44,767 nt of DNA from Bacillota bacterium (GTDB lineage: Bacteria; Bacillota; Limnochordia; DTU080), in assembly GCA_012840225.1 (NCBI GenBank), contig DULU01000110.1, forward strand, positions 1-44,767, in the 5' to 3' direction. A program made the translations under genes and the position numbers. Positions 1-44,767 of the stretch are shown in pieces. Numbering within the stretch: position 1 is the stretch's first letter; each line of letters starts with the position of its first letter. The notes under the pieces are model-generated. The model searched no databases, was not told the origin of the DNA, and was given only the letters and a program-made list of their open reading frames with translations.

Positions 1-979
1 CCCCCGGCTGCGTGATAATTGCCGGACTGTCGCCTTTGATGTTGCTATTTTCACCATCCGTCGCCGTCACTACATGTTCCGTGCCGGCTACGGTGGAGAC
101 AGTGAAGGTGACGGTCGCCAGACCGGTAGCATCGGTAACTGTCGTCTGGGCATCGAAACTGCCGCCTCCCGTCGCCGACCATTGCACCGTCCGGCCGGCT
201 TCCCTGATTGGGTTGCCGTTTTCGTCGGCCAACTGCGCCTGTACCGTCACGGCCGAGCCATTAACCGGCTCCGTATCGCTAACCGTAACGATATATTTGG
301 GAGCGGCCACATATTCAAACACCTTGGCTTGATCGATATAAGCTTTCTGATTCACCTTGGCAGCGGTGCTGCCGAGCTTAAAGCGGACGGAAGTGGGGAC
401 TCCCAATGCCGTAAAGCTAAAACCGGTATCCGGCGTGACATAGTCGCCATTCAGCATGACCTTATAAGTCCAGGTGTTGGCATCCCATTCGATGCGCACC
501 GTATGCCATACCCCATTATCCACACCGGTCGCCAAGACCTTCAGCGTCGAACCATCCCGGCACCTAAGCGCTTTCGCCGTGTCGATTCGGCATTCGATGA
601 CGTTGCCGGCATCCGTCGACCTTATCTCGCCAAAAATTTCCCCCGGCTTATCGGTGGAATTGAGCACAACGAACTCAAATGTCCCCTTCTTTACCGGTGC
701 TCCAAAGCTGCGTTCCAGCATGGGAAAGCTGTTTGAACTCTCGTCGGCCAACTCGAGCGCCCTCCCGCAGGTAGCTCCCGACAAATCCGGCACCTGACGA
801 ATAGCCACCGTAGCCTGCTCATTCATGGTAGGTGTCCAGTCGGTAGGTATCCCGCCCACTGGTTCGCAGAAGGTTTCATTTACGAGCAATGTTTGCGCAT
901 AAGCCAAGCCGACAAGCAGGAGCAAAACAAAACCTACAAGCACTCCCACACGGAAATCAGGAAATTTCCAGGTTTTCAT
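1..979 (-). CDS. Secreted protein with LamG-like domain and bacterial Ig-like (Big-1) domain, 3' part outside window
   Basis: The reading frame is open from an ATG at 979 to the left edge, giving 326 residues without a stop, so the C-terminus is missing. Residues ~10-27 form a hydrophobic segment (VGVLVGFVLLLLVGLAYA) that reads as a type I signal peptide ending A-Y-A. Residues ~30-225 look like a concanavalin-type jelly-roll (LamG or DUF1080-like: VWHTVRIEWDANTWTYKV motif). From ~230 on comes an Ig-like repeat of the invasin/Big-1 type, with DENGNPI, ATGGGSF and DATGLATVTFT signatures. Such proteins are usually surface or secreted carbohydrate-binding proteins; the catalytic part, if any, would be downstream. 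A GGAAGGG ribosome site precedes the start. The role is an inference; the domain types are by eye. Confidence 0.72.
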   Translation of the reverse strand, partial: MKTWKFPDFRVGVLVGFVLLLLVGLAYAQTLLVNETFCEPVGGIPTDWTPTMNEQATVAIRQVPDLSGATCGRALELADESSNSFPMLERSFGAPVKKGTFEFVVLNSTDKPGEIFGEIRSTDAGNVIECRIDTAKALRCRDGSTLKVLATGVDNGVWHTVRIEWDANTWTYKVMLNGDYVTPDTGFSFTALGVPTSVRFKLGSTAAKVNQKAYIDQAKVFEYVAAPKYIVTVSDTEPVNGSAVTVQAQLADENGNPIREAGRTVQWSATGGGSFDAQTTVTDATGLATVTFTVSTVAGTEHVVTATDGENSNIKGDSPAIITQPG

Positions 980-1475
980 TTGCCTAATTCCCTTCCTGTT
1001 TTCTGTTATTTAAATATTTTCCCCATTTATCAGACCCAGGCCGAATGGGGAATCCCGGCCATATCCTTTTATAAAACTCAAATATTTTGCGTTGTCATGC
1101 CGGTTCACTCCTTGTCGGTGTTTTGCGTTGCTTATTACCAGATGTTTCTATTGGTGGCAGCCGTCTCCTTCCATATACATGTATTCTATGTGCATGTTTA
1201 TGCACGTTTCCTGCCATCTTTACCCCATTTCAAGTTCATAGAGGTTGTATGCTGTGAGTAGAAAGAGTCTTTGGGGATGGTGACAGGTGTGCTGTATTGA
1301 AATTAGCAGGCATAAACATGCATCCCATTCGCCCGACTATGCCGTAAATTAATCTTAATATCCATAAAAAAAGCGGGGCCGCGCCCGGCCCCAAAAAGCC
1401 GGCACAGCCTCGCTTTATTAGATTCGCTTTGTCCCCGTTTACCTATCCGGTGCTTACCCGCTAATTCCGGCTACT
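980..1475. other. Intergenic region without a recognisable gene
   Basis: This ~500 bp gap lies between two minus-strand genes. It contains the terminator of SBP1 (1366-1392) and presumably the promoter of the secreted protein at 979. The short plus-strand frame at 893-1261 has no homology that I recognise and no good ribosome site, so I treat it as non-coding. Confidence 0.5.
1366..1392 (-). terminator. Rho-independent terminator behind SBP1
   Basis: On the minus strand the perfect 7-bp stem CGGCCCC/GGGGCCG (1375-1392, 4-nt loop) is followed by a run of seven T (A at 1366-1372). It sits 84 bases after the stop of the binding protein at 1476. Confidence 0.85.
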
Positions 1476-2771
1476 CTACTTGTCCGTGAGCGAAGTTTTC
1501 CATTCCGCCAGGGCGATGTTCCCGAGGCGGGCGATTTCATCAAGTCCCTGCTTGACATTCCCGTTCTGGGAAAACTGCAATTTATAGAACTTCTCCAACT
1601 CCGGGGCCATAGTGCTGTTCCAGAAGGGCACTTTGGGTCGGGAGTAGGCCACTTCCATCTGCTCGTAGGTTGCCCGGTAGCGCGGCTCAGTGGCAAAGCA
1701 CTCCCGCAGGATCGGATGGTTGAACGAAGAGCGTCTCGCCGCCATATAACCGGTGGACGCAGAGAAGCGGGCCAGCTGTTCGGTGGAGGTGATAAATTTC
1801 AGCACTTCCCAAGCTGCTTCTTTCTGAGCATCGCTCCCGGTGTTGAACAGCACCAGGTTCCCACCGCCGATGGGAGCATAGCACTCTTTGTTGCAGGCGA
1901 GCGGCGCCACACCCATGTCGAAGAGGCCCTGGGATTTGCTGATGTTGTCGGCGAGGGAGGCCGTCGAGCGCTCGCCCATGGCCAGCCGGTTGGTCCAGAA
2001 CAAATTGTAGCCGCTCTCCCCGGCATAATAGGCGACGTTATATTTGTGTACCAGATCCTGGGTAAACTGCATGGCTTCCACAGCCTCGGGAGAATTCAGG
2101 GTGAAAGCGGTCAGGGAATCGTTCAACACCCGGGCGCCGTTCTGCCCAATCCAGGCCTCGAAAAGCCAACCCCAGGCATAGAAGTCGATACCGAAAACAT
2201 CGGTGCGGCCGTCCCCGTCTTTGTCTTTGGCGATCTTGCGGGAGAACTCCAGTATTTCATTCCAGGTCTTAGGAGCCACAGGAGCCAGACCGGAGAGCAT
2301 GAACAAATCTTTATTGTAGTAAATCAGGGGAGTGCTGGTGTTATAGGGCAGGCCGTAGATCGAACCGTCATAAGTCACCGAGCCCAGCATGCTCTGGGAA
2401 AAATCGTTTAAGTCGATGCCGTTGAGCCCGTTGATGAAGTCGTCCAGCTTCAGCAGACCGCCGAAATAATAGAAGATGGTGTTGCGGGTTTGTTCCAGCA
2501 TGGCTATGTTTGGTGCCACCCCGCCCGCCCAGGCTACCTGCATTTTCTCCAGAGCCTTGCCATAACTCCCGGCATATTGTACTTCCAGTTGGATGTGGGG
2601 ATGAGTGTCGTTAAAATCCTTGCAGATCTGTTCAAATTCTGGAGCACCGGTTCGTTCATCGAGCGAATGCCACAGCATGACCTTCACCTGACTGGCGCCT
2701 GCCGGTCCGGCCAAGACCAAAAGCAGGAAACACAGTAAACTCAACCACCGACAGAAAGCTCTGCAACTCAT
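1476..2771 (-). CDS. Sugar ABC transporter substrate-binding protein (SBP1, COG1653 type)
   Basis: A 431-residue extracytoplasmic solute-binding protein of family 1. It has a signal peptide (residues 1-26, cleavage after AGPAGA) with no lipobox cysteine at the cleavage site. The mature part begins KVMLWHSLDERTGAPEFEQ, typical of the first lobe, then shows the family pattern YGLPYNTSTPLIYYNKDLF (~140-160), TWNEILEFSRKI, DGDGRTDVFGI and EAAWEVLKFIT (~340). It would bind a sugar or oligosaccharide outside the membrane and hand it to a permease. No permease or ATPase gene adjoins. AGGAGG lies 8 bases before the ATG. The substrate cannot be told from sequence alone. Confidence 0.9.
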   Translation of the reverse strand: MSCRAFCRWLSLLCFLLLVLAGPAGASQVKVMLWHSLDERTGAPEFEQICKDFNDTHPHIQLEVQYAGSYGKALEKMQVAWAGGVAPNIAMLEQTRNTIFYYFGGLLKLDDFINGLNGIDLNDFSQSMLGSVTYDGSIYGLPYNTSTPLIYYNKDLFMLSGLAPVAPKTWNEILEFSRKIAKDKDGDGRTDVFGIDFYAWGWLFEAWIGQNGARVLNDSLTAFTLNSPEAVEAMQFTQDLVHKYNVAYYAGESGYNLFWTNRLAMGERSTASLADNISKSQGLFDMGVAPLACNKECYAPIGGGNLVLFNTGSDAQKEAAWEVLKFITSTEQLARFSASTGYMAARRSSFNHPILRECFATEPRYRATYEQMEVAYSRPKVPFWNSTMAPELEKFYKLQFSQNGNVKQGLDEIARLGNIALAEWKTSLTDK

Positions 2772-2929
2772 AATATTAACCTCCTATTCCCAAATGGTGT
2801 TTTATTATGTTATTACATTTCAATGGTTACTTTTCCTCCTAGTTCATTAGGGTTAATCATTGAACCTTGACAAGTTAATATAGATCTTTAATCAGCAAAT
2901 CAAACAGTTTTGCAAAGGTTGGGGCATTC
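2772..2929. other. Intergenic leader of SBP1 up to the repeat array
   Basis: On the minus strand TTGTCA (2868-2873) with CTAATG 17 bases on is a weak promoter candidate for SBP1. No gene is seen. The repeat array starts near 2930. Confidence 0.35.
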
Positions 2930-3194
2930 CTCCCTCTGGGAGGCTTTGGGGGAGGCTGGTTGTCCTTGGGAATCGTGGTGTCCATACGGGTGGCACGTAA
3001 TCGATGCCTCGCCAGGCACGGCGATGTAGAATGACCGCCTTTACGCAGGATATTTGCGGTAGGATGGGGCAAATCAGCAGCTCAAGGCGTGTCGATATGC
3101 ATTCTCTAATCGAACAATGCATCTTACCGCCGGCTGACGCCAGCCACCGCCCGCCACCGCCCGCCACCACACGTCGCCGGCTTCGATGAGGGGG

Positions 3195-3438
3195 TGTCCA
3201 AATAACTCCATTAGGTATCCAAATTATTCCGCTATCTGACCGGGTAGAGGAGGACGTGTCCAAATCATGCCATAATAGGCCGACACCGGGCCGGTGGAGG
3301 TGGGATATTTCCAGTATATGGCAATTTTCGGCGGTATTTCCTTCCATTTCTTTCCTGAAACCGCCCATTATGGCCCCAGCCGAAACCTTGAGGGAATAAT
3401 TTGGACATCCCCGGCGAGTTCACGTCCCTATTTGGACA
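3195..3438. mobile_element. Inverted-repeat element A (244 bp, MITE-like)
   Basis: It begins TGTCCAAATAACTCC and ends TATTTGGACA. Internal copies of TGTCCAAAT lie near both ends in the same inward orientation. TG...CA ends with several subterminal copies resemble IS21-family transposase binding ends; the family call is inference. No transposase is encoded. Confidence 0.65.
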
Positions 3439-3810
3439 ACCCCCTCAGCCACCTCCACGTTTCGGTATGAAATGGACACTCCGGCGGGCGGAAGGTTCTC
3501 AACAGAGAGTTGCTTGTATCTTGGTATGTCGGCCAAAGAGAACCTTCCCATCCCCCTCCACTCCTTTCTCCTCCCCGGAGGGCTGGTTGTTCCGGAGGAT
3601 CAAGGTGGCCTATACGGGCAGGGTTTTAGCCATACACTGCCAGACGCAATGAAGAAAACGACCGCCTTTACGCAGGGCGTTTGCATTTGGATGGGGCAAA
3701 TCAGCAGCTCAAGGCGTGTCGATATGCATTCTCTAATCGAACAATGCATCTTACCGCCGGCTGCCGCCCACCACTGCCCCCACCATACGTCGCCGACCTC
3801 GGTGAGGGGG

Positions 3811-4085
3811 TGTCCAAATAACTCCATTAGGTGTCCAAATTATTCCGCTATCTGACCGGGTGGGGGAGGACGTGTCCAAATCATGCCGCAACAGGCCGAC
3901 ACCGGGCCAGTGGAGGCGCTTTATTTCCAGTATATGGTAAATTTCGGCGGCATCTCCTTCCATTTCTTTCCTGAAACCGCCCATCACGGCCCCAACCGAA
4001 ACCTTGAGGGAATAATTTGGACATCCCCAGCGAGTTCACGTCCCTATTTGGACATCCCCAGCTAGATTATGTCCTTATTTGGACA
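3811..4085. mobile_element. Inverted-repeat element B (275 bp, MITE-like)
   Basis: The ends form a perfect 16-bp inverted repeat with flanking Gs: GGGGGTGTCCAAATAA at 3806 and TTATTTGGACACCCCC closing at 4090. The right end has three ATTTGGACA copies about 30 bases apart (near 4015, 4046 and 4077), one more than elements A, C and D, which explains the extra 31 bp. Confidence 0.7.
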
Positions 4086-4402
4086 CCCCCACAGACTCCC
4101 CTCTACATTTGGGAAAAGAAATGGACACTCCGGCGGGCGGAAGGTTCTCCACAGAGAGTTGCTAGTATCTTGGTATGTCGGCCAAAGTGATCCTTCTCAC
4201 TCCCCTCCCCCGGGGGTCTGGTTGTTCCGGAGGATCAGGTGACGAAAAACGACTGCCTTTACGCAGGAAGTTTATAGTTGGCTGGAGCAAATCAGCAGCT
4301 CAAGGCGTGACGATCTGCATTCTCTAATCGTACAATGCATCTTTCCGCCAGCTGACGCCCGCCACTACCCGCCTCCACACGTCGCCGGCTTCGGTGAGGG
4401 GG

Positions 4403-4646
4403 TGTCCAAATAACTCCATTAGGTGTCCAAATTATTCCGCTATCTGACCGGGTAGAGGAGGGCGTGTCCAAATCATGCCGCAGCAGACCGACACCAGGCC
4501 GGTGGAGGGGCTATATTTCCAGTATATGGTAAATTTCGGCGGTATCTCCTTCCATTTCTTTTCTGAAGCCGCCCATCACGGCCCCAGCCGAAACCTTGAG
4601 GGAATAATTTGGACATCTCCGGCTAGATTGCGTCATTATTTGGACA
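4403..4646. mobile_element. Inverted-repeat element C (244 bp, MITE-like)
   Basis: Same termini and internal direct and inverted TGTCCAAAT copies as element A, with only two right-end copies. The left end keeps GGTGTCCAAATAACTCC and the right end TTATTTGGACACCCCCC. Confidence 0.68.
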
Positions 4647-4989
4647 CCCCCCTTAGCCCCCTCCATGTTTCGAGTATGAAATGGACGGGCGGGAGATTCT
4701 CAACAGAAAGTCGCTAGTATCTTGGTATGTCGGCCAAAGCGATCCTTCTCACTCCCCTCCCCCGGAGGGCTGGTTGTTCCGGAGGATCAGGGTGGCCTAT
4801 ATGGGCAGGGTTTTAGCCATACACTGCCAGGCGCAATGATGGAAAACGACCGCCTTTACGCAGGGAGTTTGTAGTCGGCTGAGGCAAATCAGCAGCTCAA
4901 GGCGTGTCGATATGCATTCTCTAATCGTCCAATGCATGTCCCCACCCTACCCCACACACCGTCACACGCTGTCATCCATGGTGAGGGGG

Positions 4990-5233
4990 TGTCCAAATAA
5001 CTCCATTAGGTGTCCAAATTATTCCGCTATCTGACCGGGTAGAGGAGGACGTGTCCAAATCATGCCGCAACAGGCCGACACCGGGCCGGTGGAGGGGCTA
5101 TATTTCCAGTATATGGAAATTATCGGCGGTATCTCCTTCCATTTCTTTCCTGAAACCGCCCATCACAGCCCCAACCGAAACCTTGAGGGAATAATTTGGA
5201 CACCCCCGGCTAGATTATGTCCTTATTTGGACA
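4990..5233. mobile_element. Inverted-repeat element D (244 bp, MITE-like)
   Basis: Same layout as elements A and C. Its left spacer differs from the other copies just upstream of the element (4936-4980), pointing to local divergence or a small deletion. Confidence 0.68.
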
Positions 5234-5612
5234 CCCCTCTCAGCCCCCTCCACGTTTGGAGTATGAATTGGACACTCCGGGAGGCGGGAGATTTTCCACA
5301 GAGAGTCGCTAGTATCTTGGTATGTCGGCCAAAGTGATCCCACTCACTCCCCTCCCCACTTTCTTCTCCCCCTGAGGGCTGGTTGTTCCGGAGGATCAGG
5401 GTGCCCACACAAGCGGGGCGTAAGCGATGCACTACCAGGCATGTTGATTAAGAACGACCACTTTTACGCAGGGCGTTTGCATTTGGATGGGGCAAATCAG
5501 CAGCTCAAGCTCAAGGCGTGACGATATGCATTCTCTAATCGTACAATGCATCCTACCTCCGGCTGCCGCCCACCACTGCCCCCACCATACGTCGCCGACT
5601 TCGGTGAGGGGG

Positions 5613-5887
5613 TGTCCAAATAACTCCATTAGGTGTCCAAATTATTCCGCTATCTGACCGGGTAGAGGAGGACGTGTCCAAATCATGCCGCAACAGGCCG
5701 ACACCGGGCCGGTGGAGGTAGGATATTTCCAGTATATGGCAATTTTCAACGGTATCTCCTTCCATTTCTTTCCTGAAACCGCCCATCACGGTTCCAGCCG
5801 AAACCTTGAGGGAATAATTTGGACATTCCCGGCGAGTTCACGTCCCTATTTGGACACCTCCGGCAAGTTAGCGTCCTTATTTGGACA
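5613..5887. mobile_element. Inverted-repeat element E (275 bp, MITE-like)
   Basis: Belongs to the longer class with three right-end ATTTGGACA copies, like element B. It is the last element of the array; the repeat unit continues to about 5952 and then changes into unique sequence leading to the amidohydrolase. Confidence 0.7.
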
Positions 5888-6061
5888 CCCCCACAGACTC
5901 CCCTCCACGTTTGGGGAAAGAAATGGACACTCCGGCGGGCGGGATATTCTCTGGCCGACGAAACCGGTCGAGACCGGCCGACCGGCTGGGTTTTGATTGA
6001 CCTGCATGGGAATTTGGCATATCATAGCGCTGATAAGATTAAGGAAAAGGGGCATTTTTCC

Positions 6062-7189
6062 GTGATACTCGATCTAATAGAGATCCGTCGTGACATCCAC
6101 CGTCATCCGGAAACGGCTTTTAAGGAAGAGCGCACCGCCTCGGTGATCCAGCAGCACCTGAAGCGCCTCGATCTGGACTCCCGGCGTTGTGCGGGCACCG
6201 GAGTGATCTGCGACATTCAGGGTAAAGGGCCCGGTCCGACGATAGCGCTGCGCGCCGACATAGATGCTCTACCTATAACGGAAGCCACCGGTCTGCCATT
6301 CCAAAGCGTGAACCAGGGCGTCATGCATGCCTGCGGCCACGATTCCCACGTAGCCATTTTGCTGGGCGCCGCTGAACGGCTGGCCGCCACCCGGGAGCAA
6401 TGGCCGGGGACAGTGCGCCTGATCTTCCAGCCGGCCGAAGAGGTGGTTGGCGGGGCGAGCAAAATGGTGGAGGATGGAGCTCTCGCCGGCGTCCGGGCAA
6501 TATTCGGCTTACATAACGACCCGACGCTGCCTGTGGGCACCGCCGGGGTGGCCGCCGGCCCCGTGATGGCGGCTTCCGACCGTTTTGCCGTCACCATCAC
6601 CGGCAAGGGCGGTCATGCTGCCTACCCGCACCAGACCACCGACCCGATCCTGGCTGCGGCGGCGGTGGTGGTCGGCTTGCAGACCATTGCCAGCCGCATC
6701 ATCAGTCCGCTGGAACCGGTCGTGGTCAGCGTGGGCCAATTCCACGCCGGCACCACCGGCAACATCATTCCCGACCGGGCGGAGCTGAGAGGAACCACCC
6801 GCTACTTCAACCTCAAGGTGGGCGAGGAACTCCCCGGGCTGATGGAAACGGTCATCGGTCAAATCGCCAAAGGATATCGCTGCCGGGCGGAAATCAAATA
6901 TGATTACCTGGTTAAGCCGGTGGTCAACGATGCCTCTCTCACCGCATTGGTCCGCTCCGTCTGCCGGCAGGAATTGGGTGACGGGAACGTGAGGGACTTC
7001 GATAAGGTCATGGGTGCGGAGGATTTTTCCGTCTACCAGCAGATCATACCTGGCTGCATCTTCCGCCTCGGCTCGGAAGGTCCCTTCGGTCTGCACCATC
7101 CGCAATTCAATATAAATGAAGAATGCCTGGATATCGGTGCCGGACTCTTAGCCGAAGTGGCCAAAAAGGCCCTGGCTGAGCTGGGCTGA
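6062..7189 (+). CDS. M20-family metal-dependent amidohydrolase / N-acyl amino acid hydrolase
   Basis: A 375-residue protein of the M20D (hippurate hydrolase/IAA-amino acid hydrolase) family, which cleaves N-acyl groups from amino acids or related amides in the cytoplasm. Seen motifs: RRDIHRHPE (9-17), metal ligands in HACGHD (89-94), catalytic Glu in QPAEE (123-127), metal ligand in LHNDP (150-154), the dimerisation-domain HAAYPH (185-190), and near the C-terminus MGAEDFS and HHPQFNINEE. The frame is open further upstream into the repeat array. I choose GTG 6062 because family homology begins there and a GGAAAAGGGG stretch precedes it. With glycan genes around, an N-acetyl sugar role is possible but unproven. 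Confidence 0.9.
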   Translation: MILDLIEIRRDIHRHPETAFKEERTASVIQQHLKRLDLDSRRCAGTGVICDIQGKGPGPTIALRADIDALPITEATGLPFQSVNQGVMHACGHDSHVAILLGAAERLAATREQWPGTVRLIFQPAEEVVGGASKMVEDGALAGVRAIFGLHNDPTLPVGTAGVAAGPVMAASDRFAVTITGKGGHAAYPHQTTDPILAAAAVVVGLQTIASRIISPLEPVVVSVGQFHAGTTGNIIPDRAELRGTTRYFNLKVGEELPGLMETVIGQIAKGYRCRAEIKYDYLVKPVVNDASLTALVRSVCRQELGDGNVRDFDKVMGAEDFSVYQQIIPGCIFRLGSEGPFGLHHPQFNINEECLDIGAGLLAEVAKKALAELG

Positions 7190-7235
7190 AAGCAAACCCG
7201 CCCTCCAGGGCCCTGGCTGGGCTAAGTGTGGCTAT

Positions 7236-10061
7236 TTACAGCTCCACGTGATAAAGAGTGGTGCCTTCCTGATCTTTGATCGTAAGTCTCAGCCCGCTCT
7301 CAGAGAAAAGGAAGCCATCCGTGCGCTTAACTCGTCCGGGATCATTTTTATCCGGGATGCTGATGCTCAGCTTATCCCTTTCGCCTGCGTCGGTACCGGA
7401 GAAGGTTACCGTGAAGCCAGCGCCGCCACCTTGATCCTTTGCCGGCTGAGGCCGCAACACCGTATAGAAGGAGACCGCCGCCACCGGTTCCTTGGTGCTT
7501 ATCCGCAGCTTGATGGAGCTGCCCCAGTTGCCTTCATTGGGGTCGCCGGGATAATACGAATACCCTTTATGCATTATGCCCTGGCCGACATATGACTCCG
7601 TGGGAGTTGTCGAGAATGAGTAAATCTGCAAACCAGCCCGCGGGCGGGTGAACACCCACTGTCCGGCGGCTTGTTGCACGAGCCGGCCCTGACCGTCGCC
7701 GTTGTTCATATGCCAATGCAGGTCGACGATCTCGGCACTCCGGGCAGCTATCTCATCCCACACCACGAAATAGCCGGGATCCTTGACAAAGAGCACATGC
7801 CGCCGCACTTTTTCCGGATTGTTCACATAGCTGGGTGCGGCCTCGCTTACCAGGTATTCGACCCGGTCGTCGGTATATGTCTTGATGATATTGGCCACCG
7901 GGGTTTTGCTTTGATCGGCCTGGTTGAAGGTGATGGTGTTGTGGCTGCTGGTTTTCAGATCCCAACTGCTGCGCAGGGGACTGCGATAACTGGCCCGTCC
8001 GGGAGCGACCAGCAGATATTCCCCGCCGGCGAAGAGGACCAGCGCATTGCGGTCCGGCCGGTCATGGGAATACTGGGTCCGGCCGGCACCTCCGCTCCTC
8101 AAGCCCAGCACCACGCCATTCTCCTCCCAGGAGGAGCGGATCACGCCCACACCGTTGTCGAAGGCGCGCTTCAGCGGCAGGCGGCGCTCCTCCGGGCTGA
8201 CCGCTGCCGGCACCTGGTCCTGGCACGCCCCCAGCACTGCCAACAGCAGCCAGTCGGCATCGGCGGCGGCCGTTCCAGAACCATGATATCGCTCCGTCAG
8301 CCAGATACCGAGGCCGTCCTGCAGCACCGCCGACAATAAATAGGTGACAATATAGTCGGGATTGGTGGTGTAATCATCGTCGCCAAAATTCAGCCTGCCG
8401 GGCTGGTATTTACCATCGCCCTCGCCGGCGACAAAGGCAAAGTAGTAAACCATCCAGGTCAAGCTGTCCTTCAGCCCTGATTGCTTTAGGAGTGGGGTGG
8501 TGCGCTCCAAGCCCATCGCCAGGAGGCCGGGGATCAGACTGCGTATCCCGTAATTGAAATAGCCGATCTGCTCACTGTAGCTGCCGTCGGCTTCCACCAG
8601 TTCCAGATATTCGCCCAATTTGCTCTCCGCCAAGGCCATAGCCTGGGAATCCCTCAATACCTTACCGGCAATATAGGCCCCGGACCCCATCACTGCCGTC
8701 CAATTGTTGCGTGTGGTATTTCTCTCCAACCACCGCAGGCACGGCTCCAGCCCCTTCATCCGCAGAGCGTGGCGGATGGAGGCCAGCTCTTCTTCAGTGA
8801 ACAGATCCGGCGCCCAGGCCAGCACCATGGACAACCCACTGGTAAGATGAGCGGTTTCCAGACCTCCGACAGGCATAGTCGGATCGAAGCGGCGCAGTTC
8901 GGCATGGATCCAAAATTCCATAGGCCGTGCAATGGCATCCAACACAGCCGCCCGCAGGAACTTGCCGGTCGCCGCATCCCTCGTCAGCAGATATACCAGG
9001 GCAAAATCCGGCAAGCCGCCGATTAGATCATATATATAAGGTTGTTTGCCGCCGGGAAAGGCTCCTTGCATCAAGGCTCTCAGCACTTTGGTGCGCAAGC
9101 CTTCCCAAACGCCGGCCACCAAAGGGTTGGTGCGGACGAGCTGCGGCAAGGCCGACAATTGCTCTCTGCTGAAGAAGAGAGGCTCATCTATTTTCTCCAG
9201 TATCAGCTCCGGCTGTTGCAAGGTAAGCTTCACCTCACTGAAAGCTCTGGTGATCGGTATGGGAGGAAAACTGAACGGTGCATCGCTCGCCGCCGTCTCC
9301 ATCGCGCCACTACCTGTCTCAGGCTCAACTGGGCGGGTGATGATCAGATGCCGGACATAAATCTCTACATCGGAAGGTGTTGTGCCGATTATTTGCACGT
9401 TTGACGCTATAGTATTATTTTTCCAGTCCATACCGGCAAAACCAGGTACAGGAGAATCATCAACCCATATATTGGTGATTCTCTTCCGGTCAGCGTCCAG
9501 GGCGAATTTGATGCGCACAAACCGGCCGGAAGGAAATTCAAATACTTTTTTAGGTTGATTGCTCGGATCCATGAGGCAGGCTTCGTGCCATCCCCCATCT
9601 CCAGTCGAGCTACCTCGTACTCTGAAGTCTAGAACATTTCCGACAAGTAAAAAGATCGCCCAGCCGGCGCCGGTTTGATCGATGCCGGCTTCGAATTCTA
9701 CATAATAGGTGCCGGTGATCTGTTTGGGGTCTATGGCGAGAGGCAGCCGTAAAATGCGTGCCTCACCCGCAACATTTTCGATGCGGAGAGATTGACCGGA
9801 CTCTCCCAAAGCCCCCGTCACGATAGAGAAATGGCTGCGATGGCCCTCGCTGATGACCCATCCGGAAGGGAGAGGGGCAAAGGGATCATCGGCCTGGCTC
9901 CAGTCGACTTTAAAAACTTCGATCATACCGGCATTCTCTTTGCTTTGCTCCACAGCCGCCGCCGTGAGTGGTGAAGCGAACCCCCCCGGCAAGCCCGCTC
10001 CGGCCATACAAAAGGCCAGCACTAATAAAGCGGATCGAAAAATCTTTTTCCCAACCTTCAT
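7236..10061 (-). CDS. Secreted heparinase II/III-type polysaccharide lyase (PL12/PL15/PL17-like)
   Basis: 941 residues. Signal peptide 1-36 (hydrophobic ALLVLAFCMAGAGL). Residues ~45-245 form a jelly-roll of the LamG/DUF1080 kind. Residues ~290-610 look like the alpha/alpha toroid of heparinase II/III and alginate lyases, with an Asn in RNNW (452-454) and Tyr/Glu in SYSEQIGYFNY (494-504). A beta-sandwich follows from ~640, containing SHDRPDRN (665-672), ALVLFAGGEYLLVAPG and VDLHWHMN. In the family, Asn/His/Tyr residues at these places drive beta-elimination of uronate-containing polymers, leaving unsaturated ends. It lies 40 bases behind SBP2, probably in one operon. GGGAGGGGG precedes the ATG. 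The substrate (alginate, heparin-like or other) is undetermined. Confidence 0.85.
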   Translation of the reverse strand: MKVGKKIFRSALLVLAFCMAGAGLPGGFASPLTAAAVEQSKENAGMIEVFKVDWSQADDPFAPLPSGWVISEGHRSHFSIVTGALGESGQSLRIENVAGEARILRLPLAIDPKQITGTYYVEFEAGIDQTGAGWAIFLLVGNVLDFRVRGSSTGDGGWHEACLMDPSNQPKKVFEFPSGRFVRIKFALDADRKRITNIWVDDSPVPGFAGMDWKNNTIASNVQIIGTTPSDVEIYVRHLIITRPVEPETGSGAMETAASDAPFSFPPIPITRAFSEVKLTLQQPELILEKIDEPLFFSREQLSALPQLVRTNPLVAGVWEGLRTKVLRALMQGAFPGGKQPYIYDLIGGLPDFALVYLLTRDAATGKFLRAAVLDAIARPMEFWIHAELRRFDPTMPVGGLETAHLTSGLSMVLAWAPDLFTEEELASIRHALRMKGLEPCLRWLERNTTRNNWTAVMGSGAYIAGKVLRDSQAMALAESKLGEYLELVEADGSYSEQIGYFNYGIRSLIPGLLAMGLERTTPLLKQSGLKDSLTWMVYYFAFVAGEGDGKYQPGRLNFGDDDYTTNPDYIVTYLLSAVLQDGLGIWLTERYHGSGTAAADADWLLLAVLGACQDQVPAAVSPEERRLPLKRAFDNGVGVIRSSWEENGVVLGLRSGGAGRTQYSHDRPDRNALVLFAGGEYLLVAPGRASYRSPLRSSWDLKTSSHNTITFNQADQSKTPVANIIKTYTDDRVEYLVSEAAPSYVNNPEKVRRHVLFVKDPGYFVVWDEIAARSAEIVDLHWHMNNGDGQGRLVQQAAGQWVFTRPRAGLQIYSFSTTPTESYVGQGIMHKGYSYYPGDPNEGNWGSSIKLRISTKEPVAAVSFYTVLRPQPAKDQGGGAGFTVTFSGTDAGERDKLSISIPDKNDPGRVKRTDGFLFSESGLRLTIKDQEGTTLYHVEL

Positions 10062-10101
10062 GACCCTTTTTCCCCCTCCCTGCAGCCGTTGTTTATGTTC
10101 A

Positions 10102-11379
10102 TCAATTGGCTTTGGCCGCCATGGCTTCCGCCACCATTACCTCGATCTGTTGTGCTACTTCATTAAGCACAGCTTCCGCCGGAGCCTCACCGTTTATGAT
10201 CCTTCTCACATTGCGGCTAAACATGCTGCGCATCTGAGCGTACCCGATGGGATAGTTGTCGATCACGGTATAGTTGAAGCTGTTGATGATAGCGCCGGTG
10301 TTCATCAATGAACCGGGCGCCTTGAACTGGAAAGCATCTACGTTGCTCCTGCTCCAATGCTCCGCCAAAGCCCGCAGTGAAGCACCGCCTCTACCCGTCG
10401 TCAACAGGCTAAGCTGCGCTTCCCTAGAGGCCAAGAATTTCAGCACTTCCCAGGCTTCATCCGGATTTTTCGCCCCTTTGGGAATGGCCCATCCGGCTGT
10501 GGCGCCGCGCCCCACTTTATATCCTTTCGGACCATAAGGCAGCTCTTCCACATCCCATTCATCGATCAACTGTGCCCCCCAGGCGGTGATGTAGTGCGGC
10601 CAGTTGAGGGTCATAGCCACTTTGCCGTTGACCCAATCGGGGAAAGTGGCCGAGCCACCGATGATATCGGTATGCACCACTTTGGCGCTCAGATTGAGAT
10701 CAGCCATCCACTTAAAGCCCGCAATCACTTCCGGGTGATTCAAATTGCAGCGCAAGCCGTCTTCAGACATGAAGCTTACGCCCCACAGGAGATTGATGAA
10801 TTCCCACAGCACGCCCCAGTGCAGTCCCCACTTCTCCACGTTACCCATAGAGTCGCGGACCGTCACCTTGCGCGCCGCCGCCGCCATATCATCCAAGGTC
10901 CAGTTGGCCGTCGGATACTGTACCCCACAATCGTCGAACCTGGCTTTGTTATAGGCCATCACCATGGTGGTAAACTGCCAGGGGAAGCCGGTAATTTCTC
11001 CGTTGGGGCCGGTATAAAAGCGCATCAGCTCTTTGGGAAATATGCTGAGATCGAAATTGTCCCGCTCTATGTAGGGGCGCAGGTCCATAAAGGCTCCCTG
11101 ATCGGCAAAATCAAAATGCCATTCCTGATGGGTGGTTACCAGATCCGGAGATGTGCCGCTGACGATGGCCAACAGCACGGCCTCGCCATTGCGTACACCG
11201 GCTTTGGTGTCGTAATTGAGCTTGATATCCGGTCTGGCATTGCGGAATATATCCATGGTGACATTTTCCAGTCGCAACGATTCACCGCTGGTCCAGGTCC
11301 AGAATTCCACTTCTCCAGCATATGCGACGCTAAAAGCGAAGAGGACAGCAAAAAGGGTTATCGTCACTCTTTTATACAT
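10102..11379 (-). CDS. Sugar ABC transporter substrate-binding protein (SBP2)
   Basis: 425 residues, family 1 solute-binding protein. The signal peptide is 1-21, cleaved after AYA, without a lipobox. The mature N-terminus EVEFWTWTSGESLRLENVTM is typical. Later signatures: GTSPDLVTTH (~90), GEITGFPWQFTTMVMAYNKARFDD split by the hinge (~130-150), NPDEAWEVLKFLASREAQL (~305-325). It would bind oligosaccharides freed by the downstream lyase, 40 bases away on the same strand. AAAGGA stands before the ATG. The C-terminus is alanine-rich (EVMVAEAMAAKAN). No transporter subunits are nearby. Confidence 0.9.
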   Translation of the reverse strand: MYKRVTITLFAVLFAFSVAYAGEVEFWTWTSGESLRLENVTMDIFRNARPDIKLNYDTKAGVRNGEAVLLAIVSGTSPDLVTTHQEWHFDFADQGAFMDLRPYIERDNFDLSIFPKELMRFYTGPNGEITGFPWQFTTMVMAYNKARFDDCGVQYPTANWTLDDMAAAARKVTVRDSMGNVEKWGLHWGVLWEFINLLWGVSFMSEDGLRCNLNHPEVIAGFKWMADLNLSAKVVHTDIIGGSATFPDWVNGKVAMTLNWPHYITAWGAQLIDEWDVEELPYGPKGYKVGRGATAGWAIPKGAKNPDEAWEVLKFLASREAQLSLLTTGRGGASLRALAEHWSRSNVDAFQFKAPGSLMNTGAIINSFNYTVIDNYPIGYAQMRSMFSRNVRRIINGEAPAEAVLNEVAQQIEVMVAEAMAAKAN

Positions 11380-11471
11380 AAATATCCGTCCTTTCGTTTT
11401 GATTTCGACAACTAACCTTTCCTGTAAATCCAGCAGCCAACGAGACTATTATTTATTTGTGTAGAACCCTC

Positions 11472-11488
11472 TTCCGGCTCGACCGGAA
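11472..11488. promoter_or_regulatory. Palindrome in the leader of SBP2, possible operator
   Basis: TTCCGG-CTCGA-CCGGAA, 6-bp perfect arms, 93 bases before the SBP2 start and within its likely promoter region. There is no T-run on either side, so a terminator is less likely than a protein-binding site. Confidence 0.4.
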
Positions 11489-11561
11489 TTCACCTCCTCT
11501 CCTGGCTCAAAGATTTCCCAAACCTTCTATTTAACTACTTTATCTCTATGGTCTCACCGAC

Positions 11562-11801
11562 TTATACACTCTCGGCCTCAGCGAACTCTGGCACATTCCA
11601 CAGTTCCTGAAAAGCTCCGGGTATGTCGATGCCGAGGAAGCGCAAATGATGACAAACTTGCCCATACCCAACCTGGCCGGTCGGACAGGTACTGCAGGAA
11701 ACAAGCGGGCGGACCACGACCTTCTCCCCCGGCCTTGGCCTCTCCGTAAGGCAAGGGCCGACGGACAAAGAATGCCTCTCCTGGTAATAAATAGCTTTCA
11801 C
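11562..11801 (-). pseudogene. Remnant of a zinc-dependent MDR alcohol/polyol dehydrogenase
   Basis: A 79-residue frame that starts with GTG overlapping the stop of the hydrolase upstream (TAGTG, shared G). The N-terminus, MKAIYYQERHSLSVGPC...RPRPGE, matches the start of medium-chain dehydrogenases. It then jumps directly to the structural-zinc segment (EKVVVRPLVSCSTCPTGQVG, then VCHHLRFLGIDIPGAFQELW) that normally follows about 60 residues later. The catalytic-zinc Cys/His/Glu region is missing, one structural cysteine is replaced (CSTCPTG), and the whole Rossmann half is absent after NVPE. The likely cause is a deletion between two GE-V-V-like sites plus loss of the 3' part. It is very probably inactive. 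Confidence 0.75.
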
Positions 11802-12844
11802 TACGGTCCTTCCTCCAATATGTCGGCCGTCTCATACCACCCCTGCCTCACAGCCTCGGTCAGCGCCAGCATGGCCGGTCCAAAGCCGTGCGGGTCGTCC
11901 GTCCTCTTTTCCCTGGCTTTATAAGCCGCCAGATCGCCCGGGTATAAACAGCCGATGCAGACTTTCTGGATGGAGCCGTCCTCTCCGATGCACCCGGCCA
12001 ATCCCCGCATAGCTCTCCGGAAGTTCTGCCGCACCATCGCCGGCAGCACGCCCAGCCTCAAGCCGACACCCAACCCATAGGCAATCAGCCCCGTAGCCGA
12101 TGATTCCTCATAGGATGTGGGATCCGGCACCTCCTGGCACCACATGCCCGAGGGAGACTGATGCCTGAGCAAAGCGGCGACCAAAGCGGCAAACCGCTTT
12201 TCCACCCCAGCCCGGTGAGGCGAATCCGGTGGCAGGTATTGTACCAACTCGGTCAAACCCAGCAAGCCCCAGCCGTTTCCCCTCCCCCAGTGATCTTCTG
12301 ATAAAAGGCCCGGCCCGGCGAAATTGTAGCACTGGTGCAAAAGCCCGCACTCCCGGTCCAGCAGGAGGTCGTACATCTTCACGGTTTGCGCCACAGCTTC
12401 ATCTATGTAATCGTCCCGCTTCTCGGCCAGGCCGGCAAAAAGGAGAAAAGGCGTCACCGCCAGGCACACGTCGATCCAGATCCGCTCCTCCCCCGGATAT
12501 CTCGGGTGACAGAATATACCGTTACCGGCCCGGGGCGCCTCATGGATCAGCTTTTCGACTTCATACACCACCGCCTCCCTGGCCTCCGGCAGATGCCCCC
12601 GCATGAGCATATAAGCCGAGGGTACGCCACCGATCCGGTAGAGCTGGAAATTAATGGATTGTGCCACCTCACCCCGCAAAAAAGGGCGCAATATGCGGCG
12701 ACAGCGCTCAAGCAAGTACGCATCACCCAGAACCTCGGCCGTGCGACACAAGCCGTAGATGGCGAGTTGGCCGTAATAATTCTTCACCTCGGTCAGAGAC
12801 TCGTAGTGGTTATATAAGTTAATGGCGATATCCAGCAATTTCAC
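11801..12844 (-). CDS. GH105/GH88-type unsaturated rhamnogalacturonyl / glucuronyl hydrolase
   Basis: About 347 residues, the usual size for the YteR/YesR family. It has an alpha/alpha barrel with repeated helix pairs. Key signatures: ERIWIDVCLAVTPFLLFAG (candidate catalytic Asp in the position of the family's general acid), HWGRGNGWGLLGLTE, YEESSATGLIAYG and DPHGFGPAMLA. The family removes the 4,5-unsaturated uronic acid left by polysaccharide lyases, by hydration of the double bond, and is usually cytoplasmic; no signal peptide is seen, in agreement. The frame extends to TTG 12859, but a GAGGGA ribosome site seven bases before GTG 12844 favours the latter. A strong promoter with an overlapping palindrome lies upstream. 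Confidence 0.85.
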   Translation of the reverse strand: MKLLDIAINLYNHYESLTEVKNYYGQLAIYGLCRTAEVLGDAYLLERCRRILRPFLRGEVAQSINFQLYRIGGVPSAYMLMRGHLPEAREAVVYEVEKLIHEAPRAGNGIFCHPRYPGEERIWIDVCLAVTPFLLFAGLAEKRDDYIDEAVAQTVKMYDLLLDRECGLLHQCYNFAGPGLLSEDHWGRGNGWGLLGLTELVQYLPPDSPHRAGVEKRFAALVAALLRHQSPSGMWCQEVPDPTSYEESSATGLIAYGLGVGLRLGVLPAMVRQNFRRAMRGLAGCIGEDGSIQKVCIGCLYPGDLAAYKAREKRTDDPHGFGPAMLALTEAVRQGWYETADILEEGP

Positions 12845-12931
12845 TTCCAGATCCCTCAATCAGTCAGTCAATGCCCGGACACTGCTTTTGCCTCAAGGTG
12901 ATGCCCGTCCGGGTTTGGTTGGTTTCATATT

Positions 12932-12946
12932 TGGAATCAGATTCCA
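12932..12946. promoter_or_regulatory. 15-bp palindromic operator over the GH105 transcription start (IclR-like site)
   Basis: TGGAATC-A-GATTCCA is a perfect palindrome. It begins 7 bases after the -10 box, over the expected start of transcription, where a repressor would block RNA polymerase. The form resembles the published E. coli IclR site (TGGAAAT-N-ATTTCCA), and an IclR-family gene lies at 16917. Confidence 0.65.
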
Positions 12947-12953
12947 TATTTGA

Positions 12954-12983
12954 ATTGTACAGCAGAGATGCAACTTATGTCAA
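12954..12983 (-). promoter_or_regulatory. Sigma-70/A promoter of the GH105 gene
   Basis: On the minus strand TTGACA (12978-12983), 18-bp spacer, TACAAT (12954-12959). Near consensus, about 110 bases before the start codon. Confidence 0.75.
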
Positions 12984-13177
12984 GCAATACCTACATAGAG
13001 CCTTCATTTTGGTCTTGGCGTTTGTGCGTGTGTCTTGTTTTACGAGCCGCCTTCCGGCAGGCCTCCCGCAGGCGCGCGGTTAGCCCTCTGGGCAAAGAAG
13101 GCGACCGATGAAGGACACATGCTGGATATTGAATAAAGCCGGGCTCTTTGTCGAAATAAGCCGGTACCATAAACCGA

Positions 13178-14089
13178 TTATGCCGGTATCTTTTTCCTCC
13201 CCAACACTGCGGCTCTGAATTGGGAAGGAGTGTAGCCGGTGTGCATTTTAAAATAGCGAGAAAAGTAAGGCAGGCTATTGAAACCGAGAGCAGCCGCTAT
13301 CTCGCTTACGGAGCGGTCACCTTGTTCAGTGAGGAGAAGGCGCATGGATTGTTCAATGCGCTGCAAAGACATGTATTGCCTGATGGAAATGCCCATCTCT
13401 TGCTTGAATAGCCGTTCCAGGTGAGGCAGAGCATAATGATGGCGATCGGCCAGAGATTCAACAGACACACCCTCAAGTAACTGGGCGTGCACGGTAGCAA
13501 TTATGTCGCCTACTATACGGCGAATTTCCGCATCACTGCCAACAGCTGGTTGATTATACGTCGCCTTCTCGGTCAATCCGGCAATAATAACATTGAGCAA
13601 CCAAGAAATGATGGTCATGGACTCTTGATGATATTGACCGGGGTGTTCAAAATAAGCAAAAAGCTGATGCACGGCCAAATCCAGAGAGTATCTGTCCCTG
13701 GTGCGCAGCAAAATGGGGCATGGCGCTGCTATCAGGTTCATAAATGCCGGCGGGGCGATTTTACTTAATAGATCAGCATCCAAATGAAGCAGCCAGCGGC
13801 TGTAGGGAGGTGATACCACCTGTACCCGGTGTTCCTGGCGGGCATCGAAGGCCACCAAGCTCCCACCCGGGACAATGATCTGATCACGACAGGTTTCCAG
13901 TTGAATTTGACCCGAAAACACGCCGATGATTTCTATCCCGTTATGACTATGCCATAACATCCCCCAATCCTGTACGGCGGTCAAATAGGAAATACCATTA
14001 ACAATAGGCGGCAACGGTTGGGACGGTAAAGGCAGCCTTAACCTGTATGGTTGTGTAACCATAGCCACCGGTTGCTGCATGCGGATCAT
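13178..14089 (-). CDS. AraC-family transcriptional regulator
   Basis: 303 residues. The N-terminal ~170 residues form a cupin-like sensing domain (WHSHNGIEIIGVFSGQIQLE, then IIVPGGSLVAFDARQEHRV), as in sugar-responsive AraC proteins. The C-terminal ~100 residues carry two helix-turn-helix motifs: SVESLADRHHYALPHLERLF and DRSVSEIAAALGFNSLPYFS, followed by the family signature FKMHTGYTPSQFRAAV. It probably activates a nearby transport or lyase gene in response to a sugar. It lies between the GH105 gene and the oxidoreductase on the same strand. The second ATG (MQQPVAM) is better spaced from AGGGA than the first. Confidence 0.92.
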   Translation of the reverse strand: MIRMQQPVAMVTQPYRLRLPLPSQPLPPIVNGISYLTAVQDWGMLWHSHNGIEIIGVFSGQIQLETCRDQIIVPGGSLVAFDARQEHRVQVVSPPYSRWLLHLDADLLSKIAPPAFMNLIAAPCPILLRTRDRYSLDLAVHQLFAYFEHPGQYHQESMTIISWLLNVIIAGLTEKATYNQPAVGSDAEIRRIVGDIIATVHAQLLEGVSVESLADRHHYALPHLERLFKQEMGISIRQYMSLQRIEQSMRLLLTEQGDRSVSEIAAALGFNSLPYFSRYFKMHTGYTPSQFRAAVLGRKKIPA

Positions 14090-14178
14090 TCCCTATCCCA
14101 TCATTCATCATAAATTAATTACATCATTTATATATTATCATATTGATATGCTGCACGAGGTTTGCGATAACAAAGATG

Positions 14179-14192
14179 TTGAAAACATGCAA
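14179..14192. promoter_or_regulatory. Shared 14-bp motif upstream of the AraC gene
   Basis: TTGAAAACATGCAA, with flanks TGTTG...CAAA matching a second copy at 15276-15289 (12 of 14 identical). It lies 90 bases before the AraC start and just behind the oxidoreductase stop. Possible binding site of a LacI- or AraC-type regulator. Confidence 0.45.
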
Positions 14193-14203
14193 ACAAGAAA
14201 TTA

Positions 14204-15193
14204 TTATGACGAGCGGGGCAGCGCTATTTTCCTGCTTAAATTTACTGAATCATAGCCGGCTCTAATAATTCCGACCATCTCTCGCCCCCACTCTACCAAG
14301 GCCGCCGGCTCACTTTTTCTGGCCACAGCCGCAATGAATTCTTGCAGCACAGCCACTCCGGCGTTCCCACCCTGCTCGGCTATCTTGGTCACGAGTGCTC
14401 TATTGTTTGTCAGCACCAGCGGGCCATGGGTCTGATAATTTATGCGGCCGTCCACACCCACTAATTCGTTATACTCCACCGTCTTGCCGGCCTGCATCGC
14501 CAGCATAATAGCCGCCGTGCTACCCCCGGGAAATTCCAGCTGGGCGACCACGGAGATTTCCATATGGGGATTATCAGGACTGAAAAGCATGCGGGCGGTG
14601 ACAGCTTCCGGCAATTCGCCATGCAACCAGCAGATACGATCAACCAGGTGAATGCCATGTGTCAGCCAGGCACCGCCCCCGGCCAACTTAACGTCATATT
14701 TCCAAGAGGAACGATCGGACGAAAAATATGGCCAATACCTGGCGGTGATGGAGAATAAAAGGCGGCCTAGCTCACCTTCATTCACCATCATCCGGGCAGC
14801 GGCGATGTTCTGAAAATAACGGTGCCGGTGACCAGTCATCAAGGTTACTCCGGCCCGGGAAGCCGCGGTTATAATACGGTCGCAGCCTTCCATCGTTGGT
14901 GCCAGAGGCAAGTCGATCAATAGATGAGCACCGGCAGCTGCGGCGGCAATGGCCGCCGGTTCATGTAATAGTGGGGGTAGGGCAATGATAACGGCTTCCG
15001 GTTTCTCCACGGCCAAAAGTCGTTTGTAATCATCGTAGATCGGCACCTGCAACTGCTCCGCCAACACCATTTTTCGCCTTGCCGAGTTAACTGTCGCCGC
15101 CACCGCCACCAATTCCAAACCCGATACTTCACCCACAGCTTTGCCATAAGCGGCGGCGCATCTGCCGCCGCCCAGGATAGCCAAGCGCATCAA
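14204..15193 (-). CDS. Gfo/Idh/MocA-family NAD(P)-dependent oxidoreductase with altered catalytic motif
   Basis: 329 residues. Rossmann nucleotide-binding motif at the N-terminus (LAILGGGRCAAAYG, residues 4-17), the conserved ALPPLLHEPAA stretch (71-81), and the C-terminal alpha/beta domain with GGGAWLTHGIHLVDRICWLHG split around 172-192, holding the catalytic His. The usual E-K-P motif, whose lysine takes part in hydride transfer, reads D-L-P here (94-96). Members oxidise or isomerise sugars or cyclitols; without the lysine the activity may be altered or lost. The gene is divergent from SBP3, sharing a ~250 bp regulatory region. A CTCC-rich ribosome site precedes the ATG. Confidence 0.88.
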   Translation of the reverse strand: MMRLAILGGGRCAAAYGKAVGEVSGLELVAVAATVNSARRKMVLAEQLQVPIYDDYKRLLAVEKPEAVIIALPPLLHEPAAIAAAAAGAHLLIDLPLAPTMEGCDRIITAASRAGVTLMTGHRHRYFQNIAAARMMVNEGELGRLLFSITARYWPYFSSDRSSWKYDVKLAGGGAWLTHGIHLVDRICWLHGELPEAVTARMLFSPDNPHMEISVVAQLEFPGGSTAAIMLAMQAGKTVEYNELVGVDGRINYQTHGPLVLTNNRALVTKIAEQGGNAGVAVLQEFIAAVARKSEPAALVEWGREMVGIIRAGYDSVNLSRKIALPRSS

Positions 15194-15275
15194 CCGCCTC
15201 CTGACCTTATAAAACTTTTGCCTGTTTTAAGCATAACAGCAAAAGGCAACGGGTACGACAACCGTCGTCAATATG

Positions 15276-15289
15276 TTGTAAACGTGCAA
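15276..15289. promoter_or_regulatory. Shared 14-bp motif between the oxidoreductase and SBP3
   Basis: TTGTAAACGTGCAA, second copy of the motif at 14179-14192. It sits in the divergent intergenic region 15194-15446. The half with TGTAAACG also resembles catabolite-response (cre) half-sites, so a LacI/CcpA-type regulator is possible. Confidence 0.45.
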
Positions 15290-15446
15290 AGGACCGCCCT
15301 TTGTTATGAAAATATATAATAAATTACTGTTTGCGTTTGTCCGACCCAGACAGGCACAAGGAAAGGAGGCTCTATCCGGCCATCAGGCAAATGCATTTTT
15401 CACTTGCCGAGTAACGTATAGCAAAACAAAGAAAGGAGCGTTTTAG

Positions 15447-16715
15447 TTGATGACAAAAAGAGCAAAACGTTTACTGACCATCGTCACCATATGGTTATTC
15501 ACTTTTATTTGTGCCGGAGTGGGGCAGGCCGAAACTGTCATCGAGTTCTGGTATGGCGAAACCGGCGATGCTTATGTCAACGCCATGAATCAAATTGTCG
15601 AGCGTTTTAATAATTCCGGCAGAGGTTTTAAGGTGAATATCACCCACAAAGGATATATTGGCGGCGCTCAGCTCGATCAGTTCCTGACCACCGTGGTCAG
15701 CGGCGTTGGCCCTGATGTAGCTTATATCGACGGTACTACCGCCATGGAATATGGCATCACCCATAATATCGTCATACCATTGAACGAAGTCGTTCCGCCA
15801 GCGGTGCTTTCGGGACTTAATTTGCTACCGGTACCTAAGGATGCCTGGTATCTGAACGGCACTTGGTACGGCATAGCCATGCGCACCGATTCCCGCGGTA
15901 TATATATCAACGAGCGCCTCTTTGAAGAAGCCGGCTTAAATCCTCGTGCCGGCTGGAAAGACATAGTTGAGTTTGATCAAATTGCCGCTAGGTTGACCAA
16001 GTGGGATGCCTCGGGGAAAATTCAAATCCTCGGCTTTGCTCCCAAGGGTAACAACTTTGCCGGCGAACTGGCTTGGCTTTGGGCCTTTGGGGCTAAACTT
16101 TACGACTACCAACGCAATCGCCCCACGTTATCCACCGAACCTAAGGCTTTGGCGGCAATGAACTGGATTCTCTCTTATGCCCAGAAGTACGGAGCGACCG
16201 CCCGCACCTCGGATAGTATGTTCAGGAATGAAACACTGGCCATGTACTTGACCAGTACCACGCAGCTGGAACGCTACCCCATTGAAGTTCCTGATCTGCG
16301 CTGGTGGGTGGAACCTATTCCTGTTCCGGCCGGAGAGAAACCTATGACCTTCTCCTCTACCAGAGGGCCGGCTATTCCCGTGTGTGCCAAATACCCCAAA
16401 GAAGCCGCCGAATTTATCCTCTACCTCCTGCAGGCGGATGTGCAAGCCTTCTGGTTCCGCGAGACCCAGTCCATTCCCGCCAACTTTGATGCCTTCAAGC
16501 AAATACTCAGGGAAGTGCGGGATCCGCGCACCAGAACCATGATCGAACAATTGCCTTATGCTGTAACCTATCCGCCGTTCTTTGCTAAAGTGGTGCGCCC
16601 GGCTTTTGAGGTGGAAGTGGAACGCATGCGCAAAATGGAGATCACGCCTTCGCAGGCTTTGGAAAACGTGGAGCGTGCCTCCCTGGAAACTTTTGAACAA
16701 GCTTTCGGTAAATAG
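15447..16715 (+). CDS. Sugar ABC transporter substrate-binding protein (SBP3)
   Basis: 422 residues, or 421 from the ATG at 15450. Signal peptide 1-28 (LLTIVTIWLFTFICAGVGQA, cut after GQA); the one cysteine is not in a lipobox. Mature start ETVIEFWYGETGDAYVNAMN, with GPDVAYIDGT (~90) and WYGIAMRTDSRGIYINERLF (~140-160) as family signatures, and FILYLLQADVQAFWFRETQ near 330-350. It resembles SBP4 in the C-terminal lobe more than SBP1 or SBP2. The gene precedes the uronate operon but is cut off from it by a strong terminator. AAAGGAG lies before the start. Confidence 0.9.
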   Translation: MMTKRAKRLLTIVTIWLFTFICAGVGQAETVIEFWYGETGDAYVNAMNQIVERFNNSGRGFKVNITHKGYIGGAQLDQFLTTVVSGVGPDVAYIDGTTAMEYGITHNIVIPLNEVVPPAVLSGLNLLPVPKDAWYLNGTWYGIAMRTDSRGIYINERLFEEAGLNPRAGWKDIVEFDQIAARLTKWDASGKIQILGFAPKGNNFAGELAWLWAFGAKLYDYQRNRPTLSTEPKALAAMNWILSYAQKYGATARTSDSMFRNETLAMYLTSTTQLERYPIEVPDLRWWVEPIPVPAGEKPMTFSSTRGPAIPVCAKYPKEAAEFILYLLQADVQAFWFRETQSIPANFDAFKQILREVRDPRTRTMIEQLPYAVTYPPFFAKVVRPAFEVEVERMRKMEITPSQALENVERASLETFEQAFGK

Positions 16716-16738
16716 GCAAAGCGGCAAAGAGGTAAACA

Positions 16739-16809
16739 GGAGCGACTCCTCCGGCGGGCCAAGCGAGGTGGTGTGCCCGCCGACCTGCACGGAGGATCGC
16801 TCCTTTTTT
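16739..16809 (+). terminator. Strong terminator behind SBP3
   Basis: Long stem: GGAGCGA pairs with TCGCTCC (16739-16745 and 16797-16803), with GGAGG and GGCGGGC/GCCCGCC pairing inside, then six T. It separates SBP3 from the IclR operon. Confidence 0.88.
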
Positions 16810-16835
16810 CATCCCTCCCACCCTGGCAAGCAATC

Positions 16836-16864
16836 TTGACACTAAAATCATTAACCGGTATAGT
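16836..16864 (+). promoter_or_regulatory. Sigma-70/A promoter of the IclR-kduD operon
   Basis: TTGACA (16836-16841), 17-bp spacer, TATAGT (16859-16864), about 52 bases before the IclR start. Confidence 0.8.
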
Positions 16865-16870
16865 TCATAT

Positions 16871-16885
16871 CAGGAACAGCGTTTC
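16871..16885. promoter_or_regulatory. Imperfect palindrome after the IclR promoter, possible autoregulation site
   Basis: AGGAACAGCGTTTCT shows GGAA-N5-TTTC, a degraded form of the palindrome at 12932-12946, and sits at the same distance from its -10 box (6-7 bases). Weak on its own. Confidence 0.35.
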
Positions 16886-16916
16886 TAATATAAATAGATC
16901 TGGATGGTGTTGTTGA

Positions 16917-17678
16917 TTGACCTATATCGTACCCATCTTGAAACGCACCCTATTGCTCCTTGAGCACCTCAGCAAGCATCCTGAAGGGAAAAGCATTACC
17001 GAACTGGTCAACGATCTCGACATTCCGAAGACAACGGTGTTCCGGATGTTGAAAACCCTGGAAGAAGGCGATTATGTAGCTAAGTCGAATGTCGGCGACC
17101 GTTACGTACTCTCCACAGGCTGCTTGCGCATCGGCCTGGCGGTATTGGAAAACATCACTGTGGAAAAGGCGGCTCGTCCGGTGATGGCCGCCATTGCCAA
17201 TACCTATAAAATTCCGTGCAAATTGTCCATCCCACTTGCCGAGGGAGTCATGAGCATCGCCAAAGAAGACGGCAGAGAAGGCCTCAGCTTGCTTTCCGGC
17301 ATCGGCACCATATTCCCCTACCACGCCGGAGCGACAGGGAAGCTACTGCTTTCCTTCCAGGACGACCAGTTTATTGAATCCATCCTGACCAACCGGAAGC
17401 TGGCACAGTTCACCAACCGCACCATTACCGACCCGGACAAACTGCGGCAGGAGATCGCCCGCATCAGAAAGGACGGTTTTGCCACAGAAAGCGGTGAATA
17501 TAAGCTCGGCATCGGTGCCGTGGCTTATCCGGTTTTCAACCATAAAGGGCAGGTTGTTGCCGGGTTGAGCGGGGTGTATCTAACCGAACAATCCACTCCG
17601 GAGGATATTGCCGGATATATAAAGCAAGGTGCAGCCGAGATCTCCGCCCGCCTGGGCTATAACCCGAACAAAAACTAA
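16917..17678 (+). CDS. IclR-family transcriptional regulator (KdgR-like)
   Basis: 253 residues. The N-terminal winged helix-turn-helix runs over 8-70 (TLLLLEHLSKHPEGKSITEL, then DIPKTTVFRMLKTLEEGDYV). The C-terminal effector domain (75-250) has the typical PCKLSIPLAEGV, YHAGATGKLLLSF (~140) and GEYKLGIGAVAYPVF (~200) segments. IclR regulators such as KdgR repress genes for pectin or uronate breakdown and are released by keto-deoxy sugars. The position as first gene of an operon with kduD supports the same role. The start is TTG, with GGATGGTG as a weak ribosome site. A consensus promoter and a possible operator lie upstream. Confidence 0.9.
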   Translation: MTYIVPILKRTLLLLEHLSKHPEGKSITELVNDLDIPKTTVFRMLKTLEEGDYVAKSNVGDRYVLSTGCLRIGLAVLENITVEKAARPVMAAIANTYKIPCKLSIPLAEGVMSIAKEDGREGLSLLSGIGTIFPYHAGATGKLLLSFQDDQFIESILTNRKLAQFTNRTITDPDKLRQEIARIRKDGFATESGEYKLGIGAVAYPVFNHKGQVVAGLSGVYLTEQSTPEDIAGYIKQGAAEISARLGYNPNKN

Positions 17679-17703
17679 AAATGGATGGAGGGAGTTCGCC
17701 TCA

Positions 17704-18411
17704 ATGAATACATCAGACAAGTTGAAAGTGGTGATCACGGGTGCCGGAAGCGGCATCGGCAAAGCTTTAGCCTTGCGCTTGGCACCCCGGGGTTATACCA
17801 TCGGCATCCTTTCCCGCACCGCAGCCCATGTCGAGGAAACGGCTGCAGCGGTGGAAGCGGTCGGTGGCCGACCGGTGGCCTTGGTATGCGATGTCACTGA
17901 GGAAAAACAGGTGGACACGGCCATGGCTCGCTTTGCCTCCCAGGCCGGCGGTATTGATGTCCTGGTCAACAATGCCGGCTTAGGGATCCCCGGGGCCATT
18001 GCGGAAACTCCCCTGGAAAACTGGCGCCTGATGGTGGAGGTCAATGCCACCGGCACCTTTCTTTGCTCCCGGGCGGCATTGCGCTACATGTTGCCCGCCG
18101 GCCACGGCCACATCATCAATGTCGTTTCCCAAGCCGGACTGCGGACCAACCCAGTGGCACCGCTATATTGCGCCAGCAAGTTCGCCCAGCATGGCCTGAC
18201 AAGCGGTCTATACGATCAGGTGAAGGAGAAAAACATCAAAGTCACCTCGCTCAATCCCGCCGCCGTGGATACCCCCTATTGGGGCGAGCGGCCCGTGGAT
18301 CGCAGCAAGTTTCTCAAGGCGGACGAGGTGGCCGCAGTGCTGGACTGGCTGATCCATACCCCGTCCCATGTCTGCGTCACCCAACTGGTCATGGAGGCCA
18401 TCGGGCGCTAG
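17704..18411 (+). CDS. Short-chain dehydrogenase/reductase, candidate keto-uronate reductase
   Basis: 235 residues with all classical SDR elements: TGAGSGIG cofactor motif (12-19), NNAG (89-92), catalytic Ser142, Tyr155 and Lys159 (YCASK), and NPAAVDTPYW after the active site. GGAGGGAG seven bases before ATG 17704 fixes the start, although the frame is open into the IclR gene. Lying 25 bases behind IclR and before RraA and kduD, it may reduce a keto-uronate such as 4-deoxy-hexoseulose uronate (DEH) to a deoxy-gluconate. That substrate is inference from context; SDR sequences alone do not reveal it. Confidence 0.88.
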   Translation: MNTSDKLKVVITGAGSGIGKALALRLAPRGYTIGILSRTAAHVEETAAAVEAVGGRPVALVCDVTEEKQVDTAMARFASQAGGIDVLVNNAGLGIPGAIAETPLENWRLMVEVNATGTFLCSRAALRYMLPAGHGHIINVVSQAGLRTNPVAPLYCASKFAQHGLTSGLYDQVKEKNIKVTSLNPAAVDTPYWGERPVDRSKFLKADEVAAVLDWLIHTPSHVCVTQLVMEAIGR

Positions 18412-18478
18412 CGCCAGATTCGGATGCCGGCTAAATGCCGGAGAATGACAGAGCTAGAGAGGCAGTGATTGATTATAT

Positions 18479-19147
18479 ATGTCGATGCCGGATAAATGCT
18501 CCCCGGAGGAGATTATAGAACGTTATCTAAAGGTACATGTGGCGGCGGTAAACGATGTGCTCCGCATCCAGCACGGCTTGTTGTTCCAGAGTTTCCCCTC
18601 CAACTACCGTCCCCTGCAGAGCGGCATGAAGCTGGCCGGCTTTGCTTTCACTATCAAAGGCATGCCTTCCCTGGAGATTGAAGGCGAAATGGAAAAGCGG
18701 GCGGAGATGCTGGAAGCCTTGCCGGCCAATTCCGTCACCGTCTGGGATTGCACCGGCGACACCGTGACCGCTCAGTGGGGCGAAGTGATGACCATGGCTG
18801 CCAAAAAGCGCGGCTGCCTGGGAGCGGTGGTCAACGGGGTACGAGATACCGATCGCGTCATCGTACAGAATTTTCCGGTATTTCACCTCTACAGGACTTC
18901 CAGCGGTATGCTCGGCCGTTTCAGAATGATCGGCTATGGAATGAAAATCATGATTGGAGAAGCGCTCGTCTCACCCGGCGATTTTATCTTCGGCGACGAC
19001 GACGGCATTGTGGTCATTCCCCGGCATCTGATTATGGATGTATTGGAAAAGGCCGAGGCGATCTTGCGCAACGAGGTTATGATCAAGAACTGGGTGGCGG
19101 GCGGCATGAAACCGGCCGAAGTGGTGCGCAGAGGGGGGTATTTCTAG
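18479..19147 (+). CDS. RraA-like aldolase / hydroxy-acid lyase family protein
   Basis: 222 residues of the RraA / 4-hydroxy-4-methyl-2-oxoglutarate aldolase fold. Seen: SVTVWDCTGDTVTAQWGEVM (85-104), AAKKRGCLGAVVNGVRD (107-123) with the conserved Arg-Asp pair that places the metal and substrate, and SPGDFIFGDDDGIVVIP (~166-182). True aldolases of this family cleave 4-hydroxy-2-oxo acids into pyruvate-type products; others only regulate RNase E. In an operon with kduD, cleavage or isomerisation of a keto-deoxy sugar acid is more likely. The stop codon is directly followed by the kduD start. The ribosome site for this gene is weak (GAGAGG, 18 bases off). Confidence 0.85.
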   Translation: MSMPDKCSPEEIIERYLKVHVAAVNDVLRIQHGLLFQSFPSNYRPLQSGMKLAGFAFTIKGMPSLEIEGEMEKRAEMLEALPANSVTVWDCTGDTVTAQWGEVMTMAAKKRGCLGAVVNGVRDTDRVIVQNFPVFHLYRTSSGMLGRFRMIGYGMKIMIGEALVSPGDFIFGDDDGIVVIPRHLIMDVLEKAEAILRNEVMIKNWVAGGMKPAEVVRRGGYF

Positions 19148-20002
19148 ATGACCAAAGCAGGTGGCAGCAACTGTGGTAGCGGTGGTAGCGTTGGTAGTGG
19201 TGGTAGCGGCAGCAGCGGTAGTAGCGGTAGTAGCGGTATTTTGAAGTGCTTCGACTTAAGCGGCAAAACAGCTTTGGTAACGGGTTGCAACAAAGGCATT
19301 GGCCGGGCTTTGGCTTGCGCTTTGGCTGAAGCAGGGGCCGACATCATCGGCGTCAGCTCTTCCCTGCCGGCCAGGGGGAGCGAAGTGGAACAAGATATCA
19401 CCGGTCTCGGGCGGACTTTTCACGGCTATACCTGCAATTTGACCGACCGGGAGGCCCTGAAGGCCTTTATCGCCAAGGTAAAAGCCACCCACGCCCCCAT
19501 AGATATATTGGTGAACAACGCCGGCACCATCATCCGTCAACCTGCCGTCAACCACGAGGATGAGGCTTGGGACACGGTGATAGAGCTTAACTTAAGAGTG
19601 CCTTTCATCCTGGCCCGGGAGTTCGGCCGTGACATGGTAGCCCGCCGGTACGGCAAGATCATCTTTATCGCTTCCTTGCTCAGTTTCCAAGGTGGGATCC
19701 TGGTGCCGGGCTATGCGGCCGGCAAAGGGGGCGTCGCCCAGCTCACCAAGGCACTGGCCAACGAGTGGGCGCCCTTTGGGGTGAATGTAAACGCCATCGC
19801 TCCCGGCTACATTGCCACCGACAACACCGCGGCTCTCAGAGCCGATCCCCAGAGGAGCCGCCAAGTTCTGGAACGCATTCCCGCCGGACGCTGGGGCACA
19901 CCCGACGATCTCAAAGGAGCGATCGTCTTTCTCAGCTCGGACGCCGCAGCTTATGTCCACGGCACCATCCTCACCGTGGACGGCGGTTGGCTGGGAAGAT
20001 AA
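19148..20002 (+). CDS. kduD: 2-deoxy-D-gluconate 3-dehydrogenase / 2-keto-3-deoxygluconate-type dehydrogenase
   Basis: 284 residues. After an unusual Gly/Ser-rich leader (5-30) the protein is a typical KduD: LSGKTALVTGCNKGIGRALA with the cofactor motif at 45-52, NNAG (123-126), Ser176, Tyr189 and Lys193 (YAAGK), and the KduD-like end GYIATDNTAALRADP, IPAGRWGTPDDLKGAIVFLS, VHGTILTVDGGW. The enzyme interconverts 2,5-diketo-3-deoxygluconate and 2-keto-3-deoxygluconate in pectin and unsaturated uronate breakdown. The ATG is immediately behind the RraA stop and is served by GGGGG in that gene. The leader comes from a tandem repeat of GGTAGT/AGCGGT units (19160-19240), and KduD proteins normally start at about residue 33. 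Confidence 0.88.
   Translation: MTKAGGSNCGSGGSVGSGGSGSSGSSGSSGILKCFDLSGKTALVTGCNKGIGRALACALAEAGADIIGVSSSLPARGSEVEQDITGLGRTFHGYTCNLTDREALKAFIAKVKATHAPIDILVNNAGTIIRQPAVNHEDEAWDTVIELNLRVPFILAREFGRDMVARRYGKIIFIASLLSFQGGILVPGYAAGKGGVAQLTKALANEWAPFGVNVNAIAPGYIATDNTAALRADPQRSRQVLERIPAGRWGTPDDLKGAIVFLSSDAAAYVHGTILTVDGGWLGR
19160..19240 (+). repeat. In-frame Gly/Ser codon repeat in kduD
   Basis: Units of GGTAGT, GGTAGC and AGCGGT repeat with few changes and encode only G and S after the first residues. The length keeps the reading frame. Confidence 0.85.
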
Positions 20003-20296
20003 TACCATGCCCACCCCAGATACGCCTCAAGCACGCACAGCTCCATAGGTAGTCATCGGTTCATACATGATGCCGGCCATTTTCACTGCCAGATGTTTTA
20101 TTGCATGAGATGGAAGGCTCAAGGAGATCGATTCCTTTACTATTTGGGCAACCATTGCACTGCCGGAGACAGAAATGAGCCCAGATTAGCCTATATATAC
20201 TGCCGACTGTGATCTGCATGAAGTGCACCCGGCGCCGAACCTCAGTTACAACAGATCCCGCGTGCACTGGTCATAAACAGTCTTCCGGGGGAGGTG
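20003..20296. other. Intergenic region behind kduD
   Basis: No gene that I recognise. The minus-strand frame at 20061-20267 has no ribosome site or familiar motif. No terminator with a clear T-run follows kduD before the hairpin at 20363. Confidence 0.4.
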
Positions 20297-20362
20297 ATGG
20301 CCAATATATTACCGGATCCGCACGCTCAGATTGCTCAACTGCCTGTTCAAGAGGGAATATGA
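20297..20362 (+). CDS. Possible 21-residue small protein
   Basis: ATG 20297 with a near-perfect ribosome site (GGGGGAGGTG) encodes MANILPDPHAQIAQLPVQEG plus Ile, then TGA. A terminator-like hairpin starts on the next base. No homology is recognised. It could be a real small protein, or the first codons of a gene whose remainder was deleted. Confidence 0.3.
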   Translation: MANILPDPHAQIAQLPVQEGI

Positions 20363-20390
20363 AGCCGGGGAGCTAACCCCGGCTTTATAC
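20363..20390. terminator. Hairpin between the small frame and the DUF4886-like gene
   Basis: AGCCGGGG-AGCTAAC-CCCGGCT, 8-bp arms, then TTAT on the plus strand. It lies 12 bases behind the stop of the minus-strand gene at 20397, so it may act on both strands; the T-runs are short. Confidence 0.55.
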
Positions 20391-20396
20391 TCGGCA

Positions 20397-21275
20397 TCAA
20401 CATAAGCGCCGCAATGGTCCGCCATACTCCACCACCGCCTCATGGGCCGCCCGCTTGAGAATATCCAGCTCTTCTACCGTCACCCCTTCAGGATGGAAGG
20501 GATTGCGGGCGATCTCCCGGCCGGTGAGCATCTCATACCATACCGCGCCGGCCAGATAGCAACCTTTGTCGTTGGCGTGTCGCTCATCTATATGGAACTC
20601 TGCTTTGCCCGACGGAGTGTTGCCTGTGCGCCAAAAGTAGCCGACGATCAAGGACTTACTCTGTTCGGGGAGCTCAAGCGGTTTTGGATCGGCAAAATTG
20701 AAGTGAGGATCGACAGTATACGGCATGACAGCCTGCGCTTTCTGAAAAGCCGTACCGCAGGGTATGATGGGGCAATTGAATTCCCGGGCCACAGTGGCGT
20801 AGGCCTCACGCAGCTTAACATACATCTCCTCCTGGGTGATGCCCCACTGTTTCATGAGAGGCGAATCAATGTGGTAGGCCCAGGTTTGATGGATAACCGG
20901 TTGAGCTTGGGGAGCAAGTTCCCGGATAAGCCGGTAGAGATTGTTGATATACGGATAATAAGTTTCCAGCTGCCAGCTGAGGTTGCTCACCTGCTGCAAA
21001 GTGACATAGTCCCAGGGATGAGAGGCCAACGCTTCCCGCAAGGTGGCCTCCCGCGGCTCGCACCCGGTCAGGCGAAAATGGTAGGGCTTGACGCCGGGCA
21101 GCATGTCGCACTGCTCCACGAGATTCCAGTGCTTCTCAAGAGAACATCCGCCCAGATTCATCTTTCCCACCAGCAAACCGCCTTCCCCGTCGGCCTCCGT
21201 CATCTGTTCCAGGAACTTGGTGGCATTTTCGGCCAAGCTGTTGCCGATAGTGAGCACGCTGATCATTTGTTCCAT
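20397..21275 (-). CDS. DUF4886 / SGNH-hydrolase-like protein
   Basis: 292 residues, or 289 from the second ATG (21266), which is better spaced from GAAGGG. The N-terminus SVLTIGNSLAENATKFLEQM has the G-N-S block typical of DUF4886, a branch of SGNH hydrolases where the Ser is the nucleophile. YVTLQQVSN (~91-99) and PVIHQTWAYH (~129-138) fit later blocks, and EFHIDERHANDKGCYLAGAV (~227-246) is the expected D-x-x-H region near the catalytic site. No signal peptide is seen, so it is probably cytoplasmic. It may remove acyl groups from sugars taken up by SBP4, the gene before it. A hairpin separates the two. Confidence 0.75.
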   Translation of the reverse strand: MEQMISVLTIGNSLAENATKFLEQMTEADGEGGLLVGKMNLGGCSLEKHWNLVEQCDMLPGVKPYHFRLTGCEPREATLREALASHPWDYVTLQQVSNLSWQLETYYPYINNLYRLIRELAPQAQPVIHQTWAYHIDSPLMKQWGITQEEMYVKLREAYATVAREFNCPIIPCGTAFQKAQAVMPYTVDPHFNFADPKPLELPEQSKSLIVGYFWRTGNTPSGKAEFHIDERHANDKGCYLAGAVWYEMLTGREIARNPFHPEGVTVEELDILKRAAHEAVVEYGGPLRRLC

Positions 21276-21293
21276 CCCTTCGTCCCATATATG

Positions 21294-21349
21294 TTAAAAG
21301 GCGGAGCTGAAGCCAGTCCTTTTTTCGGCATCGGCTCCAGCTCCGCCTT
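21294..21349 (-). terminator. Hairpin between SBP4 and the DUF4886-like gene
   Basis: Perfect 12-bp arms AAGGCGGAGCTG / CAGCTCCGCCTT (21298-21309, 21338-21349) with a further GCC/GGC pair, followed on the minus strand by TTTTAA. It would allow partial read-through and keep SBP4 more abundant than the downstream gene. Confidence 0.75.
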
Positions 21350-21387
21350 CCATCTTTTAGACGTAAATAACTTCTCTATCTCTTCAA

Positions 21388-22659
21388 TTACTGTTTCAGG
21401 GATTTATTGAACTCTTCATACATGGCGGCCATCTGCGCCTGCACATCGCTCAGGGCTTGAGCCGGCATGGCTTTCCCCTGCACAACCTGCTGCATCGCAC
21501 TGTTGAGTGCACTGTTATATTCAGTCCAGAGCGGCGGGCGGGCATTCAACTCCGCCACCTGGTCAAGCAGGTGCCCATAGGCAACCGGCAGATCACGGGC
21601 GATCTGGAACAAAGCGTCCAGATTCGCCGGCAGAAGCTCTTTATTGTTCCTATACCATGTCACCTGCGCCTCTGTGGAGATGAAGTGCGGGAGCAAGCGC
21701 AGAGCCCCTTCCTTGTTAGTAGCATTAACGGGGATGACCACACATTGAGCTCCACCCCAAGCACCGTTCCGTCCTCCGGGAACATGCGGCACCCGACCGG
21801 TGGTGATGGGCACATTAAGGGGTAAAATCTGCTGGCTTACTTGTGTGGTGGAAGCCGCCTGCATGGCTACATAGCCATCCGCCAACTGATAGGGATATGA
21901 GCGGTTATATCCGCCGGCAAAAGGCCTGAGCACTCTCCCCAGCCGGAGTCCCCACTCGGCGAGCCAGTTAAAAGCGTGTATATTGGCCGGCAGATCAGCC
22001 GTGGGGAAAAAGCCTTTCTCCGTCTCGGTAATGAGTTCGCCACCAAAAGCCCAGATCCAACCGGCCCCTCCCCAGTTGCCTTCCCATGGCAGGAAACCGA
22101 CCTGCTGGTATTTGCCGTCCGGGTGCTTGATGGTCAACTTTTGGTTCCATTGGTCGAGCTCCTCTATGTTAGCCGGATCCTGAGCAGGGTTGATGCCGGC
22201 ATTCTGGAGATAGTCCACCCGCTTGACCAACCCGCGCACAGCTATATATAGAGGAGCACCATAAATTTTGCCCTTATATGACATCTCCTCCAGGTCGCTG
22301 GGGGCCATATTCATATCGGCCACGGCTTTGGTAATATCCGTCAACAAGCCTTGTGAAGCCCAGCTTTTCACCAGACCGCTGTCCATCCAGGCAAAATCGG
22401 GGGCTGTCCCGGTAGCAATGGCTATAGATAGTTTTTGCAAGAAGTCGGCCTGAGCTGTGGCAACCACCGATAATTCCACATCCAGGCTTGGATCTTTCAT
22501 TTTGGCTTGATTGATGAGAAACTCGTAATGAACATCCATTTTATTATTTGATGTAGTCCATACCACCACTTTCTCTGCCGAGGCCAAGGCACCGGCAAGC
22601 AAAACAATAAACACCGATACTATTGCTGCTACCGACCATAGATTTTTTTGCGATGACAT
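21388..22659 (-). CDS. Sugar ABC transporter substrate-binding protein (SBP4)
   Basis: 423 residues. Signal peptide 1-28 (VAAIVSVFIVLLAGALASA) without lipobox. Mature start EKVVVWTTSNNKMDVHYEFL. TGTAPDFAWMDSGLV (~80-95), KIYGAPLYIAVRGLVKRVDY (~125-145) and GAWGGAQCVVIPVNATNKEG (~310) follow the family pattern. It is closest to SBP3 in layout and in the WYRNNKELLPANLDALFQI segment. The gene sits between a LacI regulator and the DUF4886-like gene on the same strand, so LacI probably controls it. AAAGGAG lies before the ATG. Confidence 0.9.
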   Translation of the reverse strand: MSSQKNLWSVAAIVSVFIVLLAGALASAEKVVVWTTSNNKMDVHYEFLINQAKMKDPSLDVELSVVATAQADFLQKLSIAIATGTAPDFAWMDSGLVKSWASQGLLTDITKAVADMNMAPSDLEEMSYKGKIYGAPLYIAVRGLVKRVDYLQNAGINPAQDPANIEELDQWNQKLTIKHPDGKYQQVGFLPWEGNWGGAGWIWAFGGELITETEKGFFPTADLPANIHAFNWLAEWGLRLGRVLRPFAGGYNRSYPYQLADGYVAMQAASTTQVSQQILPLNVPITTGRVPHVPGGRNGAWGGAQCVVIPVNATNKEGALRLLPHFISTEAQVTWYRNNKELLPANLDALFQIARDLPVAYGHLLDQVAELNARPPLWTEYNSALNSAMQQVVQGKAMPAQALSDVQAQMAAMYEEFNKSLKQ

Positions 22660-22716
22660 CGTTGCTAAATCTCCTTTACCTGACTTCTGTTTTACTACTT
22701 GCTTTTCACCTAATAC

Positions 22717-23730
22717 TCATATAGCCGCACAACCACAAGATGCTCGCCTGACGAGCTTGCAGGGCAGTAAGATTTGCGCTTCCGACACCTCTCCTTTCAC
22801 CAACCGCAAAAGCAGGGAAACGGCTTCTTCTCCCAGCTTTTGAATGTCGTAGTCAACAACCGTGAGCGGCAGCCGGCTTTTTTTTGCGGCTTCGATACCA
22901 TCAAAGCCGATTACTTTCAGTTTTTCGGGTATGCTCACTCCTTCCCGGCAGAGATGGTTGACCACAATGGTGGCCACGTGGGAACGGTCGCATATAATGG
23001 CATCAATGGCCGCAGTTTGCACTTTGGACATGATATCGTTAAATATCTCATTAACGCTTTTGGTATATTTCATTATATATAGGCTGGCACCAGCCGGTCC
23101 GGCTGTCGTTGTGTTGAGGGCGTGTCGGCACCCCTCCAGTCGTCTGGTAAAGCTCGACAGTGGCCTATCGTATTGGATATACAGGAAACGGCGGCAGCCA
23201 TGCTCCTCGAGCAGGTGAGCTGCGGCCATGGCCATACCTCGCTCATTATCGGCAGAGACCGAACTGACTCCTCTGCCGCCATGTTGATTGACCAGTATGG
23301 CCGGAATTCCGGCAGCAACCACTTCCTGCACAGCACTGTCGGCGGTATCCAGACTTAAGAAGAAGATACCGTCCGGGTCTGTGTTAATCAGGTTTTGCCA
23401 GGCAAAGTCGCCAGGTATGGCCGGAGCATAAATGATGGAAGTGTTTCCGAGGTTTGCTGCCGCGCTCTGTATGCTGCGGGCAATCCTGGACAGTATCTCC
23501 GTATTTTCCAGCCGCTTAATCGCCGCATTGTAGGCAATGCCGATAGTCATCGATATGCCGCCGCCCGGCGCACCGATGGGATAACCCAACTCGGCTGCAA
23601 TGGTAAGAACCCGTCGCCGTGTTTCCTCATTGATCGCCCCTTTGCCGTTTAGCGATAAGGAAACAGTGGCTTTGGAAACACCGGCCCGCCTGGCAATGTC
23701 GTTCAGCGTAGGACGACGTGCTGCCAACAA
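22717..23730 (-). CDS. LacI-family transcriptional regulator
   Basis: 337 residues. The helix-turn-helix TLNDIARRAGVSKATVSLSL (8-27) and the hinge segment RRVLTIAAELGYPIG (~39-53) are classic. The periplasmic-binding-protein-like sensor follows: DPDGIFFLSLD (~117), GIPAILVNQHG (~141), SVSADNERGMAMAAAHLLEE (~157-176), and KVIGFDGIEAAKKSRLPLTV (~280-299). It would repress transport genes until a sugar binds. Start TTG 23730, with GGAGAG just upstream. It lies 57 bases before SBP4 and 60 behind an AraC gene. Confidence 0.93.
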   Translation of the reverse strand: MLAARRPTLNDIARRAGVSKATVSLSLNGKGAINEETRRRVLTIAAELGYPIGAPGGGISMTIGIAYNAAIKRLENTEILSRIARSIQSAAANLGNTSIIYAPAIPGDFAWQNLINTDPDGIFFLSLDTADSAVQEVVAAGIPAILVNQHGGRGVSSVSADNERGMAMAAAHLLEEHGCRRFLYIQYDRPLSSFTRRLEGCRHALNTTTAGPAGASLYIMKYTKSVNEIFNDIMSKVQTAAIDAIICDRSHVATIVVNHLCREGVSIPEKLKVIGFDGIEAAKKSRLPLTVVDYDIQKLGEEAVSLLLRLVKGEVSEAQILLPCKLVRRASCGCAAI

Positions 23731-23790
23731 TAATCTCTCCAGCCATTCTTTGGTGCGGAACCATATGTTAAGTTCATCAATAAATGGCGT

Positions 23791-24645
23791 TTACCTTCCG
23801 GTTAGTAAATTTTTATTTAACTGAGGGCTATAGTGCCCGGAGGACACTACCAGCCGGTACTTGGCGGGAGACAGTCCCAGCAGGCGCAGGAAGGCACGCT
23901 CCAGGCCGCGCCGGGTCTCGAAACCGGCAGCGCTGGCCACAGCGTCGATTTCCACCTGCCGGGCCAGCAGGGCACAGGCCTTCTGGATTTGCAGTTCCAG
24001 GCGGCATTGGCGAGGAGAATAGCCGATACACTGGCTGAAGATGCTTCTCAGCCGGCTGGCGCTGATATAAAAGCGGGCGGCTATCTCGTTCAGGTTTTCG
24101 TTGCTGTGCGAATGATGGTGCATATAGGAGAGAACCTGAATGATCAGGCGCAGGTTTTCATCTATGATCGGTGTTCCGGCGAGAAAATCATTTTGCGCGA
24201 TGCGGTCGAGAATGTCGGCGACAATGGTTTTAGCCAACGTATCGCTATTAAGTTGGGTGATCTGCCTAAACACCGGAGCTGAGAGTGAGGGCGGCGGAGC
24301 GAGGACCATAGGCTTCTCGGCCGCATGGATCTCCTTCAGAAAGCGGCGGGTAGCCGGGTGGGCGGCAACTTCCGGATGCACATATAAGGTAAAACGTTGA
24401 AAGCGGCCGCTCAGGGCTCTGGATGAGTGGGGGATGTGACCGGGATGGAGCACCAGCTGGCCAGGGGTCAGATAGAAGACGCTGCCGTTCATCGACACTT
24501 CCACCAGGCCGCGCTGCACGAAGAGCAGCTCAATCCCCTGATGACAATGCTCGTGGATGGTACCCGGCCTCGTGCTGCTGATCTCAAAGGCATACCCTAG
24601 GCGATTAAGCTGGGGTTTCAAAATGGCACTCGTATCGACAGCCAT
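23791..24645 (-). CDS. AraC-family transcriptional regulator
   Basis: 284 residues from ATG 24645, chosen over TTG 24663 because GGGAG stands nine bases before it. The N-terminal cupin-like domain has IHEHCHQGIELLFVQRGLVE and TPGQLVLHPGHIPHSS. The C-terminal region carries two helix-turn-helix motifs (NLNEIAARFYISASRLRSIF; IDAVASAAGFETRRGLERAF), ending RLLGLSPAKYRLVV. It lies between SBP5 and LacI on one strand and may control SBP5 or the GH63 module. Confidence 0.9.
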   Translation of the reverse strand: MAVDTSAILKPQLNRLGYAFEISSTRPGTIHEHCHQGIELLFVQRGLVEVSMNGSVFYLTPGQLVLHPGHIPHSSRALSGRFQRFTLYVHPEVAAHPATRRFLKEIHAAEKPMVLAPPPSLSAPVFRQITQLNSDTLAKTIVADILDRIAQNDFLAGTPIIDENLRLIIQVLSYMHHHSHSNENLNEIAARFYISASRLRSIFSQCIGYSPRQCRLELQIQKACALLARQVEIDAVASAAGFETRRGLERAFLRLLGLSPAKYRLVVSSGHYSPQLNKNLLTGR

Positions 24646-24678
24646 CTGACTGAGCGCTCCCAATATTTAATGCCAAAG

Positions 24679-24729
24679 ATGGAGCCGGTAACTGCTTCTT
24701 AGGACCTGGGAGGACAAAACCGGCTCCAT
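24679..24729 (-). terminator. Stem-loop behind SBP5
   Basis: Perfect 10-bp arms ATGGAGCCGG / CCGGCTCCAT enclose 31 bases between SBP5 and the AraC gene. The following T content on the minus strand is low (CTTTGGCATT), so it may protect the transcript end or slow polymerase rather than stop it fully. Confidence 0.5.
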
Positions 24730-24743
24730 GACATACACAACTA

Positions 24744-24785
24744 CACTTGGCACTTGGCGCTTGGCACTTGGCACTTGGCACTTCA
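24744..24785. repeat. Seven-base minisatellite CACTTGG
   Basis: Five full units (one with CGCTTGG) and a partial sixth, in the non-coding stretch just behind SBP5. Confidence 0.9.
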
Positions 24786-24810
24786 CAGTTGCTTCTTGTT
24801 TTATATTATA

Positions 24811-26088
24811 TTACTTTTTAGCCGCCAGCATTTCGTCAATGATGGCCTGCTTCTGTTGGTGAATTGTTTCCAGGTGATTGATGGCCGGAGTGGCACCCTT
24901 CCAGATCGGACTCATATCCACCCTCCTGGGATTGAGGTCGTTGGACAAGGGGTAGCTGGCCTCCGGCGGCTGTACGTAGGTAGCCTGCTCAAAGATAGCC
25001 CGGTAGTTTTTGTTTGTCGTGTCCGTCAGCACGGGATAGATCTGCTGAGCGCTGAGCAGTGCCGGGAAACCGCCCGTAGCTACAGCTAAAGCCTCGGCGT
25101 TCTCTTTGTTCGCCGTGAAGAACTTCACCCATTCCCAGGCTTCGTTGACATGTTTGGTAGCAGCCATGATGCTCGGCCCTGTCCCGCCGCCAATGGTGAT
25201 AGGTCCGGCCGGCCCACGGGGGAGCAGAGCCAAATCCCATTCAAACGAGGTATTCTTCAGGTAATTGCCGATGATAGTCAGGCCGTCCTGGATGTCGATG
25301 GCGGTGTTGCCGGTCCAGAAGTAATACCTTTGCTCATCGGCCGACGACATGGCCAGGTGCGGAGTGATACGCTCGGTGAAGATCCGTTCATAGGTCTGGA
25401 TGGCCGCCAGTACTTCTTTGCTGTTCCATAGGCTCTTGATCGGCTGCATCATATTGTCGTAGGCGTAAAACCAGCCGCCGAACTGCAACACGGCCAGGCG
25501 CCAACCGGCACCCCACGGGCGGTCGAAACCATAGAATTCGCCGCGGCCGTCCCCGTCGCGGTCGACGGTCAGTTTTTTACCGGCGGAGATCACCTGATCC
25601 CAATCCCACGCCGCTCCCATCTTATCCGGGGTGATTAAACCTGCCTGATCGAACAGATCCCTGTTGAAGTAGGTGATGAACATAGCGAGCTGCGAGGGCA
25701 TGGTGTAGATGGCATCGTTTATGGTCAGACCACGCAGCACTGCCGGGTTGTATAGCCTGGTGATGCCGTCCCGCTCCATTAGCGGTTTCAGATTGACGAG
25801 CTGCCCCGCCGGACCCAGGTGGGCAAAGTCGGGCAAGTCTATGACATCAGGCGGCACGCCGCCGGCGATCATGGTGGCCAACTGATCCTGGACACCGATA
25901 ATAATCTCCACTTTAATGCCGGGATGGGTCCTGTTGAACTCCTCAGCTTTCTTCTGCATATAGTCATGGTAGTTGGCTCCCGAATGCTGGTAGGCCATAT
26001 GCGTAATGGTGATCTCCGCCGCCAAAGCCCATGCCGAGAAGCCCAGCACAAACACTAATGCCACGGAAAGAACTATTGCTTTTCTCAT
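24811..26088 (-). CDS. Sugar ABC transporter substrate-binding protein (SBP5)
   Basis: 425 residues. Signal peptide 1-23 (IVLSVALVFVLGFSAWALA), no lipobox. Mature start AEITITHMAYQHSGANYHDY; KVEIIIGVQDQLATMIAGG (~55-73), PDVIDLPDFAHLGPAGQL, AIYTMPSQLAMFITYFNRDL and DGDGRGEFYGFDRPWGAGW follow. SBP6 matches along the whole length with few gaps, so the two are recent paralogues flanking the GH63-like gene. AAAGGAGG lies nine bases before the ATG. Likely ligand: the oligosaccharide that GH63 hydrolyses; inferred from position only. Confidence 0.92.
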   Translation of the reverse strand: MRKAIVLSVALVFVLGFSAWALAAEITITHMAYQHSGANYHDYMQKKAEEFNRTHPGIKVEIIIGVQDQLATMIAGGVPPDVIDLPDFAHLGPAGQLVNLKPLMERDGITRLYNPAVLRGLTINDAIYTMPSQLAMFITYFNRDLFDQAGLITPDKMGAAWDWDQVISAGKKLTVDRDGDGRGEFYGFDRPWGAGWRLAVLQFGGWFYAYDNMMQPIKSLWNSKEVLAAIQTYERIFTERITPHLAMSSADEQRYYFWTGNTAIDIQDGLTIIGNYLKNTSFEWDLALLPRGPAGPITIGGGTGPSIMAATKHVNEAWEWVKFFTANKENAEALAVATGGFPALLSAQQIYPVLTDTTNKNYRAIFEQATYVQPPEASYPLSNDLNPRRVDMSPIWKGATPAINHLETIHQQKQAIIDEMLAAKK

Positions 26089-26159
26089 TCAGGTTACGCC
26101 TCCTTTTACGCTATGCTGTTATTTGCTGCTCGATTTACCCGCAGTTAATCAGGTCTCCT

Positions 26160-26172
26160 GCGACCAAATCGC
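26160..26172. promoter_or_regulatory. GCGA-N5-TCGC palindrome upstream of SBP5
   Basis: GCGACCAAATCGC within TCCTGCGACCAAATCGCTTT, almost identical to the copy at 29141-29160. No good -10 box follows it on the minus strand. Confidence 0.5.
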
Positions 26173-26221
26173 TTTACTTGTGAGAGGCGTGTCTGAAGCG
26201 TGTGTGATGGTTTGGGTGCCG

Positions 26222-29068
26222 TTAACAATACGCTTTTACCAAAAGTGTCTTCCCTCGCGCCTCTGCCGGCAGTTGCACTTCCAGCGTTCCGGGATAACGC
26301 TCCAGGTAGGGTGTGGGAACATCATCGATGGTGACCTGATAGGAGGAAGCCGCAGGTTTCAGGGTGACGATGGCCACCGGCTTGTGTCTTGGCTGACCGT
26401 ATATGGAGAGCCGCGCCTTTAGCCGGCTGTAATCGGCAGCGACCGTGCATGTTTCGATGCGCAGGTTGTGCCCGCCGGTGAGGCGTCCGGGTCGGTGGTA
26501 GGCGGAGTACCAGCAGAGAACAGGGGTAGACAGCCCGCTGAAATGATGCCAACCGCCTCCCCGCCCCGTCTTGACGTTGATATGCTCAAAGCAGGCGTAG
26601 GCCTCCCCCACTTCTCTCTGCCAGGTGGCCAGAGCGGTGGCGGCTATCCTGGCCGCCTCATCACCCCTGCCGCAATCCAGGAAAGCTTTCCAGATAAACC
26701 ACTGATGCGGAAACCAGACACTACCATTCCAATAACCGTCGTCACGATAATATGGTGCCCGGCGGTCGACAGTGGAGATGCCGTAGGGTGTCCAAAGCCC
26801 TTCTGCACTCATGATGTGCTCGACCAGGCGTTTTTCCTGTTCCGCAGTGCAGATGTCTGCAATGAGAGGAGTCACTCCGTCGAGGCCCATGTTGAAGTTG
26901 ACGCCGCTCTCATGCCGCAAAATGGAGCATGGCCGGCCTGCTGCATCATGGCATACATAACTGTAGTAACCGCTCTCCTCATCCCAGGACCACTTTTGCA
27001 AGGCGGCTGTAAACTGTTCGATGTCTTCCTCATATTCGCCGCCGTCCAGACCCAGGGCGGCCGCTAGGGTGTGCAGCATCTTGGCTGTGCGTATGGCATG
27101 GGCCGTATTGACTGCGGGGGCAACCCGCCCTGTCAGGCGGGCGGCATGCACATGAGCCTGAGGTGGATAATCATCCCAGCCGCCGCTGTTATAAAAGTAA
27201 TCCCAGGTTCTGAGCAGATGGGATTTCAGGTTGTTGGTGGTCGAGCTGCCGTAGCGCCCGACCAGAAAGCGATGGTATTGCTGCAGCCTGGGGTAATAAT
27301 ATGCCGCCAACTCCCCGGATCCGGTGCGGTTCCAGAGTTCCCAGAAGAGGTAGAACTGGGTGGGGAGAGGAGTGCCGTGATGAATGAAAGCCGCTCCGGA
27401 CTCGCCCGGCGGTGTGAGATAAGCATTGAGAATGTCCAAAGCCCGCTCTGGATCCAGCTCGCACAGACCTAAGCCGATAAACCCGGCATCCCAGGTATAG
27501 AGGGTTTCGTAAAAACGGCCGGGGGTGTAGTGCTTAATGTAACGGCCCCGGGTGCGCACCGGATATATAGCATTGGTCAGGGTGGTGGCAGCCATCCTCT
27601 CCTGGCTGAAGAGATAGGCCTCACCGGCCGGATTGCTCCTCAGGTCGACCTTCCGGGATCGGGCCTTCTCATTGATAAGGCGCAACCGCTGCCGGGCGGG
27701 AAAGTGGTCCGGGGTGGGAGCATGGCTTAGAGCTGGGGCAAATTCGGCTAGCCGCCGGCGTACCTCATCCGGCTCGCCCGTGCAGAGCAGGCCGTAGACT
27801 GTGCTGGTGGTCCCTGGAGCCAGAATGATGGGGCGCAGGCAGATGTTGGTGAAGTGTCCGAAGCCATTGCCGCGGAAGGTGGGGTTGAGCTGGTGCAATG
27901 CGCCTATGCACATCCGGTGCGCCCAGGGTTCCAGGGAGTCGTCGTATATATGGCGCACTTCAAAAGGCTGGTTTTCCCAGGCGATACCATAGACGGCATC
28001 GACATGCTCGTAGCGGAGAATTAGAGAATGAGGAGCCGGACCGGGTAGGAACTCCGGTACAGGATTCCAGTTTACATGCGGAAAAGCCAAATCCTTGCCG
28101 ACCGCCTGAGACAGCAGGGCCATCCCGTCCAGCATAATTTCGGCGCCGCCTGCCGAGGTGAGCCGCAGGTCGTATGTCCCCCGCTTCACCTCGCCGATAG
28201 CCACCACCAACGTCACCGGCTCCTCACCAGTCTGCGTCACTGTCTTCTCGCCGGCCAACGTCGCCGCCACCGGTCCCGTCACTTCCCCGGCCACCCCGGC
28301 GCCGCTGCCGAAGTGGACTTCCCTCTCCAGGTCCAGGAGACCGCTCAGATACATCTTCAGGGTTTGCCCGGGAGCCATAAGATAGCGGAAGACCAGAACA
28401 GCGTCCTTTATATCGGCCGGCACCGCCAGGCGATAGGCGACCCAGTCGCCCCTGCCCGCTCCGAACCCTCGCCCCAGGGCCGTACCGCCGACAAAATGAT
28501 GCAGGCGCATTTCGCCACGCAGGTGGCCATCGTAGACCAAGTCCGCCCGGTGGTCGGGTTTGCTGAAATGAATGTCCACATAATCGAGAGCATCGATCCA
28601 CAAGGCCCCCTCCGGCAGAACGACCCGGCAGGGTTTTAATATCTCCGTCGCCTGAGGACGAAGCGGTGGGAAGTTGAGGGAGGCGGCATATTGCAGCGCC
28701 AGCGGCTGGGTCAACCAGGTGTTGTTGACGAGATGAGCACAGATCAGGACGCTCTCTTCATCCAGGCGGCAGTAGTCGACATCGCAATAGAGCCGATCCT
28801 TCCAAATCAATTCATGGCGGAAACGGTAATATGAGAGATCCGGCGCAGCTTCCCAGGGATAGACGCCGATATCTCGCTTGGCCACAGGCACCACGGCCGT
28901 CCGGCGATATTGCCCCGCAAAACAGCTGAAATCAAAGCGTATTCCCGCCGCCATGTCCGGCACATGGGAAATGCCCAGATAACTCAGGGAATATGGCCCC
29001 CAGGAGGATAAGCGCAGATCATGGGAGTTCCGCAATGCGGCAAGGCTATCGGCCCAGCGTGTCACCAT
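26222..29068 (-). CDS. GH63-like alpha/alpha-barrel glycoside hydrolase
   Basis: 948 residues with no signal peptide, so cytoplasmic. Residues 1-~440 are beta-rich. Residues ~480-870 form an alpha/alpha toroid of the GH63/MGH1 kind: TWDAGF (525-530) with the Asp in the place of the general acid, GWDDYPPQ (630-637), YWNGSVWFPHQW (779-790), and CFEHINVKTG (826-835) with Glu828 as likely base. A small beta domain closes the protein. GH63 enzymes are inverting alpha-glucosidases; bacterial members act on varied alpha-glycosides. It lies between two paralogous binding proteins and downstream of a promoter with the GCGA/TCGC palindrome. The substrate is unknown. Confidence 0.8.
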   Translation of the reverse strand: MVTRWADSLAALRNSHDLRLSSWGPYSLSYLGISHVPDMAAGIRFDFSCFAGQYRRTAVVPVAKRDIGVYPWEAAPDLSYYRFRHELIWKDRLYCDVDYCRLDEESVLICAHLVNNTWLTQPLALQYAASLNFPPLRPQATEILKPCRVVLPEGALWIDALDYVDIHFSKPDHRADLVYDGHLRGEMRLHHFVGGTALGRGFGAGRGDWVAYRLAVPADIKDAVLVFRYLMAPGQTLKMYLSGLLDLEREVHFGSGAGVAGEVTGPVAATLAGEKTVTQTGEEPVTLVVAIGEVKRGTYDLRLTSAGGAEIMLDGMALLSQAVGKDLAFPHVNWNPVPEFLPGPAPHSLILRYEHVDAVYGIAWENQPFEVRHIYDDSLEPWAHRMCIGALHQLNPTFRGNGFGHFTNICLRPIILAPGTTSTVYGLLCTGEPDEVRRRLAEFAPALSHAPTPDHFPARQRLRLINEKARSRKVDLRSNPAGEAYLFSQERMAATTLTNAIYPVRTRGRYIKHYTPGRFYETLYTWDAGFIGLGLCELDPERALDILNAYLTPPGESGAAFIHHGTPLPTQFYLFWELWNRTGSGELAAYYYPRLQQYHRFLVGRYGSSTTNNLKSHLLRTWDYFYNSGGWDDYPPQAHVHAARLTGRVAPAVNTAHAIRTAKMLHTLAAALGLDGGEYEEDIEQFTAALQKWSWDEESGYYSYVCHDAAGRPCSILRHESGVNFNMGLDGVTPLIADICTAEQEKRLVEHIMSAEGLWTPYGISTVDRRAPYYRDDGYWNGSVWFPHQWFIWKAFLDCGRGDEAARIAATALATWQREVGEAYACFEHINVKTGRGGGWHHFSGLSTPVLCWYSAYHRPGRLTGGHNLRIETCTVAADYSRLKARLSIYGQPRHKPVAIVTLKPAASSYQVTIDDVPTPYLERYPGTLEVQLPAEARGKTLLVKAYC

Positions 29069-29134
29069 TTCCGCCTCTTTCCGTTAACGATTTAGATATG
29101 GTCTCCACGCCGGGCCTTATTGGTTGCCTTTATG

Positions 29135-29157
29135 ATAATATCCTGCGACAAAATCGC
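29135..29157 (-). promoter_or_regulatory. GCGA-N5-TCGC operator and -10 box before the GH63-like gene
   Basis: The palindrome GCGACAAAATCGC (29145-29157) is followed on the minus strand, four bases on, by TATTAT (29135-29140). The site therefore lies in the promoter spacer, as in the SBP6 promoter. Confidence 0.55.
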
Positions 29158-29177
29158 TTTGCTGTCTATTTTTTAAA

Positions 29178-30449
29178 TCAGTTGCCGGCCGCCAGCATTT
29201 CGTCGATTATAGCCTGCATCTGGCGGTGGATCTCCTCCAGGTGATTGACAGCCGGGGTGAGTCCTTGCCATACCGGGTTCATATTCACCATTCTGGGGTT
29301 TAGGGAGCTCGGCAAGGGATAACCGGCCTCAGGCGGTTGCATATAATTCGACTGCTCAAAGATGGCCCGGTAGTTTTTGTTCTCTATACCGGTCAACACG
29401 GGATAGACATGCTGGGCGCTGACCATAGCGGGGAAACCGCCGGTAGCCCGGGCAAGTTCCTCGGCATTTTCCCTCACCGCCGTATGGAACTTCACCCATT
29501 CCCAAGCCGCTTCGATATTTTTAGAACTGGCAAAGATGCTCGGTCCTACGCAAGAGCTCAAGGCGATCGGCCCGGCCGGGCCGCGAGGTTGCAAAGCCAT
29601 ATCCCAGTCGGCCGGCATGTCTTTAAAATAGTTACCGATGGCTGTCAGCTGATCCTGGATGTCGATGGCCGTCCGCCCGGTCCAGAAATAGAATTTCTGT
29701 TCCTCAGTTCTGGGCAGTGCCAGATGAGGAGTGATGCGCTCCCTGAAAACCCGCTCATACGTCTGAATGGCGGTCACCACTTCTCTGCTGTTCCAAAGAC
29801 TCCTCACTGGTTGCATCTTTTCGTTGAAGGCATAAAACCAGGTGCCGTGCTGCACCGTGATCAGCCGCCAACCGGCTCCTCCGGCGCGGTCGAAGCCATA
29901 TACATCGGGTTGGTTGTCGCCATCTTGGTCGATGGTCATTTTTTTGCCGGCCGCGATCAAGTAGTCCCAATCCCATGCCGGACCCAGCTTATCGGGAGTA
30001 ATCAATCCCGCCTGCTCGAAAAGCTCTCTGTTGAAGTAGGTCAGGAACATGTTGAGCTGCGACGGCATGGTGTAAATGGCATTGTTGATGGTTACCAGCC
30101 GCAAAACTGCCTGGTTGTAATTTTCAAGGAGCTTGTCGCGTTCCAGCAGCGGTTTCAGATCAAGCAACTGTCCCGCCGGTCCCAGATAACCAAAGTCGGG
30201 CAGGTCGAAAACATCAGGCGGCACCCCGCCGGCCATCATGGTCGCCAACTGATCCTGCACGCCGATAATGATTTCCACTTTGATGCCCGGGTGAGTTTTG
30301 TTGAACTCCTCAGCCTTTTTCTGCAGGTAGTCATGATAATAGGTACCCGAATGCTGATAGGCTAAATGCGTGATGATCACTTCAGCAGCAGAAACATTTA
30401 CCGATAACAGCAGTATCGTTACAGTTATTAATACCAAAACTTTTCTCAT
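29178..30449 (-). CDS. Sugar ABC transporter substrate-binding protein (SBP6), paralogue of SBP5
   Basis: 423 residues from ATG 30449, chosen over the ATG 15 bases upstream because GGGGGA lies seven bases before it and because SBP5 also begins M-R-K. Signal peptide with VLVLITVTILLLSVNVSA, no lipobox. Mature part AEVIITHLAYQHSGTYYHDY; KVEIIIGVQDQLATMMAGG and PDVFDLPDFGYLGPAGQLL match SBP5 nearly residue for residue; both end AIIDEMLAA. It is the first gene before the GH63-like gene on the minus strand, so the order SBP6-GH63-SBP5 suggests duplication of the binding protein around the hydrolase. Confidence 0.92.
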   Translation of the reverse strand: MRKVLVLITVTILLLSVNVSAAEVIITHLAYQHSGTYYHDYLQKKAEEFNKTHPGIKVEIIIGVQDQLATMMAGGVPPDVFDLPDFGYLGPAGQLLDLKPLLERDKLLENYNQAVLRLVTINNAIYTMPSQLNMFLTYFNRELFEQAGLITPDKLGPAWDWDYLIAAGKKMTIDQDGDNQPDVYGFDRAGGAGWRLITVQHGTWFYAFNEKMQPVRSLWNSREVVTAIQTYERVFRERITPHLALPRTEEQKFYFWTGRTAIDIQDQLTAIGNYFKDMPADWDMALQPRGPAGPIALSSCVGPSIFASSKNIEAAWEWVKFHTAVRENAEELARATGGFPAMVSAQHVYPVLTGIENKNYRAIFEQSNYMQPPEAGYPLPSSLNPRMVNMNPVWQGLTPAVNHLEEIHRQMQAIIDEMLAAGN

Positions 30450-30483
30450 TCGGCATTCCCCCATCTTTGTATTAGTGATGATG

Positions 30484-30507
30484 ATTATAGAAGCGATGGT
30501 TTATCGC
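30484..30507 (-). promoter_or_regulatory. SBP6 promoter with GCGAT-N5-ATCGC palindrome
   Basis: The palindrome GCGATGGTTTATCGC (30493-30507) precedes TATAAT (30484-30489, minus strand) by three bases. The -35 region has no TTGACA, which fits an activator or a controlled promoter. The spacing of the half-sites is two bases larger than at 26160 and 29145. Confidence 0.55.
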
Positions 30508-30618
30508 CTCACTTTACGTAAGTATTATCTAAAATGATCAGCTCTTCCTTCCAAGCGAACTGCCCTAATTATTTGGCACCAAGCCGGCACATAATAAAAA
30601 AATGGGAGGAGGAACGGC

Positions 30619-31113
30619 TTGATTATCGGGAATATGAATGGAGTGGAAGAGAAAAATGATCAGGATATAGTGATCACCGGCGCCATCATCGGTATATTGG
30701 CTGATGTGGTGAAACTTGGCGTCAATTATATCATGTACCTCGCCGGATTCACCAAAGTCGTCTTCTGGCAGCTGGTGGCCACCCGCTTCCTCGCCAAACA
30801 ATATCTTTTCAACCCGGCGGCTTATTTCGTCGGTGCCGTAGCGGATATCACCATCACCGCTTCCTTGGGCATCCTTTTTTATATTTTCATCCGCCTGATG
30901 GGCAAAAGGCACCTGTGGATCAAAGCGATCGGCTTCGCCATGTTCATCTGGACGGTATTATTCGGCACCTTGCTCGACCAATCCATTGCGGAGAAACTCC
31001 CCCAAACCGCATCGGCGGTGATCGTCACCATCGTTGCCCATTTCTGCTATGGTTTGGGGCTGTGGTTTTTCACTTGGCGGTTCCTGCGCAAAACACCGGT
31101 CGACCTTCCGTAA
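30619..31113 (+). CDS. Small four-helix membrane protein, paralogous to the one at 32768
   Basis: 164 residues. Four hydrophobic segments are visible: ~18-44 (ITGAIIGILADVVKLGVNYI), ~69-92 (AAYFVGAVADITITASLGIL), ~101-119 (IKAIGFAMFIWTVLFGTLL) and ~131-153. No catalytic motif is recognised. Pattern and spacing match the 149-residue protein at 32768 (GxxxGxxxxxVK...FxAD...GxGIGAV), so both belong to one uncharacterised family. The start is TTG, with GGGAGGAGG six bases before it. It is the first gene of a plus-strand stretch leading to the PurL-like gene. Confidence 0.75.
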   Translation: MIIGNMNGVEEKNDQDIVITGAIIGILADVVKLGVNYIMYLAGFTKVVFWQLVATRFLAKQYLFNPAAYFVGAVADITITASLGILFYIFIRLMGKRHLWIKAIGFAMFIWTVLFGTLLDQSIAEKLPQTASAVIVTIVAHFCYGLGLWFFTWRFLRKTPVDLP

Positions 31114-31159
31114 AGACGGGGTTTGTAAGCTGTTACCGATTTTTTCACCTCACCCCCGC

Positions 31160-31190
31160 TGACAGCTTCACCAATAAATGGTATATAATA
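31160..31190 (+). promoter_or_regulatory. Candidate promoter of the PurL-like gene
   Basis: CTGACA, 19-bp spacer, TATAAT, 40 bases before the ATG. The spacer is longer than ideal. Confidence 0.45.
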
Positions 31191-31229
31191 ACGGTGCCTG
31201 GGCAGGGTTCATTTGAGGAGGCTTGTTTT

Positions 31230-32318
31230 ATGAACAAAGTTGAGAAAGCATTAATGCACGGGTTATTCGTGCACCTACACCACAACATAGACAAGGCGAT
31301 CGATTTCGGCGTATTCAAAGAGCTGAATGAACTCGTCGCCAAAAATTCGCCGGGTAGCCTGTTGATCGGTCCCGACGCCAATGACGACGCCGCCGTATTC
31401 CGCATGCCCGGAGACGACGGCCTGATGGTGGCCAAAATGGAAAGCCACTGCTCGCCATGTGTACCCAGGCCATATGACGCCGCAGCCACCGGAGCCGGCG
31501 GGGCTATGAGGGATGTGGTGGCGATGGGCGCCCGTCCGCTGTTCCTCCTGGATTTTATCGGTACCAGGCCCCTGGACGAGGAAGTGATCGTAGGGCCTTG
31601 CGGCTTCAAAGGCCGGTGCACCTGCGGTAATTGCCGGACCATGACGAGTGGAGAAAGAATAAACATCATGGTCCGGGGCATCAGAGATATGTGCCGCACC
31701 ATGGGCGTATTTGTCATCGGCGGCGGCCTCTCCACCTCCTTCAGCGATATTGTGCCGGCTGTGGTGGTGGCGGTGATCGGTCGCTTGGTAGGGGACAAGC
31801 CGTTGACCAAACCGGCGAAGAATGCCGGCGACAGGCTGCTATTGGTAGGTAAGACCGGCAACGACGGCAACGACACTCTGTTCCGGGCCGGTTTGGTGGA
31901 TGTGATGCGCCCGGCGGAAGCTTTGTTTGAGGAAGAGAAAATCACTATGGAAGCTTCGCTGGCCGCCATAGAGACCGGAAAGATCAATGCCTGCTCCGAT
32001 CTGGGAGCGGCGGGCATTGGGGCGGCAGTATGCGAATCCGTGCGCTACGGCGGCTTGGGCGCCCGGGTGGATCTGTCCAAAGTGCCCTGCAAAGTAGACA
32101 ACATCACCCCGGAAGAGATCCTGATCTGCGAGACGCAAGCCCGTATGCTCTTCCAGGTGGCGCCGGAAAATGTGGCCGAAGTGATGGCGAGGATCCGGGC
32201 CAAGGGTGCCGAAGTGGCCGAGATCGGCGAAGTGACCGCCGACAATAAAGCTATCTTCGTCTACGGGGACAAGCCCATCGCCACGATACCCAACACCCCG
32301 CCCAAAGATCTGGTGTAG
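31230..32318 (+). CDS. PurL-like AIR-synthase-family protein with cysteine cluster
   Basis: 362 residues, about half the size of PurL. GAGGAGG eight bases before ATG 31230 fixes the start, although the frame is open further up. The AIR-synthase fold shows DANDDAAVF (49-57), YDAAATGAGGAMRDVVAMGA (82-101), GVFVIGGG (159-166), GKTGNDGNDT, CSDLGAAGIG and ICETQARMLFQVAPENV, all matching PurL blocks. PurL, HypE, ThiL and SelD use this fold to activate an oxygen with ATP. Here ESHCSPC (71-77) replaces the SHNHPS block, and an extra C124-x5-C130-x-C132-x2-C135 cluster (GPCGFKGRCTCGNC) could hold a metal. It is not SelD, whose N-terminal Cys/Sec-Lys motif is absent. Function unknown. Confidence 0.82.
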   Translation: MNKVEKALMHGLFVHLHHNIDKAIDFGVFKELNELVAKNSPGSLLIGPDANDDAAVFRMPGDDGLMVAKMESHCSPCVPRPYDAAATGAGGAMRDVVAMGARPLFLLDFIGTRPLDEEVIVGPCGFKGRCTCGNCRTMTSGERINIMVRGIRDMCRTMGVFVIGGGLSTSFSDIVPAVVVAVIGRLVGDKPLTKPAKNAGDRLLLVGKTGNDGNDTLFRAGLVDVMRPAEALFEEEKITMEASLAAIETGKINACSDLGAAGIGAAVCESVRYGGLGARVDLSKVPCKVDNITPEEILICETQARMLFQVAPENVAEVMARIRAKGAEVAEIGEVTADNKAIFVYGDKPIATIPNTPPKDLV

Positions 32319-32353
32319 TATCGTTTAGTGAAGTGTAGTGCAGAAGGCGGGCA

Positions 32354-32638
32354 TCAAGCAAACCTGACGGCGGCGAGCAGCCAGAGGACAAACAGCAGAT
32401 TGGTGATGCTGTCGACCATCTTCTCGCCCTCGCCGCCGCCTGCTGATTGCCTTTTACCCGAGCGGACCCACGACGTCAATAAATCCTCAAGCGGCCCGAC
32501 GGTCAATATGGCTCCGGCAATACATAAGGAAGCGATCGACCCGTCCGACAAAAAGCGGATTATCCCGTAAACCACCGTAATAGTGCCGCACACCCAGCTC
32601 AGAAAATTCAGGAGGCTGATTTTGTCAGCCGATGCCAT
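32354..32638 (-). CDS. Small two-helix membrane protein
   Basis: 94 residues from the ATG at 32638, which has GGGAGG seven bases before it (the ATG at 32644 is too close). Two hydrophobic segments: ~10-50 (NFLSWVCGTITVVYGIIRFL and SLCIAGAILTVG) and the C-terminal ITNLLFVLWLLAAVRF, joined by a charged, glycine-rich stretch. No family recognised. It is divergent from the membrane protein at 32768. Confidence 0.55.
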   Translation of the reverse strand: MASADKISLLNFLSWVCGTITVVYGIIRFLSDGSIASLCIAGAILTVGPLEDLLTSWVRSGKRQSAGGGEGEKMVDSITNLLFVLWLLAAVRFA

Positions 32639-32705
32639 AGACATTCCTCCCGCCTAAACATATGCCCCCAGCGAAGAGAGCAGAACCAAATGGTGACCAA
32701 GTGGT

Positions 32706-32736
32706 TTGAATGGTCTTCCTGCGGATAAACTATAAT
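32706..32736 (+). promoter_or_regulatory. Candidate promoter of the membrane protein at 32768
   Basis: TTGAAT, 19-bp spacer, TATAAT, 32 bases before the ATG. Confidence 0.45.
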
Positions 32737-32767
32737 GTAAACCTGGTGGCGGGAGGTACGGCACATT

Positions 32768-33217
32768 ATGCCGAAAGACTGGATCATCTTCGGGGTCTTG
32801 GCAGGGTTTGTGGGTAACATCGTTAAAGAAGCCCTGGCCTGGATCTTATATGCCTTTGGCTGGGTACGCTACACCTTCGTCCACATCGGCGCCGGCTATT
32901 TTGTAGATGCCGAATTTATAGATAATCCGGTCAGCCTCCTGACCGGATTTATAGCCGATTGGGTGGTGGCGGGCACGATCGGTGTGATTATAGTTTATTT
33001 GCTGCGGATCACCGGCAGCGACTATGCCATCCTGAAGGGAGTCGGCATCGGCGCCGTCACCTACCTCTTGTTCTATGGGGCTTTGATGGCTCTGGATGTC
33101 ACTCGCGCCAGCCTCCTCACCCCGCTCCCCAACCTGCTCCTCTTTTTCCCGCACTTGCTCTATGGTGGCATTGCCGGCTGGTTTGCCGAGAAATACGGCC
33201 GCAAAACCCGCCTATAG
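32768..33217 (+). CDS. Small membrane protein, paralogue of the one at 30619
   Basis: 149 residues with hydrophobic segments at ~5-30 (IIFGVLAGFVGNIVKEALAW), ~55-80 (LLTGFIADWVVAGTIGVIIV), ~92-113 and ~120-140 (PNLLLFFPHLLYGGIAGWF). The same family as the 164-residue protein two genes upstream. GGGAGG lies before the ATG. Its stop codon directly abuts the stop codon of the convergent Nif3-like gene (33217/33218), with no terminator between. Confidence 0.75.
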   Translation: MPKDWIIFGVLAGFVGNIVKEALAWILYAFGWVRYTFVHIGAGYFVDAEFIDNPVSLLTGFIADWVVAGTIGVIIVYLLRITGSDYAILKGVGIGAVTYLLFYGALMALDVTRASLLTPLPNLLLFFPHLLYGGIAGWFAEKYGRKTRL

Positions 33218-33994
33218 TCATCTAACTTGCCAGGGGCGAAGCTGTTCGTGGAAGTGAACAGGGATACCAGGGCAGGCTGCGGCAAACATCTCGGTAAACA
33301 CCCGCAGTCCCGGCGTCTCACTCACCACATGGGAGGTTTCAATGATGGGGATATCCAGGTCATAGGCGGCATGCATTACATATTCATCGCATTCGCCGCA
33401 GAGCAACACATCCGCTCCCATATCCACCATCTGGTGCACATATTTGATGTTTAGAGCCAGCCCCAGTCCTCCCCAGGGCAGGCCGGCTTTGCTCACCACC
33501 CGCTTCGGGTCGCCGCATACCCTCACCTCTCCCACGCCAAAAGTCGCCTTACCCCTTTCGGCGAGCTCTTCTACGGTGGTCGGCTGCATGTCGAAGACAT
33601 GAGAGAAGTGCTCCACCTTTACCGGACAGTCCAAGCCCCACAGGCGGGCAAAGGTGCCGTAGATGCACAAGCGGTCTAGAGAGGCGTGAGCCCTGAAGAC
33701 CGTCACCTCTCCTTTGGCCAAAGCATCCACCCTTTGCCGGTTAACTTTCCAGCTCAAATAACGTTCCCTATGCGGATCGCTGATGACATAAGGATAAAAC
33801 AGATCCTCATGGCAGATGATCAAGTTGCAGTTTTTTTCCTGGGCAGCCTTGATGGCATCAAGCCTCGCCTTCCAGCATACCAATACACCGGTCACGGTCA
33901 TCTGCAGATCGCCGTAACAGAAATATTCTTCATGATTAAAGCTGCCTACCATCTCTTTTAACTTATCTATGACCTCAGTTGCTTTCACCGGCAT
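33218..33994 (-). CDS. Nif3/DUF34-family protein
   Basis: 258 residues, close to the usual single-domain Nif3 size. FCYGDLQMTVTGVLVCWKAR (25-44), LIICHEDLFY (58-67) in the place of the usual I-x-H-H-P metal motif, FRAHASLDR (~99-107) for the second metal site, and VLLCGECDEYVMHAAYDLDI with ETSHV near the C-terminus. Nif3 proteins bind a di-metal centre; an activity on nucleotides or coenzyme repair has been proposed but the function is still open. GAGGAGGGTGG precedes the ATG. The replacement of the second His by Glu is noteworthy. Confidence 0.8.
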   Translation of the reverse strand: MPVKATEVIDKLKEMVGSFNHEEYFCYGDLQMTVTGVLVCWKARLDAIKAAQEKNCNLIICHEDLFYPYVISDPHRERYLSWKVNRQRVDALAKGEVTVFRAHASLDRLCIYGTFARLWGLDCPVKVEHFSHVFDMQPTTVEELAERGKATFGVGEVRVCGDPKRVVSKAGLPWGGLGLALNIKYVHQMVDMGADVLLCGECDEYVMHAAYDLDIPIIETSHVVSETPGLRVFTEMFAAACPGIPVHFHEQLRPWQVR

Positions 33995-34158
33995 CCACCC
34001 TCCTCATACATCATCAAATATAGCAGGCATCCTTTCAACAGGCAAAGCGGTAGAGGATAATCAGTTGACACCGGCCAATTTAACATTTAAAATTAACGAA
34101 CTCGCCGGCAGGAACCGGCATATGTCGCTGAAGAGTCTACGACTGGAGGCTTCCCGCC

Positions 34159-35532
34159 TTGTCCATCGTGTCCGACAAACCGAACATCCCGAACATGCCG
34201 AATATCCTCTTTATTCTCGCCGATGATCTGGGTTGGAACGATGTCGGCTACCATGGTTCGCCGATCCGTACACCCAACATCGACCGGTTGGTAGCTACAG
34301 GTGTCGAGCTGGACTACCATTATGTATGCCCGGTTTGTACCCCGACTCGTACCGCTCTCCTGACCGGACGGTACCCGGGGCGTTTCGGCAAGCACGCCAC
34401 CGTCCCCAGCAACGATCCTATCCTCCCCGATCGCTATGAAACCCTGGCCGGAGCCCTGCGTCGGGCGGGCTACGATACGGGACTGTTCGGTAAATGGCAC
34501 CTGGGTTCACGCAGTGAATATGGCCCGAATGCCTACGGCTTCAACACCGCCTACGGCAGCCTGGCCGGCGGGGTGGATCCATACAATCACTGTTATAAGC
34601 GCGGCCCCTATATGAAGACCTGGCATCGCAACGGCAGCCTCATCGACGAACCTGGCCATGTTACGGATCTGATCGCCGGGGAAGCCTGCCGCTGGATCGC
34701 CGCTCGTTCCGACACTTGCAACACTTCCGACACTTCCGGCACCCCCAGATCCCCCTGGTTTTGCTATGTTCCCTTTACCGCCGTACATATCCCGGTCGAT
34801 GTGCCGAGCGCTTGGCTGGACAAGTATGCAGACAAGAAATATGACGACGACCCGGCACGGGATATGTCATATAAACGTTATGCCGCCTACACCAGCCACA
34901 TGGATGCCGCCGTCGGCCGCCTGATCGATACTTTGAAAGAACATAACCAGTTTCATAACACCATCGTGGTCTTTGCCTCGGACAATGGCGCCACCATGCA
35001 GGTCAGGGGCGATCTGGATAACTATCCCGGCTGGCACTGGCCTGCTCCCCGCCTCGGTAGCAATGCTCCTTTGAGAGGCCAAAAAGCGCAGCTATATGAA
35101 GGCGGGATCCGCACGCCGGCAGTTATCTCCTGGCCCGGCATTTTGTCCCCCGGTAAGTGCTCGGTGCCGATTCACGTGGTAGACTGGATGCCGACCTTCA
35201 CCAAGCTGGTCGGTTATTGCCCGGAGAGCGATCCCCAGTGGGATGGAATGGATATCTGGCCGGTGATTGCCGGTTCCCCCACCGCCTCCCCCGCCTCCAG
35301 ATCATTCTATTGGAACCTCCGGGGTACCCAATTCGCCGTGCGCCGGGGGCCGTGGAAATTGATCTTGGATGAGGCGGCGGAAAAATGCGAGCTGTTTAAC
35401 CTGGAGGCCGATCCCCATGAGCAAAACGAGCTCAGCGCGGCACTTCCGGAGATTGTCGGGCAACTGAAAGATGTGATCGCCGCCGAGCGGCAAAAGGACG
35501 ATAGCTCCAAGCGCCCGGATGCTCCCAATTGA
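34159..35532 (+). CDS. Type I sulfatase (Cys-type, formylglycine-dependent)
   Basis: 457 residues. ILFILADDLGWNDVGYHGSP (16-35) gives the metal-binding Asp pair, and C60-T-P-T-R64 is the C-x-P-x-R motif whose cysteine is turned into formylglycine. GKWHLG (111-116), ASDNGA (~275), GQKAQLYEGGIRTPAVISWP split near 310-325, and GPWKLI follow. It would remove sulfate esters from sugars. No signal peptide is seen, so it should act inside on imported oligosaccharides. Start TTG 34159 with GGAGG ten bases before. A nine-base repeat (34711-34745) encodes an inserted DTCNTSDTSGTP. No activating enzyme gene (anSME or FGE) is in the window. Confidence 0.9.
   Translation: MSIVSDKPNIPNMPNILFILADDLGWNDVGYHGSPIRTPNIDRLVATGVELDYHYVCPVCTPTRTALLTGRYPGRFGKHATVPSNDPILPDRYETLAGALRRAGYDTGLFGKWHLGSRSEYGPNAYGFNTAYGSLAGGVDPYNHCYKRGPYMKTWHRNGSLIDEPGHVTDLIAGEACRWIAARSDTCNTSDTSGTPRSPWFCYVPFTAVHIPVDVPSAWLDKYADKKYDDDPARDMSYKRYAAYTSHMDAAVGRLIDTLKEHNQFHNTIVVFASDNGATMQVRGDLDNYPGWHWPAPRLGSNAPLRGQKAQLYEGGIRTPAVISWPGILSPGKCSVPIHVVDWMPTFTKLVGYCPESDPQWDGMDIWPVIAGSPTASPASRSFYWNLRGTQFAVRRGPWKLILDEAAEKCELFNLEADPHEQNELSAALPEIVGQLKDVIAAERQKDDSSKRPDAPN
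34711..34745 (+). repeat. In-frame nine-base repeat in the sulfatase
   Basis: Repeats of ACACTTCCG-like units, encoding D-T-x-N/D/G-T-S. A similar small repeat (CCGAACATC/CCGAACATG/CCGAATATC) lies at 34181-34207 near the start of the gene. Confidence 0.6.
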
Positions 35533-35585
35533 GCGGCCGGGGGGAGATATAAATGAGGAAATAAAAAGAAGGAAGGATGGTCAAA

Positions 35586-36491
35586 ATGGCTCGTAAAACC
35601 CTCACCGCCGCCATAAAAGAAGGGCGTATCCTCATTTCCGACGGTGCCTGGGGGACTTTCCTGTTGAGCAAGGGGCTGCAAATCGGCGAGTGCCCGGAAC
35701 TGTGGTGCTTGGAAAGACCCGACGATGTGCTGGATATCGCCAAAGCTTATGTGGCGGCCGGCTCGGATATAATCGGCACCAACAGCTTCGGCGGTTCCCG
35801 TTTCAAACTGGAAGGTTATGGCTTGGGCGAGAGGGTGCGGGAGATCAACCAAGCCGCCGCCTCCCTCTCCAGGAAAGCCGCCGGCGAGGACAGGTGGGTC
35901 ATGGCTTCCATGGGGCCCACGGGGAAGATCTTGCTGATGGGGGAGGTAACTGAAGAAGAATTGTATATCGCCTTCAAGGAACAAGCGACGGCGCTGGCTG
36001 CCGGCGGTGCAGACGCCCTCTGCATCGAGACCATGAGCGCCATCGACGAAGCCGTCATTGCCGTCAAGGCCGCCAAGGAAAACACGGCCTGTCAGGTTAT
36101 CTGCACTTTCACCTTCAGCAAAACGCTGAAAGGCGAATACAGAACGATGATGGGTGTCGCCCCTCAGGAGGCGGCTGAAGCCGCAGTGCAGGCCGGAGCC
36201 GACATCATCGGCACCAATTGCGGCAATGGCGCGGCAGGCATGGTGGATATCGTCAAGCAGATGCGCGCCGCCCTGTCCGATGTGCCGCTGATCGTTCAAG
36301 CCAACGCCGGCATGCCGCAGAATATCAACGGCATGGATGTCTTTCCCGAAACCCCGGAAGTGATGGCTTCATATGTGGAGCAGCTGATCGAGGCCGGAGC
36401 CAATATCATCGGCGGTTGCTGCGGCACCACTCCCGGGCATATAAAAGCCATCAAAGCCGCCGCCCTCCGGGTGGGAAACACCGGAAGATAG
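35586..36491 (+). CDS. Homocysteine S-methyltransferase-family protein (BHMT/MetH N-domain type)
   Basis: About 301 residues. ILISDGAWGTFLLSKGL (~15-31), GTNSFGGSRFKL (~60) and the zinc ligands in GTNCGNG (~210) and GGCCGTTP (~278-285) define the TIM-barrel family that moves a methyl group to homocysteine. It is a stand-alone catalytic domain without a cobalamin module, so a partner methyl donor or a corrinoid protein must come from elsewhere. ATG 35586 fits GGAAGG better than the ATG at 35577. It lies 53 bases behind the sulfatase; the functional link is unclear. A bidirectional terminator follows. Confidence 0.88.
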   Translation: MARKTLTAAIKEGRILISDGAWGTFLLSKGLQIGECPELWCLERPDDVLDIAKAYVAAGSDIIGTNSFGGSRFKLEGYGLGERVREINQAAASLSRKAAGEDRWVMASMGPTGKILLMGEVTEEELYIAFKEQATALAAGGADALCIETMSAIDEAVIAVKAAKENTACQVICTFTFSKTLKGEYRTMMGVAPQEAAEAAVQAGADIIGTNCGNGAAGMVDIVKQMRAALSDVPLIVQANAGMPQNINGMDVFPETPEVMASYVEQLIEAGANIIGGCCGTTPGHIKAIKAAALRVGNTGR

Positions 36492-36540
36492 CCGGCGGCA
36501 ACCGACCACATTTAAAGACACCCGAAACAGCTTAAGAAAA

Positions 36541-36580
36541 CTGCCGGCGACGCCTGTTTAGGCGCCGCCGGTATTTTTAT
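36541..36580. terminator. Bidirectional terminator between methyltransferase and selenoprotein glutaredoxin
   Basis: CCGGCG-A-CGCC-TGTTTA-GGCG-C-CGCCGG (36544-36571) is followed by TATTTTTATT on the plus strand and by AGTTTTCTT on the minus strand. It serves both convergent genes; on the minus strand the stem includes the last codons and stop of the glutaredoxin. Confidence 0.85.
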
Positions 36581-36809
36581 TGATCAGTTGCAACAACTTG
36601 GCCTGGTCAAAGCCGCGGACCACTTCGCCGTCGATCACGGTGACGGGCACGCCCATGCCCGCATTCAGGCTGAAAAATTCATTCAAAGCTTCCCGGTCCA
36701 CATCTACCTTGCGTTCGACATATGCGACGTTGTGGCGTGAAAGAAACTCTTTCACCAAGGTGCAATACGGTCAGGTTTGCGTGGTGTAGACTTTTACATC
36801 CATTGCCAC
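36558..36809 (-). CDS. Glutaredoxin-like selenoprotein (UGA read as selenocysteine in U-P-Y-C)
   Basis: The frame runs from GTG 36809 (GGAGGAGG eight bases before it) or ATG 36803 through an in-frame TGA at 36771-36773 to TAA at 36558. From the ATG it reads VKVYTTQT-U-PYCTLVKEFL, where U is the TGA. It stands exactly where glutaredoxins and NrdH proteins have the first Cys of C-P-Y-C, preceded by the usual beta strand. The rest is a complete glutaredoxin fold: the cis-proline GVPVTVIDG and VVRGFDQAKL. About 81-83 residues, the normal length. A hairpin with SECIS properties begins 15 bases after the TGA. It would reduce disulfides with a selenolate nucleophile. The alternative, a pseudogene by one point mutation, is possible but the hairpin argues against it. 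Ordinary gene callers would start it at GTG 36758 and lose the active site. Confidence 0.8.
36737..36755 (-). promoter_or_regulatory. Candidate bacterial SECIS element
   Basis: Minus-strand hairpin GTGAAAG-AGTTT-CTTTCAC: perfect 7-bp stem, 5-nt loop, with G as second loop base. The loop G is 23 nt behind the UGA. These values fit the published bacterial SECIS rules (G among the first two loop bases, 16-37 nt from UGA). Confidence 0.7.
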
Positions 36810-37048
36810 GGCCAACGCCTCCTCCTCTTTTGCCTTTTTCCCTTTCCGTTACTTGGCCTGCTTTTGTCAATATTCACCCTTGCTGCCGCCTTTATTCGCT
36901 ACCTTTTCTCCGGCACCCTTCCCATCCCCTCCACATATGCAACATCCGGAAAGGAAGTTGATCATCTCTGCTGGAAATAATACGGGAACTACCTTGACGG
37001 AAACTATCTTGGCGGTAAGTCCTGTGAATTGGAGAAATATAGAAGCTC

Positions 37049-37579
37049 ATGCGTGTACCGGTATTTATCTACCACTTGGAGATGACTGATCCGGCGCAAC
37101 TGATCCCGGCCACAAGACCACTCGGCACTCCATTTACCTTGATGCAGGCTGAGATCCCTTGCCCTGAACTGAATAGATTTTTATACACAGCGGTAGGCAA
37201 AGATTATCATTGGACCGACCGCCTAAAATGGTCGGAGGCGGATTGGCGCAGCTACCTGGAAAGCGGGAATGTGGAGACATGGGTGGCATATGTATCGGGA
37301 ACCCCGGCCGGCTATTTCGAGTTGGAGAAGCAAACCGAAGGTAATGTGGAGATAGTGTATTTCGGCCTGTTGCCGCAGTTTACCGGGCAAGGGTTGGGAG
37401 GAGCGCTCCTGACGACCGCAGTGCAGCGGACATGGGCACTAGGCGCCAAGCGGGTCTGGGTCCACACCTGCTCCCTGGATCACCCCAATGCTCTGTCCTG
37501 TTACAAGGCTCGCGGTTTCCGCCTGTTTAAAATCGCCTCCGGCGAACAGGAAACCGGAATTCCTGAAATAAAACCATAA
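37049..37579 (+). CDS. GNAT-family N-acetyltransferase
   Basis: 176 residues. The acetyl-CoA-binding motif is VEIVYFGLLPQFTGQGLGGA (~107-126; Q-x-x-G-x-G/A pattern in QFTGQGLG), followed by LLTTAVQRTWALGAKRVWVH and HPNALSCYKARGFRLF, the typical motif B. It transfers an acetyl group to an unknown amine. It precedes the sugar oxidoreductase at 37600 by 20 bases, so an amino-sugar substrate is conceivable. There is no clear ribosome site before ATG 37049. Confidence 0.88.
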   Translation: MRVPVFIYHLEMTDPAQLIPATRPLGTPFTLMQAEIPCPELNRFLYTAVGKDYHWTDRLKWSEADWRSYLESGNVETWVAYVSGTPAGYFELEKQTEGNVEIVYFGLLPQFTGQGLGGALLTTAVQRTWALGAKRVWVHTCSLDHPNALSCYKARGFRLFKIASGEQETGIPEIKP

Positions 37580-37599
37580 CCTTCTGGAGGGATGCCTAT

Positions 37600-38718
37600 A
37601 TGCGCATCGGTCTTATCGGCGCATCCGGCCATTATGCGGCTGTTTTGAAAATATTGGCGGAAGAGATGCAGGGCTCGGGCTCAAACCAGTCGGAGGCGGG
37701 TAGAAGTCCGGCGGGACGCTCCGGTCGCCGGGGACACTCCGGGCCGGCTTATCTGGCGGCCATCGCCATGACCCATGAGACGGAGAAGGCCAAAATAGAG
37801 AGTGTACGCCGCCACCCGGCTTATCTAAAAGGCAAGACGGTGGAATATGATTCGGCTCAAACCATGTTGGCGCAGGCTGATCTGGATGCGGTCATCGTCA
37901 ATCCGCCATACGGCTGGACGGCTTCCTACATACTCCAAGCCCTGGAGAGAGGGATAGCTGTTTACAGCGAAAAGCCCTTAGCCACCAAGCTGGCCGACCT
38001 GGAGCTAATTCAGAAAAAGGCGCATCAGACCGCCACCCCTCTGGTAGCGATGTTTGAGTTGAGAGCCCATCCCGTAACAGCCACAGCGGCCCGGCTGGTA
38101 GCCGAAGGAGCCATCGGCCGACCCGTGCTGGCTTTCGGGCAGAAATCATATAAGCTCAATCCCGACGGAAGGCCGATCTGGTATGCCGACAGGGAGTTGT
38201 TCGGCGGCACCATCCCCTGGGTGGCCATTCACGCCATCGATTGGACGCGCTTTATCACCGGGTTGGAATTTGCCCAGGTATATGCCAGCGAAATATCTGT
38301 GGCCGCCGGCCGGCTCGCTCCTATCGCCACCGCCGGAGCTATCCACTTTACCTTCAGGCAAGGCGGCACTGCGGCGATCACCTTCGACTACCTGCGCCCT
38401 GCAGAAGCGGAAACCCACGGCGACGACCGCTTCCGCATTGCCGGCACGGAAGGGGTGCTCGAAGGCTCCCTGCCCAGGAACGAACTCCTCCTGATTCGCC
38501 GCGGTCAAGGTACCATCCAGCCGCCGCTTGATGAAACCAAGCCGCTTTTCCGCCGCTTTCTCGATGCTCTGTACGGCAAGACTCTACACGGCAAGGCGGA
38601 GATGCCGATGACGGCAGATGATGCTATAGCCAGCACACGGGCGGCTCTCTGGGCGCAGAAGGCAGCCGACGAAGGAAGCCTGCTGGATATTGCGGAAGGC
38701 AAAGATGTGGTCGGCTGA
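37600..38718 (+). CDS. Gfo/Idh/MocA-family oxidoreductase
   Basis: 372 residues. The nucleotide-binding site is GLIGASGHYAAVLKI (4-18), the catalytic lysine motif EKP (124-126), and IPWVAIHAIDWTRFITGLEF holds the catalytic His region. Residues 24-49 are an inserted low-complexity stretch (GSGSNQSEAGRSPAGRSGRR) in the place of the first helix-strand turn. It oxidises or reduces a sugar or derivative with NAD(P). CTGGAGGGAT precedes the ATG. It forms a run with the GNAT gene and the next Gfo gene. Confidence 0.88.
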   Translation: MRIGLIGASGHYAAVLKILAEEMQGSGSNQSEAGRSPAGRSGRRGHSGPAYLAAIAMTHETEKAKIESVRRHPAYLKGKTVEYDSAQTMLAQADLDAVIVNPPYGWTASYILQALERGIAVYSEKPLATKLADLELIQKKAHQTATPLVAMFELRAHPVTATAARLVAEGAIGRPVLAFGQKSYKLNPDGRPIWYADRELFGGTIPWVAIHAIDWTRFITGLEFAQVYASEISVAAGRLAPIATAGAIHFTFRQGGTAAITFDYLRPAEAETHGDDRFRIAGTEGVLEGSLPRNELLLIRRGQGTIQPPLDETKPLFRRFLDALYGKTLHGKAEMPMTADDAIASTRAALWAQKAADEGSLLDIAEGKDVVG

Positions 38719-38780
38719 CCAAAGCCTTGGCCATGATGCCTTGACCATGAAGCCTTGACCGCGAAAGGAGGCAATAGTCC

Positions 38781-39788
38781 ATGCGTTTGATACAGGTCGG
38801 CGTGCGCAGAATGGGCAACCATTGGGTTAAAGTGGGGCTGAATAATGCAGATGCGGAAATGGTGGGCTATGTCGATATCCTGCCCGAGCATCTTGATCTG
38901 CTCAGCCGGGAGCACGGCATCAGCAAGGACATTTGTTACACAGACCTGCAGACCGCCCTCAATGAGCAACGGCCGGACGGAGTGATCATTGTCACTCCAC
39001 CCCAATTTCATGCCGAACAGATTATCATGGCGCTGGAGGCCGGTTGTCACGTCCTCACGGAAAAACCTCTGGCCGACACCTGGGATAACTGCCGGCAGGT
39101 TGCAGAAGCAGCAAAAAAGACCGGCCGGGTGGTAATGGTGGCGCAAAACTACCGTTATTCACCTGTGGCCCAGTCCCTTTACCATTACATCCAGCAGGGC
39201 AAGATCGGGGTGCCGGGGGAGGTGACGCTTCGCTTCTTCCGCGGCCCCCATTTCGGCGGTTTTCGGGAAGAAATGCCGTATCCGCTCATCATCGACATGT
39301 CCATCCATCACTATGATCTGATGAGATATCTGCTGCAAATCGAACCGGTCGCCATCACCGGCCGCAGCTGGAACCCGCCCTGGAGCTGGTTCCGGGGCGA
39401 TGCCTCCTCGATGGTTTTCATCGAAGCCGCCCTGAAAAGAGATCCCGCCCGCCGGGTATATATCACCTACACCGCCAGCTGGTGCAGCAAAGGCGGAACC
39501 ACGCCCTGGAACGGCGAATGGCTGATCTTCGGCGATGAAGGCTGCCTCAAGCTGGAAAATGATCATCTATATATAAAAGCCGACGATCAGCAGCCGTGGG
39601 AGGAACTGCCTATACAGCCTATGGAAAGAACCGGGCAGGATTATTTGCTCCATGAATTCATCTCCGCCGTCAAACAGGGCTGTCAACCCGAAACCAATTG
39701 CTTCGACAACATTAAGTCGATTGAAATGGTTTTCAAGACGGTGGAAAGTTTCGAGACGGGCCGGAGAGTATTGCTGGCGGGTGAATAG
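38781..39788 (+). CDS. Gfo/Idh/MocA-family oxidoreductase
   Basis: 335 residues. The N-terminal Rossmann motif is degenerate (LIQVGVRRMGNHWVKVGL) with no G-x-G-x-x-G, while VTPPQFHAEQI (71-81) and EKPLADTWDNC (94-104, catalytic Lys95) are intact, and PLIIDMSIHHYDLMRYLL gives the C-terminal catalytic His region. AAAGGAGG eight bases before the ATG. The gene ends four bases before the convergent enolase-superfamily gene. Role in sugar or sugar-acid oxidation inferred. Confidence 0.88.
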   Translation: MRLIQVGVRRMGNHWVKVGLNNADAEMVGYVDILPEHLDLLSREHGISKDICYTDLQTALNEQRPDGVIIVTPPQFHAEQIIMALEAGCHVLTEKPLADTWDNCRQVAEAAKKTGRVVMVAQNYRYSPVAQSLYHYIQQGKIGVPGEVTLRFFRGPHFGGFREEMPYPLIIDMSIHHYDLMRYLLQIEPVAITGRSWNPPWSWFRGDASSMVFIEAALKRDPARRVYITYTASWCSKGGTTPWNGEWLIFGDEGCLKLENDHLYIKADDQQPWEELPIQPMERTGQDYLLHEFISAVKQGCQPETNCFDNIKSIEMVFKTVESFETGRRVLLAGE

Positions 39789-39792
39789 CTTT

Positions 39793-41133
39793 CTACTCCC
39801 CGTAGCCAAGCCCCGGATGCCGGAGGACGGAGGTGTCGATGCAGCCGTTTTTCACCGTAAACAGCTCCGGCAGCTTCTCCTGCCATACTTTGTTGGCTGC
39901 CGGCACAAACTGGCGGGCATTGCCTTCCACCGCCGCCACACCGGGGATATGGGCGGCCAGCCCGGCCGACCAGGCAAATGCCCGGCCCGGGCAGGTTAAA
40001 TCCTGAACACATAAGAACATACCGAATTTCTGGGCGGCCGCCGCCATCAGGAGCGATTCCGTCTGCCCTTTGCACGCCTTTAATGCCACCCCTGAATAAC
40101 CCAGCTCACGGGCACGGAGCAAGGTGGCATAGTCGGTGAGCGATTCATCGATCACCACCGGCTTTATTGCTGCCACCTCATGCATGGCAAAAGCCTGCGG
40201 ACCGAATAGATCACGGTCGGTAGGCTGTTCGATATACTGAATACGGTCGAAAGCCGCCTCCGACTGCCGGCGCACCCCTTCCAGGCACGACAGGAGGTAG
40301 CCGACATCCCGGCATTTCTCATTGAAATCGAGAGAATAGCGCCATTTTATTTCCGGATTGGTCAGTGTCGCCACCCGATCGACAGCTACCACCCGCCCAA
40401 TATCCCAGTCGAGATCCTCGCCATTCAGTTTTATTTTCAGGTGAGTCAGTCCATCCCGGCGTATCCACTCATCAAGGCTCTCCGGATATTCATCTCCCAC
40501 CGGATTGACCACCTCGGCCGGCGTGAGCGGGTCAAGAGCACCGACCAAGTGATATAGCGGCAGTTGCCTGACCGGCGTCCGCCTGGTATAGCGGTCCAAA
40601 AATTCGCCCTTGAACCGGTCGTCCAGATAATGGCTTAAATCCTTCTTTATATATTCGGCGCTGTAGCAATTATAAACCGAACGACCCAGCAGACGGCCAT
40701 AGGCATCATGAACGGCGGCATCAAGGGGGCTGACGGCTACCATCATCGCCATTTTGGGGATGGGACGGCTCAATTTCAGCTCCGCCTGCAGTCGGGCGAT
40801 AACCTGCATACCTATTCTGTTTATTTCCTCGCCGATCTCCATGGGATGGCCCGGCTCAATTTGATCCAGCTGGCGGGCCACCCGTCCGGCTATGGTCAGG
40901 AGGGTGGAGTATTTGACATCCATCGGCACTTCAGGATCCGGCCAGGACCAGTTGGTACCCATGGTCATGGAACCGGTTCCACCGGCCGAACCGCCCAGTT
41001 TATCCCTGACATGTACTATGGCGTTAAGAATGGTTGTCCCTGTGCCGACCCGTCCCCCGAATTTGATCGGTGTGCGATAATCATACTTCTCGCTGCTTAA
41101 AGCCACATCCAGTATTTTGATATCGGTCTTCAT
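39793..41133 (-). CDS. Enolase-superfamily (mandelate racemase/muconate lactonising enzyme) protein
   Basis: 446 residues from the third ATG (41133), which is served by GAGGATGG; the frame starts at 41154. It has the capping domain (to ~140) and then the barrel with K-x-K (233/235, THLKIKLNG), metal ligands Asp269 (SLDFNE), Glu302 (YIEQP) and Asp329/Glu330 (VIDES), and a Lys (352 or 355) in ALKACKGQ. This K-x-K/D/E/D/K set matches the muconate-lactonising/dipeptide-epimerase/syn-dehydratase group. It probably dehydrates or epimerises an acid sugar or a related acid; the substrate cannot be read. It follows the PL6 lyase gene by only two bases, so the two are one transcription unit. Confidence 0.85.
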   Translation of the reverse strand: MKTDIKILDVALSSEKYDYRTPIKFGGRVGTGTTILNAIVHVRDKLGGSAGGTGSMTMGTNWSWPDPEVPMDVKYSTLLTIAGRVARQLDQIEPGHPMEIGEEINRIGMQVIARLQAELKLSRPIPKMAMMVAVSPLDAAVHDAYGRLLGRSVYNCYSAEYIKKDLSHYLDDRFKGEFLDRYTRRTPVRQLPLYHLVGALDPLTPAEVVNPVGDEYPESLDEWIRRDGLTHLKIKLNGEDLDWDIGRVVAVDRVATLTNPEIKWRYSLDFNEKCRDVGYLLSCLEGVRRQSEAAFDRIQYIEQPTDRDLFGPQAFAMHEVAAIKPVVIDESLTDYATLLRARELGYSGVALKACKGQTESLLMAAAAQKFGMFLCVQDLTCPGRAFAWSAGLAAHIPGVAAVEGNARQFVPAANKVWQEKLPELFTVKNGCIDTSVLRHPGLGYGE

Positions 41134-41156
41134 CCAGGCTACCACCATCCTCATCT

Positions 41157-44100
41157 TTACATATCAGCATACCGACCTATCAGTTTCACCTGGCCGATTT
41201 GCAGGACATCAGCCTCTTCGCCTGCGGCTTGGTCGGCTTGGTCGGCGGTCAGAGCCAGGCGGAAATATGCTATCTTTTCTGCCTCGGGCAACTGGGCTGT
41301 CAGCAGCACCTTATACCATCCGTCGCCTGCAGGTTGGCTCGCAGGTGAAAGTGAACCGGCACCTTCCCCGGCTTCCCCTTCCCCGGGTCCAATAGACTCA
41401 ATCCGATAACCCACACCTTCCCAAGCAACATTATCTGCAGAAATGCTCAGTATGAGGTTTCCGGCGATCATCTCTGTATCTAATTTACGGGCATATACAG
41501 TGACCCTGGCTTCGATGAGAAGAGGCGTTTCCCACACCAGATACTCATATTCAGTTCCGCCGGAAAAGGCACCTCCCGGCGCGGCAGCCTGCGCCCGGCG
41601 GCGACCGGCATCGGGCGCCAAGGTAAGACGATCCGCGTCCCCATGGAATTTATCCATGTCTGTAGTATCGTAACGCCAGCCTTCCGACATGAAGATAGTC
41701 TTGGATCTATCGATCTTTCCCATAAATCCCCAGTCTATTGGCGGCAGAATATCATCCAGTATTTCCCAGTAGTTATCGATCTCCACAACCCTGGTGCTTT
41801 CCGCCACTGCTCCATCCCTGCTCTCCGCCACAACTTTGAGATTATATGACCGATCCGGCCACTGCCTGGAATCCACGGTCAACCGGATGGTAGCAGAGGG
41901 GGAGGAAAGTGCAGCTGAGGAAGTTGTGGAAACGGAATGTATCAGCACATCATCCAGGTAAACCTCGGCTCTCTTCAGATCCGCTTCCGGAAAACCAATC
42001 TCGATTTCCACAGGCAAATTACCCTGCACTTTTGTCATAAGCTCGGGCTTATTGATCATTACATTAGAAACTTTAAAGTCCACAGTGCGGATGGAGATCG
42101 AACGGCTGTGGCCCTCTCCCCGACGCCAACCTGCAGCTGTCCCCAACTGGGCATCAGTCTCAGGCTCAGTCTCCGCCTCAGCCTCAGCTTCAGCAATCAC
42201 AGTCAATACATGCTCTCCATCGCTGAGCTCGCCCCTATTGATATAGAATCCTGCCAAACTCTCCAGACCGCCCCGATACACTTCCTGCCCATCCACCAGC
42301 AGGCGCAAGCTTATATCCGACCCTATATTGCCGGTCTTGGTCACCCCGATGTCCACCGCAATGGGACCCCACCATCCTGCCTGCTTATCATAGTGGCCCA
42401 ACAGGTCGATCTTGGTGATGTAAACAGCAGGAGCGTCGGGAGAAAACGGCATAGACGGCGGCGCATTAGGTCCTACTTCCTCCGCCGTCAGAGGACCGCG
42501 CAAAAGCGGACGGCCATCATTTTCAAAAGCGCCCACATCAGGCCGGCCATCTCTGGGCTTGCCTTCTATATCCTTATCAAGGCAAAATGCCGGGAACAAC
42601 GACGGCTCATACGCCGCATCAATCGCCGGGCTGTCCTCGCCTATATAGTGCACGCCCATCAACAATCCCCCGGTCATCGAGACCAGCCTGGGATCGACGA
42701 TGCGGTTCCCCCTGTTGTCGTTCGCCGTCAAATCGATGCCGATAGCCGTATTCACCCTGGTATTCATCATCATATTACCTATCCAGGTGATATCGGCCGC
42801 TTTCGCGACATTCACCAGGTTCCCCAGCTTGTTGGAGATGATCAGGTTGTTGGCAATAACCGTGTCGACGGCTGAATAGGGATATCTCGAGTCGGAGAGT
42901 ATGGCAATGCTGCTGGCATTGTTGACAAAGGTATTATGGATCACCAAGAGCCGCTCCACCCGCCAGTAGTCCAACACTTGCTGCTGATAGGCGTTGTCGG
43001 CCACCCCGATAGACAGAGCCGACCGGGAATCGGTGCCGGCCAAATTTTCGAAATGGTTGTTATATATTTTATGGCCTCTACCATACACCCGGATTCCGCC
43101 CGTGCTGGGCTTATTGTTGCCGAGGAAAAAGTTGCCGTAGGCCTGGTTGTCATTCCCATGGCGGAAGGTAACCGCACCTTCGCATTCCAGGAAGGTATTA
43201 TATCTGATGTGATTGCCGCCGCTTTTCACCGTGATGATTTCGATTTCACCGTTGCAGCGCTCAAATAGATTATGTTCGATAATGGTGAAAGCGTGCGAGC
43301 GGGAAACGGTGCTGGTTCCGATGCGAATGGCTTCCATACCATTATGGTTTACCGACTTAACATCCCTGAAGTGATTGCGGTCCACCCGGGTATGTTGGGC
43401 GACTTGCACATTGTCGCCGTTTATGGAGATAAAGTTGCCGAGGCGCCGTTTCTGCTCGAATAGGTTATGGTCGATGCGGTTATAATCGGCCGCCGTTCCG
43501 CTAATATCCACCCAATGGCGGCTCTCCAGCACCGCCGGCGATTCCACCAAAGCAAAATGGTTACGGGTCACACGGCAATGGCTGCTGCTCCTGAGCCTCA
43601 AGCCGGGAGTGTTATATTCATCGCTCGCCGTGAATTTCAACCCGGATATTACCACGTAGCTGGATTCTTGCACGATGAAAGACGATTTACCGCCTATGAC
43701 CGCTTTTCCCTGGTTTTGCGCCCGAATGATCAGCGGCGCAGATTTAGTCGCTCTCACACCACGGACCAGATAGGTGCCACCGTATTCATATATGCCGTCG
43801 GCCAGCTCTATAATCTGTCCAGGAGCGGCGGCAGCAAGAGCTTCCCTCAACTCCGCACCATTGGTCACAACTACCCGTACGGCATCAGCCGGCGGCACAA
43901 CTATGTCTGGATCCAACACCGGGTCATAATCCCAGGTAGTTCCATCCGCCGCTTTGCCCGGCAGCCTGATAAATGGCTCGGCAGAAGCCGGTGCTGCGTT
44001 GGCAGCGTGGACGGATTGGGCGGCCTGAGCAGCCTGGGACGAGGCAAAAATGCCAAAACCAAAGCCAAAACACATTAGGCTAAATGTGACGAGGCACAAA

Positions 44101-44219
44101 AGAGACATAAACAGCAGTGTCCTCCAACCCGTCCAGCCGACTACGTCGAATATACCTTTTGCGCAGATCATTCTTTTTTCTTTTCCGCATTTCTCGCTAA
44201 CCAAACGTCGGCTTCCCAT
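41157..44219 (-). CDS. Secreted PL6-family polysaccharide lyase (chondroitinase B / alginate lyase type)
   Basis: 1020 residues from ATG 44219, set by GGAGGGG seven bases before; an upstream ATG exists at 44276. Residues ~24-65 hold the membrane/signal segment (TLLFMSLLCLVTFSLMCFGF) ending ASSQAAQA. The parallel beta-helix (~110-500) has the PL6 signatures NGMEAIRIG (293-301), IITVKSGGNHIRYNTFLE (catalytic Lys332) and TFRHGNDNQAYGNFFLGN (Arg353). Beta-sandwich regions follow, with an Ig-like region at ~590-830 and a C-terminal carbohydrate-binding-like domain. PL6 enzymes cut alginate or dermatan sulfate by beta-elimination; with the sulfatase nearby, a sulfated polymer is possible. A repeat EAEAEAETEPETD (42145-42200) is inserted. 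The frame ends one codon before the enolase-family gene. Confidence 0.9.
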   Translation of the reverse strand: MGSRRLVSEKCGKEKRMICAKGIFDVVGWTGWRTLLFMSLLCLVTFSLMCFGFGFGIFASSQAAQAAQSVHAANAAPASAEPFIRLPGKAADGTTWDYDPVLDPDIVVPPADAVRVVVTNGAELREALAAAAPGQIIELADGIYEYGGTYLVRGVRATKSAPLIIRAQNQGKAVIGGKSSFIVQESSYVVISGLKFTASDEYNTPGLRLRSSSHCRVTRNHFALVESPAVLESRHWVDISGTAADYNRIDHNLFEQKRRLGNFISINGDNVQVAQHTRVDRNHFRDVKSVNHNGMEAIRIGTSTVSRSHAFTIIEHNLFERCNGEIEIITVKSGGNHIRYNTFLECEGAVTFRHGNDNQAYGNFFLGNNKPSTGGIRVYGRGHKIYNNHFENLAGTDSRSALSIGVADNAYQQQVLDYWRVERLLVIHNTFVNNASSIAILSDSRYPYSAVDTVIANNLIISNKLGNLVNVAKAADITWIGNMMMNTRVNTAIGIDLTANDNRGNRIVDPRLVSMTGGLLMGVHYIGEDSPAIDAAYEPSLFPAFCLDKDIEGKPRDGRPDVGAFENDGRPLLRGPLTAEEVGPNAPPSMPFSPDAPAVYITKIDLLGHYDKQAGWWGPIAVDIGVTKTGNIGSDISLRLLVDGQEVYRGGLESLAGFYINRGELSDGEHVLTVIAEAEAEAETEPETDAQLGTAAGWRRGEGHSRSISIRTVDFKVSNVMINKPELMTKVQGNLPVEIEIGFPEADLKRAEVYLDDVLIHSVSTTSSAALSSPSATIRLTVDSRQWPDRSYNLKVVAESRDGAVAESTRVVEIDNYWEILDDILPPIDWGFMGKIDRSKTIFMSEGWRYDTTDMDKFHGDADRLTLAPDAGRRRAQAAAPGGAFSGGTEYEYLVWETPLLIEARVTVYARKLDTEMIAGNLILSISADNVAWEGVGYRIESIGPGEGEAGEGAGSLSPASQPAGDGWYKVLLTAQLPEAEKIAYFRLALTADQADQAAGEEADVLQIGQVKLIGRYADM
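42145..42200 (-). repeat. In-frame Glu/Ala repeat in the PL6 lyase
   Basis: Six-base units of the form GAGGCT/GAAGCT/GAGACT, giving alternating E and A/T. It lies between two beta-rich domains and looks like a linker. Confidence 0.7.
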
Positions 44220-44276
44220 TCGCCATCCCCTCCTATAGAAACGTGGCAGAGCCATATTTGTGCGTTTCGCCTGCAA

Positions 44277-44767
44277 CTATGTCATTCCTTTTGCATCCAT
44301 GTCATTCCTTCTGCTACGTAACTCCCCTTCCTCTCAACTTAGGTTCTACCACGGTTTCAGGGCCAAGCCTCCAGTCACGCCGACGCCGGCACCGGGACCG
44401 CCGGAAAACCTGGCGAAACCTGCCATGTCCTATACCCAAGGTCCCCGGGTGTGCACACCATGCACACCATACTTGTGCACCATCCCCATCACGTTGTGTT
44501 CATCCCCATCACGGCGCAATTATTTCCCCCATTAACAAAGGAATCACAGGCGCACATGTTGAATAACAATAATATCCATTTGTTGCACACATCCGTATGC
44601 ACCCTTTGAGACAAGCAAGCATCCACTAACTGGCTATGTGGTAACCCTTTCGGAAACTCGGGATGACCGAGATATGGAAGGGCCAGCCCGGGTGACGAAA
44701 CCTGCGGGTAACCGTGGGCGAAGGATGAACCAGGTTCGGGGGCAAGAGCCAAAGACACACCCCGAGA
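44277..44767. other. Right-edge intergenic region; structured segment after 44630
   Basis: No gene is recognised. Around 44455-44515 short CCATCAC/TGCACACC repeats occur. From ~44630 the sequence holds several possible stems: CTCGG-GATGA-CCGAG (44656-44670), GCCC/GGGC, and AACCTG/CAGGTT enclosing about 27 bases. It resembles the 5' part of a structured RNA, perhaps a group II intron, but it is cut by the window edge. Confidence 0.3.

Follow-up and report, generated by a model that had tools for sequence, protein, structure and literature searches.

A glutaredoxin reading frame lies on the minus strand of the window, which is the whole 44,767-nt stretch of DNA analyzed. The frame runs from 36809 or 36803 to 36558 and is open except for one TGA (36773-36771). 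The features of the locus are as follows.

36558..36809, minus strand: coding region of a predicted selenocysteine (Sec) glutaredoxin with TGA read as Sec, defined by the frame and a Glutaredoxin match; stop codon TAA at 36560-36558
36809 (GTG) and 36803 (alternative ATG), minus strand: start codons, giving a product of 81-83 residues
36771..36773, minus strand: in-frame TGA (UGA), putative Sec codon at the first Cys of C-P-Y-C, placed by alignment to Cys homologues
36737..36755, minus strand: SECIS-like hairpin GUGAAAGA-GUU-UCUUUCAC, inside the coding region, 15 nt after the UGA
36558..36758, minus strand: 66-residue open reading frame with a TTG start, lacking the active site, expected from a standard gene caller instead of the full gene
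36818..36826, minus strand: Shine-Dalgarno-like AGGAGGAGG, 8 nt upstream of GTG 36809 and 14 nt upstream of ATG 36803
36571-36544, minus strand: intrinsic-terminator-like hairpin with a 12-bp stem and the T-rich tail CAGTTTTCTT, overlapping the stop codon and lying between convergent genes

With TGA read as Sec, the translation is (VA)MDVKVYTTQT-U-PYCTLVKEFLSRHNVAYVERKVDVDREALNEFFSLNAGMGVPVTVIDGEVVRGFDQAKLLQLINKNTGGA, in which U is residue 13 when counted from the GTG start. The active site of the readthrough protein is UPYC, in which the second Cys is retained. The protein matches the Pfam Glutaredoxin model PF00462 with an E-value of 9e-15 and 55 bits (cut-off 22.9), and its residues 5-64 cover the whole model (positions 1-60). 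In sequence, the solved structures nearest to it are chains of glutaredoxins (7c10_A, E 5e-16). In every aligned Cys homologue, the first Cys of CPYC sits at the TGA of the window's gene. An earlier note on this DNA had described a glutaredoxin frame broken only at this Cys and had proposed the alignment to Cys homologues; the single TGA, the full-length model match and the alignment all agree with it. The note had also foreseen the 66-residue fragment, which corresponds to the TTG frame, and a ribosome site, which is AGGAGGAGG. The closer spacing of this element to GTG 36809 makes that codon the likelier start. The same note had given the gene its own shared terminator. A terminator is present, and sharing with the convergent gene is plausible, as the opposite strand also carries a T-run. 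An Rfam search of the window at gathering thresholds returned no match.

The hairpin behind the UGA can be read in two ways, with 8 bp and the loop GUU, or with 7 bp and the loop AGUUU (GUGAAAG-AGUUU-CUUUCAC). The latter is the form described in the earlier note, with G as the second loop base. The folding program adds an eighth pair, A-U, which produces the GUU triloop at −8.7 kcal/mol. A published model of bacterial SECIS elements specifies a loop of 3-9 nt, an upper stem of 4-16 bp, a G within the first two loop positions, a UGA-to-loop spacing of 16-37 nt and an energy of −7.5 kcal/mol or lower (PMC13188914). The window hairpin lies within all of these limits, with the loop 23 (or 22) nt after the UGA and G first (or second) in the loop, in keeping with its earlier description as a fitting SECIS. 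The loop AGUUU also matches the preferred pattern N1-G-[G/U]-N-N2 with N1 and N2 paired.

Such a structure is infrequent in the window. A Watson-Crick stem of at least 7 bp with the required spacing and loop G follows 22 of 4037 TG[ACT] sites in any frame (~0.5%). When the same 20 residues were recoded synonymously with the window's own codon usage (200,000 draws), stems of at least 7 bp arose in 0.075% and stems of at least 8 bp in 0.027%. The folding energy is unremarkable against shuffled sequences (z −0.9 to −1.6). The SECIS assignment thus rests on geometry and conservation, and the weak energy z-scores were excluded from the evidence.

Across 399 genomes of the phylum, a protein search blind to the hairpin returned many homologues with one TGA. 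In-frame TAG codons in some matches proved to be normal terminal stops and not recoding. The comparison set, drawn from the phylum-wide and class searches, consists of 21 distinct Sec forms and 32 Cys forms. A core stem of at least 6 bp (G-U allowed) with G at the loop start is found in 20/21 Sec forms vs 2/32 Cys forms. The Leu codon within the stem is CTT in all 21 Sec forms vs 4 of the 32 Cys forms (Fisher p 4e-11, kinship ignored); CTT makes up only 51 of the 655 Leu codons of the window. The stem contains a G-U pair in L054, L055 and L049, and the core is altered in L066. Among the Cys forms, L043 and L189 retain the whole core hairpin, and L051 retains the stem with the loop G changed to A. 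These SECIS-like hairpins are likely relics of recent Sec-to-Cys changes.

Scanning about 85,000 named species genomes with a sequence pattern yielded at least 118 matching stretches, at least 104 of which are Sec-glutaredoxins by the score limit (at least 103 distinct). Those listed include Moorella thermoacetica, Moorella mulderi, Pelotomaculum, Desulfosporosinus and Geosporobacter, and come from Bacillota, Desulfobacterota, many Chloroflexota (Dehalococcoidia) and other groups. All 103 of the Sec-glutaredoxin matches listed use GAG for Glu, though the pattern permitted GAA, so that the loop G never varies among them. The second stem pair covaries among the matches listed (C-G 49, U-A 21, crossed classes 9; p 8e-11, kinship ignored). 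TTC replaces TTT in 21/103 of the matches listed, and the 5-nt loop form is retained; the C breaks the eighth pair, and these genes are accordingly scored 0 by a count that assumes a 3-nt loop. At the level of sequence, the comparative evidence for a Sec-glutaredoxin is very strong.

The comparison also bears on the idea that the TGA arose by faulty sequencing or assembly from the Cys codon of an ordinary glutaredoxin. The closest relative (G004, of the same order; 63% identity) reads TGC at this codon, as an error would have it. However, the window has the full hairpin and G004 lacks it, more than 100 homologues carry TGA at this position, and an error would not produce a hairpin that tracks the TGA state. 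With so many homologues sharing both the codon and the conserved hairpin, an error is very unlikely.

About a dozen of the listed pattern matches belong to a different UPxC protein, and another three are chance matches to unrelated sequences; almost all of these fall below the score limit, and they were kept out of the counts. The second protein type, FGSxxUPxCxPxKE(F/Y)LS...GxVGxPCIVxNxGE, has the UPxC motif and the KE(F/Y)LS stretch in common with the Sec-glutaredoxins. It is represented by L072, L074, L083, L089, L116, L128, L137, L145, L168, L174 and L187 and occurs mostly in Clostridia and Tissierellia.

The genome that contains the window (G000; 3.55 Mb, 154 contigs, 96.6% complete, 4.3% contamination) encodes the Sec machinery, on contigs other than the window's. 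The proposal in the earlier note depended on selA, selB, selC (tRNA-Sec) and selD, and all four are present. The tRNA-Sec has the anticodon UCA. On one contig, selA (543 bits) immediately precedes selB (300 bits, with a further match in the C-terminal part), and selD (375 bits) lies on another. The selD gene (L019 1387-2541) itself contains one in-frame TGA at the catalytic site, in AGUAGK, followed by a 7-bp SECIS-like hairpin, GGACCUG-GCG-CAGGUCC, whose loop begins with G. SelB (L010 343-2583) contains a proline/serine-rich insert and a C-terminal tandem repeat, TVRAEA, in about six copies. A second SelB match (C102) is EF-Tu rather than another SelB. Two genomes of the same family (G001 and G002) give marginal tRNA-Sec scores near the cut-off and contain no glutaredoxin of this type. 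G004 possesses a clear tRNA-Sec together with the Cys form of the gene.

These data also weigh on the reading of the gene as a pseudogene, or of the UGA as a true stop with only the fragment made. A simple scan found no sigma-70-like promoter for the gene, which fits this reading. Against this, the only stop falls exactly at the catalytic residue, the rest of the frame is intact and accompanied by a ribosome site and a terminator, and the Sec machinery is present in the genome. We regard a pseudogene or a true stop as highly improbable.

From the frame, codon, hairpin, machinery and conservation, we infer, with a probability of about 0.96, that the gene encodes a small YruB/NrdH-like glutaredoxin in which Sec, inserted via SelB and the SECIS, would be the nucleophilic active-site residue (U-P-Y-C). 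SelA would make Sec-tRNA(Sec) with selenophosphate from SelD. SelB would bind the hairpin shortly downstream of the UGA and deliver the Sec-tRNA(Sec), and the ribosome would read the UGA as Sec. The product is predicted to be a thiol (selenol)-disulfide oxidoreductase. Its presumed reductant could be the true thioredoxin reductase of the genome (401 bits), which may recycle it; its substrates are likewise a matter of prediction.

Experimental verification is listed for a UxxC Sec-glutaredoxin (PMC13188914). The Sec-glutaredoxin (Grx, UxxC, PF00462) of Clostridium (Alkaliphilus) oremlandii OhILAs has been studied experimentally, and others are listed from Moorella thermoacetica, Geobacter sulfurreducens and Alkaliphilus metalliredigenes (PMC13188914, PMC1794560), that of M. 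thermoacetica as early as 2006 (PMC1794560). Like the known proteins, the window's predicted product belongs to the glutaredoxin family and has a UxxC motif with Sec first, and a SECIS hairpin closely follows the UGA. The gene recovered from M. thermoacetica (L148) is another of this kind. In view of the verified UxxC protein and the M. thermoacetica listing, the window's gene would be a further member of a known selenoprotein type. A literature search for Limnochordia named with selenocysteine returned nothing useful. The C. oremlandii protein has an MsrA-reducing role (PMC4479559). The window's gene is from another species, and its genome gave no MsrA match in a search whose positive controls worked; a Grx-MsrA partnership is therefore not expected there.

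The best NCBIfam match is TIGR02196 (GlrX_YruB), at 79.4 bits across almost all 74 positions of the model. As this is below the curated cut-off of 88.55, with Sec replacing Cys, TIGR02196 is taken as the nearest named subfamily and membership is not assigned. NF041212 (Uxx_star) and UXX-star families 1-3 are glutaredoxin-like selenoproteins with Sec at the same place as in the window's protein. The protein scores 51.8 against NF041212 (cut-off 66) and 29-32 against the UXX-star families (NF041114, NF041211 and NF047338; cut-offs 72-100). It keeps the second Cys (UxxC), whereas UXX-star family 1 is described as UxxT (PMC13188914).

The relation between Sec and Cys forms was traced in a tree of 93 rows, which requires at least six Sec/Cys changes on well-supported branches and nine overall. 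The window's gene pairs with the Cys form of G004 (96/82), and the neighboring rows are Cys forms. The Cys in this closest relative indicates that Sec is not essential to the fold. Because the alignment has few columns and the branches are long, the tree leaves the direction of change open. A Cys form may have turned to Sec only in this lineage, which would be compatible with a Sec-glutaredoxin. The position beside Cys forms agrees with such a recent change, as does the observation that the window's gene is the only Sec form among 17 matches in its class. However, Sec forms from other classes and phyla have a hairpin nearly identical to that of the window, and in G004 a portion of the core, GAGTTTCTC, survives, as would be expected of a decayed relic. 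We consider a recent change to Sec rather unlikely. The standard type of the window hairpin and the partial core in G004 favor old descent of the Sec form and a loss of Sec in G004.

More broadly, GAAAGAGUWUCUUUC may represent one nearly fixed SECIS core, embedded in the K-E-F/Y-L-S codons across several phyla and fossil in some Cys relatives, and thus a record of repeated Sec/Cys switching. By the same account, to which we give even odds, the Sec machinery of the window's genome may serve few proteins, since neither TIGR01591 (formate dehydrogenase alpha) nor MsrA found a match there. The TIGR01591 result, obtained with a single FdhA model, suggests that the genome lacks what is usually the chief client of bacterial Sec systems. 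A GrdB search of the genome gave no match, and none in its control either.

The Sec reading corrects a gene that standard annotation would shorten to a fragment without an active site. The 21 Sec and 32 Cys forms, drawn regardless of the hairpin, together with the at least 103 named Sec forms, constitute a natural experiment on the retention and loss of SECIS elements upon Sec-Cys exchange. The earlier note had called Sec-glutaredoxins known but rare. They are known, as the verified listing attests, and not rare: with at least 104 clear matches listed from about 85,000 species genomes, the type is common in anaerobic bacteria. The counts suggest that anaerobes carry Sec-glutaredoxins far more widely than the few examples in early surveys would indicate.

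Elsewhere on the contig, polysaccharide-degradation genes are located at 7236-10061, 26222-29068, 34159-35532 and 39793-44276. They include heparinase II/III-like, sulfatase, MGH1/GH63-related glycoside hydrolase, enolase-superfamily and chondroitinase B-like genes. Gfo/Idh dehydrogenases are encoded at 37600-39788 of the window.
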